The position numbers were made by a program, and so were the translations under genes. A stretch of 64,000 bases of DNA, taken from positions 2,585 through 66,584 of the forward strand of contig JADBJK010000025.1 in the NCBI GenBank assembly GCA_014874485.1. The letters run 5' to 3'. The notes under the pieces are model-generated. The model did no database searches, was not told the DNA's origin, and was given only the letters and a program-made list of their open reading frames with translations. Origin of the DNA: Chloroflexota bacterium (GTDB lineage: Bacteria; Chloroflexota; Anaerolineae; DTLA01). This document shows positions 1 through 64,000 of the stretch, one piece after another (the first letter of the stretch is position 1; each line of letters begins with the position of its first letter).

Positions 1-213
1 AAGGCACGTGCGACGCACCTCCGAGGTGCGTCGCACGGGGGCCGACCGGATGACTTCGCTTCGCTCGCAATGACAGAGGGGTGTCATTGCGAGGGCGCGG
101 AGCGCCAGATTGCTTCGCTTCGCTCGCAATGACAGAGGGGTGTCATTGCGAGGGCGCGGAGCGCCCGAAGCAATCTCCGAACGTGGGATTGCTTCGCTTC
201 GCTCGCAATGACA
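1..213. repeat. Palindromic repeat cluster A
   Basis: Two repeat families lie side by side. Bases 8-36 are a near-perfect palindrome: a 14-base arm GTGCGACGCACCTC, a one-base centre and its reverse complement. From about 50 onward come alternating inverted copies of a second element, recognised by TGTCATTGCGAG, an inner mini-hairpin (GGCGCGGAGCGCC) and GAAGCAATC. The same two families recur at 21.0, 25.1, 39.7, 58.8 and 62.7 kb, and the palindrome alone at 48.9 kb. Bases 214-329 hold no gene or clear signal apart from a weak CGGGCA/TGCCCG hairpin downstream of the S1 gene. Confidence 0.85.
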
Positions 214-329
214 ACAGGCAATTTCCCCTGTGGTCAACGGCTAGGGCTGTGCAAGGCCTGCTGTGCCCCCTACGGGCAGCGGGCAGGGCTTTGCCCGTCA
301 GCCGGATGCGCTTCAGAGTCGGGCGGGCT

Positions 330-1085
330 CTACTTCTTGCTCTGCTCGCGGTGGTACTGCAGCGTGCGCGCGATGATGTCGTCCACCGGGCTGGGGCCGC
401 GCGGTTCCTTCGCCTTGGCGCGGGCGCGCTTCTCTTGCCTCTTGGCGCGCTCGCGGGCCTGTTGCAGCGCCAGTTCCATGACCGTGGGGATGGCTTCCTC
501 TTCCTCCGGGGCGGCTTCCTCTTCCTCAACGGGCTCCGGCTCTTTTTCTATCAGCGCCTTCATGCTGAGGGAAATCTTGTTGCCTTCCACCTTCAGGATT
601 TTCACCTGGACCTCGTCGCCCACGGATACGACATCGGCGGGATTGCGCACGAATTCATCGGACATCTCGGAGACGTGCACCAGGCCGTCGGTCTTCGCGC
701 CGATGTTGACGAACGCGCCGAAGTTGGTGATGCGCACCACCTTGCCCGTTACCACCATGCCCGGCTTCAGGTCCGACATGCGGTACTTCAGGGGCTCCTT
801 CAGCGTGGCGCGGAAACTCTTGAGGTCCGGGGCCACCGCCTTGACCCAGACGGTGATGGGGTCGCCCACGTGGAACTCAATCCCCTTGTCCTTGCCAAGC
901 GGGCGGTACTCCGAGGCGTGGAGAAACCCCTCGCCGTCCAGTCCGGCGTCAATGAAGACGCCCACTTCGGACACGCGCTTGACGGTGCCGTGGATTTCCA
1001 TGTTCTTCTTGAGGTCCTGGATGCGCAGCACCGACGGGGCCTCGGGCGTTGCCGCCTGCGCGGGTTCCTGCTGATGATTCTCCAT
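330..1085 (-). CDS. S1 RNA-binding domain protein (two S1 domains)
   Basis: A predicted cytoplasmic RNA-binding protein of 251 residues. Two S1 (OB-fold) domains are visible at about residues 25-98 and 108-178; the second carries the typical FGAFVNIG and GLVHVSE segments. A Glu-rich stretch (about 180-200) and an Arg/Lys-rich tail follow. It is much shorter than ribosomal protein S1 (4-6 domains), so it may be a short S1 homologue or a ribosome or RNA-decay accessory protein. The start has a GGAGG box about 10 bases upstream. It has its own promoter between it and tRNA-Arg, with a leader hairpin. The domain call is secure, the exact role is not. Confidence 0.88.
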   Translation of the reverse strand: MENHQQEPAQAATPEAPSVLRIQDLKKNMEIHGTVKRVSEVGVFIDAGLDGEGFLHASEYRPLGKDKGIEFHVGDPITVWVKAVAPDLKSFRATLKEPLKYRMSDLKPGMVVTGKVVRITNFGAFVNIGAKTDGLVHVSEMSDEFVRNPADVVSVGDEVQVKILKVEGNKISLSMKALIEKEPEPVEEEEAAPEEEEAIPTVMELALQQARERAKRQEKRARAKAKEPRGPSPVDDIIARTLQYHREQSKK

Positions 1086-1135
1086 AAAGACAATGCCTCC
1101 TGGGTTTCTGCAAATCTACGGGACATCTGGCGGGC

Positions 1136-1203
1136 AAAAGAACAAGGCCCGCTGTCCCGGCGCCTTGTGCCACAAGAATATCACATGAGCCGCGTTGTGT
1201 CAA
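1136..1203 (-). promoter_or_regulatory. Promoter and +1 stem-loop of the S1-domain gene
   Basis: On the minus strand, TTGACA (1203-1198), a 17-base spacer and TATTCT (1180-1175) form a near-consensus sigma70-type promoter. The predicted start (about 1168) coincides with the first base of a stem-loop: ACAAGGC (1168-1162) pairs with GCCTTGT (1148-1142). The tract TCTTTT (1141-1136) follows directly, so the leader begins with a terminator-like hairpin about 50 bases upstream of the start codon. Confidence 0.6.
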
Positions 1204-1211
1204 AGCCAGGC

Positions 1212-1284
1212 GCCCCTGGAGGGACTCGAACCCCCAACGACAGGGCTTAGGACGCCCTCGCTCTGTCCTTTGAGCTACAGGGGC
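1212..1284 (-). tRNA. tRNA-Arg (anticodon CCT)
   Basis: A 73-base cloverleaf on the minus strand. Acceptor GCCCCTG pairs with CAGGGGC, the D arm is GCTC/GAGC, the anticodon stem AGGGC/GCCCT encloses the loop GTCCTAA (anticodon CCT, reading AGG, with T33 conserved), and the T arm GGGGG/CCCTC encloses TTCGAGT with one G-T pair. No CCA is encoded. It lies between prmC and the S1 gene and has its own upstream promoter. Confidence 0.95.
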
Positions 1285-1294
1285 GCGCCGCACC

Positions 1295-1323
1295 ATTATA
1301 ACACGCGGGCGGCCCTGCGCCAA
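1295..1323 (-). promoter_or_regulatory. Promoter of tRNA-Arg
   Basis: Minus strand: TTGGCG (1323-1318), a 17-base spacer, then consensus TATAAT (1300-1295). The -10 box ends about 10 bases before the mature tRNA 5' end, as expected for a tRNA gene. Confidence 0.65.
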
Positions 1324-1356
1324 AACAGGCGCGCGGCGGCTCGCACGCGCGCCGCA

Positions 1357-2238
1357 TCAGGCCCACGGCGTCTGGACGACCACCACGCGGTCCAGCCCGG
1401 CGTAGTCCTGGGCGATGCGGATGTGCGCGTCGGGGAACGCGGCCTGAGCGGCTCGCCGCACCCCCGCGGCCTGCCCCGCCCCGATCTCCAACACCACCGC
1501 GCCGCCGGGCCGCAGGTGCGCCGGAGCCTGGCCCAGCAGGCGGCGGATGAGGTCCAGCCCGTTCGCCCCGCCGCGCAGGGCGTGCGCAGGCTCGTGGAAG
1601 CGGATTTCGGGGGCCAGCGCCGGCCATTCCTCGTCGGCGACGTAGGGCAGGTTGGCCACCAGGATGTCCACCGCCCAGGGCAGGCGTTCCAGCAGGTCGC
1701 TCTGCACCAGGCACATGCGGCCCAGCACCCCGTGCCGGTCGGCGTTGCGCCAGGCCACCTCCAGCGCCTCGCGCGATGCGTCCAGGGCGCAGACCTGCGC
1801 GTGGGGCAGGTGGGCGGCCAGCGCGACGCCGATTGCGCCGCTGCCCGTGCCCACGTCGGCGATGAGGAGCGTCTGGTTGGCCCTGTATCGCGCACGCGCC
1901 AGCGCCAAGACCTCGTCCACGAGGTGCTCGGTCTCGGGGCGCGGGACGAGGACGGCGGGCGTAACGACGAAATCCAACCCGTAGAACTCGCGATGGCCGG
2001 TGATGTAGGCGACCGGCTCGCGCCGCTCCCTGCGGGCGACCCATGCCTGGAACTGCGTCCAGGTGTCTGCGGGCACGGCGTCGCTCCCGTGGGCGAGCAG
2101 GTGGGCCCGCTCCACGCCCGCGCACTCACACAGCAGAATCTCCGCGTCCAGGCGTGGCGTCTCGCAGCCCGCCGTAGCCAGCCGCTCCGTGGCCCAGATG
2201 AGGGCCTCCTGAATGGAACACGTTGGATTATCGGCCAT
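1357..2238 (-). CDS. prmC: Peptide chain release factor N5-glutamine methyltransferase
   Basis: Cytoplasmic S-adenosylmethionine-dependent enzyme that methylates the glutamine of the GGQ motif in release factors. The 293-residue product has an N-terminal helical region and a Rossmann fold with [14 protein letters not shown] as the cofactor-binding loop and the catalytic NLPY (family NPPY) motif. The chosen ATG at 2238 follows the family N-terminus; an in-frame extension upstream would lie wholly inside prfA. It overlaps the end of prfA by 11 bases, so the two are translationally coupled, as in many bacteria where substrate and enzyme genes are adjacent. Confidence 0.95.
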
Positions 2239-3328
2239 TGCTTTCCCCGACGATGCTTTGCTCCAGCGACTGCTTGAGTTTCTCGGCCTGGTCGGCCAGG
2301 GCGAGTTGGTCAATGATCTCGTCCAGGTCTCCCGCGAGCACGTCCTCCAGCCGATGGGTGGTGTAGTGGATGCGGTGATCGGTAACGCGGCTCTGCGGGA
2401 AGTTGTACGTGCGGATCTTCTCGCTCCGTTCGCCTGTGCCAACCTGGGCGCGGCGCGCGTCGGTACGCTCGGCGATTTGCTTCTGCAACTCCATGTCGTA
2501 GAGGCGCGCCCGCAGCACGCTCATCGCCCGCAACTTGTTCTGCAGTTGCGACCGCTCATCCTGGCACGAGACCACGATGCCTGTGGGGATGTGGGTGATG
2601 CGCACCGCCGAGTCGGTGGTGTTCACGCTCTGGCCGCCGTGGCCCGTGGAACGGTACACATCAATGCGCAGGTCGTTGGGGTCAATCTCCACCTCCACCT
2701 CGTCGGCTTCGGGCAAGACGGCCACCGTCGCCGTGGACGTGTGGATGCGCCCGCTGGACTCGGTTACGGGGACGCGCTGTACGCGGTGGACGCCGCTTTC
2801 GTACTTCAGGCGCGAGTACGCGCCGCGCCCCTGCACCTCAAAGATGATTTCTTTGTACCCGCCGATGCCGCTCTCGTTGTAACTGATGACCGAGGTCTTC
2901 CACCCTTTGGCCTCGGCGTAGCGCATGTACATGCGGGCCAATTCCGCGGCGAACAGGCCGGCCTCATCGCCACCCGCTCCCGCGCGAATCTCCACGATGA
3001 CGTCCTTCTCATCGTTGGGGTCTTTGGGCAGGAGCGCCAGGCGCAGTTCCTGGTACAGTTCCTCCTTCTGCGCTTCCAGCGACTCCAGTTCCTCACGCGC
3101 CAGTTGGCGGATCTCCTCGTCGGTTTCTTCTTCCAGCAGCGCGCGAGCCGACTCCATCTGCTGCTCCACCGCCCTGTAGCGGCGGTACAGGGAGACGATG
3201 GGCTCAATCTCCACCTGCTCCTGGGCGTAGATGCGCACCTTCTCGTGGTCGCGGCTGATCTCCGGGTCGGCCATCAGCCTATTCAATTCTTCGTATCGCT
3301 CGTCAATCTGAGCCAGTTTCTCAAACAT
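2228..3328 (-). CDS. prfA: Peptide chain release factor 1
   Basis: Recognises UAA and UAG stop codons and triggers peptide release on the ribosome. The 366-residue length is usual. The GGQ catalytic motif ([16 protein letters not shown]) and the RF1-type tripeptide PVT in [13 protein letters not shown] (RF1 has P-x-T, RF2 has S-P-F) identify it. An AGAGGA box precedes the ATG. It is followed by prmC with an 11-base overlap. A predicted promoter and hairpin lie between it and cdsA, so it may be transcribed separately from the rpsB operon. Confidence 0.97.
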
Positions 3329-3348
3329 CTCTATGTCCTCTCACGGCG

Positions 3349-3405
3349 AAAAGGGCCCGCAGGCCCCTTCACAGTCAATACTAACGGGAATCGTCGCTGC
3401 GTCAA
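3349..3405 (-). promoter_or_regulatory. prfA promoter with +1 hairpin; possible terminator of the rpsB-cdsA operon
   Basis: Minus strand: TTGACG (3405-3400), a 16-base spacer, TAGTAT (3383-3378). The predicted start near 3371 is followed at once by a stem-loop, AAGGGGCC (3369-3362), loop TGCG, then GGCCCTTTT (3357-3349). The same hairpin and T-run could end transcripts arriving from cdsA. Whether it acts as terminator, leader element or both cannot be told from sequence. Confidence 0.5.
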
Positions 3406-3451
3406 ATAAGTGGGGGCGCGAAATCGTGCGCGGTGCAGCCGCTGGGCGCGG

Positions 3452-4237
3452 CTAGCGGAACCACGTGGCGAAGTAGTACACGGCGGGGACGACGAACAGC
3501 AGGCTGTCCAGGCGGTCCAGCATGCCGCCGTGCCCCGGGATGAGGTTGCCCGAATCCTTGACGCCCACCTGCCGCTTCATCATGGAGATGCTCAAGTCGC
3601 CGAACGGCGCAAGCACCGCAACGGCCAGCCCGACGATCAGCCCCTGCGGGACGGTCAGCCCCACCAGTTGCCCCAGCAGGACGGCGGCGACCTCGGCGGT
3701 GATCCACCCGCCGAAGATGCCTTCCCAGGTTTTCTTCGGGCTGAGACGCGGCGCGAGTTTGTGCCGTCCAAACCATGTGCCGACGAAGTAGGCCCCGCTG
3801 TCGCTGATCCAGGTCGTTACCAGCGCGATGGCCATCCAGGCCAGGCCGTTGTCCAGCGCGCGGATGCGCAGGAAGTGCCCACCCATCCAGCCCAGGTACA
3901 GCCCCATGCCGAGCGCCAGCGCCCAGTCGGCGGTCGGGGCCGTGCGCCCTGCCAGCAGCAATTGCCACGACAGTGTGAGGATGAACAGCGCGGTCAGCGT
4001 CGGCGGCAGGTACGCATCCCAGTGCCCTTGCGCCAACACCAGCATGGCCGCCAGCGGCAGGTACAGCGACAGCGCCTCGGGACGGAAGCCGCCCTTGCGC
4101 ATCATGCCGCGGAACTCCCATGCGGCCAGCGACAGGGCCACCCCCATCAGGGCGAACAGCCACAGGCCGCCCAGGTAGGCGGCAGCCGCGACGATGGGCA
4201 ACAATACGGCAGCGCTGAGTACACGTGTTCGCAACAA
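3452..4237 (-). CDS. cdsA: Phosphatidate cytidylyltransferase
   Basis: Integral membrane enzyme making CDP-diacylglycerol from phosphatidate and CTP, the entry to phospholipid head-group synthesis. The 261-residue protein is a series of about eight hydrophobic helices and ends with the family signature: MMKRQ, then KDSGNLIPGHGGMLDRLDS. The start appears to be TTG at 4237 (AGGAG about 8 bases upstream); no ATG is available nearby. It is the last gene of rpsB-tsf-pyrH-frr-uppS-cdsA, a conserved bacterial order. Confidence 0.95.
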   Translation of the reverse strand: MLRTRVLSAAVLLPIVAAAAYLGGLWLFALMGVALSLAAWEFRGMMRKGGFRPEALSLYLPLAAMLVLAQGHWDAYLPPTLTALFILTLSWQLLLAGRTAPTADWALALGMGLYLGWMGGHFLRIRALDNGLAWMAIALVTTWISDSGAYFVGTWFGRHKLAPRLSPKKTWEGIFGGWITAEVAAVLLGQLVGLTVPQGLIVGLAVAVLAPFGDLSISMMKRQVGVKDSGNLIPGHGGMLDRLDSLLFVVPAVYYFATWFR

Positions 4238-4273
4238 AATCCCTGCTCCTGTTCCTTCCGCCAGCCCGATGGC

Positions 4274-5035
4274 TCAGGCGTCCCGGTCTGTGGTCTTCGG
4301 CTCGTCCGGCGATGGGACGCGCCCGAATTTTCGTTCGCGCCTGGCGTATTCGGCCAGGGCCTTGTACAGTTCGGCCTCGTCAAAGTCCGGCCAGTAGACC
4401 GGCGACGAGTAATACTCCGCGTAGGCCGCCTGCCAGATGAGGAAGTTGCTCAGCCGCATCTCGCCGGCGGTTCGGATGATGAGGTCGGGGTCGGGCAGGC
4501 CGGCGGTGTACAGGTACTTCTCAAACAGCGCGTCGGTAACCTCTTCCGGCTTGACCCCGTCGGCGATCATGCGCCGCGCCGCGTCCACGATTTCGGCGCG
4601 CCCGCCGTAATTGAAGGCCACGTTCAGGATAATCTTGTTGTTGTGGCGGGTGCGCTCCACGGCGCGCTGGATTTCGTGGAGGATGTCGGGCGAGATGCCT
4701 TCCACCTTGCCGCTGTGGCGAATCTGCACGCCGTGGCGGTCCAGATTGTCCAGTTCGTGCCGCACGTACTGGGTGAGCAGCGTCATGAGGCCCCGGACCT
4801 CCTCCTCCGGGCGCGCCCAGTTCTCGGTGGAGAACGCATAGACGGTCAGGACCTCTATCCCGAAGTCCGTGCACGCCTGCAAGATACGGCGCAGATTTTC
4901 GGTGCCGGCTCGGTGTCCCGCGAGCCGCGGAAGCCCCCTCGCCTGCGCCCAGCGCCCGTTGCCGTCCATGATGATGGCCACATGGCGCGGGATGCGGGAC
5001 AGAGGCGGCCAGTTGGTTTTGCTCACGCCTTCCAT
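4274..5035 (-). CDS. uppS: Isoprenyl transferase (undecaprenyl diphosphate synthase)
   Basis: Soluble cis-prenyltransferase that builds the C55 lipid carrier for peptidoglycan and other wall polymers by adding isopentenyl units. The 253-residue protein has the catalytic MDGNGRWA loop (Asp binding Mg-pyrophosphate), GHRAG, the STENW segment and a C-terminal [19 protein letters not shown], all hallmarks of the family. It sits between frr and cdsA in the expected operon order. Start ATG at 5035; the upstream Shine-Dalgarno match is weak. Confidence 0.96.
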
Positions 5036-5128
5036 CGCTCCGATAACAAAACCGCAGGTTGGTGCAGAAAGGCGCGCGCCCGATGCAAAGTGCGGCGTAT
5101 CCTGCGGCCAGAACTGCGGTTCGGTATT

Positions 5129-5686
5129 CTAGACTTCCAGAATCTCGTTCTCTTTGTGCTTGCCGATTTCGTCGGCGCGCTGGATCATCCGGTCGGTGAG
5201 TTCTTGAATCTCCTCCTTGGCGCGATACAGGTCGTCCTCGGAGATCATCTTCTCTTCTTCCAGTTCGCGGGCGGTCTCAATGGCCTCGCGGCGCAGGTTG
5301 CGGATGGCGACGCGCGCCTCCTCCACGCGCTTGGCGACCAGTTTGACCAGTTCGCGCCGCCGCTCCTCGGTGAGGGGCGGGATCACCAGGCGGATGATCT
5401 TGCCGTCGTTCATCGGCGTCAGCCCCAGGTCGGACTTCAGGATGGCCTTCTCAATGGCGGCCAGGCCGGTCTGGTCCCAGGGGCGGATGGCCAGCAGGCG
5501 CGGTTCGGGCACGGCGATGCTGGCGAGTTGGTTCAGCGGCGTGGGGACGCCGTAGTAGTCCACCATCAGCCGTTCCACCAGCGCGGGCGATGCCCGGCCC
5601 GTGCGAATGCCGACCAGGTCAGACGAAAGGGCCTCCAGCGCCTTTTCCATACGTTGTTCGGTTTCTGCCAGCAGTTCCTTGATCAT
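5129..5686 (-). CDS. frr: Ribosome recycling factor
   Basis: With EF-G it splits the post-termination ribosome so subunits can be reused. The 185-residue length is normal. The protein shows the conserved [14 protein letters not shown] segment, [14 protein letters not shown] and the C-terminal long helices rich in charged residues. It lies 40 bases downstream of pyrH in the rpsB operon. The start ATG at 5686 has only a weak upstream GGCAGGTG. Confidence 0.97.
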
Positions 5687-5726
5687 GGTGCACCTGCCCT
5701 AGCCGATTTGCGCGGCAAACACGGTC

Positions 5727-6443
5727 CTAGTGGTAGATGAGCGTGCCGATGGGCTCGCCGAAGAGCACCTTCTCCACGCTGTGCGGTTCCCACAGGTTCA
5801 CGACGACGATGGGCATGTCGTTGTCCATGCACAGGCTGATGGCCGTGCTGTCCAACACGCCCACGCGCAGGTTCAGGGCCTCAATGTAGGTCAGCCGCTC
5901 AAAGCGTTTGGCTTCGGGATGTTTCTTCGGGTCTGCGTCGTACACGGCGTCCACCTTGGTCGCCTTGATGAGCACGTCGGCGTTGATCTCCACCGCGCGC
6001 AGGGCTGCCGCCGTGTCGGTGGTGAAGAACGGGTTGCCCGTGCCCGCGCCCATGATGACGACGCGCCCCTTTTCCAGGTGGCGGATGGCCCGCAGGCGAA
6101 TGTACGGCTCGGCGACGGCGCGCATCTCAATGGCGGTCTGCACCCGCGTGTCCAGGCCCGCGCGCTCCAGCGCGTCCTGCAGCGCCAGCGCGTTCATGAC
6201 CGTCGCCAGCATGCCCATGTGGTCGGCGGTGGCGCGCTCCATGCCGTGGCTGATGCCGTCAATGCCGCGCCAGATGTTGCCCGCGCCCAGCACGATGGCC
6301 ACCTCCGCGCCGTAGGACTTCAGGACGGCGATCTTGGCCGCCAGCGCCTCGGCGGCGTCGGGGTCAATGCCGTAGCCCTTGGGGCCTGCCAGCGCTTCCC
6401 CGCCAACCTTCAGCAGAATCCGCTTGTACTTGAGTTCTGGCAT
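5727..6443 (-). CDS. pyrH: Uridylate kinase
   Basis: Hexameric bacterial UMP kinase of the amino acid kinase fold, producing UDP for RNA, DNA and wall precursors. Motifs include LLKVGGEAL at the N-terminus, GAGNIWRG for substrate binding, and [19 protein letters not shown]. The start is set at ATG 6443 because a GGTGGAG box lies 6 bases upstream; the ATG at 6449 abuts that box and is less likely. The resulting 238 residues match the family. Located between tsf and frr. Confidence 0.96.
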
Positions 6444-6510
6444 ACTCATCTCCACCGGCTGTGGCCTGGAAAACAAGGGATGCAGCCCCGGCCGCATCCC
6501 TTGTCCCGAA

Positions 6511-7107
6511 TCACAGTTCCTCGCCCACCTCGTAGCGGATGAAGCGCCGGACGCGGGTGTTCTCGCCGACCCTCGCCGCCACCTGGGTTACCAGGTCTTG
6601 GACGGTCATCGTCTCGTCCTTGATGAACGCCTGTCGCAGCAGGCAGACCTCGTTGTAGAACTTCTCCAGTTTGCCCTGGACGATTTTCTCCACGACCTCG
6701 GCGGGCTTGTTGCCCTCAATTTCGCTCAGGGCCGCGCGGCGCTTTTCCTCCACCACCTCCGCCGGGATGTCCTCGGGCGAGAGGTACTTGGGCGCCATGG
6801 CCACCACGTGCATGGCCAGGTCCCTCGCCAACTGCTGGAACTCGCTGGTGCGCGCCACGAAGTCGGTCTCGCAGTTCACTTCCACCAGGCCCGCGACCCG
6901 GCTCCCGGGGTGCACGTAGAACCCGATGACGCCCTCGGGGACCTCGCGGTCCGCGCGCTTGGCGGCAGCCGCCAGCCCTTTCTCCTTCAAATAGGCGATG
7001 GCCTTCTGAAAATCGCCTCCGTTCGTCTCCAGTGCCTTCTTGCAATCTAGAACCCCTGCGCCGGTCTGCTCGCGCAGTTCCTTGATCATGCTTGCCGTGA
7101 TCTCCAT
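6511..7107 (-). CDS. tsf: Elongation factor Ts
   Basis: Nucleotide exchange factor that recycles EF-Tu-GDP. The 198-residue protein has the UBA-like N-terminal domain with [16 protein letters not shown], the exchange-domain motif ETDFVAR, and a C-terminal module. It is the short form of the family (E. coli Ts is about 283 residues). The ATG at 7107 is preceded by GAGGAG, which rules out the longer in-frame upstream extension. Cotranscribed with rpsB, 105 bases upstream. Confidence 0.97.
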
Positions 7108-7212
7108 AAGGTGCTCCTCGCGTTGTGCTGCATTGAGATTTGCTTGCCGCCAAAGACTGCCGGCGGCTGTTCCTTGGGTATCCGAATCCGAAAGAGTCAA
7201 CGCCGGCCGAGT

Positions 7213-8166
7213 CTATTCTTCCTTATCCTCGGTTTCCTCTTCTTCGCCTGCCACTTCGTCTTCTAGGTCCTCGGCCTCGTGCTCCTCGGTGGCCTCTTCG
7301 TCCTCGCTGGCGAACAGGCCGGAGCGCAGTTTCGCCAGGGTCGCCTCGCCGAGGTACCGCTCGTCGTCATCCTCGTACTCATAGACGTATTCCTCTTCGG
7401 CTTCCTCGCCCCGGGCTTTGCGCGCTGCTTCTGTCGCAGCCTGGGCTTCGCGGGCGGCTTCCTCTTCGGCCTCCACCGTGCTGCGGATGGCCAGGCCCTC
7501 CAGCACCGCGTCGGCGATCTTGGACGTCATCAGCCGGATGGCGCGGATGGCGTCGTCGTTGGACGGGATGACGTAGTCCACCGGGTCCGGGTCGCAGTTG
7601 GTGTCCACCATGGCGATGACCGGAATGCCCAGGGTGCGGGCTTCCTTGATGCCGATTTCCTCCCGCTTCACATCCACGACGAACAGCAGGTCGGGCAGGC
7701 GCGTGAGCCGACGCAGGCCGCCGAAGCGGGTGTGCAACTTGTCCAACTCGCGCTGATAGACGAGAATCTCTTTCTTCGTCAGGCGGTTGATGTCGCCGCT
7801 CTCAAAACGCCGCTCCAGCGCCTCCATGTACTCAATCCGCTGGCGGATGGTGCGGAAGTTGGTCAGCGTGCCGCCCAGCCACCGCTGATTGACGTACGGC
7901 ATGTTGCAGCGGGTCGCTTCCTCGGCGATGGTCTCCTGCGCCTGCTTCTTCGTCCCCACGAAGAGGACGATGCCGCCATTGCCCACGGTCTCGCGGGTAA
8001 CGTTGTAGGCGGTTTCCAGCCTGCTCAGCGTCTGCTGCAGGTCAATGATGTGAATCCCGTTGCGCTCCGTGAAGATGAAGGGCTTCATCTTCGGGTTCCA
8101 CCGCCGCCTCCGGTGCCCGAAATGAACCCCCGCCTCCAGGAGTTCCTTCATTGAAACGATACCCAT
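7213..8166 (-). CDS. rpsB: 30S ribosomal protein S2
   Basis: Structural protein of the small subunit. The conserved part (about residues 1-235) begins [20 protein letters not shown] and contains the [16 protein letters not shown] and PDLLFVVD segments. The protein is 317 residues; the last 80 or so are an unusual tail of Ala/Glu helix followed by long runs of Asp/Glu. A GGAGGG box fixes the ATG at 8166. First gene of the rpsB-tsf-pyrH-frr-uppS-cdsA operon, with a promoter and a hairpin in its leader. Confidence 0.97.
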
Positions 8167-8273
8167 ATTCCCTCCGTTTTTCTCTTCCGCCTTCGTCATC
8201 CCGGTGAGAACCGCTGGGGCCGGTGTCCGGTCGTGCGGCACGGCTCACTCAGTTGGAAGGCGTGCAAAATTAT

Positions 8274-8328
8274 CGGATGCCTTTGGCATCCGACTGCGTA
8301 CTATACCACAGGGGCGCGTTTTCTCCAA
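8274..8328 (-). promoter_or_regulatory. rpsB promoter with stem-loop at the predicted +1
   Basis: Minus strand: TTGGAG (8328-8323), 17-base spacer, TATAGT (8305-8300) preceded by TG (extended -10). The predicted start (about 8293) falls on a perfect hairpin at 8294-8274: arm TCGGATGCC, loop AAA, arm GGCATCCGA, then TAATTTT. S2 often regulates its own mRNA leader, so this may be an autoregulatory element, but no match to a known S2-binding motif can be claimed. Confidence 0.55.
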
Positions 8329-8362
8329 ATCGGCCCCGCATCCGATTCGCGCCGCGATGCGC

Positions 8363-8391
8363 TTGCGGGCGGCGCAGGCGGGTGCTATAAT
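8363..8391 (+). promoter_or_regulatory. Promoter of the kinase pair
   Basis: TTGCGG (8363-8368), 17-base spacer, consensus TATAAT (8386-8391) with an upstream TG giving TGCTATAAT. The leader to the first kinase gene is about 54 bases. Confidence 0.65.
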
Positions 8392-8451
8392 ACAGGTGTC
8401 CTTCAGCCCCCGCGTAGCCCGATGGCGGTACGCTCCGAAGGAGGGTTGCCC

Positions 8452-10452
8452 ATGGAAAGGGGCCTCAAGCGCATATTCCAGCCCCTGCGGGGCCTGTTCC
8501 GCGGGTACCTGCACCGCGTCCTTCTCGCCGCGTTCTTCTTCGTCGCATTCGTCCCTGTGGCGTTCGGGTCGCTGGCCATCTCCCGCGTGATTCAAGACTA
8601 CCTTGCGAATGCCACCACCCAGCGCGTGAACCGCGACATGAACCTGGCGCAGGCATTCTACGACAGCGCCCGCCGCCAGGTCTCTGCCATCGCCGTCAGT
8701 ATCGCGCTGGACAACGAACTGCCCACGTACCTGTCTCAGGAGAACATCTCAAAGGACGAAACCCTCCGCCTCCTGGAGCGAATGATCCAGAACCGCATTG
8801 TGAGCAACGAGTTGGAGGGGACCCAGTTCATCGGCGTGTTCCGGCCCGACGGGCGTCTGGTGGCCGGGCGCGTGTTGTTCGCCTACGGCGTCCATCGGCC
8901 GGTGCGCCGCGACATGGACTGGAGCAGCCTGCCCATCGTGGCCGCCGCGCTCAGGCAGGGCGTGCTCACCTCGGGCACGGAGATCATCCCCGCCGAATAC
9001 CTGGAGCCCATCGGCCTTGCAGAGCAGGCGCACATCCCGCTGATAGAGACGCCACGGGCCGCGCCGCAACTGTTTGACCCGCGAGAGGGCACGGCTGGCC
9101 TGGCGTTGACGGCAGTGGCTCCCGCCCGCGGCCCCTCCGACGAGATCATCGCCCTCATCGTAGTTCTACAAATGTTCAACCGCGATTTTACCCTGGTAGA
9201 TCGCATCAAACAAGTGGCGGGCGTGGATACGGCTACCATCTTCCTGGGCGACTGGCGGGTGTCCACCAACGTGCTCACGGAGACAGGCGAGCGCGCCATC
9301 GGCACACGCCTGTCCGAAGAGGTCGCCAAGGTCGTGCTGTACGAGGGCCAGGAGTACACGGGCCGCGCCTTCGTCGTGAAGGAGAACTTCATCACCCGCT
9401 ACTCGCCCCTGCGCGACCACGCCAACCAAATCGTGGGCATCCTGTACGTGGGCGCGCGCGAGGAAGCGTTCCTGTCGCTGGTGCACGACTTCAACCGCCG
9501 GGTCGTTCTCATCGCCATCGTCAGCATTCTCATCGCCGTTGCCCTGTCGCTCCCCGTAGCCCACTCCATCACCCAGCCCATCATCTCGCTGGTGGCGGCC
9601 AGCGCCAAGGTGGCGGGTGGCGATATGACCGTGCGCGTGCCCGAGAAGGGGCGCGGCGAACTCCGCCAACTGTCCGAGGCGTTCAACCGCATGGTCAATG
9701 AACTCCAGACCACGGAGGATGAACTGCTGCACGCCAGAAACCTGGCGTCCATCGGTCAGTTGGCGGCGGGCGTGGCCCATGAGATCAACAACCCCCTGGG
9801 CACCATCATGCTGTACTCCGACATCCTGAACCGCGAAGTGCCGCCGGATTCCACCATCAAGGACGACCTGCAGATGATCTCCCGCGAGGCAGCCCGCTGC
9901 AAGGAGATCGTTACGGCCCTGCTCAACTTCGCCCGCCAGAGCCGAGTCATGGCCCAGGAGACCGACGTCAACAGCGTGATCCGCGAACTCGCCCGCGACC
10001 TGGAGCGCCTGCCCCTGTACGAGAGCGTGGTCATCGTCCAGAAGTTGGAACCCAACCTGCCTATCATCCAGGCAGACCCGACCCAACTGCGCCAGGTGCT
10101 GGTGAACCTGGCCAACAATGCCGCCGAGGCCATGCCCAACGGCGGCACGCTGACCTTCGCCACGTCGCTGGACCCCGCCGGCGACCGCGTGCGCATCTCC
10201 GTGGAGGATACCGGCATCGGCATCCCGCCGGAGAACATCCCCAAACTGTTCACGCCGTTCTTCACCACCAAGCCCATCGGCCGCGGCACCGGCCTGGGCC
10301 TGGCCATTACCTACGGCATCATCAAGATGCACCGAGGACAAATCACCGTCCAGAGCGAGGTGGGCAAGGGGACCCGCTTCACCGTAATCCTGCCCGTGCG
10401 CATCGCCCAAGCCCAGCCCACTGCCTCGGACGAGGGAGCCGCAGCCGTGTAG
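8452..10452 (+). CDS. Membrane sensor histidine kinase (Cache-like sensor, HAMP, HisKA, HATPase)
   Basis: A 666-residue inner-membrane sensor kinase. A first transmembrane helix lies at about 22-45, followed by a large extracytoplasmic region (46-345) resembling a double Cache ligand-binding domain, a second helix (about 350-372), a HAMP linker, and a kinase core. The phospho-acceptor is His443 in [11 protein letters not shown], an NtrB-type H-box, and the ATPase domain carries NLANNAAEA and DTGIGIP. AAGGAGGG precedes the ATG. The next gene, 13 bases on, is a receiver-kinase hybrid, so the two are one operon. No DNA-binding output is in the operon; receivers lie convergent just downstream. 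Ligand unknown. Confidence 0.9.
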
Positions 10453-10465
10453 AGGAGGCAACCGC

Positions 10466-11662
10466 ATGGCCGAAAGGTACCCGCGCATACTGGTCATTGA
10501 CGATGAACTGGGAATCCGCGAGGGATGCCGCCGCGTCCTGACCCCTCTGGGCTACGCGGTGGAGGTGGCCGAGAACGGGGCCGAGGGCCTGCGCAAGGTG
10601 CGGGAATGGAACCCCGACCTCGTGCTCCTGGACGTGATGATGCCTGACATCACGGGCATAGACCTGCTGGAGCCCATCCACGCCCATGACCCCGACATCG
10701 TGTGCATCATTATTACCGGATACGCCACGGTGGAGTTGGCCGTGCAGGCGGTGAAGCGGGGCGCGTATGACTTCATCTCCAAGCCCTTCTCCGCCGACGC
10801 CCTCATCCTAGCGGTGCACCAGGGGCTGGAGCGGCGACGGCTGGTGCTGGAATCCAAGCGGATGCAGGCCCTGGAAGCCCAGGCGCGGGAACTGGCGCGG
10901 GCGAAGGAGGAACTGGAGCGCCTGGACAAGATGAAGAGCGCCTTCATGCTCACCGTGGCCCACGAACTGCGCGCGCCCGTCGCGGCCATCCAGGGCTACC
11001 TGCGCCTCATCCTGGATGGCTACGCCGACCCCGCCAAGCAGCGCGAGATGCTGGAGCGGTCGGACCAGCGCGCGTCGGAGTTGCTGGCGCTGATTGAGGA
11101 CCTGCTAGCCCTCGCCCGCGTCAAGGACGCCGCACCCCAGGACAAGCGCGTGCCCGTCCCCGTGGGCGACGTGCTCAAGCAGGTGGCCGACCTGCTCCAG
11201 GTGGAGGCCGCCAAGAAGCGCATTGCCTTCTCCGTCCACGCCGACGCAAACCCGACCGTCCTGGCCACCCGCGACCACATCCGCCAACTGTGGACCAACC
11301 TCATCAGCAACGCCATCCGCTACACGCCCGAAGGCGGCAGCGTCTCGGTGTCCCTGGCGGTGCGCGGCGACAAGGTGGAGGGCGCGGTGGAGGACACGGG
11401 CATCGGCATCTCGCAAGAAGACTTGCCGCACATCTTTGACGAGTTCTACCGCACGCGCACGGCCAAGGAGATGGTGTCGGGCGGAACGGGCTTGGGCCTG
11501 CCCATCGTGAAGCGCATTGTGGAGACCTACGGCGGGAACATCGGTGTGGAGTCGGAGGTGGGCAAGGGGTCGCGCTTCACCTTCACGCTCCCGCTCTACA
11601 CCGAACCGCAGCCCGAAAAGGCGCTGGACGCAGCCGGTCAGGCAGACGCCGCGGCCAGTTGA
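10466..11662 (+). CDS. Hybrid receiver-histidine kinase (REC-HisKA-HATPase)
   Basis: Cytoplasmic 398-residue protein. The N-terminal receiver (about 5-125) has its acceptor at Asp56 in LLDVMMP and Lys in SKPF. A coiled stretch leads to a HisKA domain with His166 in VAHELRAP and a HATPase domain with NLISNAIRY and DTGIGIS. No membrane segment. The order receiver-then-kinase suggests that phosphorylation of the receiver by the adjacent membrane kinase controls this kinase's own activity, giving a relay. An AGAGGAGG box lies upstream. Its targets could be the stand-alone receivers encoded on the opposite strand from 11679 onward; that is inference from proximity. Confidence 0.9.
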
Positions 11663-11678
11663 GCCGCCCGCGTGCCCA

Positions 11679-12053
11679 TCATCCGCTCGGCGGCCCCGCC
11701 ACGTGCGCCAGGAGGTCGGCAGGGGCCACCGGCTTCCTCAGCCAGGCCGCCACACCCAGCGCGGCAGCCTGTTCCTGTATCTCGGCAATCGGCCCGTCCA
11801 GCGAGGACACCACGACCACCACGGTCTTCCCGTTCGCCGCGCCCATGCGGATTTGACGGAGCGCGTCCAGCCCGTCCAGCGTGTAGGACATGCGCATGTC
11901 CAGGATGAGGAGGTCGGCGGGGAAGGAGGCGAGGAGGGCCACAGCCTCTTTGCCGTTGCAGCAGGCGCGCACCTCGTGCCCCGCGCTTTCCAACGCCAGG
12001 CGCGTCTGCTGCACGAAATCGCCGTCATCGTCCGCGATGAGAATCCTCGCCAT
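11679..12053 (-). CDS. Single-domain response regulator
   Basis: A 124-residue CheY-like receiver with no output domain. Acidic residues at 8-10 (ADDD), acceptor Asp52 in LILDMRMS and the conserved Lys in LRKPV are present. The segment after the acceptor, MSYTLDGLD, replaces the usual M-P-x-M-D-G and is shared with three other receivers in this region. It lies 28 bases after the Lrp-receiver fusion gene and is probably cotranscribed with it. It converges on the kinase operon with 16 bases between stops. Probably a phosphorelay intermediate or protein-binding switch. Confidence 0.88.
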   Translation of the reverse strand: MARILIADDDGDFVQQTRLALESAGHEVRACCNGKEAVALLASFPADLLILDMRMSYTLDGLDALRQIRMGAANGKTVVVVVSSLDGPIAEIQEQAAALGVAAWLRKPVAPADLLAHVAGPPSG

Positions 12054-12081
12054 TGGGGATGCTCCGTTCTGTGCGACGGGT

Positions 12082-12921
12082 CTATCGCCGCTTCAGCAGG
12101 CGTCGCACCTCGTCCACGAGTCGCTGTGGGCTAACCGGCTTGGACAGCAGTTGGTCTATGGGCAGGTCTTCGCCCGTCGGGAACAGGGCCGCGTGCTCGG
12201 ACGTGGGGATAGAGGTGATCATCAAGATGGGCACGTCGGCGATTTCTGGCACCTGGCGCAGGTCGCGCGTGGCGTCCACGCCGTCTAGCACGCCCTTCAT
12301 CATCACGTCCATGATGACGAGGTCGGGCTTCATCGCCCGCGCGCGGGCCAGGGCGTCTTCCGCTGTCGCGGCGCTCACCACGTCCATCCGCTCGGCCTTG
12401 AGCACCTGGCGGACGATCTCCACGAAGTCGGGATCGTCGTCCACGACAAGGATGCGCGGTGGGGCCGCTTCCGGCAGCGTCCACTGGTGCGGCTCCTTGA
12501 ACGTCTCCAGGACGTGCGACGTGGACACGCGCGAGATGCCCGGGATAAGGGTGATCTTTTCGGTCAGGAAGCGGGATAGCGCCGCCGTGTTGGCCAGGAG
12601 TACCTCGGCCAGGATGTCGTACTCGCCCGTGAGGAAGTGGACACAGCGCACCTCGGGCATGGCGGCCAGGGCACGCCCCACCCGTTCCACCTGCCCCACC
12701 TCGGCCTTGATGAGCAGGATGGTGTGCGTGCCCAGCCCGAGGCGCTCCGGTTGCACGCAGGCCGAGAAGGAGATGATGCCCTCATCCACCAGCCGCTCCA
12801 GCCGCTTGCGGACGGTGGCCTCGGCCACGCCCAGGGCGCGGGCGATGTCCACGTTGCTGGCGCGGCCGTCTGCCTGCAGGTACCGTATGATTTCCCGGTC
12901 CAGGTTGTCTATCTGGTACAC
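12082..12921 (-). CDS. Lrp/AsnC-family regulator fused to a receiver domain
   Basis: A 279-residue fusion. Residues 5-50 are an AsnC-type winged helix (DREIIRYLQADGRASNVDIA), 65-140 the ligand-sensing RAM/AsnC effector domain, and after a short linker residues 156-279 form a receiver with acceptor Asp205 (VIMDVMM) and Lys261 (LSKPV). Lrp proteins normally sense amino acids through the RAM domain; here DNA binding may also be controlled by phosphorylation. The GTG start at 12921 has GAGGAGGG 6 bases upstream. The gene lies 45 bases after the heme O synthase-like gene, so it may be the DNA-binding output of the nearby kinases. The architecture is unusual. Confidence 0.87.
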   Translation of the reverse strand: MYQIDNLDREIIRYLQADGRASNVDIARALGVAEATVRKRLERLVDEGIISFSACVQPERLGLGTHTILLIKAEVGQVERVGRALAAMPEVRCVHFLTGEYDILAEVLLANTAALSRFLTEKITLIPGISRVSTSHVLETFKEPHQWTLPEAAPPRILVVDDDPDFVEIVRQVLKAERMDVVSAATAEDALARARAMKPDLVIMDVMMKGVLDGVDATRDLRQVPEIADVPILMITSIPTSEHAALFPTGEDLPIDQLLSKPVSPQRLVDEVRRLLKRR

Positions 12922-12966
12922 GCCCAGCCCTCCTCAAGGCTTGGGGTTTGTCGCCTTGCTCCCCCT

Positions 12967-13905
12967 CTAGAACAAGAGCGCGACCCAGCGATCCAGGCAG
13001 GCCAGCGTTAGGATGAGCCCGAGATACGGATAGGCCGAGAGTTTGTAAATCTTCCAGGCCGCCTGGGTCATCCCCGTGCGGAACAGGCGCACGCTGCTCC
13101 AGATGAGCGCCGTGTTGAGCACGAAAGCCCCCACGGCATACAGCGCGCCCAGATTGCTGAACAGGGGCATCGCCAGGGTCTCCACGCCCAACGCCACCGC
13201 CAGCCCCAGCAGGATTCCCATATTCTGGCGCGGGGTGATGGTCAGCGGAAAGATGCGCACGCCCGCCTGCAGGTAGTCGTGTCGGTACGCCTCCATGAGG
13301 CTCCAGACGTGGATGGGCGTCCAGATGAAGATGAGGCCGCATAGCCCCCACATGAGCGGCTCCGGTCGGGGGTTGACGCCCAGCCAGCCGATGAGGAACG
13401 GCGCGCAACTGGCGAATTCGCCCAGGGGCACGTGGGTGATGGAGCGCTTGCGCACGACGACCGACGCCAGGACGCCCACGAGTCCCGCCGCGAACGCCCA
13501 CGGGTTGAGCACCCACGCGATGACCAGCCCCACCAGCACCAGGCCGATGGCCAGCGGCAACATGCGCTCGGCGGGCCAGATGCGGCGGCTGGGCAGGGGG
13601 CGATGGCGCGTGCGCTCCATGCGCGCGTCCATGTCGCGGTCCAGGTAGTTGGTCAGGCCGTTGGCGCCCGCGCTTCCCACGGTTACGGCCAGGGCGGTCC
13701 AGAACAGACGGCCCAGCGGGGGCGCGCCGTTAGCCGCCAGCACGGCCGTCGCCAAGCCCGCGAACGACAGCAGCAGCGTCTCGCGCGGCTTGAGCACCTG
13801 GATATAGGCGCGCCAATCGGTGCGCGGGCGCGTCTCCTGCAATGAGATGGCATCATCGGCTCGCACGTTCGGTCCCTCGGATGCGAAGGTTTGTCTCTGG
13901 CCCAC
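12967..13905 (-). CDS. ctaB: UbiA-family prenyltransferase, probable protoheme IX farnesyltransferase (heme O synthase)
   Basis: A 312-residue membrane enzyme with about nine helices. The first Asp-rich site is NYLDRDMDARMERTRHRPLP, and a WTPIHVWSL...DYLQAGVRIFPL region matches the heme O synthase branch, which attaches farnesyl to heme b. No cytochrome oxidase genes are in the window; instead it sits between fdhE and the Lrp-receiver gene, on the same strand. A different UbiA substrate cannot be excluded. The first 30 residues are polar and lack similarity to the family. Confidence 0.8.
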   Translation of the reverse strand: MGQRQTFASEGPNVRADDAISLQETRPRTDWRAYIQVLKPRETLLLSFAGLATAVLAANGAPPLGRLFWTALAVTVGSAGANGLTNYLDRDMDARMERTRHRPLPSRRIWPAERMLPLAIGLVLVGLVIAWVLNPWAFAAGLVGVLASVVVRKRSITHVPLGEFASCAPFLIGWLGVNPRPEPLMWGLCGLIFIWTPIHVWSLMEAYRHDYLQAGVRIFPLTITPRQNMGILLGLAVALGVETLAMPLFSNLGALYAVGAFVLNTALIWSSVRLFRTGMTQAAWKIYKLSAYPYLGLILTLACLDRWVALLF

Positions 13906-13913
13906 GCGGGCGT

Positions 13914-13958
13914 CGGGGCAGGTCTCAGATCTGCCTGCCCCTACCCAGACCTGCCCCT
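13914..13958. repeat. GGGGCAGG short inverted repeat
   Basis: Alternating copies of GGGGCAGGT and ACCTGCCCC/CTGCCCCTAC, able to fold as GGGGCAG...CTGCCCC. It lies in the 51-base gap between fdhE and ctaB and supplies the fdhE stop codon (13957-13959), so the last part of fdhE may have been redefined by insertion. It could act as a transcript hairpin between the two genes. Confidence 0.5.
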
Positions 13959-14784
13959 ACGGGCTCGCAATCGTACCCACGGCGGCCAGGTCCAGCCCCA
14001 CCGTGAGCAGGTGCTCCACGGCGGGGTTCATCGGCCTGGGCAGCGCCCGTAAGTCTACCGTTTTCAGGCGATTTTGGCAAACGGGGCACTCGTACAAGCG
14101 ATAGGCTTCGTGGCGGGTGGTGTAGTACCGGAGATTGGCGTCGTTGCCGCAGAAAGTGCACCCCACACGGCGGAAAGGCCAGCAGGTGAAACATCGCTGA
14201 CAGAACAGGTAGCGCCCGCCCACCGACGGCTCCAGCAGCGCCAGCGCGGGCGCGCTCCCGCAGAACGGGCAGGCGGCCCGCCGCCAGTCGTCCACGGGCA
14301 GGTGGGGCACCACGACCCCGGCCAGGCGGCGCAGTTCGCCCTCCAGCGCCATCTCCACGGCGGCCTCGGTCAGCGACGCGCCGTCGGTCAGCAGTGAGCA
14401 GCGCTGTTCCACGGCTGCGCGCGCCATCGCCAGCAGGTCGTCGGGCGGGGCTTCCACTGCTGCATCGGCCCACTCATCGCGATACTTGCGGAGCACGGCC
14501 GCCATGCCCACCACGGCCTCGGCGAAGCGCGGCCCGTCCAGCCGCAGGTCGTCCCACCGGAGCCAGGGCTCGCCTTCGGCCATGCGACGGCTGTCCGGTG
14601 CGGGGAAGGGAAGGAGTGTGCCCTTCCCTTCCCCCTCAGCCAGGGCTTGCGCCGCAAGGATTTCGTCGTACAGCGCCAGCAGGGGATCCAAGCCCGGATC
14701 GTCGGGCCTGGCCCCCCGCAGGGCGATCAGCGTCTCGGCGATGGAGTAATGAGATGACAATGGCCGATCCGCAGTTGGGCTCAT
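13957..14784 (-). CDS. fdhE: Formate dehydrogenase accessory protein FdhE
   Basis: Cytoplasmic assembly factor needed for active respiratory formate dehydrogenase. The 275-residue protein has a helical N-terminal half and a C-terminal set of four CxxC knuckles (CPFCG, CQRC, CTFCG, CPVC), the rubredoxin-like metal sites of the family. The ATG at 14784 is only 2 bases from the stop of the cytochrome b gene. It completes the fdhA-fdhB-cytochrome b-fdhE operon. The stop codon lies inside a short repeat. Confidence 0.9.
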   Translation of the reverse strand: MSPTADRPLSSHYSIAETLIALRGARPDDPGLDPLLALYDEILAAQALAEGEGKGTLLPFPAPDSRRMAEGEPWLRWDDLRLDGPRFAEAVVGMAAVLRKYRDEWADAAVEAPPDDLLAMARAAVEQRCSLLTDGASLTEAAVEMALEGELRRLAGVVVPHLPVDDWRRAACPFCGSAPALALLEPSVGGRYLFCQRCFTCWPFRRVGCTFCGNDANLRYYTTRHEAYRLYECPVCQNRLKTVDLRALPRPMNPAVEHLLTVGLDLAAVGTIASP

Positions 14785-14786
14785 GG

Positions 14787-15518
14787 CTAGTCCGCCTTGC
14801 CCTGGGCAGCCGCCCTTGCCTTGGCTTCCTCGTACAGTTTCTTGGCCCGCTCCTCGCCGTAGTACCACTTGGCGTGGTGCTCGCGCGCGTAGGACTCGGA
14901 GATAACGCCGTAGCGCATGCTCACCAGCGACTGCCACATCAGCGGGTGGGCGACCGCCAGGTAGAAGTGGATGATGAACATGCTGACGGTGGCGAACATG
15001 GTCAGGTCGTGGATGATGACCGCCGCCTGGAAGACCCCCACGGGCAGCACGCCCTTGCCGAACCACATGAGCGCGCCGGTGATGACGAAGATGATGGTGC
15101 CCGACACCAGGATGACGGCGTTCATCTTCTCGCCGGTGTTCCAGCGGCCCTGTGGCGGCATGTCCACGTGGCGGCCCAGCAGGTAGTACGGGATCGCGCC
15201 CTTGAGCCAGCCGAGGTCATCGCGCCCGAACCGCAGTTCCTTCAGCGTGAGCAGGAGCCGCCGCGGTTGCAGGACGGCGTAACTGATGGGCACCGCCGCG
15301 AACAACACGGCGCTGATGCGATGCACCAGGCGCATGAACTGCCCTGCCTCGCCCCGCGCCAGCGGCGCCAGGAACGGGAAGAACAGCACCATGCCGGTCA
15401 TGGTGAGCAGGATGAACGTCAGCGTGTGCCCCCAGTGCAGGTAACGCTCCAACGCTGTGTAGCGCGGAATCCAGCGGATGCGGATGGCCGTATCTGTTCC
15501 CTTGACTCGTACGCTCAT
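14787..15518 (-). CDS. Formate dehydrogenase cytochrome b subunit (FdnI/FdoI-like)
   Basis: Integral membrane subunit of 243 residues, expected to carry two b-type hemes and pass electrons from the Fe-S subunit to quinone. Four membrane helices are visible, with candidate heme ligands His in LERYLHWGHTLT, RLVHRISAV, VIIHDLTM and FIIHFYLAVAHPL. The start ATG at 15518 overlaps the fdhB stop by four bases (ATGA) and follows GGAGGAGG. The C-terminus is charged and cytoplasmic. The assignment rests on heme-histidine pattern plus operon context. Confidence 0.9.
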   Translation of the reverse strand: MSVRVKGTDTAIRIRWIPRYTALERYLHWGHTLTFILLTMTGMVLFFPFLAPLARGEAGQFMRLVHRISAVLFAAVPISYAVLQPRRLLLTLKELRFGRDDLGWLKGAIPYYLLGRHVDMPPQGRWNTGEKMNAVILVSGTIIFVITGALMWFGKGVLPVGVFQAAVIIHDLTMFATVSMFIIHFYLAVAHPLMWQSLVSMRYGVISESYAREHHAKWYYGEERAKKLYEEAKARAAAQGKAD

Positions 15519-16306
15519 TCTACCTCCTCCATGCGGATATGTCGCCGCGCGATGAAGAACGCCGTGATGGCGGCCAGCGCGGTTACGCCAAAGGATACGC
15601 TGACGATGGGCTGCACCCAATCCTGCCAGACATGGGTTAGCGCGGGCGAGACGGGGCTGACAGGTAGCCCGTAGACCTCGGGCTTGTCCAGCAGGACGTA
15701 CATGCGCCCCAGCCCGCCCAGCAGGACGTCGCCGTACAGGTTGGCGTTCGGGTAGCCGTTTCTCTGGAGATACAGCACCCGCTCGCGCCCTTTGGCGATC
15801 ATCTCGTTGCGCTCGCCGAAGGAAAAGGCCCCCGGCGGGCAGGTCTTGACGCATGCGGGCTTCTCGCCGTTGGTAACCCTGTCCATGCAGAAGGTGCACT
15901 TGAACGACTTGCCCGTGCCGGTCAGCGTGTCGGTCAGCAGGCGTGGGATGTGGAACGGGCAGAACTGGGTGCAGTAGCCGCAGCCGTTGCACAAGTCCTG
16001 CTCCAGCGTAACCAAACCCATCGGGTGATGCTTGAGTGCGCCGGTGGGGCACACCTTGACGCAGGCGGCGTCGGCGCAATGCATGCACCCTTGCGCCAGG
16101 AACAGCCACCGCATCTGCCTGCCCTCATATTTCTCAATGAAGCGGATGCGCGTCCATGTGTAAGGCGACAGGTCAGGCGGGTTCTCGTAGGAGCCGCGGT
16201 TCTTGGTCAGCGTGCCCGGCAGGTCGTTCCACTGCTTGCAGGCCACCTGGCAGCCCCTGCAGGCCGTGCATTTGGAAGAGTCATAGAGCATCGCGACCTT
16301 TCCCAT
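15515..16306 (-). CDS. fdhB: Formate dehydrogenase iron-sulfur subunit
   Basis: Electron-transfer subunit of 263 residues with sixteen cysteines in four groups (CTACRGCQVAC, CMHCADAACVKVC, CNGCGYCTQFC, CTFC...CVKTCP), enough for four [4Fe-4S] clusters. A single C-terminal membrane helix (VSFGVTALAAITAFFIA) anchors it, as in E. coli FdnH. The ATG at 16306 fits the family; an upstream extension would run into fdhA. It starts 1 base after the fdhA stop and overlaps the cytochrome gene by four bases. Confidence 0.95.
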   Translation of the reverse strand: MGKVAMLYDSSKCTACRGCQVACKQWNDLPGTLTKNRGSYENPPDLSPYTWTRIRFIEKYEGRQMRWLFLAQGCMHCADAACVKVCPTGALKHHPMGLVTLEQDLCNGCGYCTQFCPFHIPRLLTDTLTGTGKSFKCTFCMDRVTNGEKPACVKTCPPGAFSFGERNEMIAKGRERVLYLQRNGYPNANLYGDVLLGGLGRMYVLLDKPEVYGLPVSPVSPALTHVWQDWVQPIVSVSFGVTALAAITAFFIARRHIRMEEVE

Positions 16307-16307
16307 G

Positions 16308-19300
16308 CTACACCGCCTTTCTGACGTCCACAAGGAACGCCTTGTATTCGGGAATCATGGTGTTGGCGTCGCCGATATGCGGGGTCAGGTCGTTGACGAT
16401 GTCGCCGGTGGCGATGCCCGCCCAGCCGAAATGCCAGGGCAGGCCCACCAGGTCCACCTTCTTCCCGTCCACTTCCAGCGGTTGCACGCGGTCGGTAACG
16501 ATGGCGACGGCGGTAACCTGCCCACGGGCGCTGGTTACGATGACCTTGTCGCCGTTCTGGATGCCCTTGCGGCTCGCCAGGTCCTTGCTCATCTCCACGA
16601 ACAGTTCAGGCTGGGCCTCGGCCAGCCAGGGCAGCGTGCGCGACATGGCCCCGGCCTGCCAGTGCTCCACGACGCGGTAGGTGGTGGCGACGATGGGGAA
16701 TTTGTCGGCCGTGCCCACGCGGTCGCCGATTTCTTTGTCCTGGTCCGTGGTCCACAGTTTGATGACCGGGTTGTTCTGGGTGCCGGACAGCAGGTTCTTG
16801 ACCGGGCTTTCCAGCGGCTCGTAGTGCTCGGGGAATGGGCCTTCGGCGAGCGGGCCGAACAGCCAGCCCTTGCCATCGGTCAGCATGATGAAGGGGTCTT
16901 TCCCACCCGGGTCGGTGGGCGCTCTCGTTGCGACGAAGTCGGGCACATCGTAGCCCACCCACTTCTTCTGATTTTCATCCCACCAGATGAGCGCCTTTTC
17001 CTGGCTCCACGGCTTGCCGTTGGCGTCGGCCGAGCAGCGGTTGTAGATGATGTGGCGGTTGACCGGCCAGACCCATCCCCAGTATGGGTAGGTGCCCAGG
17101 CCGCCCGGGTCTTTGGTGCCGCGGCGCTTGCACGCAGGAAGCCGCCGCCCTTCGCCGTCGTCCATCGTGGCGAAGTACCCGGCGTAAATCCAGCAGCCAC
17201 AGGCGGTCGTTCCGTCGTCGCGCAGGACGCCGAAGGTGGTGAACAGGTCGCCCTTCTTGCCCACGATGTTGCCCTTGTCGTCCACCACGTCGGCGGCCCA
17301 GTAGCCGTTGATCTCCATGGCGACGCGCTCGGGGTCGGGCGGGTCGCCGTAGTCCCAGGCCAGGTCCAGAATGCCCCGGTCCTTGGCGGCGGTGCTGCCG
17401 GCGTAGGCCTGCTTGATGGCCTTCATCAGCCGGTCTATGATCCAGATGTCGTTCTTGGCGTCGCTAGGCGCGCGGGACACGGCGGGCCGCCACTGGATGA
17501 GCCGCCCGCTGGTTACGATGCTGCCGGCCTTCTCCAGGGCATCGGCTGCGGGCAGGAGGAAGACCTCGGTCTTGATCTCCTTGGGGTTGACCCCAGGCGC
17601 GTGCCAGAAGCCGGCGGTCTCGGTCTCAAATAACTCCATGACCACCATCCAGTCCAGGTTTCCCAGGCTCTTGCGCTCCATGCGGGCGTTGGGGCCCGAC
17701 ACAGCGGGGTTCTGCCCCATCAGGAACATCCCCTTGATCTTGCCTGCGTGCAGGGCCTCGAACAACGAAATCCACGAGTGATCGCCCGCCCGCTTGGGCA
17801 GGTAGTCAAAGTAGAAGTCGTTGTCCTTGGTCGCTGCGTCGCCCCACCACGCCTTGAGCATGCTGACAAGGAACTTGGGCTTGTTGGACCAGTAACTGGT
17901 CTTGGGCGTCTCTTTCTGGAGGTACTCGGCAAGGTTCTTGTGGGCGGCAGCCGATGGCGTGCCCACGTAGCCGGGCAGGACATGGTACAGCACGCCCATG
18001 TCGGTGGAACCCTGGACGTTGGACTCGCCGCGCAGGGCGTTGACGCCGCCGCCTGGAATGCCGATGTTGCCCAGGAGCAGTTGCAGGATGGCCATGGCCC
18101 GCACGTTCTGCGACCCGACGGTGTGCTGCGTCTGCCCCATGGCGTACAGGATGGTGCCCGCCTTGCCCGGCTGGCCGGTGGCCGCGAAGGACTCGGTTAC
18201 CTTCAGGAACTGATCTTTCGGGCAGCCGGTGATGCGCGAGACAAGGTCGGGCGTGTAGCGGGCGTAGTGCTTCTTCAGGAGTTGGAAGACGCAGTTGGGG
18301 TCCTGGAGCGTCTCGTCGCGCTTGATGTTGCCGTCGGCATCCCGCTGGTAGGCCCATGTGGTGCGGTCGTAGGTGCGCTTGGTCGGCTCGTAGCCGGAGA
18401 ACAGGCCGTCCAGGTCGGCCGGGCCTTTGAAGTCCGGCGAGATGAGCGTGGCGGCGTTGGTGAAGTTGACGACGTACTCCTTGTGGTACAGTTCGTTCTG
18501 CAGGATGTAGTTGATCATGCCGCCGAGGAAGGCGATGTCCGTGCCGCTGCGAATCGGGGCGTAGATGTGGGCCTTGGCTGCTGTGCGGGTGAAGCGGGGG
18601 TCCACCACGACGAGTTTCGCGCCCCTGTCTATGGCGGCGTTGACCCAGTACATGGACGCCGGATGGTTTTCGGCGGGGTTGGCTCCGATGACGAAGATAC
18701 AATCGGAATTCTTGAGGTCAATCCAGTGATTGGTCATGGCACCACGGCCATACGTTGCGGCCAGACCGGCCACCGTGGCCGAGTGTCATATACGCGCCTG
18801 GTGCTCTATCCACACCAGGCCCAGGGCGCGCGCGAACTTCTGCGCGAGATAGCAGTCCTCGCTGTTGTTGGCGGCGCCCCCCAACCACGCGATGGCCTGG
18901 GTGCGGTTCACGGTTACGCCGTTGGCGTCCTTCTCCTCAAAGGTGGCGTCGCGCGTGGCCTTCACCCGCTTGGCGATCTCGGCGATGGCCCAGTCCCAAG
19001 TCTTTTCCTCCCACTTGTCGCTGTTGGGGGCGCGATACAACACTTTGCTCAGGCGTCGGTCGCTGATGGACATCTGGCGCACCGACACGGACTTGGGGTC
19101 TAGGCCGCCTCGGTTGATGATGTGGTCGGGGTCGCCTTCCGAGTTGATGATGTGGCCGGTTTCGTCGGTGGCGATGAGCAGGCCGCATCCAACGGAGCAG
19201 TAGGGGCAGATGGTGTGTCCCTCGCCGATGGGCTTGTGGAGTGGGAACCGCCGCGCCTCTTCGGCAGCGGCCAGCCGCGTCGGCAGCAGCAGCCCTCCCG

Positions 19301-19346
19301 CCGTCAGGCCCGACACTTTCATGAAATCGCGTCGGCTGAGTTCCAT
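16308..19346 (-). CDS. fdhA: Selenocysteine-containing formate dehydrogenase, catalytic subunit
   Basis: Molybdenum/tungsten bis-MGD enzyme oxidising formate to CO2 outside the cytoplasm. The reading frame is interrupted by TGA at 18786-18788, here read as selenocysteine (residue 187): the flanks ARI-Sec-HSATVAGLAATYGRGAMTN match the active site of E. coli FdnG (ARV-Sec-HGPTVA). With it the protein is 1012 residues, equal to the family. A Tat signal peptide starts it (SRRDFMK, then a hydrophobic stretch to AAA). The Fe-S site has Cys47, Cys50 and Cys54, but the expected fourth Cys is Asp83. A SECIS-like hairpin follows the TGA. Operon partners fdhB, cytochrome b and fdhE follow directly. Confidence 0.95.
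18738..18788 (-). promoter_or_regulatory. Bacterial SECIS element in fdhA mRNA
   Basis: Directly after the UGA the mRNA can fold into GGC-CACGG pairing with CCGUG-GU-GCC (outer stem, 18780-18773 with 18747-18738) and an inner GGCC/GGCC stem capped by loop GGUCU (18767-18763). There are 18 bases between UGA and GGUCU. As recalled, the E. coli fdhF SECIS has the same GGUCU apical sequence at the same 18-base spacing, the site bound by SelB. SelB, SelA, SelD and tRNA-Sec genes are not in this window. Confidence 0.8.
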
Positions 19347-19455
19347 GCTTTTCCTTTACCTCCGTTCTGACTTCCCGCCAATGGACTGTCCGAGCCTGTG
19401 CGATATGCTGTCTGCTTCGCCTCCGAGAACGAGACTTGACGGTTGATGCCCTACC

Positions 19456-19929
19456 TCATGGGAGTTCAAAGGTTCGCAATAGCTCCTGGTTCGCCTTTTC
19501 CAGGTCGGCACGCTGGATCACGCAGGAGACGGTGGAGATGGACGTGCTGATGGCCAGGATGTTGATGCCCTCGGCTGCCAGCGCGTCAAACATCTGGCCC
19601 GCGATGCCCGGGCGCTCCCGAAAATCGGGGCCGAAGATGGCCACGATGGCCACGTCCTCGTTGACGCGAACACAGCCCGCGCAGATTTGCGGGCTGACCT
19701 GGTTGACCAGCGCCATCGCCTGGGCCATGTCGTCTCGGTCTACGCAGAGCACCATGTGGTCGCGGTTTTCCGAGTCAATGCACTGGACGATGAACTGGAC
19801 GTTGATGTGCGCGTCGCCCAGGGCCTTGAGCAGGGTAGCCGCAACCCCCGGCCTGTCGGGGACCGACAGCACGTCTATCTGGGCCAGATGCGTTCTGCGG
19901 ATGACGCCGCCGATGCGGGTCTTCTCCAT
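19456..19929 (-). CDS. Stand-alone double ACT-domain protein
   Basis: A 157-residue protein made of two ACT-type small-molecule-binding repeats (about 8-80 and 85-155). Segments such as IDVLSVPDRPGVAATLLKAL and FRERPGIAGQMFDALAAEGI resemble the regulatory C-terminus of aspartate kinase, but there is no kinase domain. Such free ACT pairs usually sense amino acids. AGGAGG five bases before the ATG at 19929 sets the start. It lies between two receiver genes and fdhA on the same strand. Its role in the formate dehydrogenase region is unknown. Confidence 0.8.
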   Translation of the reverse strand: MEKTRIGGVIRRTHLAQIDVLSVPDRPGVAATLLKALGDAHINVQFIVQCIDSENRDHMVLCVDRDDMAQAMALVNQVSPQICAGCVRVNEDVAIVAIFGPDFRERPGIAGQMFDALAAEGINILAISTSISTVSCVIQRADLEKANQELLRTFELP

Positions 19930-19993
19930 AGGGCCTCCTGGCCGCGTTCTGGCTTGCAAGGCAGGGGCGCGGAGCCGGTGCGTCGCGGCCGAA

Positions 19994-20374
19994 TCAGCCC
20001 CGCGCCAATAGTGCCGCGATGCGCTCTTTGAGTTGCGTCGGGTTCACGGGCTTGGTGATCCAGCCATCCACCGGAATGTCCTCGTCCGTGGGGAACAGGG
20101 CCGACTCGGGTGTAACCGTCAGCGAGGTTACCAGAAGCACCGGCGTCCCCTTGAGTTGCGGGTCTTCGGCCATCTTGCGCGAGACATCCACGCCGTCCAG
20201 CACGTAGGACATCATGATGTCCAGCAGCACCAGGTCGGGCTTGTCCTTCTTCATCATCTTGAGCGCCTGGTCGCCGTTGCTGGCCGTGCTGATCTCGTAG
20301 CCCTCGGGTTGCAGGATGGAGCGTACTACGGATACAAAGTCGGGGTCGTCATCTACGATCAGGATTTTCGCCAT
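19994..20374 (-). CDS. Single-domain response regulator (ALFPTDE type)
   Basis: A 126-residue receiver without output domain: VDDD at 7-10, acceptor Asp52 in LLDIMMS, Lys in ITKPV. The post-acceptor segment is MMSYVLDGVD in place of M-P-x-M-D-G, and the loop before the last strand is enlarged and reads SALFPTDEDIPVDGW. The same two features occur in the next receiver upstream and in the Lrp fusion. An AAGGAGG box precedes the ATG. Probably cotranscribed with the receiver at 20408 (33 bases apart) and perhaps with the ACT and fdh genes. Confidence 0.9.
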   Translation of the reverse strand: MAKILIVDDDPDFVSVVRSILQPEGYEISTASNGDQALKMMKKDKPDLVLLDIMMSYVLDGVDVSRKMAEDPQLKGTPVLLVTSLTVTPESALFPTDEDIPVDGWITKPVNPTQLKERIAALLARG

Positions 20375-20407
20375 ACGAGGCCTCCTTCGGCTCCGGATGT
20401 CGGGATT

Positions 20408-20779
20408 CTACACGAGTCGCTCCACGGTCTTCAGGAGTTCCGCAGGGTTGACGGGCTTGGAAATCCAGCCGTCCACGGACAGGGATTCGTCCGTGGGGAA
20501 GAGTTGTGCGTGCGGCGTGTTGGCGATGGAGGTAACCATGACAATCGGGATGTGTTTCAGTTCAGGGTCTTCGCGCATGACCTGGCTGACGTTCAGGCCA
20601 TCCAGCACCGTGGCCATCATGATGTCCAGCAGGACGATGTCGGGCTTGTCGGCGCGCATGCGTGCCAGGGCCTGATCTCCGTCCGCCGCGGTGGTTACCA
20701 CGTGTCCCTTGGATTCCAGCACCGTCCGAGAAATCTCCACAAAATCGGGGTCGTCATCCACTACCAGCACTTTCGCCAT
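20408..20779 (-). CDS. Single-domain response regulator (ALFPTDE type)
   Basis: A 123-residue receiver with VDDD at 7-10, acceptor Asp52 in LLDIMMA and Lys in ISKPV. It shares MMATVLDGLN and the loop AQLFPTDESLSVDGW with the neighbouring receiver, so the two are likely duplicates that diverged. AAGGAGGG fixes the start at 20779 and excludes a long upstream extension. First gene of the minus-strand run leading to fdhA, behind the best sigma70-type promoter seen in the window. No DNA-binding domain: it must act through a partner. Confidence 0.9.
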   Translation of the reverse strand: MAKVLVVDDDPDFVEISRTVLESKGHVVTTAADGDQALARMRADKPDIVLLDIMMATVLDGLNVSQVMREDPELKHIPIVMVTSIANTPHAQLFPTDESLSVDGWISKPVNPAELLKTVERLV

Positions 20780-20825
20780 TTTGCCCTCCTTGTTTCGCAT
20801 GAGCGGCGGGCCGCGGCTTCCATAA

Positions 20826-20872
20826 AGACGATCGTCTAATTGCATTATAGCACAGGATACGAAAAATGTCAA
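20826..20872 (-). promoter_or_regulatory. Consensus promoter with a palindrome over +1
   Basis: Minus strand: consensus TTGACA (20872-20867), 17-base spacer, consensus TATAAT (20849-20844) preceded by TG. The predicted start (about 20837) lies at the edge of the 12-base palindrome AGACGATCGTCT (20837-20826), well placed for a repressor operator. It drives the receiver genes and possibly the fdh region. Confidence 0.7.
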
Positions 20873-20924
20873 TACCCTTCTGAAATGTTGCGAAAATCGC
20901 ACATTGCGTTCCGCCGCGCAAGGC

Positions 20925-20952
20925 AAACAAAAACGGGGCACAAGGCCCCGTT
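20925..20952 (-). terminator. Intrinsic terminator
   Basis: On the minus strand the stem AACGGGGC, a 5-base loop and GCCCCGTT is followed by TTTGTTT. It lies beyond the repeat cluster downstream of the M23 peptidase gene and just upstream of the receiver promoter, so it would isolate the two transcription units. Confidence 0.65.
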
Positions 20953-21008
20953 CTTCGTGCGGCGGTGCAGACCGGGCTACTACTCTACCACAAGGCTTCT
21001 TGCTGGGA

Positions 21009-21313
21009 TGTCATTGCGAGGGTGCGTAGCCCCGAAGCAATCCCCGGAATGCGAGATTGCTTCGCTTCGCTCGCAATGACAGGCCCAAGTTGTCATTGCG
21101 AGGGGCGTAGCCCCGAAGCAATCCCCGCACGCTGTCATTCTGAGGCGCTCAGCGCCGAAGAATCTCCCCAAGTGAGATGCGTCGCTTCGCTCAGCATGAC
21201 AGAGAGGGCTCGGGATTGGTTCGCTCGGCTCGCAATGACGTGAGAAGGCACGTGCGACGCACCTCCGAGATGCGTCGCACGTGGGCCGGCTGGACTGCTT
21301 CGCTCGCAATGGC
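21009..21313. repeat. Palindromic repeat cluster B
   Basis: Three or more inverted pairs of the TGTCATTGCGAG element, including variants with inner hairpins GGCGCTCAGCGCC and GGGGCGTAGCCCC and one TGTCATTCTGAG copy, followed by the GTGCGACGCACCTC palindrome (about 21247-21285, one mismatch). The 560-base interval 20780-21341 contains no gene; besides this cluster it holds only the receiver promoter and a terminator. Confidence 0.85.
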
Positions 21314-21341
21314 GGCGGGCAATTGCCCCTGTGGTCAAGTG

Positions 21342-22430
21342 CTACTGCCTGGGCAGGTAGTTCAGCGGGTTGCGCTGGATGCCATCCTTGCGAATCTCAA
21401 AGTGCAGGTGTGGGCCGGTGGAGCGGCCGGTGGAACCCATGAGGCCGATGACCTCGCCCTTCCGCACCGACTGGCCGGGCTTCACGTAGAAGATGCTGAA
21501 GTGGGCATACAGCGTCTGGAATCCGTTGCCGTGGTCTATGACCACGTACTTACCGTAGCCGCTATCGCTGGAGCCGACCAAGGCCACGTAGCCCGAGTCG
21601 GCGGCCACGATGCGCGTGCCCTCGGCCCATGTGATGTCTATGGCCCGGTGGAGTTCCCAGTACCCCTGCGAGATTCTGCCCGTGGTGGGCCAGACGAATG
21701 CACCGGTGCCGCGGGCCGCGCCCTCGGGGATGGGGCCGCTGTACATGTGCACCACGCGCGGCACGTAGGGCTTGCGCCCGCCCGGAACGATGATGTACGT
21801 CCCCACCTGCAACTGCGGCGGGTCGCCCAGGTGGTTGTACTCGCACTCCAGGATGGCCGACGGCTCCACCTTGTACTGCTTGGCGATGCTCTCCACCGTG
21901 TCGCCCTTGACCACCTTGTGGTACACGCCCGACACGGGCAAGATGATGAGTTCCTCGCCGATTTGCAGCAGGTCGGGGTTCAGTTCCAGTTGGGGGTTGG
22001 CCCACATGATGGTGTTGCCGCTGATGCCGAATTGCTCGGCGATGCCGTAGAGGGTGTCGCCGTACTGGACGGTGTAGGTGATGACTTCCTTGCGCGGGCG
22101 TTCGGGGATGGTGGTGTGGGGCACCGGCGCGCGATGGAACAGGGAGTCGTCGGTCGTGCGGATGCCGCCGCGAGCCGATAGCGCCGCGTAGGGCCGCGGC
22201 TCGGTCTGGGCCAGGCCCAGGGATTCGGAGGCCGTCTGCGTCCGCGGCTGCGCCAGGTACACGGCAACCACGGCCAGCACCAACAGCGCCCCGTGCGCGC
22301 CAAGACGCGGGAGCATCCGCCGTGCTGTGCGAAGCGACTCGCGCAATCGCTTGCCCACGAGGGCCAGGCCTCGGGCGGCCTGCGGCGCGTCCTTTGCGCC
22401 GTCCTCGTGTTCTGGGCCTGTTTCCGCCAA
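21342..22430 (-). CDS. LysM-repeat M23 metallopeptidase (cell-wall hydrolase)
   Basis: A 362-residue exported wall enzyme. One membrane helix near residues 43-60 anchors it; two LysM peptidoglycan-binding motifs follow (about 116-163 and 168-216, beginning TYTVQYGDTLYGIAEQ and YHKVVKGDTVESIAKQ), then an M23 endopeptidase domain with zinc ligands in HRAIDI and HLHFE. It resembles NlpD/MepM-type proteins. The gene starts 23 bases after the rho stop, so it is probably on the rho transcript. The chosen start is the first in-frame one; a shorter N-terminus is possible. Confidence 0.92.
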   Translation of the reverse strand: MAETGPEHEDGAKDAPQAARGLALVGKRLRESLRTARRMLPRLGAHGALLVLAVVAVYLAQPRTQTASESLGLAQTEPRPYAALSARGGIRTTDDSLFHRAPVPHTTIPERPRKEVITYTVQYGDTLYGIAEQFGISGNTIMWANPQLELNPDLLQIGEELIILPVSGVYHKVVKGDTVESIAKQYKVEPSAILECEYNHLGDPPQLQVGTYIIVPGGRKPYVPRVVHMYSGPIPEGAARGTGAFVWPTTGRISQGYWELHRAIDITWAEGTRIVAADSGYVALVGSSDSGYGKYVVIDHGNGFQTLYAHFSIFYVKPGQSVRKGEVIGLMGSTGRSTGPHLHFEIRKDGIQRNPLNYLPRQ

Positions 22431-22453
22431 TTCCCTCTCCGTTATCCGCTGTG

Positions 22454-23779
22454 CTACAGGATGTCTTTCGTAAGAGTCGCCAGGAACTCGCGGTTGTTCC
22501 GAGTCTTCCGCAGCCGCTCCAGGATGGGCACGATGGCCTCTTCACCACCGCCGATGGCCGAGATCATGCGGCGCAGCGTCCAGACCTTCTGCAGCGTCTC
22601 GGGGTCAAGGAGCAACTCCTCGCGCCGCGTGCCCGAACGCTCAATGTCAAAGGCGGGGAAGATGCGGCGCTCGGCCAGTTTGCGGTTCAGGTGCAATTCC
22701 ATGTTGCCCGTGCCCTTGAACTCTTCGTAGATGACGTCGTCCATGCGGCTGCCGGTGTCCACCAGGCATGTGGCAATGATGGTCAGGCTTCCGCCTTCTT
22801 CTATGTTGCGCGCCGCGCCGAAGAAGTGCTTGGGCGGGTACAGGGCGCTGGGGTCCAAGCCGCCCGACAGGGTGCGGCCGCTGGGCGGGACCACCAAGTT
22901 GTACGCCCGCGACAGGCGGGTGATGGAGTCCAGCAAGATGACGACATCGCGCTTGCTTTCCACCAGGCGCTTGGCCCGCGCCAGGGCCATCTCGGCCACC
23001 TTGGTGTGCTCCTCCACCGGATCGTCAAAGGTGGAACTCACCACCTCGGCCTCCACCGAGCGGTCCATGTCGGTAACTTCCTCCGGGCGCTCGCCGATGA
23101 GGCAGACCATGAGGTGCACTTCGCGGTGGTTGGCGCTGATGGCGTTGGCAATCTGCTTCAGGATGGTGGTTTTGCCGGCCTTGGGCGGCGAGACGATGAG
23201 GCCGCGCTGCCCCCTGCCGATGGGCGCCAGCAGGTTGATGAGGCGCGTCGCCAGGATGTCGGGCGTGGTCTCCAGGTTGAAGGCGCGATTCGGGAAGATG
23301 GGGGTCAGCCGCTCAAAGTCCGGGCGGCGCTTGGCCGTCTCGGGGTCCAGGCCGTTCACCGCCTCCACGCGCAGCAGGCCGAAGTACTTCTCCGTCTCCT
23401 TGGGCGGGCGCACCTGGCCGATGACGAAGTCGCCCGTGCGCAGGCCGAAGCGGCGAATCTGCGACTGGGACACGTACACGTCCTCGGGGCCGGGGAGCAG
23501 GTGGTCCGACCGCAGGAAGCCGATGCCTTCCTGCACGATTTCCAGCACGCCGCCGCCGAAGATGAGGCCCTGCTTCTCGGCGTTGGCGCGCAGCAGCCGG
23601 AAGACCAAGTCCGTCTTCTTCAGGCGGCTGTAGCCTGAGATGCCCATGGACTTGGCCATCTCCTGCAATTCGCCCAGCGTCTTCTCTTCCAGTTCCGCGA
23701 TGTTCATGACGTTCTGGGCTGGCGGTGGCGGTGGGGTTTGTGCGATTTGTTCGTTCTCTTCAGTCATTCGTTCTTCCAT
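22454..23779 (-). CDS. rho: Transcription termination factor Rho
   Basis: Hexameric RNA-dependent ATPase that releases RNA polymerase. The 441-residue protein has an N-terminal helical Rho-N domain (about 27-65), a cold-shock-like RNA-binding domain with GIGFLRS and EDVYVSQSQIRRF, and an ATPase core with Walker A PPKAGKTTI, Walker B DVVILLDSITRLSRAYN and the GGLDP region. A short Pro/Gln-rich N-terminus precedes Rho-N. Its leader is long (about 240 bases) behind a promoter that overlaps the end of glpX; Rho genes are often autoregulated in the leader. Confidence 0.97.
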   Translation of the reverse strand: MEERMTEENEQIAQTPPPPPAQNVMNIAELEEKTLGELQEMAKSMGISGYSRLKKTDLVFRLLRANAEKQGLIFGGGVLEIVQEGIGFLRSDHLLPGPEDVYVSQSQIRRFGLRTGDFVIGQVRPPKETEKYFGLLRVEAVNGLDPETAKRRPDFERLTPIFPNRAFNLETTPDILATRLINLLAPIGRGQRGLIVSPPKAGKTTILKQIANAISANHREVHLMVCLIGERPEEVTDMDRSVEAEVVSSTFDDPVEEHTKVAEMALARAKRLVESKRDVVILLDSITRLSRAYNLVVPPSGRTLSGGLDPSALYPPKHFFGAARNIEEGGSLTIIATCLVDTGSRMDDVIYEEFKGTGNMELHLNRKLAERRIFPAFDIERSGTRREELLLDPETLQKVWTLRRMISAIGGGEEAIVPILERLRKTRNNREFLATLTKDIL

Positions 23780-24026
23780 GGCAAACTTCTAGTCTGGATT
23801 GGCGCCGCAGGTGCTCAGGGAGTTACGGACGGGACGATGAGAGGATTCACGAGAGGGCACCTGCATCACGCGATAGTCTCTCCCCTTGTCTGGCAGTCCC
23901 ATATGCGACTGGCCTCATAACGCTTGCCCCACAAGGTCTCCCGGCCTCTGGAGACACAACCCAGGGGGATCAATGGATACGCCGCGCACCTATACTGAGG
24001 ACCTGCCGGAGCCTTTACATATCACA

Positions 24027-24055
24027 GTATAGCACACTTTTCGCCTTTAGTCAAA
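24027..24055 (-). promoter_or_regulatory. rho promoter
   Basis: Minus strand TTGACT, a 16-17-base spacer, then TATACT with an upstream TG. The -35 box overlaps the last codons of glpX. The leader from here to the rho start (about 23780-24020) has no gene; it contains a small GTCTCC/GGAGAC stem-loop near 23935-23955. Confidence 0.65.
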
Positions 24056-25033
24056 TCGGATTTGGCTAATCTGCATCAGTTTGTCCCAGCGGTGGGTGGC
24101 TTCAATGTAGCGAATCGTGCCCGACTTGGAGCGCATGGACAGGGAGTACGTCTTGGCCCCGTTGCCGAAGTAGCGCACGCCCTTGAGGAGTTCGCCGTCG
24201 GTGATGCCGGTGGCGGCGAAGAAGATGTTGTTGCCCGCGACCAGGTCGTCAATGGTGAGCACCTTGTCCAGTTCGCGGCCGTTTTCCAGTGCCCAGCGGC
24301 GCTCCTCGTCGTTGCGCGGCCAGAGTTTGCACTGCATGTCGCCGCCGATGCACTTGAGGGCGCACGCCGTGATGACCGCCTCGGGCGAACCGCCCACGCC
24401 CATGAGCACGTCCAAACCCGTGTCTTCAATGGCCGCCATGAGGCCGCCGGAGATGTCGCCATCGGTGATCAACTTGATGCGCGCGCCGCACGCCCGAATG
24501 TCGGCGATGAGTTTCTCGTGGCGCGGGCGGTCCAGCACAACAACGGTCAGGTCGTCCATGTCCTTGCCCTTGGCCCTGGCGATGGCGCGCAGATTATCGG
24601 CCACCGGCGCGTTGATGTCAATAGCGCCCTTCGCGTCAGGGCCGACGGCGATCTTGTCCATGTACACGATCTTGCCGGGCGCGTACATCGTCCCGCGCTC
24701 TGATAGCGCCACCACCGACAGGGACCCGGGCCTGCCCAGCGACAGCAGCCGCGTCCCGTCAATGGGGTCCACCGCGATGTCCACCAGGGGCGGCTCGCCC
24801 GTGCCCAACCGCTCGCCGTTGTAGAGCATGGGGGCTTCGTCCTTTTCCCCCTCGCCGATGACGATCACGCCGTCCATCTGGATGGTGTTGAGGACCAGCC
24901 GCATGGCGTCCACGGCGGCCTGGTCCGAGGCTTCCTTGTTGCCGCGCCCCATCCATCGGGCCGACGCCAGGGCCGCCGCCTCGGTTACGCGAACCAGTTC
25001 CATGGCGATGTTGCGGTCGGGTACGGTGTTCAT
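24047..25033 (-). CDS. glpX: Fructose-1,6-bisphosphatase, class II
   Basis: Cytoplasmic Mg/Mn-dependent phosphatase of gluconeogenesis, sometimes also acting on sedoheptulose bisphosphate. The 328-residue product has the family landmarks: MGRGNKEASDQAAVDAMR near the N-terminus, VIGEGEKDEAPM, the metal site VDPIDGTRLLSLG, GVGGSPEAV, and a C-terminal GVRYFGNGAKTYS. GGGAGG precedes the ATG at 25033. It stands alone between repeat cluster C and the rho promoter. Confidence 0.96.
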   Translation of the reverse strand: MNTVPDRNIAMELVRVTEAAALASARWMGRGNKEASDQAAVDAMRLVLNTIQMDGVIVIGEGEKDEAPMLYNGERLGTGEPPLVDIAVDPIDGTRLLSLGRPGSLSVVALSERGTMYAPGKIVYMDKIAVGPDAKGAIDINAPVADNLRAIARAKGKDMDDLTVVVLDRPRHEKLIADIRACGARIKLITDGDISGGLMAAIEDTGLDVLMGVGGSPEAVITACALKCIGGDMQCKLWPRNDEERRWALENGRELDKVLTIDDLVAGNNIFFAATGITDGELLKGVRYFGNGAKTYSLSMRSKSGTIRYIEATHRWDKLMQISQIRFD

Positions 25034-25091
25034 CGGTTTCCTCCCCAAAGGTGTTGATTGCCCTGCTACTTGGCCAAAGAGAAGATAGCCG

Positions 25092-25312
25092 TGTCATTGC
25101 GAGCGAAGCGATCCAGTCGGCCCACGTGCGACGCACCTCCGAGGTGCGTCGCACGTGCCTTCTCGCGTCATTGCGAGCGAAGCGAAGCCTCTCGGTTGGC
25201 GAGATTCTTCGGCGCTTCGCGCCTCAGAATGACAGTCTGCTGGGATTGCTTCGGGGCTTCGCTCCTCGCAATGACAACTTCTGCCTGTCATTGCGAGCGA
25301 AGCAATCTTCTC
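25092..25312. repeat. Palindromic repeat cluster C
   Basis: Contains a perfect palindrome at 25123-25157 (arms CACGTGCGACGCACCTC, one-base centre) flanked by inverted copies of the TGTCATTGCGAG and GTCATTCTGAGGCGC elements. The 400-base gap 25034-25433 otherwise holds only a promoter for the next gene. Confidence 0.85.
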
Positions 25313-25369
25313 CACAGTCCGACGTGCTTCGCCCGCGATGGCCGCGGCCGGATTCACCTGCCCCGCCGG

Positions 25370-25399
25370 TTGACGCCGCACGCCCGCCGGTGCTACAAT
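25370..25399 (+). promoter_or_regulatory. Promoter of the 25.4-kb membrane protein gene
   Basis: TTGACG (25370-25375), 18-base spacer, TACAAT (25394-25399) preceded by TG. The leader is about 27 bases and ends in a GGAGGAG ribosome-binding site. Confidence 0.65.
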
Positions 25400-25433
25400 G
25401 CCCCGCAGCGCCACCCCACACCGGAGGAGACAC

Positions 25434-26108
25434 ATGGACGTGTACCGGCTCCTGGAACAGGTCTTCCGCGACCGCAAGGCCTTCTACGCGGACGTGCAGA
25501 AAGGTGCGAATCCCATCCGCAAGAGCCTGGGGGCCGCCGCGGCATGGGCCACGGCCCTGCTCGTCTTCGGTGCCGTGATGGGCGTGCCTGGCGGAGTATA
25601 CTACATGCTGGCCTCCGCAATCAAATTGCCCCTGCTGGTCGCGGTCGTAACGCTGGCCGCGCTGCCCCTGTTCCACTTCCTCGCGCTCTACTCTGGCGTC
25701 TCCATGACCGTGTACCAGACGGTGCTCCTCATGAGCGGGATGCTGGTCATCCTGTCGGTGCTGGCGCTGGCGTTCGCCCCCGCGCTGCTGGCGCTGTGGA
25801 TTTCGGTCGGCGACTACGGGCTGTACAAGGTCGCCTGCGCGGCGGTGCTGGCGCTGTGCGGCGTGTTGGGCATCCTGTTCGCCAAGCAGGGCCTGGACAG
25901 GATGGGCAAGGCCCCTTCCCGCATGCGGGACACCTTGTTCTGGACGTGGGCAGTGGTGTATGCGCTGGTGGGCGGGCAATTGGCGTGGCTGGCGCGCCCG
26001 TTCATCGGCTCGCCCAATGCGTCCTTCCAGTTCTTCCGCGGGGCGGGCGGCAGTCTGTACCAGGAACTGGCGCGCTCGGCGTGGCAATTGCTGCTGTCCC
26101 TGTTCTGA
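25434..26108 (+). CDS. Six-helix membrane protein of unknown function
   Basis: A 224-residue integral membrane protein with about six hydrophobic helices (near residues 35-58, 62-80, 86-122, 128-150, 170-190 and the C-terminus). The N-terminal 30 residues are charged and amphipathic (MDVYRLLEQVFRDRKAF), and the C-terminal loop carries a motif FFRGAGGSLYQELARS that looks conserved but that I cannot assign. GGAGGAG precedes the ATG. It stops 5 bases from the convergent peptidase gene. No function can be proposed from sequence. Confidence 0.75.
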   Translation: MDVYRLLEQVFRDRKAFYADVQKGANPIRKSLGAAAAWATALLVFGAVMGVPGGVYYMLASAIKLPLLVAVVTLAALPLFHFLALYSGVSMTVYQTVLLMSGMLVILSVLALAFAPALLALWISVGDYGLYKVACAAVLALCGVLGILFAKQGLDRMGKAPSRMRDTLFWTWAVVYALVGGQLAWLARPFIGSPNASFQFFRGAGGSLYQELARSAWQLLLSLF

Positions 26109-26113
26109 CGGCG

Positions 26114-27949
26114 CTACTCCAGGCGCAGGGTGTAGTGCGCCGCTTGGGCTGTGTGCGGCGTCAGCGAGGCCACGATGAGCGTCATCCCCCCGCGCGGGTG
26201 GAAGGTCGCCCGCGCCACCCCGTCCGCGCCCACGTCCAGCGGGATGACCTGCGGCGGGTCGCCGTGCAGCACGGCCGTAACCTGGTACCGCGTGGCGACG
26301 CGGTTCTCCACCCGCACGAACCCGCGCGCCTCCCACCCCTTGTCGGTCTCGCCCTCGTCCCGCCACCCGATTTCGGGAATCTCCATCGCGCCCAGCCACA
26401 GGCCGTCCAGGTTGATGGCGTCGTCGGTGAGACATTCAAAGCGCAGGAGCACCTGGCGGCCCGCGAAGGGCGTCAGCGCGTAGGTCTCTTCCACCCATGC
26501 GGGAGCCGCCCCGTCGCCCGAATTGCCCGTGTACCCAGGCCCCACGAGGCCCGTTTCGGGCGGGATGGGCCGCGTGTGCGCGCCGGCCAGCGGCTGCCAG
26601 GTGGCTCCGCCATCGGTGGACGCCAGCACCAGGGCGAAGTCCCAGTTCTCCTCCAGGGCGTGCCACATGGACACGTGCAGGGTTGCCGTGGCCACGCCCG
26701 TCAAGTCTATCTCGCGCGTGAGCATCGTGTCCTTGTTGTCGCCGCGGTTGGACCACCAGAGATGGTCGCCCGCGCGCGCCTGGAACGAGGCAAGCGGCAC
26801 ACTCGTCTCGCCGGCGAATTCCACGTGCACCGTCTCGGCGGGCGGCACATGGATGTAGTCCACGCCCAACGGGAAGACGGTATCGGTGAGGACGGCGGGC
26901 AGCGTTGCGATGGGTTTCGCCGCCGGCTCGGGCAGGGCCAGCGGCCCGTAGCCGCGCAGCAGGTTCGCCACCGCCCAGTCGCGGAACACCGAGGCGAAAT
27001 CGGCACCGCGGCGGCCCAGCGCGCGCTCCAAGCCTGCCAGACCACCGGCAGGCTCGCGGGCCAGGTCGCGGATGAAGCCCTCGCCGAAGCGATGGAGCAG
27101 GTATTCCATGAGCAGGTAATTGCCGCCGTAGTGCGGGCCGGCGTTGGCCGTGCGCGATGGCCAGTAGGCCAGCGGGATATCGGGTGTGGCCAGGTAGGAC
27201 GGGTAACTGCCCACCGGTAGCCCCGCCAGTCGCGTGGCAAGTTGCGACAGGCCCTCGTTGACCCACGTCTCCTCGTCGGGGTCGTTGCGCCACTGGATCA
27301 TGTGCTGGAACTCGTGGGCCAGGAGGGCGTCGTACCCCTCGGTGCCGGGCGTGGCCGTCTGGAGATTCACGAACAGGATTTCCTTCTCGTTGCTTCGCGG
27401 CAGGACGGTGGCGGGATACTCGTCCTGGCTGAAGAAGTAGGCCCCCACATTGGGCACCGCACCGATGAACACGTGCAGGCGCGGGTCGCCGTCCACGCCC
27501 GGAGTCCACTCCTCGCCGAAGGTGGTGCGCAGGACCGGCAGCGTCGTCTCGGCGAAGCGGCGGGCCGACGCTTCCAAGTCCTGCGCGGAGGTCTGGAATC
27601 CGTCCTCAACCCACATGTACAGGTCGGGCGTGGCCCATTGCAGCGTCGCGGCGGCCCGGCGATAGGTGTTGTACAGCGTGTCGCTGACCCAGAACTCGGC
27701 GTGGTCGCCGATGTGGTACACCGCAGGGGCCGCGGGCGTGCTGGCGGGGAGGGACTTGCCCAGCCGCCGCGCCACCTGCACGGGGTCGCGGGCGGGCAAT
27801 TCGGCGCGGGCAAGCGCCTGCTCGGTGGTGGGCGTAGCGACAGGCGCGGGCGAAGGCGCTGGCGTGGGTCTGCACGCCGCGCACACGGCGGCGAGGATCG
27901 CGATGGCAGCAAAGATGCGGAACAATCGGGTCAACGTCTGCGCCCCCAT
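26114..27949 (-). CDS. Secreted lipoprotein metallopeptidase (M30/hyicolysin-like)
   Basis: A 611-residue exported protein starting with a lipoprotein signal (hydrophobic stretch ending AVCAAC, lipidation at Cys26) and a short Pro/Thr linker. The peptidase domain (about 100-370) has the zinc motif HEFQH (His212, Glu213, His216) in LLAHEFQHMIQW, followed by ETWVNEGLSQLA, where the Glu would be the third ligand. The C-terminal half resembles the beta-sandwich found in immune-inhibitor-A-type peptidases. The ATG at 27949 follows a predicted promoter and hairpin. Substrate unknown; probable role in extracellular protein degradation. Confidence 0.82.
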   Translation of the reverse strand: MGAQTLTRLFRIFAAIAILAAVCAACRPTPAPSPAPVATPTTEQALARAELPARDPVQVARRLGKSLPASTPAAPAVYHIGDHAEFWVSDTLYNTYRRAAATLQWATPDLYMWVEDGFQTSAQDLEASARRFAETTLPVLRTTFGEEWTPGVDGDPRLHVFIGAVPNVGAYFFSQDEYPATVLPRSNEKEILFVNLQTATPGTEGYDALLAHEFQHMIQWRNDPDEETWVNEGLSQLATRLAGLPVGSYPSYLATPDIPLAYWPSRTANAGPHYGGNYLLMEYLLHRFGEGFIRDLAREPAGGLAGLERALGRRGADFASVFRDWAVANLLRGYGPLALPEPAAKPIATLPAVLTDTVFPLGVDYIHVPPAETVHVEFAGETSVPLASFQARAGDHLWWSNRGDNKDTMLTREIDLTGVATATLHVSMWHALEENWDFALVLASTDGGATWQPLAGAHTRPIPPETGLVGPGYTGNSGDGAAPAWVEETYALTPFAGRQVLLRFECLTDDAINLDGLWLGAMEIPEIGWRDEGETDKGWEARGFVRVENRVATRYQVTAVLHGDPPQVIPLDVGADGVARATFHPRGGMTLIVASLTPHTAQAAHYTLRLE

Positions 27950-27959
27950 GGTCAATTGC

Positions 27960-28018
27960 GGCGGCCCGTGCCCGTGGGCCGCCTGGTTCACTATATCGCA
28001 ACCCTGCTTTGGGGGCAA
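27960..28018 (-). promoter_or_regulatory. Promoter and +1 hairpin of the metallopeptidase gene
   Basis: Minus strand: TTGCCC (28018-28013), 17-base spacer, TATAGT (27995-27990). The predicted start is at about 27983, the first base of an 8-bp hairpin (GGCGGCCC, 8-base loop, GGGCCGCC, 27983-27960) lying just upstream of the start codon at 27949. No U-tract follows, so it may affect translation or RNA stability. Confidence 0.55.
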
Positions 28019-28077
28019 CTCGCTACCCTGAACGCAACGACACTCGCAAATTCGCGCAATTCGTGCCCCCTGGCCCT

Positions 28078-28105
28078 TTGATTTTATGGAAAGTTGTGGT
28101 AGAAT
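28078..28105 (+). promoter_or_regulatory. Promoter of xerD-punA
   Basis: TTGATT (28078-28083), 16-base spacer, TAGAAT (28100-28105) with an upstream TG. Divergent from the metallopeptidase promoter. The leader is about 85 bases and ends in an AAGGAGG box. Confidence 0.6.
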
Positions 28106-28197
28106 AGAGCAGCGTCTGTTCGCACGTGCAGGGCGCGCCGGCAGGCTCATCTCGGTGCGGGCGGCCCCTGCGATGGTTAGAACACAAGGAGGAACCA

Positions 28198-29106
28198 ATG
28201 CTACAGGAAGTAGAAGAGTTCCTCAGTTACTTGAGGGTAGAAAAGGGGTACTCGGGCCATACGCTGGCCGCGTATCGGAATGACTTGACGCAGTTCCTGG
28301 ATTTCGTCCGGTCCAAGTCGTCGGCGACAACCCAGTGGAGCGCCGTGGACAAGGGCCTCATCGTGAAATACATCATGTACCTGAAGGAGCGCGAGTACGC
28401 CTCTTCGTCGGTGGCGCGGAAACTGGCCGCGGTCAAGTCGTTCTTCCACTTCCTGGCGCGGGAGGGGCGCGTCAAAGAAGACCCAACGACCACGCTGGAT
28501 TCGCCGCGGCTGGCCAAGCGGTTGCCTCAAACCCTGACCCGCAAGGAGGTGGATCGGCTCCTGGAAGCGCCGGGCACAGGCGATGACCCCAAGAGCCTGA
28601 GGGACAGGGCGCTGCTGGAACTGCTGTACGCCACCGGCATGCGTGTTACGGAACTCGTGTCGCTGACGCTCAACGACATCAACCTGGCGTCGGGCAGCGT
28701 GCGGGTGGTTCATGGCAAGCGGCGCAAGGAGCGGATTATCCCGGTGCACCCGCGCGCGCTGGAAGCGGTGGAGGCTTACCTGCAGCGGGGGCGCATCCAC
28801 ATGGCCAAAGACCCGAACGAGCAGGCGGTGTTCGTCAACTTCCAGGGCAAGCCACTCACCCGGCAAGGGTTGTGGCTCATCATCAAGCACTACGTGGAGG
28901 AGGCCGGCATCAGCAAGACGGTTACGCCGCACACCCTCCGCCATTCCTTCGCCACGCACTTGCTGACCGGCGGCGCGAAACTGCCCGATGTTCAGAGGCT
29001 GCTGGGCCACGCCAACGTCTCCACGACGCAGATTTACACGCACCTCACCAAAGAGGAACTGCGCGACGCATACGACAACGCGCACCCCAGGGCCAAAAAG
29101 GATTGA
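28198..29106 (+). CDS. xerD: Tyrosine recombinase, XerC/XerD type
   Basis: Site-specific recombinase, probably resolving chromosome dimers at dif. The 302-residue length is typical. An N-terminal SAM-like core-binding domain (about 1-90) is followed by the catalytic domain with Arg in YATGMRVTELVSL, Lys in VVHGKRRKER, HTLRHSFATHLL (H-x-x-R), LGHANVSTTQIYTHL (His and the nucleophilic Tyr). AAGGAGG precedes the ATG. It is followed 33 bases later by a purine nucleoside phosphorylase gene. No integrase-linked cargo or attachment site is seen, which favours a housekeeping Xer protein. Confidence 0.93.
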   Translation: MLQEVEEFLSYLRVEKGYSGHTLAAYRNDLTQFLDFVRSKSSATTQWSAVDKGLIVKYIMYLKEREYASSSVARKLAAVKSFFHFLAREGRVKEDPTTTLDSPRLAKRLPQTLTRKEVDRLLEAPGTGDDPKSLRDRALLELLYATGMRVTELVSLTLNDINLASGSVRVVHGKRRKERIIPVHPRALEAVEAYLQRGRIHMAKDPNEQAVFVNFQGKPLTRQGLWLIIKHYVEEAGISKTVTPHTLRHSFATHLLTGGAKLPDVQRLLGHANVSTTQIYTHLTKEELRDAYDNAHPRAKKD

Positions 29107-29139
29107 GGCTTGGGAGCACACACCATCCAGGGGGACAAT

Positions 29140-29997
29140 ATGCCGGAGTTCTACACGAGGGAACATTTTGCCCGAGCGGCGGAGTATATCTCCACGCGGA
29201 CGCGCCACCGGCCGCAAGTGGCCATCGTGCTGGGTTCGGGGCTGGGGGGATTGGTGTCGGAGGTAGAGGAGGCCGACACCATCCTCTACAGCGACATCCC
29301 GGACTTCCCCCAGTGCACCGTGGAGGGGCACATGGGGCGGCTGGTTATCGGGCGGCTGGCGGGGGCCTGCGTGGCGGTGATGCAGGGCCGCGCCCACTAC
29401 TACGAGGGCTACTCCATGCAGCAGGTAACCTTCCCCATCCGCGTGTTCCAGCAGATGGGCGTGGGCACGCTCATCGTTACCAACGCGGCGGGCGGGCTGA
29501 ACCCGGAGTTTCGCGCGGGCGATTTGATGCTCATCGCCGATCACATCAACCTGGTGGGGATGGCCGGGCTGAACCCGCTGCGGGGGCCCAATGACCCCGA
29601 ACTGGGGCCGCGCTTCCCGGACATGAGCCGCGCCTACGACCCGGAGTTGCGGGCCATCGCCCGCCGCGTGGCTGCGCGCGAGGGGATTCCGCTCCGCGAG
29701 GGGGTGTACATCATGCTGGCAGGCCCCAGTTTTGAGACACCCGCCGACATGCGCTTCCTGCGCATCATCGGCGCGGACGCGGTGGGCATGTCCACGGTGC
29801 CGGAGGTAACGGTGGCGCGGCACGGGGGCACCCGCGTGCTCGGCATATCCGGCATTGCCAACACCCTGTCGCCGGACCTGGCCGCCGTTGGCCACGACAA
29901 CACCACCCACGAGGAAGTGCTGGCCGCCGGCAAGGTGCTGGCCCCACGGCTGGCGGCCCTCATCCGCGGCGTGCTGCGCGAACTGAGCGGAACTTAG
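29140..29997 (+). CDS. punA: Purine nucleoside phosphorylase (trimeric type)
   Basis: Cytoplasmic enzyme splitting purine nucleosides with phosphate to base and ribose-1-phosphate. The 285-residue product has the family landmarks VLGSGLGGL, HMGRLVIGRLAG, QGRAHYYEGY (phosphate site), TNAAGGLNPEFRAGDLMLI, GVYIMLAGPSFETPAD and TVPEVTVARH. The ATG at 29140 follows a GGGGG-rich box and matches the usual N-terminus. Same operon as xerD. Confidence 0.95.
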   Translation: MPEFYTREHFARAAEYISTRTRHRPQVAIVLGSGLGGLVSEVEEADTILYSDIPDFPQCTVEGHMGRLVIGRLAGACVAVMQGRAHYYEGYSMQQVTFPIRVFQQMGVGTLIVTNAAGGLNPEFRAGDLMLIADHINLVGMAGLNPLRGPNDPELGPRFPDMSRAYDPELRAIARRVAAREGIPLREGVYIMLAGPSFETPADMRFLRIIGADAVGMSTVPEVTVARHGGTRVLGISGIANTLSPDLAAVGHDNTTHEEVLAAGKVLAPRLAALIRGVLRELSGT

Positions 29998-30051
29998 GGG
30001 CCTGCACAGCGTTCTTGGTTTAGGTACGGCGTCTTTGAGAGTGGAGATTCC

Positions 30052-30783
30052 ATGGCCATCGTCATGACCCTGCTGAAAGCCTACGCGATCTGGCTGTACA
30101 TCCTGTTCGGCATCATCGCCCTGTTTGGCCTGCGGGCGGCACTCAAGGCTAGGGCCGAAATCCGCCAGTCCATCTTCTCGCTGGAGAAAGAGTTCGCGCG
30201 CAACCGCATGTACCGGGGCATCTCGGTGATGGTCATCATGGCGCTGCTCGGCGGGGCGCTGTTCGTGGCCACGCACCTGGGGGAGCCGACAGCATCGCCC
30301 ACGCCCGAGCCGACGCCCACGGCCACCCGATTCCTGCGCGCCACGCCCACCTACAGCCCGGAGGAACTCACGCCCACGCCGACGGCGACCGTTACCCGCG
30401 TCCGGCCCACGCGCCAGTCCATTCCCACCGCTCCCGTCTTCACGCCCACGCCGACGCCGCTCCCACCGCCGCTCTGCCCCACGCCGGGCGTCAACCTCAC
30501 ATCGCCGCGTCCGGGCGCGCGCCTGTCGGGCGTGGTGCAGGTAACCGGCACCGCTGCCATCGGCAACTTCTGGTACTACAAGGTGGAAATCGGCGTCGGG
30601 CGCAACCCGTCCCAGTGGTCTGTGGTGGGGGACTTGCACTACGCGCCCGTGTCCGATGGCGTTTTGGAGACGTTCAACGCGGCGGCATTTCCGGCGGGCG
30701 AGTACTCGCTGCGCCTGGTGGTGGTGGACAAGACGGGCAACTTCCCAGAGCCGTGCGCCGTAACCGTAACCATTGCGCCGTAG
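30052..30783 (+). CDS. Membrane-anchored Ig-like surface protein
   Basis: A 243-residue protein with two membrane helices (about 8-30 and 57-78), a Thr/Pro-rich extracellular linker (about 80-145, repeats of PTPTPT type) and a C-terminal domain of about 95 residues beginning CPTPGVNLTSPRPGARLSG that looks like an Ig-like beta-sandwich. Such linker-plus-sandwich proteins are common on Chloroflexota surfaces. Ligand or partner unknown. A GTGGAG box precedes the ATG. Located after punA with a 54-base gap. Confidence 0.75.
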   Translation: MAIVMTLLKAYAIWLYILFGIIALFGLRAALKARAEIRQSIFSLEKEFARNRMYRGISVMVIMALLGGALFVATHLGEPTASPTPEPTPTATRFLRATPTYSPEELTPTPTATVTRVRPTRQSIPTAPVFTPTPTPLPPPLCPTPGVNLTSPRPGARLSGVVQVTGTAAIGNFWYYKVEIGVGRNPSQWSVVGDLHYAPVSDGVLETFNAAAFPAGEYSLRLVVVDKTGNFPEPCAVTVTIAP

Positions 30784-30796
30784 GTGTGGCATTTCG

Positions 30797-30962
30797 TAAT
30801 GGTCGTTCTTGATGGCATGTCGTTGCAAGGGACGGCGCGAGGGAGCAATGCCGGTACGCCGTCATTACGGAGGCGCGGACGGCCAACCAATCCCGATCGG
30901 GTGGGGAACAAACCCCTGACTTGACACGTTTCCCATTTGCAGGCATGCTTCTTGCATGCAAA
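30797..30962. promoter_or_regulatory. Degenerate repeat, possible -35 box and palindromic operator before the PA14 gene
   Basis: The 255-base gap before the PA14 gene holds a degenerate copy of the GTCATTGCGAG repeat: CGTAATG (from 30797) with CATTACG (near 30863), enclosing GACGGCG/CGCCGTC. A TTGACA box lies at 30921-30926 but no good -10 follows at 17-18 bases. Just downstream is an inverted repeat, TTTGCA...TGCAAA, centred near 30949, containing the 10-base palindrome TTGCATGCAA (30952-30961). It could be an operator. Low confidence as a promoter. Confidence 0.35.
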
Positions 30963-31038
30963 GGGCACAGACGGACCCGGTTGGTACGTCTCGTTTGGAA
31001 TGCGGATTGCGGGAAGAACCGCGTTAGGAGGTGCGAGT

Positions 31039-32856
31039 ATGCGCGGCAAGAGGAAACGTTCCCTGGTTGGCTGGGGCTCCAAGGCGGCGAGCATCCTCAT
31101 GCTGGCCGTCCTGTTGTGGGCACCGCTGGCGCACTTGACGGCAGGGCAGGCCCAGGCCGCCGACCCTACCTGGCGAGGCGAGTACTACAACAACACCTGG
31201 TTCGGCGGAAGCCCCGCCCTGGTGCGCGACGATGCCGACATCAACTTTGACTGGGGCACGTCGGCTCCGGCGGCGGGCGTCAACGCCGACAATTTCTCGG
31301 TGCGGTGGACCCGTGTTGTGCGCTTTGAGGACGGCACCTACCGGTTCACCGTAACGACCGACGACGGCGTGCGCCTGTGGCTCAACGGCGACCTGGTGCT
31401 GGACAAGTGGTTTGACCAGGCGCCCACGACGTACACGTTCACGCGCGTCATGAGCGCGGGCGACCACCCCCTGCGGCTGGAGTACTACGAGCACACCGGC
31501 CTCGCCCAGATTCGCCTGTCGTGGGTGCGAACCGACTACAGTCCTGCCTTCTGGCACGGCGAGTTCTATCCGAATATGTATCTGACCGGCGCGCCGCAAC
31601 TGGTGCGCGATGATCCCATCCTGGACTTCAACTGGGGCACCAACTCGCCGGGGTCGCCGATTCCCGCCGATTACTTCTCCGTCCGCTGGACGAGCATCGT
31701 GAACTTCGCTGCGGCGGGCAACTACACATTCTACGCGACCCACGACGACGGCATGCGGGTTTGGGTGGACGAGCAACTGATCATTGACAAGTGGTACTCG
31801 CAGGCGGAGACGACCCACTCGGCCACGATGTACCTGGCCGCGGGCGACCATCGCATCCGCGTGGAGTACTTTGAGCAGATCGGCGTGGCGGTCGCGCGGC
31901 TACGCTGGGAGCCGACCACTCCGCCCCCGCCCACGCCCCCCACGCCACCGCCGCCAGGCCCCGTGGAGGTCGTCGTGGACAATGTGAGCCCAGGCTTCGT
32001 CAAAGGCGGGCCGGCATCGGGTTGGCGCACCAGTTGGTGCGGCTACGGCAATCACTCCTACTGGACGCTGAACAACGTCTATGCCGTCTCTAACTGGGCC
32101 AAGTGGACGCCCGCGCTGCCCACGCCGGGTCGGTACACGGTGTACGTGTACGTGCCTGCGTGCAATGCCACGACCGGCAATGCCCGCTACCGCGTCTACC
32201 ACGCGGGAATGCGCCACGATGTGCCGGTGAACCAGTACATCTACTCCAACGCCTGGGTGCGGCTGGGAACCTTTACATTCAACGCCACGGGCGACGAGTA
32301 CGTGTACCTGGCCGACAACACGCAGGAAGCCTACCTGTCGCGGCGCATCGGGTTTGACGCCGTGAAGTTCGTCCTGGCCGAGCCGATCACGCCGCCGTCC
32401 TGCGCCATCACGCCCAAGTTTGGCTTCGGGCGCATCTGGAACACCTACAGCACCGTGCGCAGTGGCTTGGGATGCCCGCTGGCCGACGAGTTCAGCACCA
32501 CGGCCGCCGAGGAGATTTTCATCGGCGGGTACATGTTCTGGACGTCGGTGGGGCCGCGGGTGTACGTGCTGTACAACAACGGCACGTGGCAATCCTACCC
32601 TGACACGTGGGCCCCGCCGCAGCCCGAATCGGACCCGAGCATCGTGCCGCCCTGGGGCTACTACCAGCCGGTGCGCGGCTTCGGCAAGGTGTGGCGCGAG
32701 AATCCGGCCGTGCGTTCTGGGCTGTCGTGGGCCACGGAGCCGGAGCGCGGGCTGACCTTGTCGTGGCAGAACTTTGAACGCGGGCACATGCTGTGGAGCA
32801 ACCGGCTGGGCATCTTCGTGCTGTACAGCAACGGCACGTGGCGGCACTACAACTAA
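31039..32856 (+). CDS. Secreted protein with two PA14 domains and a golvesin-like domain
   Basis: A 605-residue exported protein. A signal peptide ends near GQAQAA (residue 35). Two PA14 beta-barrels follow (about 40-165 and 172-295; each with WRGEYYNN or WHGEFYPN openings and DDGVRLWLNG or DDGMRVWVDE, the usual carbohydrate-binding signature). A Pro-rich linker leads to a domain of about 130 residues resembling the golvesin/xanthan lyase C-terminal fold, then two short repeats (FGRIWNTYSTVRSGLGCP and FGKVWRENPAVRSGLSW). Likely a surface or matrix protein that binds glycans. AGGAGG precedes the ATG. No catalytic domain. Confidence 0.85.
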   Translation: MRGKRKRSLVGWGSKAASILMLAVLLWAPLAHLTAGQAQAADPTWRGEYYNNTWFGGSPALVRDDADINFDWGTSAPAAGVNADNFSVRWTRVVRFEDGTYRFTVTTDDGVRLWLNGDLVLDKWFDQAPTTYTFTRVMSAGDHPLRLEYYEHTGLAQIRLSWVRTDYSPAFWHGEFYPNMYLTGAPQLVRDDPILDFNWGTNSPGSPIPADYFSVRWTSIVNFAAAGNYTFYATHDDGMRVWVDEQLIIDKWYSQAETTHSATMYLAAGDHRIRVEYFEQIGVAVARLRWEPTTPPPPTPPTPPPPGPVEVVVDNVSPGFVKGGPASGWRTSWCGYGNHSYWTLNNVYAVSNWAKWTPALPTPGRYTVYVYVPACNATTGNARYRVYHAGMRHDVPVNQYIYSNAWVRLGTFTFNATGDEYVYLADNTQEAYLSRRIGFDAVKFVLAEPITPPSCAITPKFGFGRIWNTYSTVRSGLGCPLADEFSTTAAEEIFIGGYMFWTSVGPRVYVLYNNGTWQSYPDTWAPPQPESDPSIVPPWGYYQPVRGFGKVWRENPAVRSGLSWATEPERGLTLSWQNFERGHMLWSNRLGIFVLYSNGTWRHYN

Positions 32857-32883
32857 CGGCCAGATTGCACCATTCGCGAAGGC

Positions 32884-32912
32884 AAAAGGGCGACAGGGAT
32901 GTCGCCCTTTTC
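32884..32912. terminator. Bidirectional terminator
   Basis: AAAAGGGCGACA, a 4-base loop and TGTCGCCCTTTT form an 11-12 bp stem flanked by A's on the left and T's on the right. It separates the convergent PA14 gene (plus) and DUF1634 gene (minus) and can serve both. Confidence 0.85.
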
Positions 32913-32938
32913 GTTTGCCCGCGAGGTGCGTTGGGCGG

Positions 32939-33280
32939 CTACTTTCCCCCCAGCAGCAGGCTCACCACCATGACCAGCGCCACGCCGACGCCCGCCAGCA
33001 CCCCCGTCCAATCCCTGCGCCATGCGGATACGAGGATGGTCGCCGCGACGGCGGCCAGCGGCGTCAGCAGGATGCTCAGCAGGCCGACGGAGACCAGGCC
33101 CTGTGGCTCGCCCGCCAGCGCCGACGGGAACGCCTGCGTCCACAGCAGCGTGCGCTCGGGCAGGCTCCCCGTGGTTGCCAGCGCCGCAATGCCCCCCGCC
33201 AGAATCAGCGCCACGCTGACCGATAGCCCCACCAGGAGTACGGAGTACACAATTCGGTGCAACGGCGTCGCGAATCTCAT
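32939..33280 (-). CDS. DUF1634 membrane protein (TauE/SafE partner)
   Basis: A 113-residue protein with three hydrophobic helices (about 9-35, 62-86 and 92-111) and a basic N-terminus (MRFATPLHRIVYS). It matches the DUF1634 family, commonly encoded beside TauE/SafE transporters and thought to be an accessory subunit. The ATG at 33280 overlaps the transporter stop by four bases (ATGA), so translation is coupled. Function beyond this association is unknown. Confidence 0.85.
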   Translation of the reverse strand: MRFATPLHRIVYSVLLVGLSVSVALILAGGIAALATTGSLPERTLLWTQAFPSALAGEPQGLVSVGLLSILLTPLAAVAATILVSAWRRDWTGVLAGVGVALVMVVSLLLGGK

Positions 33281-34083
33281 AGCCCCAGCGCCCTCCACGC
33301 CATCTGAGCGGCGATGAACAGCAGGAATACCTGGAACAGCGTCCGCAGGGCCTTGCTCCGAATCCTCGCGCCCAACCGCGAACCCACCTGCGCGCCGACG
33401 ACCGCGCCCAGCGCGACGGGAATCGCCAGCGCGGGCACGACCAGGCCGCCCCCGTAGTACACCATGGCCGCCGTCGCCGTGGTGATGCCGATCATGAACG
33501 TACTGGTGGCGGTTGCGGCCTTGATGGGCACGCCCATGACCTGGGACATGATGGGAACTTTGATGATGCCGCCGCCGACCCCGAGGAGCGAGGACAGCAC
33601 GCCTGCGACCGTGCTCGCCGCCATGCCCGTGCCCAGGTGATGCACGCCGTAATGCACCTCGCGCCCCGTGGCGGGGTCCGTGAACGTCGCGGGCAGCGTA
33701 CCGTCGGGGTCGTCGGCAGTCTCGGCGGCCGGGGGACGGCGCATCGCGTACACCATGTACACGGCGACCAGCGCGAAGAGGCCGTAGAGCCAGCGCCCGC
33801 TGACCCACACGGCGATGAGCCCGCCCGCCAGCGCGCCCAATGTGGTGGTGATTTCCAGAATCATCGCCAGTTTGATGTGGGTGAAGCCATTGCGGATGTA
33901 CACGACGCTGCCCGCCAGCGAGTTGGTTACCACCGCCACGACGCTGGTGGCGATGGCCGTCTTGATGGGCAGGCCGAACAGCAGCGTGAGGCCGGGCACA
34001 ATGAGGACGCCGCCCCCCAGCCCGAGCAAACTGCCGAGGACGCCCGCGACGATACCCAGGGCGAGATAGCCAAGCAATGTCAT
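33277..34083 (-). CDS. Sulfite exporter TauE/SafE family transporter
   Basis: Membrane transporter of 268 residues with about eight helices in two pseudo-repeats, each with the family glycine-rich motif (GSLLGLGGGVLIVPGL and SSLLGVGGGIIKVPIM). Family members export sulfite, sulfoacetate or related anions, or import organosulfur compounds; the substrate here cannot be named. A GAGGGG box lies inside the tail of the upstream deacetylase gene, 12 bases away, so the three genes may share a transcript. The DUF1634 gene follows with ATGA overlap. Confidence 0.92.
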   Translation of the reverse strand: MTLLGYLALGIVAGVLGSLLGLGGGVLIVPGLTLLFGLPIKTAIATSVVAVVTNSLAGSVVYIRNGFTHIKLAMILEITTTLGALAGGLIAVWVSGRWLYGLFALVAVYMVYAMRRPPAAETADDPDGTLPATFTDPATGREVHYGVHHLGTGMAASTVAGVLSSLLGVGGGIIKVPIMSQVMGVPIKAATATSTFMIGITTATAAMVYYGGGLVVPALAIPVALGAVVGAQVGSRLGARIRSKALRTLFQVFLLFIAAQMAWRALGL

Positions 34084-34095
34084 CGTCTATGCCCC

Positions 34096-36207
34096 TCAGC
34101 GAAGAACAGGATACGAGTGCTTTGCCCCGATCAGGGGCAGGTAAAGGCGGTGGGGTGGGTTCGGGGTGGCCGAGGGCGTCGTGGTGGGCGTTGGCGTGCC
34201 GGTTGGGTTGGCCGTCGGCTCGGGCGTTGCGGTGGGCGTGGCCGTGGGCGTCGGCGTGGACGTCGGCGTTACGGTGGGCGTGCCGGTTGCCGTCGCGGCG
34301 GGCGAAGGCTCCGGCGTCGGCGTCTCCAGCGCGGCGGGCGGCGCTTCCGGCTCCGCGTAGGTGATCACCAAGCACGGGCGCAGGCCCACGTCTCGCGACT
34401 CGGACGCGGCGATTTCCACCTCTGTGGAGCCAACTGCCCCCTTCAGGACAACCCCGAAGTTGCTGGCCGGGTTGGCGACCCATTCGCGCACTGCCGCCGT
34501 GATGTCCAGCGAGTACCACGTGGCATCGTCTATCAGGAACTGCTCGCCTGTAACATCTATGTACCTGATGCGGCGGAGGGAGCGCGCATCGGTGGGAGTT
34601 GCATCCCTGTCCCTGCCGCTGCCGTTGACGCTGTTCGCCCCGGGTGCGCCCCACGCGGCCGCCGCCGATGCCCGCTCCCAGGTGGCCTCGTTCGGGTTCC
34701 ACGCCCTGCGCAGGGTGTAGGCCGCCACGTCAATTTCCCCCTCGTTGGAGTGCGTGCGGACGTAGAAGCCCAGCGTGGCCCTCAAGATGCGGGCATTGGC
34801 CGGCACAGACGAGACGTCAAACCGCAGGAGCGCCGCTCGGATGTCCGGAGACCTCACGCGCAGGATAGCCCAATCGCCCAGGTTGTTGAAGTTGCGCTTG
34901 GGCTGGCCGGAGTCTATGTAGGTGTCCACGGCGCCGGCGTAGCCGTTCCAGCCCTGCCGCAGAGCCACCTGGCGAATCACCGGCGAGCGTGCCGTTACCG
35001 TGACGGTGCGCGGCTGCGCGCGGGTTACCACGGCGTAGTCCCGCGTGGCCAGGTACTGGAAGACCTCGTCGGCGGGGGCCACCCACACCTCGTCCGAGCC
35101 GCCAGGGCCGTAGGTGAAGTGCAGGTAGTCCAGCGACGACCCGGCCACGTCGTTGCGCTCCACGTTGTGGCCGTGCAGGCTCAGCCAGAAGTGCAACGTG
35201 GGGTTGTTGAGGGCTTTCTGGTGTGCGTCGTCCATGTAGTAGATCGCGCCGCTCGTGTCGGGCCGGGAATCGCGCGGCCTGCCGATGTCAAAGCGCGGCC
35301 GGAGGTACGGCAAGGTGTTCCAGGTGATATTGTCCACTGCGGTCGCGCCGCCCCCGTCGGCCTGAACGATGGGCAGGCCCAGCGTGGCGTAGTTGGCAAT
35401 CACCAGATCGCGCAGGTAGTTGCTGTTCTGATATGCCGTGTACACCAGCGTGCGGTACCCACCGAAGGCGTAGGCCAGCGCCTCGGTGCACTTGGCGATG
35501 TTCTCCACCTCGCACCCGGGCATGGATTCGGGGCTGTTGTGGAAGAAGCCGTGATTGTACAGGCTCCAGCCGGAGGCCAAGAGCGCCGCCACCTGGCTCG
35601 CGTTCATGTAGCCGCAGTTGTTGTTGCCGCAGAGGGGATCGTCGCTGGGGTGCCCCCGCCAGGTGATGCTATCCCCGCACGTGCCCAGCGAGAGGCCCGA
35701 CGGCAGTACCCACTCGCCGATGATGGCTACGCCCGCGCGGTATCCCAGGCGATCCAGCAGGGGCTTGCCGTTTTCCCACACGGAGAGCCGCCCGTCGTCA
35801 AAGGTGAGGCTGTAGGCCCAGCGCTTGTCGCCGCGCAGGGCTGCCTTCTGCACCTCACCGATCTGGTCGGCCGGGGTAGCCAGGCCGACGATGCGGATGT
35901 CCACGCGGGTGGCGTTGGTGGTGAACATGACCCATCCGCTGGTGGGGTCATACTCCGAAGGGATGACGCGCCCGCCCGCGATGACCTCCACACTCTCGGC
36001 CCGGCCCACGCGCACCTTCAGCGTGAGGTCGCGGATGCGCACCCACGATGGCACTGCGGAATAGTCCACGTCGTAGTGCAGGAACAACGCGGCCCCCGCG
36101 TCTGCAGAGGAGGGCGCAACCCAGATGGGGAGCGTCAGCCCGGCAGCGACGGCGCTGCCGATGATGACGAGAGCGAGCAGGATTCGGATTGTGGCGTTCA
36201 AGGACAT
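34096..36207 (-). CDS. Secreted polysaccharide deacetylase-like protein with DNRLRE domain
   Basis: A 703-residue exported protein. An N-terminal helix (signal or anchor, about 7-28) leads to a NodB-like region containing YSLTFDDGRLSVWENG (metal-binding Asp pair) and NHGFFHN. A DNRLRE-type beta domain follows at about 400-570 (FNNLGDWAILRVR, ALLRFDVSS). After a linker of some 65 Thr/Pro/Ala residues the protein ends HRLYLPLIGAKHSYPVLR, a C-terminal signature seen in Chloroflexota exoproteins. Possibly trims or modifies cell-surface or environmental glycans. The start at ATG 36207 has AGGAAAGG just upstream and a consensus promoter behind it. Confidence 0.78.
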   Translation of the reverse strand: MSLNATIRILLALVIIGSAVAAGLTLPIWVAPSSADAGAALFLHYDVDYSAVPSWVRIRDLTLKVRVGRAESVEVIAGGRVIPSEYDPTSGWVMFTTNATRVDIRIVGLATPADQIGEVQKAALRGDKRWAYSLTFDDGRLSVWENGKPLLDRLGYRAGVAIIGEWVLPSGLSLGTCGDSITWRGHPSDDPLCGNNNCGYMNASQVAALLASGWSLYNHGFFHNSPESMPGCEVENIAKCTEALAYAFGGYRTLVYTAYQNSNYLRDLVIANYATLGLPIVQADGGGATAVDNITWNTLPYLRPRFDIGRPRDSRPDTSGAIYYMDDAHQKALNNPTLHFWLSLHGHNVERNDVAGSSLDYLHFTYGPGGSDEVWVAPADEVFQYLATRDYAVVTRAQPRTVTVTARSPVIRQVALRQGWNGYAGAVDTYIDSGQPKRNFNNLGDWAILRVRSPDIRAALLRFDVSSVPANARILRATLGFYVRTHSNEGEIDVAAYTLRRAWNPNEATWERASAAAAWGAPGANSVNGSGRDRDATPTDARSLRRIRYIDVTGEQFLIDDATWYSLDITAAVREWVANPASNFGVVLKGAVGSTEVEIAASESRDVGLRPCLVITYAEPEAPPAALETPTPEPSPAATATGTPTVTPTSTPTPTATPTATPEPTANPTGTPTPTTTPSATPNPPHRLYLPLIGAKHSYPVLR

Positions 36208-36263
36208 CGCCTTTCCTGGCAAGGGTAACGAGCAGCGGCAAACACAAGGTTCGCCCGCGTCCC

Positions 36264-36293
36264 ATTATAGGGTTGCGGCGGCCTCATTGTCAA
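36264..36293 (-). promoter_or_regulatory. Consensus promoter of the deacetylase gene
   Basis: Minus strand TTGACA (36293-36288), 18-base spacer, TATAAT (36269-36264): both boxes are perfect. The leader is about 50 bases. It is back to back with the promoter of the DUF5107 gene; the two -35 regions are only 6 bases apart. Confidence 0.75.
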
Positions 36294-36299
36294 AACCAG

Positions 36300-36328
36300 T
36301 GGACGGGCGGGCCGGCGCGGGGTATAAT
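36300..36328 (+). promoter_or_regulatory. Promoter giving a probable leaderless mRNA
   Basis: TGGACG (36300-36305), 17-base spacer, TATAAT (36323-36328). The GTG start codon of the next gene is at 36335, exactly where transcription should begin, and no Shine-Dalgarno box fits between. Confidence 0.6.
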
Positions 36329-36334
36329 GCCCCC

Positions 36335-37885
36335 GTGAAGACGTGGATTGTTGCCATCGGACTCGCCAGCCTGGGACTGCTCTGCGGGGGCTGTTGGGGT
36401 GCGAAGACTACCCCGCCTGCCGTCGCGCCCACGCACACGGTAGCGCAGGGCACCGGCCCCAGCCGTACGCCCCCGCCGGCCGCGACGTCGCAGCCCACCG
36501 TCGCGCCATCGCCCACAAGGACGCCGGTCGCCACGGCCACGCATACCGCCGCGCCCGCAACGCCTACCCATGTGCCCAGCCCCACGCCAAGCCCCCCGCC
36601 GGAGGTGCGCGTGTACGAGCAGACGATCACCATCGCCACCTATCCGTTCGCCGCGCACCTGGCGGCGGAGACCGACCCCGTCCACGGCGGGACGGTGCAG
36701 CGGCTGAACCGCGCCGCATACGAGGCTTCGCGCCCCTCGCCTGCGCCCCAGTCGTACCGCGCGCTCGTCGTAGAGAACGCGTACCTGCGGCTGACGTTCC
36801 TGCCCGAACTGGGCGGGCGGCTGTATCAATGCGTGTACAAGCCCACGGGCCAGCCCCTGTTCTATAACAACCGCGTGCTGAAGCCCACGTACTGGGGGCC
36901 GCTGCCGCGAGACGAAAACTGGTGGCTGGCGGCAGGGGGCGTGGAATGGGCGTTTCCGGTGAACGAACATGGGTACGAATGGGGCACGCCGTGGGATGTG
37001 GCCGTGCACCGCCGAGCCAGCGGCGTGGATGTCGTCCTGAGCCGCGAGGCAGGCGCGCTCCGAGCCGAGGTCGCCGTAACGCTGGCGGCGGGCGAGGGCC
37101 GCTTCACGATTTCCCCGCGCCTCACCAACGCGGGCGACCGCGCCCTGCCCGTGCAGTTCTGGGCCAACGCGATGCTTTCGCCGGGCGGCGCGACGGTCGG
37201 CCCCGACCTGCGGCTCATCTTCCCGGCGGCGCAGGCCATCGTGCACAGCACCGGCGACGCCACGCTCCCGGGCGAGGGGCAGATCATGCCGTGGCCTCTG
37301 GCCGGGGGCCGCGACCTGAGCCTGTACGCCAACTGGCGCAACTGGCTGGGGATCTTCGCCGCCGACCCGCTGCCCGCGTTCGCCGGGGCCTACGATGGCC
37401 GGGCGGACGTGGGCATGGCCCGCGTGCTGACGGGCGTGGGCGGGGTCAAACTGTTCGGCTTCGGCACCGAATTCCCCGACTTCGGCACGTTCGCCGATGA
37501 CGGCTCGGCGTATGTGGAACTGTGGGCCGGGGCGAACCGAACGTTCTGGCCGCAGGACGACGTGCCGCTTGCGCCCGCCGAGTCGCTGGGTTGGAGCGAG
37601 ACGTGGATTCCCGTCGCGGGGCTGGGCGGGTTTACCGCGGCGACCGCAGAGGCCGTCGTGCGCCTGGAACGGGACGGGGATGGCGTAGCCGTGGCGGCGT
37701 ACGGCCCGGTGGCGCGGCACGCCGTTCTGCAGGTAACGGCGGCAGGCGCAACCCTGATGTCCGAGCGGGTCGCGCTTGGGCCAGGGCGGCCGCTCGTGTG
37801 GCGGTTGCCTTCTGCGGGTGGCCCTCTTCATTTGCGGCTGTACGCCGATGATGGTATCCTGTTGGCCGAAGCCACCCATCCATAA
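36335..37885 (+). CDS. DUF5107 domain lipoprotein
   Basis: A 516-residue exported lipoprotein. The signal peptide is followed by the lipobox LLCGGC (Cys near residue 18), then a Thr/Pro-rich linker to about residue 90. The rest (from VYEQTITIATYPF) is a DUF5107-like beta-rich domain with LPELGGRLYQCVYKPTGQPL, WGPLPRDENWWLAAGG and GWSETWIPVAG, related in style to galactose mutarotase-like glycan-binding folds. The start is GTG at 36335, with the -10 box only 6 bases upstream. A TPR-beta-propeller gene follows 16 bases later, in the same operon. Confidence 0.75.
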   Translation: MKTWIVAIGLASLGLLCGGCWGAKTTPPAVAPTHTVAQGTGPSRTPPPAATSQPTVAPSPTRTPVATATHTAAPATPTHVPSPTPSPPPEVRVYEQTITIATYPFAAHLAAETDPVHGGTVQRLNRAAYEASRPSPAPQSYRALVVENAYLRLTFLPELGGRLYQCVYKPTGQPLFYNNRVLKPTYWGPLPRDENWWLAAGGVEWAFPVNEHGYEWGTPWDVAVHRRASGVDVVLSREAGALRAEVAVTLAAGEGRFTISPRLTNAGDRALPVQFWANAMLSPGGATVGPDLRLIFPAAQAIVHSTGDATLPGEGQIMPWPLAGGRDLSLYANWRNWLGIFAADPLPAFAGAYDGRADVGMARVLTGVGGVKLFGFGTEFPDFGTFADDGSAYVELWAGANRTFWPQDDVPLAPAESLGWSETWIPVAGLGGFTAATAEAVVRLERDGDGVAVAAYGPVARHAVLQVTAAGATLMSERVALGPGRPLVWRLPSAGGPLHLRLYADDGILLAEATHP

Positions 37886-37901
37886 CCGACGGGCAGAGGA
37901 C

Positions 37902-39653
37902 ATGGACGACGCATCCGCCAACACCCAACCGACGCATGAAGCGCACCCGCCCAGGCACTGGTTCCGCTCGCGGGCGGGCATCGCCCTCATCGTGCTGGGC
38001 CTGCTGGTCATCCTGGGCGCGGTTACGGCCCTTGCCGTGTACCAGGGCCTGCAGGACAGGGCCACCCTTGCCCGGCGAAACGCGGAGGCCCACTACGAGG
38101 CCGGTCTGGCCCACATGCGGGCGGGCGAGACCGATTTGGCCATCGCCGAGTTTGAACTGGCGCTGCGGCTCGCGCCCGACTACTCGGAGGCGCGCGCACA
38201 ACTGGCGGAGGTGCAACGCACTCGCGCCGCCGTCGGCACGCCCACGTCGGAGGTGTACCAGGCCGCGCTGGATGGCCTGTTCGCGCAGGCGGTGGACCTG
38301 TACAATCAGGGGGACTGGACCGGGGCCGCCGCCGCCTTTGAGCACATCGCCACGCTGGACCCCGCGTATCGGCCGAAGGACATCCAGCAGTACCGCTTTG
38401 ACTGCTATCGGTTGCAGGGCGAGGCCATGGAGGCGGAGAATCGGCTGGAGGAAGCCATCCGCGCCTACGACCAGGCCCTGCGCGTCCGCCCGTCCGCCGC
38501 CGACATCGCCCGCAAGCGCGAACTGCTGGCATTGTACAGCGCGGGCGCGGGCGCGGCTGGGGCCGACTGGGGTAGGTGCGTGGAAGCGTTCCGCCAACTG
38601 TACGCGGTTGACCCCACCTTCCGCGACGTGGCCCAGCGCCTGTACGAAGCCTATGTAGGGCACGGCGATGCCTACATGGGCTGGGGGCTGTGGTGCCAGG
38701 CCCAGGAAGCATATGAGGCCGCAAAGGCCATGGATGACAACCCCACCATCCGCGCGCGGCTCAACGACGCTTCGCAGCGGTGCGCGGGCCTGGCAGAAGC
38801 CGCGCTGACGCCCGTTCCCACGCGGCCCGCCGAGCCGCCCATCCTGTCGGAATTGCCGTTCGGCAGGCTGCTCTTCGGCCGCTACGACGACGCCCGCAAG
38901 ACCTATGACATCATGAGACTGGACGCAGGGGCAGACCAGGCCCAGGTGCTCGTCCGCAACGCCAACCAGCCCGCCACCAGCCCTGACGGGCAGCGTCTGG
39001 CGTACCATTCTACCGACAAGGCCGCGCCCGGCATCTTCGTCATGGATTTGCAGAGCGGCAAGCGCTGGGCCATTTCCACATCGGCGCGGGATTCGCGGCC
39101 CTTCTGGTCCCCCGACGGGTCGCAGGTCGCCTTCGTCCGCGACGCCAACTCGCCAACGGCAGCAATCCTGACCGCCCCCGCCGATGGCTCCGGCAAGCCC
39201 GAACCCCTTGCCAACGGGTGGTCCGCCGCCTGGTCCAGCACGAACCACCTGGCGCTCACCGGCTGCGACGAGACCCAGGCCGAATGCGGCATCTTCGTGG
39301 AGGACCTGAGCCGCGGCGGGCGCATTCGCCTCACCGCCGACAAGAACGACATCGGCCTGGCGTGGTCGCCCGACGGCAGCCACGTGGCCTATGTCTCCAG
39401 CCACGACGGCAACTGGGAAATCTACACCGTGAGGATAGAGGGCGGGTTCGTGCGGCGCTGCACCGTCAATGCCGCCGACGACGCGATGCCGACCTGGTCC
39501 CCCGACGGGCGGCAGATCGCCTTTGTCTCCAACCGCGATGGCGTGTGGACGCTGTACGTGATGCTGGCCGACGGGAGCGAGCAGCGCAAGATTATGGACC
39601 TGAGCATGTCCAACCCGGACTGGATCGGCGGGCAGATGGCCTGGCTGCCGTAG
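37902..39653 (+). CDS. Membrane-anchored TPR and TolB-like beta-propeller protein
   Basis: A 583-residue protein. A short cytoplasmic N-terminus and one membrane helix (about 28-48) precede TPR repeats (about 55-265: AEAHYEAGLAHMRAGETDLA, AVDLYNQGDWTGAAAAFEH, AIRAYDQALRVRP). From about 325 a PD40/TolB-type propeller follows, with repeated blades of the form SRPFWSPDGSQVAFV, LAWSPDGSHVAYVS and PTWSPDGRQIAFVS. Probably an extracytoplasmic scaffold or sensor of protein interactions. AGAGGA precedes the ATG. Second gene after the DUF5107 lipoprotein. Confidence 0.83.
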   Translation: MDDASANTQPTHEAHPPRHWFRSRAGIALIVLGLLVILGAVTALAVYQGLQDRATLARRNAEAHYEAGLAHMRAGETDLAIAEFELALRLAPDYSEARAQLAEVQRTRAAVGTPTSEVYQAALDGLFAQAVDLYNQGDWTGAAAAFEHIATLDPAYRPKDIQQYRFDCYRLQGEAMEAENRLEEAIRAYDQALRVRPSAADIARKRELLALYSAGAGAAGADWGRCVEAFRQLYAVDPTFRDVAQRLYEAYVGHGDAYMGWGLWCQAQEAYEAAKAMDDNPTIRARLNDASQRCAGLAEAALTPVPTRPAEPPILSELPFGRLLFGRYDDARKTYDIMRLDAGADQAQVLVRNANQPATSPDGQRLAYHSTDKAAPGIFVMDLQSGKRWAISTSARDSRPFWSPDGSQVAFVRDANSPTAAILTAPADGSGKPEPLANGWSAAWSSTNHLALTGCDETQAECGIFVEDLSRGGRIRLTADKNDIGLAWSPDGSHVAYVSSHDGNWEIYTVRIEGGFVRRCTVNAADDAMPTWSPDGRQIAFVSNRDGVWTLYVMLADGSEQRKIMDLSMSNPDWIGGQMAWLP

Positions 39654-39679
39654 GGCTTCACCACACGGGTTCTTGCCCC

Positions 39680-40152
39680 TGTCATTGCGAGGGGCGAAGC
39701 CCCGAAGCAATCCCCGCCCTGTCCCTGTCATTCTGAGCGGCGAAGCCGCGAAGAATCTCGTCAACCGAGATTGCTTCGCTTCGCTCGCAATGACAGATGG
39801 GGTGTCATTGCGAGGGGCGAAGCCCCGAAGCAATCCCCAGGGTGCGAGATTGCTTCGCTTCGCTCGCAATGAGAGATGGGGTGTCATTGCGAGGGGCGAA
39901 GCCCCGAAGCAATCCCCGCCCTGTCCCTGTCATTCTGAGCGGCGAAGCCGCGAAGAATCTCGTCAACCGAGATTGCTTCGCTTCGCTCGCAATGACAGAT
40001 GGGGTGTCATTGCGAGGGGCGAAGCCCCGAAGCAATCCCCAGGGTGCGAGATTGCTTCGCTTCGCTCGCAATGAGAGATGGGGTGTCATTGCGAGGGGCG
40101 AAGCCCCGAAGCAATCTCCAGGGTGCGAGATTGCTTCGCTTCGCTCGCAGTG
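39680..40152. repeat. Repeat cluster D: two 202-base tandem units plus a partial third
   Basis: The element TGTCATTGCGAGGGGCGA starts at 39680, 39882 and 40084, so two units of 202 bases are near-identical and a third is truncated. Within a unit, inverted pairs of TGTCATTGCGAG/CTCGCAATGACA alternate with a TGTCATTCTGAGCGG variant whose inner hairpin is GCGGCGAAGCCGC rather than GGGGCGAAGCCCC. The whole 536-base gap 39654-40190 is this array; no gene is present. Confidence 0.9.
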
Positions 40153-40190
40153 GCAGCCCAGTGGCAGCAGGCGGCCTTCGCGCGGGTTCG

Positions 40191-40889
40191 CTAGTCGGGG
40201 GTGCGGTCGCCCTCCCCATTCGTTTCCACCGGCGCGATGCGTATATCCGGCCCGTCGGGCTGGCCCAGTTTGCGCTCCAGGTTGCGCAGGGCGTCCTGCA
40301 GTTGGTCCTGGCGCACGGCGGTGGTGAAATCGCCACGGGTGCGCTCCAGGACGCCGCGCACCATGTCCGTGGTGCGGCGCAGGCCCCCCGTTACCGCGTC
40401 GGGGTAGTCCACGGTTACCAGGTAACTGTAGATGATGTCCATGGCCTCCAGCGCGCGCTCGCCCAGGCCCACCTGGCCGCGCCGGATGCAGTCCAGCACG
40501 AAGCGGCGCAGTTCACCGGCGGCCTCGCCCATGCCGTTGAGGTACGCGGCGGGCTCCACCCCCAACTCCTTCGGCCTGGGCACCGGCTTGTCGGCAATGA
40601 TCGCGTAGGTGATGTGCGCCTCGGCCAGTTCCTTCAGCGCGTCCTGGGTGTAGCCGGCGAAGTAGATGTCGGGGTGGGCGGCCAGATCGCGCACCATCTC
40701 CGCGGCAGTGTCGCGGGCGGCCTGGAGCAGTTCTTCGGCGGCGGCGAACTCGCCTCGGTGCACCGCGCGGATGGAGTTGGCGCAGTGGCGGATCAACGTC
40801 CGCGAACGGGCCAGCGTCGCATCCCGAACGGCGTTCTTGCTCTCCAGTTCGTCCAGGATGGCCGAGATGATCTGCGGCAAATTGTCCAT
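40191..40889 (-). CDS. Translin-family protein
   Basis: A 232-residue all-helical protein. The sequence GMGEAAGELRRFVLDCIRRGQ, the nearby EALEAMDIIYSYLVTVDYPDAV and GGLRRTTDMVRGVLERTRGD correspond to the conserved core of translin, a ring-forming RNA/single-strand DNA-binding protein best known from eukaryotes and also present in archaea and some bacteria. Acidic catalytic residues of the TRAX partner are not evident. AAGGAG precedes the ATG. It is the last gene, 16 bases after the RsbU-type phosphatase, on the same strand. Function in bacteria is unknown. Confidence 0.8.
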   Translation of the reverse strand: MDNLPQIISAILDELESKNAVRDATLARSRTLIRHCANSIRAVHRGEFAAAEELLQAARDTAAEMVRDLAAHPDIYFAGYTQDALKELAEAHITYAIIADKPVPRPKELGVEPAAYLNGMGEAAGELRRFVLDCIRRGQVGLGERALEAMDIIYSYLVTVDYPDAVTGGLRRTTDMVRGVLERTRGDFTTAVRQDQLQDALRNLERKLGQPDGPDIRIAPVETNGEGDRTPD

Positions 40890-40905
40890 GCGGCTCTCCT
40901 TCTAT

Positions 40906-43900
40906 CTATGACTGCGAATGCGGCGGCGTGTGGCCCGAATCGGCGTCCGAGGCCGTGCGCTTCAGGGCCACCAGCGTGTAGTCGTCAAACTGGGGCTGGC
41001 CGCCCACGTGCGCGGCGACCTCGCGATCAATGAACTGAATCAGGGCTTCGGCGGTCTGATCCCGCGCCTCCACAAGGCAGCGCCCCAGGCGGTCGGTCCC
41101 GAACTCCTCCTCGTGCTCGTTGATGGCGTCGGTCAGGCCGTCGGTGTACATGAGCAGGACGTCGCCTGGGGCCATGCGCACCTGCTTCTCCTCCAGGGCC
41201 ACGTTCTCCATTACGCCCAGAATCATCCCGTCGGCGGACAGCAATTCGGGCGACTGGCCGTCCGCGCGGGCCAGTAGCGGCGGGTTGTGCCCCGCGTTGG
41301 CGTAGGTGAACACCCCGTCGCGCACGTCCAGCACGCCGTAGAACACGGTTACGAACATGCCCGAAGACGAGTCGGCCACCAACAGGTCATTCGCCCTGCG
41401 CAGGGCTTGGGCGGGGCTGCGGACTTCCAGCGCCGAGGCGCGGATGATGGTCTTGGATAGCGCCATGTACAGGGCTGCGGGCACGCCCTTGTCTGAAACA
41501 TCGGCCACCACGAAGCCGACGTATCGCTCGTCAAACAGGATGATGTCGTAGAAGTCGCCGCCCACGCGCCGCGCCGAACGCCACAGGGCCGCCACCTCCC
41601 ACCCGGGTAGAAGCGGGCACGAACTGGGGAGAAAACTCTTCTGGATGCTTCTCGCCACCTCCAGTTCTTGCTCCAAGCGCTGGCGCTCGGCCATTTCCCG
41701 GTACAGGCGATAGTTCTCCACGGCGATCGCCGTCTGGCTGGCGATGCCCATGAGCAGGGCCATGCGGTTCTCGGGGAAATGGTGCTCCATCCCCTGGAAG
41801 TCCACCAGCATGGCCCCCAGGATGTCGCCTTTGGTCTGCAGCGGCAGCGCCAGAAGGGAGCGGATGCCGAACCGCTGGGCCAACTCGTGGGGCACGAGGT
41901 CGCTTTCGGCTGCGTTGGCGATGATGAGCGGCTCCTTGCGGTTGGTCAGTTCGCCGAGGAGGGGGAAGTCGTCAGGCCCGAAGGCCAGGCGCGAGAAGTC
42001 GGCCTCCAGTTGCCGGGATACGCCGTACTGCTGCGCGGGCAGGAACTGCTGGCGGCGGTCATCCCACAGGAGGATCATGCATCGGTCCACGCCGGCCAGG
42101 ATGGGCGTGATGCGCACGATGGCCCCCAGCGCCTCGTCCAGGTCCACGGCAGCGTTGATGGATTCGGCGACCTGGAGCAGGGCATTGGAGACATAGGCCT
42201 CCTCCTGGAGCGCGTCGTAGAGTTGGGCGCTCTCTATGGCGGTCGCCGTCTGGTTGGCGATGCCCGACACGATGGCGAGCGTCTTGTTGTTGGGGGGCCA
42301 CGCGGCGTCGGCGAATTCCACTGCCATGCAGCCGCGAACCTCGCCGCGAGCCACCAGCGGAAACGCCGCCAGGTGTCGGACGCTATAGGCGCGCACCAGG
42401 TCGGCGGGAATCCACGTCTCCAACTCCTCGTCCGGCACGACTATGGCGGTCCTGGACGCGGCGATGCGGGCCAGCAGCGGCACCTCAGACGGGCGAAGGC
42501 ACAGGCCGTTCAGCCCTGGCATTGTCCCGCGCGCCGTGCTGTACCCCTCCTCGGTGCAGTACTCGTCCCCGGCGCGGTCCCGCAGGAAGATGGTGCAGCG
42601 GTTCACGCCCACCAGGAGCGGCACCACGCGCACCACCGCGCCGATGACCTCCTCCACCGTAGTCTGCTGGCCGATTGCCTCGGCCACCTGCAAGAGCACG
42701 GTGGAGACCCACGTCTCCTCCTGCTGCGCGGCGAAGAGGGTGGCGTTGCGCACGGCCACGGCGATCTGATCGGCCAGCGCCTGGAGCACCGGCAGGTCGT
42801 CGGGGTCAAAGGCGTTGGGTTCCTGGCTCTGCAGGTCAAACACGCCCAGAATCTGCTTGCCGAAGCGCAGCGGCAGCGCCAGTTCCGAGCGGATCTCGCC
42901 GATGCTGGGAACGGCGCGGTAGCGGGGGTCCGCCTGCACGTCGTTCACCACCAGCGGCTCCCCTGTGCGCGCCACCCAGGAAACGATGCCCTCGTCCTCC
43001 AGGCTGAACCGCAACTGAGACGAGACGGCGTCGGCGGGAGCGGTCCCGGCGCGGTACACCACCTCGCCCTGTGCGGCGTCCACGGTGAACACGTGGACAT
43101 GCGGATACGCGAACTGCTTGGACACCAGGTCCACCACTTCGTCCAGCAAGGCGTCCAGGTTGAGGATGGACACGATCTTGCGCCCTACCTCGCTGACGGC
43201 GGCCAGTTGGCGGGCGCGCTTCCGCTCGCGGTCGTACAGTCGGGCCTCGTGGATGGCGACGGCTACCTGGGTCGCCACCGTCTGCATGGTCGCCAGGTCC
43301 TCCTGGGTGAAGGCGTTGAGGCGGTCGCTCTGCACGTCCAGCACGCCGAGGACGCGCCCTTCCAGCAGGAGCGGGACGGTCAACTCGGCGCGGGTCTCCT
43401 CCAACAGGTCCACGGGGCGGTAGCGCGGCTCCTGGGTTACGTCGTTGGCCAGGACGGGCTGGCCGGTCTCGGCCACGTAGCCGGTGATGCCCTGGCCCAG
43501 TTCCACCTGGAAGTAGCACGTGCGCCCCGACGCCGACGAGGCGGCTTGGAACTCCAGTTTCTCCGTGCGCGGGTCCACGGTGAACAAGGCCACGTAGTAG
43601 TACCCGAAGGTTTCGCGGATGACGTCCACGACGAGGTTGAACAGCGTCGCCAAATCGCGGAGCACGCCCACCTGCTGGGTAACGCGGGCGATGGCCGCCA
43701 ACTGGCGCGCGCGGCGCTGCTCGGCCTCGTAGGCCTGCGCCTTGCGGATGGCGAGCGCGCCCTGTGCCGCCAGCGCCGACAGGATGCGCAGGTCGTCTTC
43801 GGTGTACACGTTGGGATCGGCGTGCTGGACCGACAGGACGCCGATGAGGTCCCTGTCGGCCACCAGCGGGACGAGGATGACGGAGCGGGTCGCCTGGCCG

Positions 43901-44940
43901 ATGACCGTCGGCGTGAAGGGCAGGCTTTCGCGCTCCATGTCGCGGACCAGGAGGGGCTTGCGGTGCTCCTGCAGCCAACGGATGCCAGGCGTGTAGGGGA
44001 TTTCGTTGGGAGCCAGCCGCTGCCCGTCCTGCACCAGGATGGGATGCCGCATGCGCTGGGTCTGCGGGTCCGCGATGCCCAGCATGAACGTATGCGACGT
44101 ATCAACGAGTTCGGAACAGTAGCGGTAGATGAGTTCGCACAGTTCGTCCACGTTGAGGGACGCGCGGGCGAAATCCCAGCCGATGCGGTCCAGCAGGGTC
44201 AGTTCGCGCAGCCGCCGCTCGCGGGCCAGGCGCGCGTCGGAGAACGCCTGCAGGGTTACGCTGGCCGCCACAACGCCTGCGGTTACCACGGCGAACAGCC
44301 CCATCTCGCCGCGGGCATACAGGGCGGCGATGGGAAGGGACATGGGCAGCGGCAGGAGTTCCACCAGCACCGACACGGGCAGCGAGTCGCGGACAAAGGT
44401 GCGCAGGCCCGACTTCCCGCCCGACAGCGTCATCACCGTGCCCCAGGCGATGTGGTCCAGCGCGAACCACGCGACGAACAGCGCCGCCAGGGCGGGCGCG
44501 TCGTGCCACGACGGGCGCAACAGGGGGATGGCCCCGCCCATTCGCAGGTAGAGCGCGCCCCCGCCCAGCGCCATCAGCGCCTTCAGGCTGCCGTCAAACA
44601 GCGGGGTCAGCAGGAGCGACTCTGGGCTGTGGTCCTTGCCGCGCAGGGCGTGAAGCGCCAGGTACACGAACCCGCCGAGGAACGACACGACCGCGCCCCC
44701 CAGCGGGCCGAAGATGAGCACCGCCGCCACGTCCACCATGCCCACCAGGCAGTGGGTTACCTTCTTGGTGGTGTGGAACCCCGACCGCTGGAGGATGGCC
44801 GAGAGGGCGACGAAGATCAGCAGAGAGCCGACCTGAGGACGCCAGGTCCCCGTGCTGGCGGCGTAAGCCAGCGCGGCCACGCCACAGGTGGCCACGGCGA
44901 GTTGGAAGATCGCACGCGCACGCGGGAATGCTGCCTTCAC
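40906..44940 (-). CDS. Membrane multi-GAF RsbU-type serine phosphatase
   Basis: A 1344-residue sensor phosphatase. The first 230 residues form a membrane domain of about seven helices. Five GAF domains follow (starting near 245, 415, 585, 755 and 910; recurring pattern L-L-x-V-A-x-x-I). From about 1095 comes a PP2C/SpoIIE domain with ARSIQKSFLP, RRVGGDFYD, VADVSDKGVPAAL, NAGHNPP, LLMYTDGLTDA and FDDYTLVAL, including the metal-binding Asp residues. It should dephosphorylate a STAS antagonist in response to several inputs. The GTG start at 44940 lies 1 base after the upstream STAS gene stop. Exceptionally long for the family. Confidence 0.93.
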   Translation of the reverse strand: MKAAFPRARAIFQLAVATCGVAALAYAASTGTWRPQVGSLLIFVALSAILQRSGFHTTKKVTHCLVGMVDVAAVLIFGPLGGAVVSFLGGFVYLALHALRGKDHSPESLLLTPLFDGSLKALMALGGGALYLRMGGAIPLLRPSWHDAPALAALFVAWFALDHIAWGTVMTLSGGKSGLRTFVRDSLPVSVLVELLPLPMSLPIAALYARGEMGLFAVVTAGVVAASVTLQAFSDARLARERRLRELTLLDRIGWDFARASLNVDELCELIYRYCSELVDTSHTFMLGIADPQTQRMRHPILVQDGQRLAPNEIPYTPGIRWLQEHRKPLLVRDMERESLPFTPTVIGQATRSVILVPLVADRDLIGVLSVQHADPNVYTEDDLRILSALAAQGALAIRKAQAYEAEQRRARQLAAIARVTQQVGVLRDLATLFNLVVDVIRETFGYYYVALFTVDPRTEKLEFQAASSASGRTCYFQVELGQGITGYVAETGQPVLANDVTQEPRYRPVDLLEETRAELTVPLLLEGRVLGVLDVQSDRLNAFTQEDLATMQTVATQVAVAIHEARLYDRERKRARQLAAVSEVGRKIVSILNLDALLDEVVDLVSKQFAYPHVHVFTVDAAQGEVVYRAGTAPADAVSSQLRFSLEDEGIVSWVARTGEPLVVNDVQADPRYRAVPSIGEIRSELALPLRFGKQILGVFDLQSQEPNAFDPDDLPVLQALADQIAVAVRNATLFAAQQEETWVSTVLLQVAEAIGQQTTVEEVIGAVVRVVPLLVGVNRCTIFLRDRAGDEYCTEEGYSTARGTMPGLNGLCLRPSEVPLLARIAASRTAIVVPDEELETWIPADLVRAYSVRHLAAFPLVARGEVRGCMAVEFADAAWPPNNKTLAIVSGIANQTATAIESAQLYDALQEEAYVSNALLQVAESINAAVDLDEALGAIVRITPILAGVDRCMILLWDDRRQQFLPAQQYGVSRQLEADFSRLAFGPDDFPLLGELTNRKEPLIIANAAESDLVPHELAQRFGIRSLLALPLQTKGDILGAMLVDFQGMEHHFPENRMALLMGIASQTAIAVENYRLYREMAERQRLEQELEVARSIQKSFLPSSCPLLPGWEVAALWRSARRVGGDFYDIILFDERYVGFVVADVSDKGVPAALYMALSKTIIRASALEVRSPAQALRRANDLLVADSSSGMFVTVFYGVLDVRDGVFTYANAGHNPPLLARADGQSPELLSADGMILGVMENVALEEKQVRMAPGDVLLMYTDGLTDAINEHEEEFGTDRLGRCLVEARDQTAEALIQFIDREVAAHVGGQPQFDDYTLVALKRTASDADSGHTPPHSQS

Positions 44941-44941
44941 C

Positions 44942-45295
44942 CTAACCCACCTCGCCGCCCAGGAACGCAGCCGCCGCTTCCCGCTCCGTCAGATGAATCG
45001 CGAAAATCTTGTGGAAGCCCGACAGTGTGAACACGTCCCTGACCCGCTCGCTCATGGCGCACAGGCGAATGTCGCCGCCCTGTTTCCGCGCGGCGCGCAT
45101 GGCCACCAGGAGCACCTTCAGCCCGCTGCTGCTGATGTAACTCACCCGCGCGAAGTCCACGACGATGTGGGCGTGCCCCGCGGCCAGCAGGGCGTTCAGT
45201 TGCGCTTCCAACTCGGGCGCGAGGCCCGCATCCAGCCGCCCGCGGGCTTCCACGACCCAGACATCCTCGGCCCAGTCGGAGCGGCGCGCGTTCAC
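44942..45295 (-). CDS. STAS-domain anti-sigma factor antagonist
   Basis: A 117-residue RsbV/SpoIIAA-like protein. The phosphorylatable Ser lies in RVSYISSSGLKVLL, at the family position. It would be phosphorylated and inactivated by the adjacent RsbW-type kinase and reactivated by the phosphatase encoded next. Its start overlaps the kinase stop by four bases (ATGA), and the phosphatase starts 1 base after its stop. A C-terminal extension AAAAFLGGEVG is unremarkable. Confidence 0.92.
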   Translation of the reverse strand: MNARRSDWAEDVWVVEARGRLDAGLAPELEAQLNALLAAGHAHIVVDFARVSYISSSGLKVLLVAMRAARKQGGDIRLCAMSERVRDVFTLSGFHKIFAIHLTEREAAAAFLGGEVG

Positions 45296-45714
45296 GGGGT
45301 TCTCCTCTTGACCATCGTGAGGCGATTGCCGCCCTCGCCGAACTCAAACCGCACCTCGTCCATGATGGAGCGCATGAAGTGGAGGCCCAGGCCGCCCGTC
45401 TCGCGCCGCTCCAGCGGGGCCTCCAGGTCGGGCATGCGCACGGTTGTGGGGTCAAAGGGTCGGCCCGTGTCATGAACCTGGATTTGGATGCGGTCGGGAT
45501 ACACCGTTACGGCGATGCGAATCTGGCCTGGGCCGCCGCCGTAGGCATGTTCAATGACGTTGGTGCACGCCTCGTCGCAGGCCAGTTGCAGGTTGAACAC
45601 GCCTTTCTCGTCAAACCCGGCTCGCCGCGCCACGCCCGAGATGAAGTCGCCGATGAGGGCCAGGTTCTCAAACCGCGCCGGCACCGTCAGTTCGTACAGA
45701 GACGTCTCTTCCAT
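45292..45714 (-). CDS. RsbW-type anti-sigma factor serine kinase
   Basis: A 140-residue GHKL ATPase: LQLACDEACTNVIEHAYGGG (N-box), VHDTGRPFDP (G1) and GGLGLHFMRSIMDEV (G2). It should phosphorylate a STAS antagonist and bind a partner, classically a sigma factor. No sigma factor gene lies in this window, so its target is elsewhere or of another kind. It overlaps the following STAS gene by four bases; the other STAS gene lies 108 bases upstream. Confidence 0.93.
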   Translation of the reverse strand: MEETSLYELTVPARFENLALIGDFISGVARRAGFDEKGVFNLQLACDEACTNVIEHAYGGGPGQIRIAVTVYPDRIQIQVHDTGRPFDPTTVRMPDLEAPLERRETGGLGLHFMRSIMDEVRFEFGEGGNRLTMVKRRTP

Positions 45715-45822
45715 CGCATGTTTTCCGCGGCGGGAAACCCCCAGCAGGCCGCACGGGGTGCCGACGCCAAGCCTGACGGTCTCCGCGCACCATTGGGGCC
45801 CCGGCGTGCGCCGCTCCCGCCG

Positions 45823-46158
45823 CTACAGATTCCCGACGGCCTCTACCGTGTCGGGGAAAATCTTGAACACGCGGGTCAGGCCCGCCAGTTCAAACGTCTC
45901 CATGATGTGCTGGGGGAGGGCCGCCAGATACACGTCGCCGCGGTTCCAGCGACGGCATGTCTTGGCCGCCGAGATGAGGACGCGCAGGCCGGCGCTGCTG
46001 ATGAAGTTCAGGCCCGACATGTCCACCACGATGCGGAACTGCCCTTGCTCCATGAGTTCCTTGAGGGCCTTCTCCAGGTCGGGGGCGTTGCTGCTGTCCA
46101 CGCGGCCGGAGACCTTCACCAGGCTGGCCCGCTTGAGTTGCTTGACTTCTATCTCCAT
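45823..46158 (-). CDS. STAS-domain anti-sigma factor antagonist
   Basis: A 111-residue RsbV-like protein with the target Ser in GLNFISSAGLRVLI. It has its own strong promoter and an AAGGAGG box seven bases before the ATG at 46158. The 108 bases between it and the kinase gene contain no promoter that I can defend, so it is likely the first gene of the STAS-RsbW-STAS-phosphatase-translin operon. Two antagonists for one kinase suggests two inputs or two competing partners. Confidence 0.92.
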   Translation of the reverse strand: MEIEVKQLKRASLVKVSGRVDSSNAPDLEKALKELMEQGQFRIVVDMSGLNFISSAGLRVLISAAKTCRRWNRGDVYLAALPQHIMETFELAGLTRVFKIFPDTVEAVGNL

Positions 46159-46209
46159 TGAGAGACCTCCTTGCAGATGGATAGTCGCGATGCCGTGTTC
46201 CAGGTGCGT

Positions 46210-46239
46210 ATTATACGCGAGAGTGCGGCGCGTGTACAA
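46210..46239 (-). promoter_or_regulatory. Promoter of the partner-switching operon
   Basis: Minus strand TTGTAC (46239-46234), 18-base spacer, consensus TATAAT (46215-46210). The leader to the STAS start is about 45 bases. Confidence 0.65.
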
Positions 46240-46314
46240 TGGGGCGTTGCGGGGATTGTGCCTGCCTGTGCCGGCTAGTTGAGAATAGGACACGACTGCT
46301 GGCGTTCAACCTCG

Positions 46315-47487
46315 TCAGAAAGTCACGAGGCCGAGTATGTCTTCCGCGTGACGTCCGTCTATCGTCCGCATGCAACGTCCCTTCAAGTCGAGGGCTTTCT
46401 GGGGACCTTGCCAGTATCTATGGTCCAGGGCTTTGCTAGCCCATGGGTTGTGCCATAATACGGGTGTCTTGAGATTGACCGTCCATGGCACTAGCCCCAA
46501 CACGGCCAGCACACCGCTTATCCCTTTGTATCGTGGCCCCTTGGGTCCGAACCAGAGGCCATCGCGAGCTCTCGTCCAGTACCCTCCGACTACTTCGCCG
46601 CTCCGCAAGAGACATCTGTACTGGTGTCTCCCGAAAAGAGCAGTGTCAATGTCGTCCTCGTCTGCCATCATGCCCATTTCGCCCACTGCGTCGACGGCGA
46701 TGAGGTAAGGGAGATCTGAACGTCCGTGAGGTGGTGCTTTGGCGGAAATCTTCCTGCGAAGCCGCTCATGCCAATCAAATAGCCTCACGCCGTATTGCGT
46801 TAGGCTAACGGGCGGAATTCCAACCCGGCCGCGGACATCCTGGGGTTTGGGCAGCGGGAATATTTCTATCTGCCACGGTCCGTCACTATATTGCCAGTGA
46901 GGCAGAGCTTCAAGCCCCTGGGATTGCAGCGTCTGGGCTAACTCGTCAACATCTAGATCCTGTAGTTTCTGCTCAAGAAACTGACGCAATGGAGCAGCGG
47001 GTAGCGAACGCTCTGGGAATGTTTTGAGCTCAATTCCGATGAGGAAATCATGGGAGTCAAAATCAGAGAGCGCGTCATAGAGCTGATCCAGCCTGGCCTG
47101 ACCAGCTCTGTCTTCTGCACTGTCCCCAAGCACTGTACATTCTAGGTAAAATTGGCGAGTCCCTGCCTGTCTGACGAGGAAATCCGGGTGCGCTGCATTT
47201 CCTTGCGTGGTGCGAGGATGCAACTCTACGGTAAAACCCTGGCAAGTCAATAGCGTGTGACAGTAGAGTTCAAAGAAGGCGCCTAGATGGTGCTCGTCGT
47301 CATCAGAACGGAACCGCTGCCTGAGGTCCTGCTTCCCGCTCTCTGGGTACTGCTCAAACCACTGTTCCAGGAGTCTGCGGAGTTCGCCTGCCTCAGGGTG
47401 GGCGGATCGATTCAAGAAGGAAAACATGGGTTCGGAGTGGTAGGCATGCCCGACGTAATGGCGCTGCGTATCGTCAAATAGTCGCAT
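46315..47487 (-). CDS. Uncharacterised PD-(D/E)XK-like protein, foreign composition
   Basis: A 390-residue protein from ATG 47487 (the frame is open to 47601 with a TTG). I do not recognise its family. The segment FFELYCHTLLTCQGF, then HPDFLVRQAGTRQFYLECTV, has the spacing of a PD-(D/E)XK nuclease core (Glu, Asp, Glu-x-Cys/Thr), though the usual Lys is absent. The rest is mixed alpha/beta with a C-terminal LGLVPWTVNLKTPVLWHNPWA. GC content and codon use look lower than in its neighbours, and no ribosome-binding site is clear. It stands alone between unrelated genes, suggesting lateral transfer; a restriction or defence role is only a guess. Confidence 0.7.
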   Translation of the reverse strand: MRLFDDTQRHYVGHAYHSEPMFSFLNRSAHPEAGELRRLLEQWFEQYPESGKQDLRQRFRSDDDEHHLGAFFELYCHTLLTCQGFTVELHPRTTQGNAAHPDFLVRQAGTRQFYLECTVLGDSAEDRAGQARLDQLYDALSDFDSHDFLIGIELKTFPERSLPAAPLRQFLEQKLQDLDVDELAQTLQSQGLEALPHWQYSDGPWQIEIFPLPKPQDVRGRVGIPPVSLTQYGVRLFDWHERLRRKISAKAPPHGRSDLPYLIAVDAVGEMGMMADEDDIDTALFGRHQYRCLLRSGEVVGGYWTRARDGLWFGPKGPRYKGISGVLAVLGLVPWTVNLKTPVLWHNPWASKALDHRYWQGPQKALDLKGRCMRTIDGRHAEDILGLVTF

Positions 47488-47634
47488 AGTCTGCGGGACC
47501 ACTGCTGACCTCCGTGCTAGGGCGCCCCTTTCACCGGCATCCGTACCTGTGCTTCCTACTATTCTTTTGGTGATTGTAATTCTCTGTGGGAGTTCGCGCA
47601 AATGTGCGCGAATTCGTATGGTTACCCCCCGCGA

Positions 47635-47845
47635 TGCTACGCTTCGCTCAGCATGATAGACTGGACTGAACAGTGCGTGTACGATCTACCGAGTCTTCCC
47701 ACAATAGATTTCGCCGCCTAGATGCTTCGCCTCGCTCACGATGACTGTGAAGGCCAACAGCCAGAGGCCAATGGCTAAGGGCCCATGACTGCCCGCTGAC
47801 GGCTGACCGCTGACTGCTGACTGCTGACTGCTGACGGCTGCCCGC
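47635..47845. repeat. Degenerate repeat copies and a CTGACTG tandem tract
   Basis: The 436-base gap 47488-47923 has no gene. It holds two worn copies of the GATGCTTCGCTTCGCTCAGCATGAC form of the dispersed repeat, split here as GATGCTACGCTTCGCTCAG (near 47635) and GATGCTTCGCCTCGCTCA (near 47718). From about 47785 a low-complexity tract of CTGACTG and CTGACGG units runs to about 47845. These lie beside the foreign-looking gene and may mark an insertion boundary. Confidence 0.55.
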
Positions 47846-47855
47846 TCACCGCCCT

Positions 47856-47884
47856 TTGCCCCCGCCGACAACCTGTGATACCAT
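47856..47884 (+). promoter_or_regulatory. Promoter of the thioesterase gene
   Basis: TTGCCC (47856-47861), 17-base spacer, TACCAT (47879-47884). The leader is about 33 bases and ends in AAAGGAG. Confidence 0.5.
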
Positions 47885-47923
47885 TGCGGCGAATTCAATC
47901 CCATTGCCCAAAGGAGTCGCAAC

Positions 47924-48394
47924 ATGGAAGAACGGCAACCGAGTTCGCGGACATGCTTCTTGTGCGGGAGGCAGAACCCCGTGGGGTTGAAGATCACGTG
48001 GGTCAACGACCGAGAGGCCAAGCAGATTCGGGCGCGGGTGGTCGTGCCCGAGCACTTCAACGGCTACCCGGGCGTGGTGCACGGCGGCATCGTGGCGGCC
48101 ATCCTGGACGAGACGGCAGGCCGCGCCGTGCTGCTGGACGGCAACGCCGACAACCTGATGGTAACGGTGAAACTGGAGGTGCGCTACCGCAAGCCCACGC
48201 CGACGGGCGTTCCGCTCACGGCGGTGGGCTGGGTCATCCGCCAGACGGAATTGCGCGCGCAGGCGGCCAGCGAACTGCGCCTGGAGGACGGGACGGTTAC
48301 GGCCGAGTGCCAGGCGCTGCTGTTCCGGCCCAGCCAGGAGTTCTTTGACCGCTGGGAGCCGGAGAAGCAGTACTGGCGCGTGTACGAGGATTGA
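47924..48394 (+). CDS. PaaI-type hotdog-fold thioesterase
   Basis: A 156-residue predicted acyl-CoA thioesterase. An N-terminal CFLCGRQNPVGLKI motif with a Cys pair precedes a hotdog fold whose active-site helix is YPGVVHGGIVAAILDETAG. Such proteins release free acids from acyl-CoA or phenylacetyl-CoA-type esters. The substrate cannot be inferred because no catabolic genes are adjacent. AAAGGAG precedes the ATG and a strong terminator follows the stop. Confidence 0.88.
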   Translation: MEERQPSSRTCFLCGRQNPVGLKITWVNDREAKQIRARVVVPEHFNGYPGVVHGGIVAAILDETAGRAVLLDGNADNLMVTVKLEVRYRKPTPTGVPLTAVGWVIRQTELRAQAASELRLEDGTVTAECQALLFRPSQEFFDRWEPEKQYWRVYED

Positions 48395-48413
48395 GCAGGC
48401 AGCAGGCAAGCAA

Positions 48414-48446
48414 AAAGCCGCGCCCGGTTTCCCGGACGCGGCTTTG
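48414..48446. terminator. Terminator between the thioesterase and csp genes
   Basis: AAAGCCGCG pairs with CGCGGCTTT, enclosing a smaller CCGG-rich hairpin; A's precede and TTTGCTTT follows. It lies between the convergent thioesterase (plus) and cold-shock (minus) genes and can end both. Confidence 0.8.
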
Positions 48447-48470
48447 CTTTGCAGAAACGCGCGGCGCGTT

Positions 48471-48680
48471 CTACAGGGGAACGACGTTGGTGGCCTGAGG
48501 ACCCTTGGGGCCTTGTTCAACGGTGAACTCAACCCTCTGGTTCTCTTCCAGAGTCCGGAAGCCCTGCGACTGAATCGCCGAGAAGTGGACGAACACGTCG
48601 CCGCCCTTCTCGCGGGTGATGAACCCGTAGCCCTTGGACCCATTGAACCACTTTACCGTTCCTTTTTCTCGCTCACTCAT
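48471..48680 (-). CDS. Cold-shock domain protein (CspA family)
   Basis: A 69-residue single-domain nucleic acid-binding protein. RNP1 is KGYGFITRE and RNP2 is VFVHFSAI, preceded by GTVKWFNGS. It acts as an RNA chaperone or transcription antiterminator. AAGGAG precedes the ATG at 48680. The 130-base leader carries a terminator-like hairpin, and the promoter is near consensus. Confidence 0.96.
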
Positions 48681-48730
48681 TGGTGAACTCCTTGTGAAGA
48701 ATTATAGGAGGTACGAGACAGAAGCGCCGC

Positions 48731-48844
48731 AAAAAACAACCGCCGGAGCCAAGTGTAACGCTCCAGCGGTCAGCCTTGCTAGTCGTTCCGTACACTTACT
48801 CAACCTACGGACGGTTTATAACACACATTTGAAATCTTGTCAAA
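48731..48844 (-). promoter_or_regulatory. csp promoter and leader attenuator-like hairpin
   Basis: Minus strand TTGACA (48844-48839), 18-base spacer, TATAAA (48820-48815); predicted start near 48808. About 40 bases in, CCGCTGGAGC, a 10-base loop and GCTCCGGCGG (about 48769-48740) form a strong stem followed by TTGTTTTTT. This is terminator-like yet lies upstream of the csp coding region. A second TATAAT occurs about 20 bases before the start codon. The 344-base gap 48681-49024 contains this leader and one palindrome, no gene. Confidence 0.6.
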
Positions 48845-48899
48845 TTTGCCTTCGCGCCGACGAGGTTTTGTCTCCTGTGGTGAACCACACACACCGGCC

Positions 48900-48940
48900 T
48901 TTCAGTTGCGACGCACCTCTGAGGTGCGTCGCAACTGAAA
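48900..48940. repeat. Isolated copy of the GCGACGCACCTC palindrome
   Basis: Perfect inverted repeat with 20-base arms (outer TTTCAGT, inner TGCGACGCACCTC) around a one-base centre. The inner part equals the copies at 8, 21.2, 25.1 and 62.7 kb; the outer bases differ but still pair. It lies between the HI0933-type gene and the csp promoter. Confidence 0.85.
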
Positions 48941-49024
48941 CCCCATTTCTGGCCGTCTCCAACGGACTCTGGAACCGCAACTTCGCGCCGATGAGGTTTT
49001 GCGGGGCGGCCCTGCGTGGGCGGT

Positions 49025-50248
49025 TCACTCTCCCTCGGCTGCGCCCGCGCCGGCGATGGCGCCGCTGGTCCACGCCCACTGCAGGTTGTACCCGCCGCAC
49101 GGCCCGACCACATCCAGCACCTCGCCGGCGAAATGTAGCCCCGGAACGATGCGCGAGGCCATCGTGGCCGGATCCACCTCGCCTACCGGAACGCCGCCCG
49201 TGGACACCTGGGCGAACTGGAAGCCGCGCGTGCCGGTAACGGTGGCCTTGAGGCTTGTCAGCGTCTCCATCAGGCGCGCGAGTTCGGCTTCCGATGCATC
49301 GCAAAGTCGCGCGTCGGGGCGCATGCCGGCGACGGACATGACGAGCGGCGGGATTTTCGGCGGCAGGACCGCGCCCAGGGCCACGCGGACGGGGAACGGC
49401 TCGTGCCGCTTCCGGGCTATGAGTTCTTCCAGCGCCACCTTCACATTGGGCAGCAGGTTGATCTCCAGCGTGAGGTACGTCCCCGGGCGCGCGCTGACCA
49501 GGTGGGCCAAATCCATGGCCGCCGGGCCGCTGAATCCGTACTCGGTGAACATCATGTTGCCGATGGTGCGCCCCAGCACCCGGTCGCCCTCGTACAGGGT
49601 CAGCCCCACATCCAGCCGAACGCCCTGGAGTTTGTGAAACCGCCGGATGTCCGCAGTGAGGGGCGCGAGGGCCGGGCGGATGGGGACGATGCGGTGGCCC
49701 AGCGACTCCAGGATGGGGAACAGGTCGCCCCTGGACCCCAGCGCCGGGTAGGCCTTGCCGCCGCACGCGACGATGACGCGGTCAAACGTCTGGGTGTGGG
49801 GGCCGCCGCCGATGGCGAGGGTGATGCCGCGCCTTTCGGGGCGGATGTCCGCGATCTTGGTCTGGAGCCGCACCTCCACGCCCGCCAGTTCCAGGGCCGC
49901 CGCCAGGATTTCGGCGACGTTGGCCGCCGACTCGGACAGGGGATAGCACCACCCGTCGGGCGTGGAGTAGATGAGGATGCCCAGGTCGCGCAGGCGGGCG
50001 ACGGTTCCTTGGTGGCCGCATCGGGCGAAGGCCACGCGCAGGAATTCGGGGTCGGCGCAGGCGTACTTCTCGGGCGCGGCGTGGACGTTGGTGATGTTGC
50101 ACCGCCCGTTGCCGGTTACGAGGATTTTGCGCCCGACGACGGCGTTGGTGTCAAACAGGGTAACGCGCGCGCCGCGGCGTGCCGCTTCCAGCGCAGCCAT
50201 GATGCCCGCAGGCCCCGCGCCGACGATGCCGATGTGCAGGTGTGGCAT
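49025..50248 (-). CDS. HI0933/YhiN-family flavoprotein
   Basis: A 407-residue predicted FAD-dependent oxidoreductase. The dinucleotide-binding loop is IGIVGAGPAGIMAALEAARRG, followed by GRKILVTGNGRCNITN, a family hallmark, and a C-terminal LHFAGEVLDVVGPCGGYNLQWAWTSG. Members are widespread but their substrates are unknown. The ATG at 50248 has a GGGAGCG box; a longer start is unlikely. Last gene of a minus-strand group that begins with the HEAT protein. Confidence 0.93.
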   Translation of the reverse strand: MPHLHIGIVGAGPAGIMAALEAARRGARVTLFDTNAVVGRKILVTGNGRCNITNVHAAPEKYACADPEFLRVAFARCGHQGTVARLRDLGILIYSTPDGWCYPLSESAANVAEILAAALELAGVEVRLQTKIADIRPERRGITLAIGGGPHTQTFDRVIVACGGKAYPALGSRGDLFPILESLGHRIVPIRPALAPLTADIRRFHKLQGVRLDVGLTLYEGDRVLGRTIGNMMFTEYGFSGPAAMDLAHLVSARPGTYLTLEINLLPNVKVALEELIARKRHEPFPVRVALGAVLPPKIPPLVMSVAGMRPDARLCDASEAELARLMETLTSLKATVTGTRGFQFAQVSTGGVPVGEVDPATMASRIVPGLHFAGEVLDVVGPCGGYNLQWAWTSGAIAGAGAAEGE

Positions 50249-50336
50249 GTATCGCGCTCCCCGTGATACAGATGGTAGAGAAAGTGTAGCACGGGGGCGG
50301 CCTCGGCGCAAGAGTCGCGGGCGGGTGTGGGCGTCC

Positions 50337-51224
50337 TTACGGCGGTGTGAACCCCCATGGCTCCTTGCGCGGCTTCCACTCGGTGGGGTTGCCCCAGTCG
50401 GTGGCCTTCCAGGGCATGTTCTCGGGGCGCACCAGTGGCAGGACCTCGCGGAAGAAGGCCAGCCGCTCCGGCCCTGTCATGGGCGTGAAGTGCTCGGCCA
50501 CCGCCAAATCCGCCTCCAACTCCGCCATGGTGGAGCACCCCACGATGACGGTGGTGAGCGGCAAGGCCAGGGCGTAGCGCAAGGCCCTGTCGGCCACGTG
50601 GGCCAGCGCCTTGTAGCCGAATATCTTCATGCCCACGACGCCCACGCCTCGGCTCTGGGCGAAGGGCAGGAACTCCTCGGCGAAGGAGTAGACGAAGTGG
50701 TCCAGCACCGACACGGCCACCAGCGCGGTGTCAAACGGGAAGCGGCGCAGCGCCTCAATTTGCACCTGGGGGTCGGTGTGGCCCGAGATGCTGATGAACC
50801 GTACCAGCCCCTCGTCGCGGGCGCGGATGGCCGCCTCCAGTGCGCCGCCCTTGCCCGTCATGGCGTCCAGGCGGGCGAAATCGTACACGTTGTGCAACCG
50901 CCACTCGTCCACGTAGTCGGTCTGAAGGCGGGTCAGGCTCTGCCCCAGTTGGCGGCGCGCGCCGTCCCGCGTTACGTCCCACGTCTTGGTAGCGATCCAC
51001 ATCTCCTGGCGGCGGTGCTTGGCCACCAGGCCCACGCGCTGCTCGCTCTGGCCCTTGGAGTAAATCCACGCGGTGTCAAAGTAGCGGATGCCTCGGTCAA
51101 TGGCGGTGTTGAGGATGGCGACGGCCTGCTCCTCGTTGCAGCCCTCCTCGTCCACCAGGCGCTGGCAGCCCAGGCTGAGGATGGGCAGATGCGCGCCGGT
51201 CTTGCCGAACGGTCGTGTTTCCAT
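50337..51224 (-). CDS. Aldo/keto reductase
   Basis: A 295-residue NAD(P)H-dependent oxidoreductase of TIM-barrel fold. Catalytic residues are visible: Asp and Tyr in GIRYFDTAWIYSKGQSE, Lys in WIATKTWDV and His in EWRLHNVYDF. The C-terminal region is shortened and ends in a Trp/Pro-rich tail. AAGGAGG sets the start at 51224. Same strand as the radical SAM gene 89 bases upstream; the gap holds a worn copy of the GCGACGCACCTC palindrome (about 51258-51294). Substrate unknown. Confidence 0.9.
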   Translation of the reverse strand: METRPFGKTGAHLPILSLGCQRLVDEEGCNEEQAVAILNTAIDRGIRYFDTAWIYSKGQSEQRVGLVAKHRRQEMWIATKTWDVTRDGARRQLGQSLTRLQTDYVDEWRLHNVYDFARLDAMTGKGGALEAAIRARDEGLVRFISISGHTDPQVQIEALRRFPFDTALVAVSVLDHFVYSFAEEFLPFAQSRGVGVVGMKIFGYKALAHVADRALRYALALPLTTVIVGCSTMAELEADLAVAEHFTPMTGPERLAFFREVLPLVRPENMPWKATDWGNPTEWKPRKEPWGFTPP

Positions 51225-51313
51225 CGGTTGCCTCCTTCCGGAGAACGTGGGTTTGCGGCGGTGCGATGCATCTCCGAAAGTGCGTCGCACCCATGAACTT
51301 CCGAACCGGATCC

Positions 51314-52249
51314 CTACCGGATGAGCCACACCCACCGCTGCGTGCGGTCGTCCAGGCGGTGCAGGCCGGCATCCCGCACCATCTTCACGGCGGCGCGGTA
51401 CTCGTCGGGCGTGATGCGGCGGTTCAGCGGCGGGAGCGAGTCGGCCTTGTAGCACGGGCGGTACTGATCCATGACGTTGATGTACGTGTCGCGCGAGACC
51501 GACTCGGCCAGGAAGCGGGCGATTTCCGCCGTGCCGGCGAGGCCCTCGGGCAGCACCAGATGGCGCACCAGAAGCCCGCGCACGGCGATGCCCCGCTCGT
51601 CCATGACCAGGTCGCCCACCTGACGGTGCATCTCCTTCACGGCCGCCTGGTTTACGGCCGGGTAGTTCGGGACTTTGGAGTACCGCTCGGCGATGTCCGC
51701 GTCGGCGTACTTCATGTCGGGCATGTAGATGTCCACGACGCCGTCCAGCAGCGCCAGTGTCTCCAGCGTGTCGTAGCCGCCGGTGTTGTACACCAGGGGC
51801 AGGCGCAGGCCACGCTCGGCGGCGACTTCCAGTGCCGCCAGAATCTGCGGCACCACGTGGGTCGGCGACACCAGATTCACGTTGTGGCAGCCCATCTCCT
51901 GCAGGCGCAGAAATATCCCCGCGAGGTGATCGGTGCGGACAGGGCGCCCCTCGCCCAACTGGCTGATCTCGTAGTTCTGGCAGAACTGGCAGCGCAAGTT
52001 GCAGTGGGTGAAGAAGACGGTGCCCGAGCCGCCGATGCCCACCAGCGGCGCTTCCTCGCCGAAGTGCGGGCCGAAACTGGAAATGACGGCCTGCTCGCCT
52101 GTGCGGCAGATGCCCAGTTCGCCCGCGCGGCGGTTCACCCCGCAGCGCCTGGGGCAGATGTCGCACCGCTCCAGGCGGCGGTACGCCTCGGCGACGCGCT
52201 CCTTGAGTTCGCCGGAGCGCAGCAGGGAAAGATATGCGGGTTCGGCCAT
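51314..52249 (-). CDS. Radical SAM protein, PflA-like
   Basis: A 311-residue predicted radical S-adenosylmethionine enzyme. The cluster motif C-x3-C-x2-C is at Cys83, Cys87 and Cys90 in THCNLRCQFCQNYEIS. An N-terminal Cys group (29, 32, 36, 48) in CDICPRRCGV...GICR may bind a second metal. It belongs with pyruvate formate-lyase-activating-enzyme-like proteins of unknown substrate; no glycyl radical enzyme gene is nearby. It starts 1 base after the exonuclease gene stop. Confidence 0.9.
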   Translation of the reverse strand: MAEPAYLSLLRSGELKERVAEAYRRLERCDICPRRCGVNRRAGELGICRTGEQAVISSFGPHFGEEAPLVGIGGSGTVFFTHCNLRCQFCQNYEISQLGEGRPVRTDHLAGIFLRLQEMGCHNVNLVSPTHVVPQILAALEVAAERGLRLPLVYNTGGYDTLETLALLDGVVDIYMPDMKYADADIAERYSKVPNYPAVNQAAVKEMHRQVGDLVMDERGIAVRGLLVRHLVLPEGLAGTAEIARFLAESVSRDTYINVMDQYRPCYKADSLPPLNRRITPDEYRAAVKMVRDAGLHRLDDRTQRWVWLIR

Positions 52250-52250
52250 G

Positions 52251-52802
52251 TTACCAATTCACGGGCACGTCCCTGGTGCCCCTGTAGCGGTCGCGCAGGA
52301 GCACATAACCGTGCTCCTTTCCGAACTTGTACAGGTCATAGGTTACCTGCACGTCCTGCTTGCAGTACTCTATGAGTTTGTCCAGGTTGCCCTCGCGGAA
52401 CCACCGGACGGCGTCCAACCCATCGCCCAACTTGCCGATGCCCAGGGTGGCCGCTGCCAGGTCTTCCAACTTGGGCCGGAAACCCAGGGCCTTGTACAGG
52501 GGAATCATCAAGTCCAAGGTCGGCTGGCCCTCGCGGACGGGCAGGAACGAGTAGCCGCGCAGCACCGCGTAGTCAAAGCGCAGGATGTTGTAGCCGATGA
52601 CCAGGCGGGCCGCGTTGAGGGCAGCGATGAGGCCCTGCACTTCGCGCTCGGTGTAGGCGGTGAACTCGTCGCGCTCCACGCAGTAGGTAACGGCGACGGA
52701 CATCCCCATGTGGGGGATATGGTCCCAGCCCCCCACGTCGTCGGACAGGTACTTCGTCTCCAGGTCAAAGACCAGGGTCTCGCAAGGCCGTCTGCGGGTC
52801 AT
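52251..52802 (-). CDS. RNase H-like 3'-5' exonuclease (DnaQ-like)
   Basis: A 183-residue cytoplasmic protein with the DEDD exonuclease motifs: LVFDLETKY (D, E), VIGYNILRFDYAVL (D) and LIEYCKQDVQVTYDLYK (Y...D). It resembles the small RNase H-like proteins and the exonuclease modules found with helicases, so it probably trims RNA or DNA 3' ends. It overlaps no neighbour but is separated from them by 1 and 3 bases, so it is tightly cotranscribed with the radical SAM and 113-residue genes. Confidence 0.82.
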   Translation of the reverse strand: MTRRRPCETLVFDLETKYLSDDVGGWDHIPHMGMSVAVTYCVERDEFTAYTEREVQGLIAALNAARLVIGYNILRFDYAVLRGYSFLPVREGQPTLDLMIPLYKALGFRPKLEDLAAATLGIGKLGDGLDAVRWFREGNLDKLIEYCKQDVQVTYDLYKFGKEHGYVLLRDRYRGTRDVPVNW

Positions 52803-52805
52803 GGG

Positions 52806-53147
52806 CTACGCCTCGCCTCCAGCCGCCTCATCCGATGCATTGGTGAGGAGTTCGTAGTGGTCCAGGCTCGGGCAGAACAGTTCCACGGCGTACTCGGCGG
52901 GCAGGCCCATCGGCTCGCACAGTTCCAGCAGGGTGGCGGTCGCCAGCGACTTCAGGTCCTTGCGGGCGATGCGCTTGGCCGCCTCCTCCCAGATGAGGAA
53001 CGTGCCGTACACGCCCTCCTGGACGAAGTGCAGGTCAACCTTGCCCACGCTGGCCGGGTCGCCGTTCTCGTCCAGTCGGTCCAGGTCAAACAGGGCGTAC
53101 TGTTCCGACGAAGCCGTGCGCACCAAGCGGCGGAGTTTCAGGTTCAT
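52806..53147 (-). CDS. Hypothetical 113-residue protein
   Basis: Not recognised. A small soluble alpha/beta protein with segments EQYALFDLDRLDENGD, GKVDLHFVQEGVYGTFLIWEE and a helical C-terminal half ending in an acidic tail. GGAGG precedes the ATG at 53147. It lies 15 bases after the HEAT-repeat gene and 3 before the exonuclease gene, so it probably works with one of them. Confidence 0.7.
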   Translation of the reverse strand: MNLKLRRLVRTASSEQYALFDLDRLDENGDPASVGKVDLHFVQEGVYGTFLIWEEAAKRIARKDLKSLATATLLELCEPMGLPAEYAVELFCPSLDHYELLTNASDEAAGGEA

Positions 53148-53162
53148 ACAGCCTCCGTGGGA

Positions 53163-54245
53163 TTAGTTCCAGCGGTCGCGGTCGGCGTCGCGTGCCCACG
53201 CGTCCTCGTCATCTTCGTCGCCGAGTTCTTCGTCGTCGGGGCCTTCTTCCTCATCCAAGTCCTCGTCCCAGCCCATGCTCGCCATCGTGCTGGCCTCCTG
53301 CTCGAGCAGCCATGACAAGCGGCCGGGGCTGAGCGGGTCCTGGTTGAAGTCTATGACGTCCAGGGCGTCCAACGCGGCCTCGCGTATGGCGTCGTTCTCA
53401 TTCCGCGCCAGTTCCATGAGGGCCTGCAGGGCGCGGTCGCCACCGATGAGGCCGAGGGCCTCAATGGCAGCGATGCGCACGTCGGTGTCGGGGTCGTTGA
53501 CCATGTCCAGGAGCGTGGGCAAGGCGTCGGTGAGTTGGAGTTCCCCGGCGGCTCGCGCGGCTTCGTAGCGCATCTCCGGGCGCGGGCTCTTGAGTTCCTT
53601 CAGCACGTAGGGTGCCCACGCCTCGTCCAGCGTCTGCCCCATGGCAAAGACCGCGCTGACGTTCATGCGCTCGTCTTTGTCGCGGTACGCGGTCTCAATC
53701 ATGCCGGGGATTGCCTCGTGGGTTACGCAGGAGACCGCTTCCAGGGCACGGCGACGCACCTCCACATCCTCATCGGGCGAGTTCCACACGGCGAAGAGCG
53801 CACTGCGCACCATTTCTGCCGTCTCCGGCTCTATCTCGTCCATTTCGCTCGCCATGGTGAACTTGCCCAGGCTCATGGCGGCCTGCGCGCGGACCGCAAC
53901 AGACGGGTCCGAGTTCATGGTCTGGACCAACGTCTCCGCAAAAGGCTCTGCTTGGTACTCCCACAACCCATCCAGGGCCAGGAGCCGCACCCGTTCGTCG
54001 GGGTCCTGCAACGCCGCCAGGAAGACGCCGCTGAAGTCCAGCCGCACGTCGGCCTCGGCCTCGTCCACCAGGTGCTGGAGCAACTGGCGGCGGCCGTGAA
54101 GGGGCACGTGGGGCCACACTTCGCGGAACGCCCGCTGCTCGTCAAAGGTCATGCTGTTGAGCAGCGAAATCTCCTTGTCGGTTAGGGGACTTTCGTCCCA
54201 GGCTTGCAGCCTGTTCAGCAACTCCTGCAAACGCTTTCTCATCAT
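53163..54245 (-). CDS. HEAT-repeat protein
   Basis: A 360-residue helical solenoid. From about residue 75 to 310 there are seven or so HEAT units with the pattern D-x-x-x-x-V-R-x-x-A-x-x-A-L-G (for example DERVRLLALDGLWE, DTDVRIAAIEALGLIGG, NDAIREAALDALDVI). The C-terminal 45 residues are almost all Asp/Glu. Such proteins are scaffolds for protein interaction. GGAGGAG precedes the ATG pair at 54245. First gene of the group continuing through the 113-residue, exonuclease and radical SAM genes. Confidence 0.88.
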   Translation of the reverse strand: MMRKRLQELLNRLQAWDESPLTDKEISLLNSMTFDEQRAFREVWPHVPLHGRRQLLQHLVDEAEADVRLDFSGVFLAALQDPDERVRLLALDGLWEYQAEPFAETLVQTMNSDPSVAVRAQAAMSLGKFTMASEMDEIEPETAEMVRSALFAVWNSPDEDVEVRRRALEAVSCVTHEAIPGMIETAYRDKDERMNVSAVFAMGQTLDEAWAPYVLKELKSPRPEMRYEAARAAGELQLTDALPTLLDMVNDPDTDVRIAAIEALGLIGGDRALQALMELARNENDAIREAALDALDVIDFNQDPLSPGRLSWLLEQEASTMASMGWDEDLDEEEGPDDEELGDEDDEDAWARDADRDRWN

Positions 54246-54366
54246 CCTGAATCTCCTCCCGCGGCCTGGGTGGGGCGAATGGACGCGGCATGCCCGGCCG
54301 TCTCGTTTTCATCCCTATTGTACCCCATTCGGCCCAGTTGCGCATCTTGGGCACGCACGTGAGTGG

Positions 54367-55020
54367 CTACAGCGGCGCGTCCTGGCGCAGGTCGTCCAGC
54401 ACGGTTGCGAGGTCCTCCTCGCTGTCAAAGGCCAGGTAGAGTTGCGCGCGGGCTTTGGCGTCCTCGGACTGGTAGGCGATGCGCAGCGCCGGGCGCACGC
54501 GGCTGCCGAAGCACATGCGGCCCGTCTGCAGGGCGCGGATGTGCGACGGCTGGAAGAAGGCGTACCACATCCCGGCCAGGCGCTTGGGCGTCTTCGCGAA
54601 GAGCAGGAACCGCGACAGGGGGTTCCACACGATGACGATGTGCTCGCGGGTCTCCACGGTCTCAAACCAGGCGCGGGCGTCGGCCAGGTAGTGGGTCATG
54701 CCGCTGACCTCAAAAAGCCCGGTGGCGCGGGCGGGCACCTTTTCCTCTGGGCGGAGCGGGCGGCCGATGGCGTTCGGGTGCGCGGCTGCGGGCCGAAACA
54801 CCACGTACCCGTTGCGCGCACCCACGGCGATGGCGACCAGGACCAGCGCCGCCACAACGGCCACGGCGATGCTCCATCCGGTGGCGGGCACCGTCCCCAC
54901 GGCGAGCAGCACGGGCCACGCGACGGCGAAGGCCAGCAGCCACCACGTCAGCGGGATCGCCGCGATGCGGTGGCGCGTGAAGTTGTACGAAATCCAGCCC
55001 AACAATCCGAGCAGGCGCAT
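54367..55020 (-). CDS. Membrane protein of unknown function
   Basis: A 217-residue protein with two adjacent N-terminal membrane helices (about 20-40 and 46-68) and a soluble C-terminal domain of 145 residues (from GYVVFRPAAAHPNAIGRPLRPEEKV) rich in aromatic beta segments; it looks like a bPH-like or similar cytoplasmic fold but I cannot assign it. GAGGA precedes the ATG at 55020. It lies 8 bases after the LOG gene, probably same operon. Confidence 0.7.
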   Translation of the reverse strand: MRLLGLLGWISYNFTRHRIAAIPLTWWLLAFAVAWPVLLAVGTVPATGWSIAVAVVAALVLVAIAVGARNGYVVFRPAAAHPNAIGRPLRPEEKVPARATGLFEVSGMTHYLADARAWFETVETREHIVIVWNPLSRFLLFAKTPKRLAGMWYAFFQPSHIRALQTGRMCFGSRVRPALRIAYQSEDAKARAQLYLAFDSEEDLATVLDDLRQDAPL

Positions 55021-55028
55021 GGGATTCC

Positions 55029-55580
55029 TCACACGAGAACTCGGCGCAGCCAGGCCACCGCCTGAGCAGCGTCGGCGGCCACGTACACCGGCGCAAGGTC
55101 TTCGGGCCGAAGCATGAACTCGCGCCGGATGGTGTCCAGGTACGCCGACCAGCACTCGCCCAGCAGGACGACGGGCCTGGGCGGCAGTTCGCCGATTTGC
55201 AGCAGGCTGAGCGTGATGGAGACTTCCGACAGGGTGCCGATGCCGCCCCTGAGTGCGATGAAGCCGCTGGCCCGGCGGGTAAGTTCCGCGAGGCGATCCA
55301 GGTAGTTCGGGGCCTTGTGCTCGGCGGTCAGGTACGTATTGGGGCGCAGCGCCGCGCGGTCAAACGTGGCCAGGGTGATGCCGATGGCTTCGCCGCCGGC
55401 TTCGCGCGCCCCGCGGCTAACGGCTTCCATCGCGCCGCCGTACCCGCCACTGATGACGCCGAACCCGGCTTCGGCCAGGCGGCGGCCCAATTCGCGGGCC
55501 TGGCGGTACAACGGGCTGTCGGGCGCCACTTGCGAGCCGCCGAAGACGGTGATGAAGCGGGGCATAGCGTCGGGTTGCAT
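55029..55580 (-). CDS. LOG-family (lysine decarboxylase-like) nucleotide-binding protein
   Basis: A 183-residue Rossmann-like protein. The family motifs appear as FGGSQVAPDSPLYRQARELG, ISGGYGGAMEAVSRGARE and RGGIGTLSEVSITLSLLQIG. LOG proteins release cytokinin bases from nucleotides in plants and are nucleotide phosphoribohydrolases in bacteria; here the role is probably nucleotide salvage or unknown. The start at 55580 has AAGGAG 9 bases upstream. It begins 4 bases after rsmD. Confidence 0.88.
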   Translation of the reverse strand: MQPDAMPRFITVFGGSQVAPDSPLYRQARELGRRLAEAGFGVISGGYGGAMEAVSRGAREAGGEAIGITLATFDRAALRPNTYLTAEHKAPNYLDRLAELTRRASGFIALRGGIGTLSEVSITLSLLQIGELPPRPVVLLGECWSAYLDTIRREFMLRPEDLAPVYVAADAAQAVAWLRRVLV

Positions 55581-55584
55581 GGCG

Positions 55585-56151
55585 TCAAACTCCTTCCTGG
55601 GTCTCCGCGGCGCGGTAGAAGCAGAGTTCGGTGCTCCCGTAGCGGCGGCGGTCGGTGAGGCGCAGGCGCTTGAGCGGGAGTTCGGCGTACTCCTTGGGGT
55701 GAATCTGGGCGATGACAAGCGCGCCCGGAGCGAGCACATCGGCCTCGTCCAGCGCGGCCAGCGCCTTGGCCCACAGCCCCTGATACTGCGGCGGGGCCAC
55801 GTACACGATGTCAAAAGCCTCGCGGCCCGACACCTGCCGCAGGAGTTTGAAGGCGTCCTGCCGCACGACCCTGGCGCTTTCGGCCAAGCCGGTGGTCCGT
55901 AAGTTCGCCTTGATGGTCTGGATGGCCTGCCATTCGCGGTCCACGAACCAGACCTCACGCGCGCCGCGGCTGAGCGCCTCAATACCCACGCTGCCGGTGC
56001 CCGCGAACAGGTCCAGCACCCGCGCGTCCACCACATCCTGCGCCAGGATGTTGAACAGGGCTTCCTTGACGCGGTCGGTGATGGGGCGGGTACTTTGCCC
56101 TGGCACGGACGCCAGTCTCCTGCCTTTGGCCGTTCCCGTAATTACGCGCAT
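55585..56151 (-). CDS. rsmD: 16S rRNA (guanine966-N2)-methyltransferase
   Basis: Methylates G966 of 16S rRNA during 30S assembly, using S-adenosylmethionine. The 188-residue protein has MRVITGTAKGRRLASVPG and RPITDRVKEALFNIL at the N-terminus (family signature), LDLFAGTGSVGIEALSRGA as the cofactor loop and YVAPPQY at the catalytic site (family DPPY). It begins the rsmD-LOG-membrane protein group and is divergent from mreD. Confidence 0.94.
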   Translation of the reverse strand: MRVITGTAKGRRLASVPGQSTRPITDRVKEALFNILAQDVVDARVLDLFAGTGSVGIEALSRGAREVWFVDREWQAIQTIKANLRTTGLAESARVVRQDAFKLLRQVSGREAFDIVYVAPPQYQGLWAKALAALDEADVLAPGALVIAQIHPKEYAELPLKRLRLTDRRRYGSTELCFYRAAETQEGV

Positions 56152-56170
56152 GGCAACACCTGAAACGAAG

Positions 56171-56250
56171 ATTGCGGGCCTTTGCCCGCAAGCGACGGTT
56201 GCCGCATCCCCACTCGGCGACAGTATATAGGCGGGCGATGGCTGCGTCAA
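56171..56250 (-). promoter_or_regulatory. rsmD promoter and leader hairpin
   Basis: Minus strand TTGACG (56250-56245), 17-base spacer, TATACT (56227-56222). About 24 bases after the predicted start the leader folds TTGCGGGC, a 4-base loop, GCCCGCAA (about 56191-56172), followed by TCTTCG. The plus-strand mreD promoter begins 16 bases away. Confidence 0.55.
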
Positions 56251-56266
56251 ATGGGCGGCGGGGGGT

Positions 56267-56295
56267 TTGCCCAAACGGCCCCGTCGCGGTAATAT
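56267..56295 (+). promoter_or_regulatory. Promoter of mreD-PBP2
   Basis: TTGCCC (56267-56272), 17-base spacer, TAATAT (56290-56295). The leader is about 20 bases with a GAGG box. Confidence 0.5.
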
Positions 56296-56322
56296 TGCAC
56301 CGATGACGGCGCGAGGTTACCG

Positions 56323-56823
56323 ATGAATCCCTATGCGGTGGCGGCAATCCTGGTGGGCGTGGCAGCGGCGCAGGCGGCCATTGCCCCGCACCTCGCCATC
56401 CTGGGCGTGCGCCCCAACCTGCCCCTCCTCGTCGTAACCGCGTGGGGGCTTCTGCGCGGGTCCGGCGAGGGCATCTGGTGGGGGCTGGGCGCAGGCCTGG
56501 CGCTAGACCTGTTTTCCGGCGTCCCGCTGGGCATGTTCTCCGGCGGGCTGGTGCTGGCGGGCTTCATCGCCGGCGTGGGCGAGCGCCAGGTTTTCCGCAC
56601 CCACTTCCTGATGCCGGTGCTCGCCATCGCCGTCAACACGCTGCTGGCGAACCTGGCCGCGATGGGCGCGATGAAACTGCTGAACTGGCCTGTGCCCATT
56701 GGCGCGCTGATGACGACGGCCGTGCTGCCCGAGATGGCCTACAACATCGTCGGCATCCTGGTGGTTTTCCCGGTGCTCGCCTGGGTGAGCCACCGGATTG
56801 AGGACAGGAGCGTGGAGCTCTAG
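56323..56823 (+). CDS. mreD: Rod shape-determining protein MreD
   Basis: A 166-residue membrane protein of five helices, part of the elongasome that directs side-wall peptidoglycan synthesis. The landmark is the first loop, RPNLPLLVVTAWGLLRGSGEGIWWGLGAGLALDLFSGVPLG, here cited only in short parts: GLGAGLALDLFSG is diagnostic. It is followed 5 bases later by the PBP2 gene. Usually mreB and mreC precede it; here rsmD lies upstream on the other strand. Confidence 0.9.
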   Translation: MNPYAVAAILVGVAAAQAAIAPHLAILGVRPNLPLLVVTAWGLLRGSGEGIWWGLGAGLALDLFSGVPLGMFSGGLVLAGFIAGVGERQVFRTHFLMPVLAIAVNTLLANLAAMGAMKLLNWPVPIGALMTTAVLPEMAYNIVGILVVFPVLAWVSHRIEDRSVEL

Positions 56824-56828
56824 GCGCG

Positions 56829-58751
56829 ATGACCGAAATCAACGACCGCGGGAAACTGATCTTGTTCCGGGCGCTTGTCGTGCTCGTCTTTCTGGTCCTG
56901 ACGTTGCGCCTGTGGCACCTGCAGATCGTGAGCGGGCAGGAGTACACCGCCCTGGCCGAGCGCAACCGCTTCCGTCTGGTCTCCATCCCGCCGCTGCGGG
57001 GCATCATCAGCGACCGGTGGGGCGTGGTCCTGGCGCGCAACACCGCCTCGTATGCGGTGGCCATCACGCCGGCCGACTTGCCCGATGACGAAGCGGAGCG
57101 CCGCCGCGTTTACATCCGCCTGGGCGAACTGCTGGGCATCCCGCCTTTTCCGGAAGAGGGCAGGCGCGTGCTCCCCGACCGTCTGTCGCGCCCCATCAAG
57201 CCCACCAACATCGCCGATATGCTCCGCGAGGGCATCTACAACCCGTTCCAGCCCATCTACATCAAGCGCAACGTGGACCGGGACACGGCCTTCGTGATTG
57301 AGGAGCAGCACCTGGACCTGCCCGGCGTGCAGGTGGTGGCCGACCCCGTGCGCGAATATCCGACGGGCGCGACGACGGCCCACATCGTCGGCTATACGGG
57401 GAGCATCCCCGCCGAAGAAGCCGCATCCTACGAGGCGAAAGGGTACAACATCTTCGCAGACCAAATCGGGCTGACGGGTGTGGAGGCCGTGGCCGAGGAG
57501 TATCTGCACGGCGAACCCGGCCGCAAGCACATTGAGGTGGACATCGCGGGGCGCGAATTGCGCACGGTGAGCGAGGGCCAGCCTGCAATCCCCGGCGACA
57601 AGGTGGTGCTGTCACTGGATGCCGACTTGCAGAAGTTCACCGAGGACGCGCTGCGTCGCACCCTGGCCGACTGGGGCATCCAGCAGGGCGCGGTGGTGGT
57701 GCTGAACGCGCAGACGGGCGAGGTGCTCGCCATGGTGAGCCTGCCCAACTACGACAACAACCTGTTCGCCCGCGGGATTGACACGAAGACCTACCAGTCG
57801 CTGCTGGACGATCCGAACCGTCCGCTGGTGAATCACGCCATCTCCGCTGCGCAGCCGCCCGGCTCCACGTTCAAGGTCATCACGGCGGCGGGCGCGCTGC
57901 AGGAGAAGGTCATCACGCCCCGCACCCAGTTCCGATGCGAGGGCGAGATGTGGGTGCCCAACAAGTACTTCCCCGATGACCCCGCCCTGGCCCAGCGGTT
58001 TGTTTGTTGGTGGAAGTGGGGCCATGGCGACCTGAACGTCATCGGCGGGCTGGCCTATTCGTGCGACATCTTCTTCTACAACGCGGGCGGGGGCTACATA
58101 GACCGCGCCGGGCTGGGCGTGGAGAAACTGGCCGAGTGGGCCCGACTGTTCGGCCTGGGCGCGAAGACCGGCATTGACCTGCCGGGCGAGTCGGCGGGGC
58201 TGGTGCCGACGCCCGACTGGAAGCGGCTGAACTACTCCGAGTCGTGGGTGCTGGGCGACACCTACAACATGTCCATCGGCCAGGGATTTGTGCTGGCGAC
58301 GCCGCTTCAGATGGCCAACGTGGCCGCAACCATCGCCAACGGCGGGACGGTGTACCAGCCGCAGGTCATCCGCGAGGTGGTGGACGCCAACGGCAAGGTG
58401 GTGAAGCCGTTCGCGCCCAAGGTCATCCGCAAACTGGACATAGATCCTGACGCGCTGCGGACGGTACAGGAAGGGATGCGGGCTGCGGTGGCGTGGGGCA
58501 CGGCCCACCGCGCCGGCCTCAAGACCATCAACGTGGCGGGCAAGACCGGCACGGCCGAGTTCCCCGGCCCACGCGACGCCGAGGGCCACCTGCCGACCCA
58601 TGCCTGGTTCATCGCCTATGCGCCCTACGAGAATCCGGAGATTGCGCTGGCGGTGTTCCTGTACGGTGGCGGGCAGCGGGCTGCGGAAGGCTCCACGGCG
58701 GCGGCCCCCCTGGCACGCGAGGTCATGTCCTACTGGTTCCAGGCGGAGTAG
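56829..58751 (+). CDS. mrdA: Penicillin-binding protein 2 (elongasome transpeptidase)
   Basis: Class B penicillin-binding protein of 640 residues that cross-links peptidoglycan during rod elongation. One N-terminal membrane helix (about 10-30), a dimerisation domain (PLRGIISDRWGVVLARN) and a transpeptidase domain with Ser346 in PPGSTFKVI (S-x-x-K), YSCDIFFYNAG (S-x-N variant) and AGKTGTAEF (K-T-G). The SxN motif reads S-C-D, as in other PBP2 proteins. Two stray cysteines near FVCWWKWGHG may form a pair. Coupled to mreD. Confidence 0.96.
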   Translation: MTEINDRGKLILFRALVVLVFLVLTLRLWHLQIVSGQEYTALAERNRFRLVSIPPLRGIISDRWGVVLARNTASYAVAITPADLPDDEAERRRVYIRLGELLGIPPFPEEGRRVLPDRLSRPIKPTNIADMLREGIYNPFQPIYIKRNVDRDTAFVIEEQHLDLPGVQVVADPVREYPTGATTAHIVGYTGSIPAEEAASYEAKGYNIFADQIGLTGVEAVAEEYLHGEPGRKHIEVDIAGRELRTVSEGQPAIPGDKVVLSLDADLQKFTEDALRRTLADWGIQQGAVVVLNAQTGEVLAMVSLPNYDNNLFARGIDTKTYQSLLDDPNRPLVNHAISAAQPPGSTFKVITAAGALQEKVITPRTQFRCEGEMWVPNKYFPDDPALAQRFVCWWKWGHGDLNVIGGLAYSCDIFFYNAGGGYIDRAGLGVEKLAEWARLFGLGAKTGIDLPGESAGLVPTPDWKRLNYSESWVLGDTYNMSIGQGFVLATPLQMANVAATIANGGTVYQPQVIREVVDANGKVVKPFAPKVIRKLDIDPDALRTVQEGMRAAVAWGTAHRAGLKTINVAGKTGTAEFPGPRDAEGHLPTHAWFIAYAPYENPEIALAVFLYGGGQRAAEGSTAAAPLAREVMSYWFQAE

Positions 58752-58780
58752 AACTCTGCCACAGGGGATTCTTGATAGTT

Positions 58781-58964
58781 TGTCATTGCGAGGGCGCGCA
58801 GCGCCCGAAGCAATCCCGGTAGGTTGTCATTCTGAGGCGCAGAGCGCCGAAGAATCTCGCCAACCGAGATGCTTCGCTTCGCTGATGCTTCGCTTCGCTG
58901 ATGCTTCGCTTCGCTCAGCATGACAGATAGGGCGTGAGATTGCTTGGCTCCGCTCGCAATGACA
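58781..58964. repeat. Palindromic repeat cluster F
   Basis: An inverted pair of TGTCATTGCGAG elements (inner hairpin GGGCGCGCAGCGCCC) with a TGTCATTCTGAG variant (inner GGCGCAGAGCGCC). Inside it the 16-base unit GATGCTTCGCTTCGCT occurs three times in tandem at 58868-58915. The 282-base gap between PBP2 and ychF contains nothing else. Confidence 0.85.
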
Positions 58965-59033
58965 ACGGGTAATTCTCTCTGTGGCAAGCCGTAGCGGCCG
59001 CACGCAGCGCGTGCATAGAAACGGAGGTATGCC

Positions 59034-60131
59034 ATGACCCTCCAGGTTGGAATCGTGGGACTGCCCAACGTGGGTAAGTCTACCCTGTTCAACGCCCTCA
59101 CCCGCGCGGGGGCCGCGGTGGCCAGTTACCCCTTTACCACCATTGACCCCAACATCGGCATCGCCGAGGTCCCAGACCCGCGCCTGGCCGACATCGCCGC
59201 CATCGTCAAGCCCGAGCGCATCGTACCGGCCACGGTGGAATTTGTGGACATCGCCGGCCTGGTCAAGGGGGCCAGCAAGGGCGAGGGGCTGGGCAACCAG
59301 TTCCTGGGCCACATCCGCAACGTGGACGCCATCGCCCTGGTGGTGCGCTGCTTCCAGAATCCCGACATCCCGCATGTGAGCGCCGGGCTGGACCCCTGGT
59401 CCGACATCCAGGTGATTGACACCGAACTGATGCTGGCGGATTTGGCCACGGTGGAGCGGCGGCTGGAACAGGTGCGGCAGGCGTCCAAGGGCAGGCCCAA
59501 GGACTTCGCCGTGCCCATTGCCCTGTACGAGCGGGCCATCGCGCACCTGAGCGCAGGCAAGCCCGCACGGATGCTGGAGGTGGAGGCGAAGGAGGAGGAA
59601 TTCTTCCGCGACCTGAACCTGCTGACCGCCAAGCCGCGCGTGTTTGTGGCCAACGTGGGCGAGGGGGATTGCCCGGCGGGCGGGCCACTGGCCGAAGCCG
59701 TCCGCGAGGCCGCCGCGCAGGAGGGGGCCGAGGTCGTCGTCATCTGCGCCGAGCTGGAGGCGGCGCTGGCCGAATGGCCGCCGGAGGACGCCGCTGCCTA
59801 CCGCGCCGAACTGGGGCTGACGGAGTCGGGGCTGGCCAGTCTGGCGCGGGCCGCGTACCGGTTGCTGCGCCTCATCACGTTCTTCACCACCACCGGCGGG
59901 CACGAGGTGCGCGCCTGGCCCGTGCCCGAGAACACGCCCGCGCCCGTCGCCGCGGGCAAGATTCACACCGACATGGAGCGGGGGTTCATCCGCGCCGAGG
60001 TCATCTCGTACCCCGACCTGATGCGAGTGGGGTCCTTCGCCGAGGCGCGCAACCGGGGCCTGCTGCGGCTGGAAGGGCGGGACTACCTGGTGCAGGACGG
60101 CGACATCATCCACTTCCGGTTTGCGGTGTAG
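59034..60131 (+). CDS. ychF: Redox-regulated ATPase YchF (Obg-like)
   Basis: A 365-residue TRAFAC-class P-loop protein that binds ATP rather than GTP and associates with ribosomes; implicated in stress responses. The G1 motif is GLPNVGKSTLFNALTRAG, G3 is VDIAGLVKGASKGEGLGNQ, the YchF-specific NVxE is ANVGEGD, and the C-terminal TGS-like domain ends GDIIHFRFAV. ACGGAGG precedes the ATG. It is preceded by repeat cluster F. Confidence 0.96.
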   Translation: MTLQVGIVGLPNVGKSTLFNALTRAGAAVASYPFTTIDPNIGIAEVPDPRLADIAAIVKPERIVPATVEFVDIAGLVKGASKGEGLGNQFLGHIRNVDAIALVVRCFQNPDIPHVSAGLDPWSDIQVIDTELMLADLATVERRLEQVRQASKGRPKDFAVPIALYERAIAHLSAGKPARMLEVEAKEEEFFRDLNLLTAKPRVFVANVGEGDCPAGGPLAEAVREAAAQEGAEVVVICAELEAALAEWPPEDAAAYRAELGLTESGLASLARAAYRLLRLITFFTTTGGHEVRAWPVPENTPAPVAAGKIHTDMERGFIRAEVISYPDLMRVGSFAEARNRGLLRLEGRDYLVQDGDIIHFRFAV

Positions 60132-60170
60132 GGCGGGTGGCGGCTGGCTGTCGGCTAGGGGCTGCCATTT

Positions 60171-60250
60171 TTGCCAAAACGGCCCCGCCGTGCTATAGTA
60201 GGGCATCGCGCCGGAAGCGCGGCGAACATCAGGCCGCGCTTTTGCCTTTT
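60171..60250 (+). promoter_or_regulatory. rpsF promoter and leader hairpin
   Basis: TTGCCA (60171-60176), 17-base spacer, TATAGT (60194-60199) after TG. About 10 bases beyond the predicted start (60206) is AAGCGCGGC (60215-60223), a 9-base loop and GCCGCGCTT (60233-60241), a perfect 9-bp stem followed by TTTGCCTTTT. It has the form of an intrinsic terminator yet precedes rpsF-ssb-rpsR, whose product S6:S18 is known to control its own leader in other bacteria. Confidence 0.6.
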
Positions 60251-60300
60251 CGCTCCAGGCACATGGACCTGGGGCAATCCCATGGAAAGGAGGACATGCC

Positions 60301-60591
60301 GTGAAGCGCGAATACGAGTTGACCTTCGTAATCCGCCCCGACAAGGACGACGAAGGCTTTGCCGCGGTAACCGACAAGGTTGCCGGCTACGTCAAAGCCG
60401 CCGGGGGCGAGGTTACCAGCACGAATCTCTGGGGCAGGCGACGCCTCGCGTACCCCATCCGCAGATTCGCCGAAGGCTACTACGTCTTCATGCTCATCCA
60501 GATGGACGCCAACGGCCTCGCCGAACTGGACCGGAGCCTTCGCCTCAACGAAGACGTCATCCGCCATCTGGTCGTCCGCAAAGACGAATGA
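60301..60591 (+). CDS. rpsF: 30S ribosomal protein S6
   Basis: A 96-residue small-subunit protein that pairs with S18. Landmarks are KREYELTFVIRPD at the N-terminus, WGRRRLAYPIRRFAEGYYVFM in the centre and LNEDVIRHLVVR at the end. The start is GTG at 60301 with AAAGGAGG 9 bases upstream. First gene of rpsF-ssb-rpsR. Confidence 0.97.
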   Translation: MKREYELTFVIRPDKDDEGFAAVTDKVAGYVKAAGGEVTSTNLWGRRRLAYPIRRFAEGYYVFMLIQMDANGLAELDRSLRLNEDVIRHLVVRKDE

Positions 60592-60643
60592 GACCGTAGA
60601 GCCACATCAGCCTGGGGTTCCGTGAACAGCAAGGGGTGAGCGT

Positions 60644-61036
60644 ATGACTCGCGGGTTGAACAAAGTGCTTCTGATCGGGAATCTGGGGCGCGATCCGGAT
60701 TTGCGGTACACGCCATCGGGCAAGCCCATCGCCACGTTCACGCTGGCGTGCACCCGCAACTGGATCACATCCAATGGCGAACGGCGCGACGCCACGGAGT
60801 GGTTCAACATCGTCGCTTGGGGCCCCCTCGCCGAAATCTGCAAGCAGCACCTGGTCAAGGGCAGCCGTATCTACATAGACGGCCACCTGCGAACCCGAAC
60901 ATGGGAAGACCAGGCCGGGCAAAAGCAGACGACGGTGGAGGTCGTCGCCAAGGAGATGATCATGTTGGACAACCGTCCCGGCCCCGTGGAGCGACTGGAA
61001 TCCCAACCCGAAGACCTCTACGACGACGCCGAGTAG
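60644..61036 (+). CDS. ssb: Single-stranded DNA-binding protein
   Basis: A 130-residue protein that coats single-stranded DNA in replication and repair. The OB fold is clear: LNKVLLIGNLGRDPDLRYTPSGKPIATFTLA, given here only as GNLGRDPDLRYTPSG, and ATEWFNIVAWG. The C-terminal tail is short and ends EDLYDDAE, without the D-D-x-P-F tip through which partner proteins usually bind. Between rpsF and rpsR as in many bacteria. AAGGGG precedes the ATG. Confidence 0.95.
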   Translation: MTRGLNKVLLIGNLGRDPDLRYTPSGKPIATFTLACTRNWITSNGERRDATEWFNIVAWGPLAEICKQHLVKGSRIYIDGHLRTRTWEDQAGQKQTTVEVVAKEMIMLDNRPGPVERLESQPEDLYDDAE

Positions 61037-61113
61037 CAGGCGTCGGCATCCCAGGCGAATCATCGTTAGATTTGATTTCGCACGATCCCTGAACGTTTGG
61101 GAGTGAGAGAGAA

Positions 61114-61395
61114 ATGGAGAACAACGTGACAGAAGAGAGACAACCGCGGCGCCGATACAGCGCCCGCAAACCCATGCGCAAACGAGGGCCCTCGTGCCCG
61201 TTCTGCGCCGATTCGTCCAAGCGCATCACGTACAAGGACGTGGAGTCGCTGCGCGCGTTCCTGACGGAGCGCGGGAAGATCAAGCCACGCCGCCGCGCCG
61301 GCACCTGCGCGAAGCATCAGCGGGTTGTGGCGCGGGAAATCAAGCGCGCGCGCCATCTTGCGCTCATCCCGTTCAGCCCTGAGCATCTCCGATAG
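61114..61395 (+). CDS. rpsR: 30S ribosomal protein S18
   Basis: A 93-residue basic protein of the small subunit that binds S6. It has [19 protein letters not shown] (the Cys pair found in many S18 proteins), [33 protein letters not shown], shown here in part, and the usual ending PF. GGGAG precedes the ATG. Last ribosomal gene of the rpsF operon; an RNA structure begins immediately after its stop. Confidence 0.96.
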
Positions 61396-61461
61396 CGCCA
61401 CACGACGCGAAGCGCCTGCGAGCCTGCGCGGGATGCCCCCGCAGTGTGGCGGGCGCTTCGC
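61396..61461 (+). other. Candidate structured RNA with two mutually exclusive stems
   Basis: Directly after the rpsR stop, CGCCACAC (61396-61403) can pair with GTGTGGCG (61444-61451), or GCGAAGCGCC (61407-61416) with GGCGCTTCGC (61452-61461). The two pairings cross, and a third small hairpin (61425-61443, TGCG-x-GGG with CCC-x-CGCA) fits inside either. The region ends 33 bases before the parvulin gene start, so it may act as a regulatory leader or as an RNA-processing site. Confidence 0.5.
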
Positions 61462-61494
61462 ACATCCGTGAACATCCTCGTTGGGAGACCATTC

Positions 61495-62694
61495 ATGGCA
61501 AAGAAAATGGCAAAACAGGCCAAGCAGGCTGAACCGAAACAACTGACCAGGAAGCAGATCGCCAAGAGCGAGAAGGTGCGGCGTCGGGAGCGCAACACCA
61601 TCATCGGCATCACGCTCGTGGCCGTCCTCGTCGTTGGCGTGCTCATCTACGGCGCGATCCACGAGTACCTCGTCAAGCCCAACTCGCCCATTGCCACCGT
61701 GGACGGCGTGCCCATCTCCACGCGGCTGTACCAGAAGTACTGGCGCTATGTCCACGCCAACACCAGCGCGTCGCTCCAGGAATACCAGGCGGAACTTGAC
61801 AAACTCAACGCCAAGACCGACAAAGACGACACCGACACCATCTTCATCCAGTACTACGAGCAGATGGTGCAACAACTCAAGAGCCAACTCATGAACCTGG
61901 ACATGGCCGTGCTGGACAACCTGATTGACGACGAGTTGGTGCGCCAGGAGGCCCGCAAGGAGGGCATCACCGTTACGCCCGAAGAGGTGCAGGCCGAGAT
62001 TGAGCAGGCGTTCGGGTTTGAGCGCAACCCGCCCACACCCACGCCGACGGCAGTGGTTACCGAAACGGCAACCGTAACGGAGACCGCCACGCCCGCGCCG
62101 ACGCCGACCGTCATGACCGAGGCCCAGTTCCAGAGCGCCTATGCCCGCCAGCGCGACTATATGCAGCAGCAGTTCGGCTTCACCGAGCAGGAGTTCCGCG
62201 CCCTGTTTGAGGCCCAACTCCTGCGCCAGAAACTCCAGGCCGTGCTGGCCGAGCGGGTTCCCACCACCGAGGAGCAGGTGCACGCCCGCCATATCCTTGT
62301 GGATACCGAGGACGAGGCCAAGAAGGTGGTGGAGCGCCTGAAGGCGGGCGAGGATTTCGCAGCCCTCGCCAAGGAACTGTCCAAGGACGATGCCAGCAAG
62401 GAGCAGGGCGGCGACCTGGGCTGGTTTGGCAGGGGCGTCATGGTAACCGAGTTTGAGCAGGCGGCCTTCTCGCTGCAGCCGGGCACCATCAGCGACCCCG
62501 TCAAGACATCCTACGGCTACCACATTATTGAGGTCCTGGAGAAGGACCCGAACCATCCGGTTGACGAGGCGACCCTGGACCAGCGCAAGTCCTCTGCGCT
62601 CCAGGACTGGCTGAACACGCAGCGGTACTCGGAGCGCGTGAAGCGGTACTGGTCTTCGGACAAGAAGCCGCGCGTCGCAGAGACCACGTCGTAG
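61495..62694 (+). CDS. Parvulin-type peptidyl-prolyl isomerase chaperone (SurA/PrsA-like)
   Basis: A 399-residue extracytoplasmic folding factor. A basic N-terminus and one membrane helix (about 37-58) are followed by a SurA-like chaperone region, split by a Thr/Pro/Glu linker (about 180-205), and a parvulin domain from about 262 with [25 protein letters not shown] and [12 protein letters not shown]. It probably assists folding of exported proteins such as the many surface proteins here. GGGAGA precedes the ATG at 61495. Same strand as rpsR, 99 bases downstream. Confidence 0.92.
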
Positions 62695-62722
62695 GCACTG
62701 CGGGCGAAGCGGAGCAGCCCTT

Positions 62723-63150
62723 CACATGCGACGCACCTCCGAGGTGCGTCGCATGTGCCTTGTACTGTCATTGCGGGCGAAGTGAAGCGCCTCGGAGGGC
62801 GAGATTCTTCGCGGCTTCGCCGCTCAGAATGACAGGGTGGGGATTGCTTCGGGGCTTCGCCCCTCGCAATGACACCCCCATCTGTCATTGCGGGCGAAGT
62901 GAAGCGCCTCGGAGGGCGAGATTCTTCGCGGCTTCGCCGCTCAGAATGACAGGGTGGGGATTGCTTCGGGGCTTCGCCCCTCGCAATGACACCCCCATCT
63001 GTCATTGCGGGCGAAGTGAAGCGCCTCGGAGGGCGAGATTCTTCGCGGCTTCGCCGCTCAGAATGACAGGGTGGGGATTGCTTCGGGGCTTCGCCCCTCG
63101 CAATGACACCCCGTCTGTCATTGCGGGCGAAGTGAAGCGCCTCGGATGCC
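62723..63150. repeat. Repeat cluster G: palindrome plus tandem 117-base units
   Basis: A perfect palindrome at 62723-62757 (arms CACATGCGACGCACCTC) is followed by units starting TGTCATTGCGGGCGAA at 62766, 62883, 63000 and 63116: three units of 117, 117 and 116 bases and a truncated fourth. Each unit has inverted TGTCATTGCG/CGCAATGACA ends and inner hairpins GCGGCTTCGCCGC and GGGGCTTCGCCCC. The 529-base gap 62695-63223 has no gene. Confidence 0.9.
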
Positions 63151-63178
63151 AGGGATGCGACGGCAGCGGGAGAAATGC

Positions 63179-63207
63179 AAAGCGGGGAGCCATCGGCCCC
63201 CCGCTTC
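63179..63207 (-). terminator. Terminator of the RelA/SpoT gene
   Basis: Minus strand AAGCGGGG...CCCCGCTT, a stem with an inner GCC/GGC pair, followed by TGCATTTCT. It lies 17 bases after the stop of the RelA/SpoT-type gene. Confidence 0.65.
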
Positions 63208-63223
63208 TTGTTGCCTGGCGGCG

Positions 63224-64000
63224 TCAGTGCGTCTGCCGGCGCACTTCCAGGACGTTGGGCAGGCGGTAGATGCGCGTGAGGATGCGGCTCAACTGGTCAA
63301 TGTCCTCTATCTCCAGCGTGGCCGTGAAGATGGCCGTATTGTCGCGCTTGTCGGTGCGCGCGTTGACGGCGCTCATGCTGGCCTTCTCGTCGGCCACGAC
63401 GGCGGCGATGTCGCGCAGCAGGCCGCCCCGGTCGTAGGCGCTCACCTCAATCTTGACCGGATAGGTCTGGCGTTTGGCCACGCCCCAGTCCACCTGGATC
63501 AGGCGCTCGCGGTCGGTGCGCGCCAGGAGGTTGGGGCAGTCGCGGCGGTGGATGGTAACGCCGCGCCCGCGCGTGATGTAGCCCACGATGTCATCGCCTG
63601 GGAGCGGGTTGCAGCACTTGGCGAGGGTGGTCAGCAGGTTGCCGACGCCGGTAACGGTAACCTCGGACGTGGAGACCGTCGGCGGGCGCTGGGGTGTCGT
63701 GGGCGGTAGGGGGAGTTCGGCAGCCACCTCTCGCTCAATCTCCAGCGCCTTGGTCGTCAGGTTCTGGATGCTCACGTCGCCATAGCCCACGGCGGCGAAC
63801 AAGTCGTCCACCTTGTCATACTGGAGCGCGCGCCCCAGTTGCTCCAGGTTCACGTCTTCCAGGCCCAGGCGCTTCAACTCGCGCTCCACGATGGCGCGGC
63901 CCTGGGCGATGTTCTCCGCGCGGTCCTGCTTCTTGAACCACTGGCGAATCTTCTGCTGGGCACGCGAGGTCTTGACATAACCCAGGTGCGGGTTGAGCCA
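63224..64000 (-). CDS. RelA/SpoT-type (p)ppGpp synthetase/hydrolase, C-terminal part
   Basis: Only the last 259 residues are in the window; the gene continues past 64000. Visible parts are a helical region (from WLNPHLGYVKTSRAQQ), the conserved Cys/zinc-finger region LAKCCNPLPGDDIVGYITRGRGVTIHRRDC (cited in part: AKCCNPLPGD and GVTIHRRDC), and a C-terminal ACT domain with YDRGGLLRDIAAVV and the ending RLPNVLEVRRQTH. These are the regulatory domains of long RSH proteins that control the stringent response; the catalytic half is outside, so synthetase or hydrolase activity cannot be checked. A terminator follows. Confidence 0.95.
   Translation of the reverse strand, partial: WLNPHLGYVKTSRAQQKIRQWFKKQDRAENIAQGRAIVERELKRLGLEDVNLEQLGRALQYDKVDDLFAAVGYGDVSIQNLTTKALEIEREVAAELPLPPTTPQRPPTVSTSEVTVTGVGNLLTTLAKCCNPLPGDDIVGYITRGRGVTIHRRDCPNLLARTDRERLIQVDWGVAKRQTYPVKIEVSAYDRGGLLRDIAAVVADEKASMSAVNARTDKRDNTAIFTATLEIEDIDQLSRILTRIYRLPNVLEVRRQTH

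What the first reader, a model, noticed from the sequence alone, without database searches (positions are those of the whole stretch)
48900..48940. Palindrome family whose arms covary between copies
Seen: copies near 8-36, 21247-21285, 25123-25157, 48900-48940 and 62723-62757 share the core TGCGACGCACCTC. The bases outside it change from CACG to CACA to CAGT on the left, and the right side changes to match (CGTG, TGTG, ACTG). Such compensation means pairing, not sequence, is preserved, or that the element recombines as a hairpin.
Basis: seen in the sequence. Interest (0 to 1): 0.6.

Follow-up and report, generated by a model that had tools for sequence, protein, structure and literature searches.

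The report
Compact REPIN-like palindromes with matching transposase
A short DNA palindrome scattered about 211 times through this bacterial genome belongs to a wider class of tiny elements whose two arms change in step and which lie beside one lineage of single-strand DNA transposase, so it is probably a miniature mobile element copied by that enzyme and carried further inside other repeats.

Summary
TGCGACGCACCTCNGAGGTGCGTCGCA occurs 211 times in the 3.74-Mb genome (reversed control 0) and 32-34 times in two sister species. Among 63 own-genome copies, positions ±14 show 10 two-sided, pair-preserving changes against 2 one-sided; the rest of the 35-nt element changes mostly on one side. The pairing is real but confined to ±14/15.

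The predicted RAYT exists. The genome's Y1 transposase gene, in two halves at two contig ends, has the palindrome on both sides. Homologues in other genomes, including one from Ignavibacteria, have their own palindromes within 20-100 bp or inside the gene, all of one design: two inverted 15-nt units 1-5 nt apart (usually 3), each able to form a 6-3-6 mini-hairpin. This is a REPIN squeezed to 33 nt, without the GTAG foot. Palindrome and transposase sequences diverge together, and within one genome both arm-arm and intra-arm pairs covary.

At least 42 of 63 own copies sit in a larger GTCATTGCGAG-type composite. Empty sites in the sister species show composites, and the flagged copy, inside insertions flanked by 10-31-bp direct repeats. 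The palindrome itself rarely has such repeats. So: a REPIN-like element cognate to a RAYT, here mostly spread as a passenger. Mobilisation by the RAYT is inferred.

The parts
5..39 (.). palindrome copy, 35-nt form, centre 22, one mismatch at ±16
21249..21283 (.). palindrome copy, centre 21266, one right-arm mismatch (GAGATGCG), inside a GTCATTGCGAG-type composite
25123..25157 (.). palindrome copy, centre 25140, perfect 17-bp arms, inside a composite
48900..48940 (.). flagged palindrome copy (CAGT/ACTG type), perfect 20-bp arms; contains the 33-nt two-unit core
48850..48870 (+). left direct repeat CTTCGCGCCGACGAGGTTTTG flanking the insertion that holds the flagged copy
   Evidence: single copy in sister species G002 (L213:3926-3946)
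48981..49001 (+). right direct repeat CTTCGCGCCGATGAGGTTTTG
48871..48980 (.). 110-bp segment (with the flagged palindrome) absent from G002
62723..62757 (.). palindrome copy (CACA/TGTG type), centre 62740, beside GTCATTGCGGGCGAAG tandem units
21005..21340 (.). composite repeat: GTCATTGCGAG/GTCATTCTGAG modules + palindrome, ending in GGCAATTGCCCCTGTGGTCAA
25075..25330 (.). composite repeat carrying the palindrome at 25140

Best explanation
The palindrome is a REPIN-like non-autonomous element: two inverted 15-nt REP units 1-5 nt apart (usually 3), giving a 33-nt near-perfect hairpin. Its cognate enzyme is a Y1 (HUH) RAYT transposase of one distinct clade. Shown: the family exists; its copies covary; in the own genome and others this RAYT clade lies next to, or contains, palindromes of this design; palindrome and RAYT sequences diverge together; each 15-nt unit is also self-complementary. 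Inferred: the RAYT recognises the single-stranded hairpin (15-bp stem, or the two 6-bp mini-hairpins) and copies or moves it at the replication fork. Palindromes drift at some positions but stay symmetric because asymmetric copies are not re-mobilised, and/or because hairpin-templated repair and conversion between copies rewrites both arms at once. In this genome a palindrome became part of a GTCATTGCGAG-type composite repeat, and most of the rise from about 33 to 211 copies came from that composite spreading, by a process that leaves direct repeats of about 10-31 bp. The RAYT gene here is split across two contig ends at an inserted repeat array, so it is probably interrupted and the family partly orphaned.
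For: Own RAYT N-half (C8:162-392) and C-half (C95:107-448), each with ACGTGCGACGCACCT-CCA-AGGTGCGTCGCACGT about 76-100 bp away, one upstream and one downstream. Same or near-same palindrome beside RAYT homologues in A05DMB24 (61% id), Ignavibacteria (57%) and Caldilineales (52%). 37 of 57 RAYT loci have a palindrome within 150 bp or inside the gene; about 60 in 48 kb near against 14 in 101 kb further off, and none in shuffles once one locus with runs of N is set aside. Intra-arm pairing averages 3.85 of 6 against 1.61 with permuted letters; no shuffle reached it. RAYT and arm distances correlate, r 0.28, p 0.001. Genome G451: arm-arm pairs perfect in 25 of 25 listed copies with three positions varying; intra-arm 5-11 pair T-A 18, C-G 6, mismatch 1 (Fisher 4e-5). 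All palindrome-bearing RAYTs above the score cut-off, apart from the divergent L203, fall in one supported clade. ±14: 10 two-sided against 2 one-sided changes. Tandem 160-bp units in L161 differ in the 80 bp right of centre only at +14, with the matching change at -14.
Against: No transposition was observed. 20 of 57 RAYT loci show no such palindrome nearby. The sister species keep 32-34 palindromes; no RAYT was found there, although the query was only the 77-aa N-terminal half. The orthologous CAGT-type copy in G002 has uncompensated changes, and most own-genome changes outside ±14/15 are one-sided, so there is no continuous selection on pairing at every locus. No GTAG or other guide tetranucleotide was identified. 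Fold energies favour the long hairpin strongly, so the mini-hairpin form may not be populated.
Confidence: 0.82

Rival explanations
1. The palindrome is simply an internal segment of a larger MITE-like repeat (GTCATTGCGAG composite) moved by a DDE-type transposase with long target duplications; the RAYT is incidental.
For: At least 42 of 63 own copies sit in the composite; the CAATGACGTGAGAAGG module is followed by the palindrome or a deletion of it every time it was found; empty sites show 10-31-bp direct repeats round three composites and round the insertion holding the flagged copy.
Against: About a third of own copies show no composite flank in the 25 bp tested. The palindrome occurs without the composite around RAYT genes in other phyla, and in G002 a lone palindrome sits at the orthologous RAYT site. 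Copies outside composites generally have no abutting direct repeats (2 of 171).
Confidence: 0.3
2. The paired outer changes reflect only the mechanics of DNA palindromes: template switching in the hairpin or conversion between copies rewrites both arms in one step, with no selection on pairing.
For: Few one-sided intermediates at ±14 (2 against 10); neighbouring 160-bp tandem units differ symmetrically at ±14; orthologous copies decay by one-sided changes.
Against: Does not by itself explain conserved intra-arm (6-3-6) pairing across RAYT lineages or its covariation within G451, or the tight link to RAYT genes.
Confidence: 0.35
3. The palindromes are transcription terminators or RNA stability hairpins kept for gene expression.
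For: Intergenic location (39 of 42); copies at 48920 and 62740 lie downstream of the 3' ends of HI0933-like and PPIase/ACT genes.
Against: No T-run follows the flagged hairpin; no Rfam match; near-identical sequence at 211 places and absence from the sister species at orthologous loci fit a mobile repeat, not a locus-specific terminator. The copy at 25140 lies upstream of the glpX gene.
Confidence: 0.07

Closest known systems
REPIN (Bertels & Rainey 2011, PMC3116915)
   Same: Inverted pair of REP units forming a long hairpin, many intergenic copies, compensatory changes between the two sides, proximity to a RAYT, proposed alternative long-hairpin and 'clover' folds.
   Different: Spacer usually 3 nt (1-5) instead of tens of nt (71 bp between the invariant 16-mers in P. 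fluorescens GI); whole element 33-35 nt; units are 15-nt 6-3-6 hairpins; no GTAG end.
TnpA-REP subclass 2.6 (Bertels RAYT group 5) in Quentin et al. 2018, PMC6006769
   Same: Class 2-type Y motif YIHxNP; genes flanked by non-GTAG 'atypical secondary structures' with copies elsewhere in the genome; a Bacteroidota protein (Aureibacter, YIHQNP) falls in our clade.
   Different: That paper calls the structures weak and places the subclass mostly in Bacteroidetes. Here they are near-perfect 15-bp palindromes, mostly in Chloroflexota-type genomes, and the W of the WQ motif is F ([NT]H[YF]H - F[EQ] - YIHxNP). Their profiles were not on hand, so assignment is by motif only.
Double-foot REPs of subclass 2.4 (same paper)
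   Same: Symmetric long hairpins, possibly from central deletion of an inverted REP dimer; REPs also inserted in frame inside tnpA-REP genes, as seen here in L125, L127, L133, L172, L194 and L197.
   Different: Those end in GT[AG]G...C[TC]AC; ours end in A...T, typically AGAC...GTCT or ACGT...ACGT. Y motif YIxNNP there, YIHxNP here.
GTAG- and CGTC-tagged REPs (Di Nocera et al. 2013, PMC3733652)
   Same: Short intergenic palindromes, dimers in inverted orientation, RAYT link for the GTAG kind.
   Different: No GTAG or CGTC terminal motif here.

Membership tests
REPIN / REP element | High copy number, dispersed, intergenic | tested here: met
   211 copies, control 0; 39 of 42 classified copies intergenic
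REPIN / REP element | Two inverted REP units able to form one long hairpin | tested here: met
   15-nt units, intra-arm pairing 3.85 of 6 against 1.61 null; DNA folds
REPIN / REP element | Same element next to a RAYT gene in the same genome | tested here: met
REPIN / REP element | GTAG (or GTGG/CGTC) tetranucleotide at the foot | tested here: not met
   ends read A...T, AGAC...GTCT or ACGT...ACGT in RAYT-linked copies
REPIN / REP element | Binding, cleavage or mobilisation by the RAYT | not testable with these tools
   needs biochemistry
RAYT / TnpA-REP (Y1 HUH) protein | Y1_Tnp (PF01797) domain with HuH and Y...NP motifs | tested here: met
   PF01797 over cut-off in the own genome; NHYH and YIHRNP in the two halves; most homologues NH[YF]H / YIHxNP
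RAYT / TnpA-REP (Y1 HUH) protein | NCBIfam REP-associated tyrosine transposase cut-off | tested here: not met
   NF047646 70.2 bits for the 192-aa homologue against a cut-off of 80: related, outside the equivalog
TnpA-REP subclass 2.6 / group 5 | Membership by subclass profile | not testable with these tools
   profiles not held; motif comparison only
MITE of a DDE transposase | Element abutted by target duplications | tested here: not met
   for the bare palindrome 2 of 171; met for composites and the insertion holding the flagged copy
MITE of a DDE transposase | Terminal inverted repeats of an identified partner transposase | not tested
   composite ends look like CCACAGGGA...TCCCTGTGG; no partner sought
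Rho-independent terminator | GC hairpin followed by a T run | tested here: not met
   the flagged hairpin is not called

The most novel reading that the evidence does not exclude
A distinct, cross-phylum REPIN type: nested palindromes of about 33 nt whose two arms and two half-arms all stay complementary while the sequence drifts with its transposase, so that one sequence can fold as a long hairpin or as two mini-hairpins, with recognition by a RAYT clade that uses no GTAG guide.
Probability: 0.5. Interest if true: 0.65.

Novelty: new variant of a known kind. Interest (0 to 1): 0.5.

Why it matters
How REPs and REPINs spread is still unproven, and work has centred on GTAG-tagged elements of Proteobacteria. 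Here is a minimal version, with many independent transposase-palindrome pairs in which sequence changes while pairing is kept at two levels. That gives a ready set of natural variants for testing what a RAYT reads: the long hairpin, the mini-hairpins or the sequence. The tandem units in L161 and the sister-species empty sites also allow a direct test of whether palindrome arms are rewritten in one step, which matters for reading covariation in DNA as evidence of selection.

Tried and rejected
Long direct repeats as a hallmark of palindrome insertion: suggested by four empty sites and the G002 RAYT site, but a test of 171 copies found only 2 with abutting repeats, so the idea was dropped for the bare palindrome. 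Preference for convergent gene ends: my codon-based gene caller gave 19 of 42, but Pfam showed it calls some strands wrongly (for example a response regulator at 20408-20941), so only 'intergenic' is kept. Known RNA family: none at the palindromes. RAYT relatives in viral contigs: none. Plasmid records gave only distant relatives, some with NHVH/YIELNP motifs and one (Aureibacter) inside the clade. Literature search for the palindrome or GTCATTGCGAG sequences found nothing relevant. The other two Y1 proteins of the genome (L016, L018) belong to other branches and have no copy of this palindrome in the stretch read.

Full report
OBSERVATION. The core is found 211 times in the 3.74-Mb genome at up to 3 mismatches, and never as the reversed control. 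With a slightly looser pattern the counts are 207 in the own genome, 32 and 34 in two same-genus species, 74 in one genome of another family, and 0-6 in the other relatives.

COVARIATION. In 509 kb of own sequence, 63 copies could be aligned. Pairing is sharp to ±17. At ±14 all four pair types occur, with 10 two-sided and 2 one-sided changes; at ±15 there are 3 two-sided, 1 one-sided and 1 unpaired double change. Elsewhere changes are nearly all one-sided. A tandem array of 160-bp units (L161) gives a close view: two units differ at -14 (T/G) and +14 (A/C), and +14 is the only difference in the 80 bp to the right of the centre. So the pairs are not chance, but they look like one-step changes, by hairpin-templated rewriting or by conversion from another copy, rather than slow compensation. 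The orthologous copy in sister species G002 has decayed without compensation.

TRANSPOSASE. The genome has three Y1_Tnp (PF01797) hits. One, at the end of contig C8, has the palindrome about 100 bp upstream. Its C-terminal half lies at the end of contig C95, with the same palindrome about 76 bp downstream. Both contigs break in a repeat array (GATGTGTACCACC...), so the gene is probably interrupted by an insertion near codon 77; this is inferred. At the orthologous site G002 has a lone decayed palindrome and no RAYT, and G001 has neither. Homologues in other genomes carry palindromes of the same design but often quite different sequence: AGACCTTCGAGGTCT-TGG-AGACCTCGAAGGTCT, AGCTTTGCGAAACCT-TGG-AGGTTTCGCAAAGCT, and others, 20-100 bp from the gene or inside it. 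37 of 57 RAYT loci have one; about 60 palindromes in 48 kb near, 14 in 101 kb further away, none in shuffles apart from one locus with N runs.

ARCHITECTURE. Each 15-nt arm is itself complementary end to middle: mean 3.85 of 6 possible pairs against 1.61 for permuted letters and 2.33 for partners dealt among arms. This was not selected for, because detection used only arm-arm pairing. In G451, with 68 copies of AGACYTCCGARGTYT palindromes, the search pattern left three positions free: arm-arm pairs were perfect in all 25 listed zero-mismatch copies, and the intra-arm 5-11 pair was T-A 18, C-G 6 and mismatched once. DNA folding prefers the long hairpin (-15.8 to -20.6 kcal/mol for 33-mers) over single arms (-2.2 to -4.8). 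In the own genome's form the mini-hairpin is weaker, and the ±14 variants break it while keeping the long hairpin.

CO-DIVERGENCE. Distances between RAYT proteins and between their palindrome arms correlate (32 loci, Mantel r 0.28, p 0.001). In a tree of 72 Y1 proteins the palindrome-bearing RAYTs above the score cut-off fall in one 55-row clade (97/97), apart from the divergent L203, and apart from the P. aeruginosa and Rhodospirillum plasmid relatives; a Bacteroidota protein (Aureibacter) is inside. The usual motifs are [NT]H[YF]H, F[EQ] and YIHxNP.

SPREAD IN THIS GENOME. At least 42 of 63 copies sit in a composite with GTCATTGCGAG/GTCATTCTGAG modules; the adjoining GTGAGAAGG module was never seen without the palindrome or a deletion of it. 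Comparison with G002 shows insertions flanked by direct repeats of 31 bp (L152:8593), about 18-20 bp (L152:13228) and 10 bp (L160:6351), and of 21 bp round the 110-bp segment with the flagged copy (48850-48870 and 48981-49001). Testing 171 palindromes for abutting direct repeats found only 2, so long duplications belong to the composites and special loci. Y1 enzymes of the IS200/IS605 type are not known to me to make such duplications, so a second mobilising activity is likely.

COMPARISON. Bertels and Rainey (PMC3116915) describe REPINs as inverted REP pairs with compensatory changes and two alternative folds. Quentin et al. (PMC6006769) report non-GTAG atypical structures for subclass 2.6 and symmetric double-foot REPs, also within tnpA-REP genes, for subclass 2.4. 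The element works like a REPIN and lies beside a Y1 transposase related to known RAYTs, but the GTAG foot is absent and the NCBIfam RAYT cut-off is not reached. I file it as a new variant of a known kind, not as a canonical REP.

LIMITS. Mobilisation is inferred. The sample covers about 14% of the genome. Gene orientation around copies is not settled. Subclass assignment rests on motifs.

Noticed in passing
window 46-243, 21005-21340, 25075-25330, 39680-40162, 58777-58994, 62765-63146: Arrays of GTCATTGCGAG...GAAGCAATC and GTCATTCTGAG...GAAGAATCTC modules, some ending in GGCAATTNCCCCTGTGGTCAA. Copies elsewhere in the genome are insertions with about 10-31-bp direct repeats against a sister species; no partner transposase was sought.
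   Followed up: partly
L016 (G000:C74:31451-34720): A Y1 transposase-like domain lies in frame inside a large open frame with DNA methyltransferase-like sequence, bounded by GRDVRDP/ADVSSA repeat-like peptide stretches.
   Followed up: no
L018 (G000:C120:35966-39241): Another Y1 gene between methyltransferase-like and helicase-like frames, with its own palindromes of a different kind (CTGCNGAAG...CTTCNGCAG).
   Followed up: no
L113:1-160 and L178:1-107: Repeat array GATGTGTACCACCCGCAGTCGCCCG at the two contig ends inside the RAYT gene; bounded by TGTCATTG...CAATTGACA with CGGGTT on both sides, like an insertion sequence with a 6-bp duplication.
   Followed up: partly
L245 (reverse complement, about 1390-1560): In sister species G002 a decayed palindrome at the RAYT site sits between two copies of a roughly 42-44-bp direct repeat; the RAYT cassette in the own genome is flanked by a related repeat (TACCGCGGrATCAAGTGAGCAGTGG).
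   Followed up: partly
L157, reverse-complement position 1070: A composite copy whose palindrome has lost its centre, leaving CACGTGCGTCGCACGTG, as expected from slippage in a hairpin.
   Followed up: no
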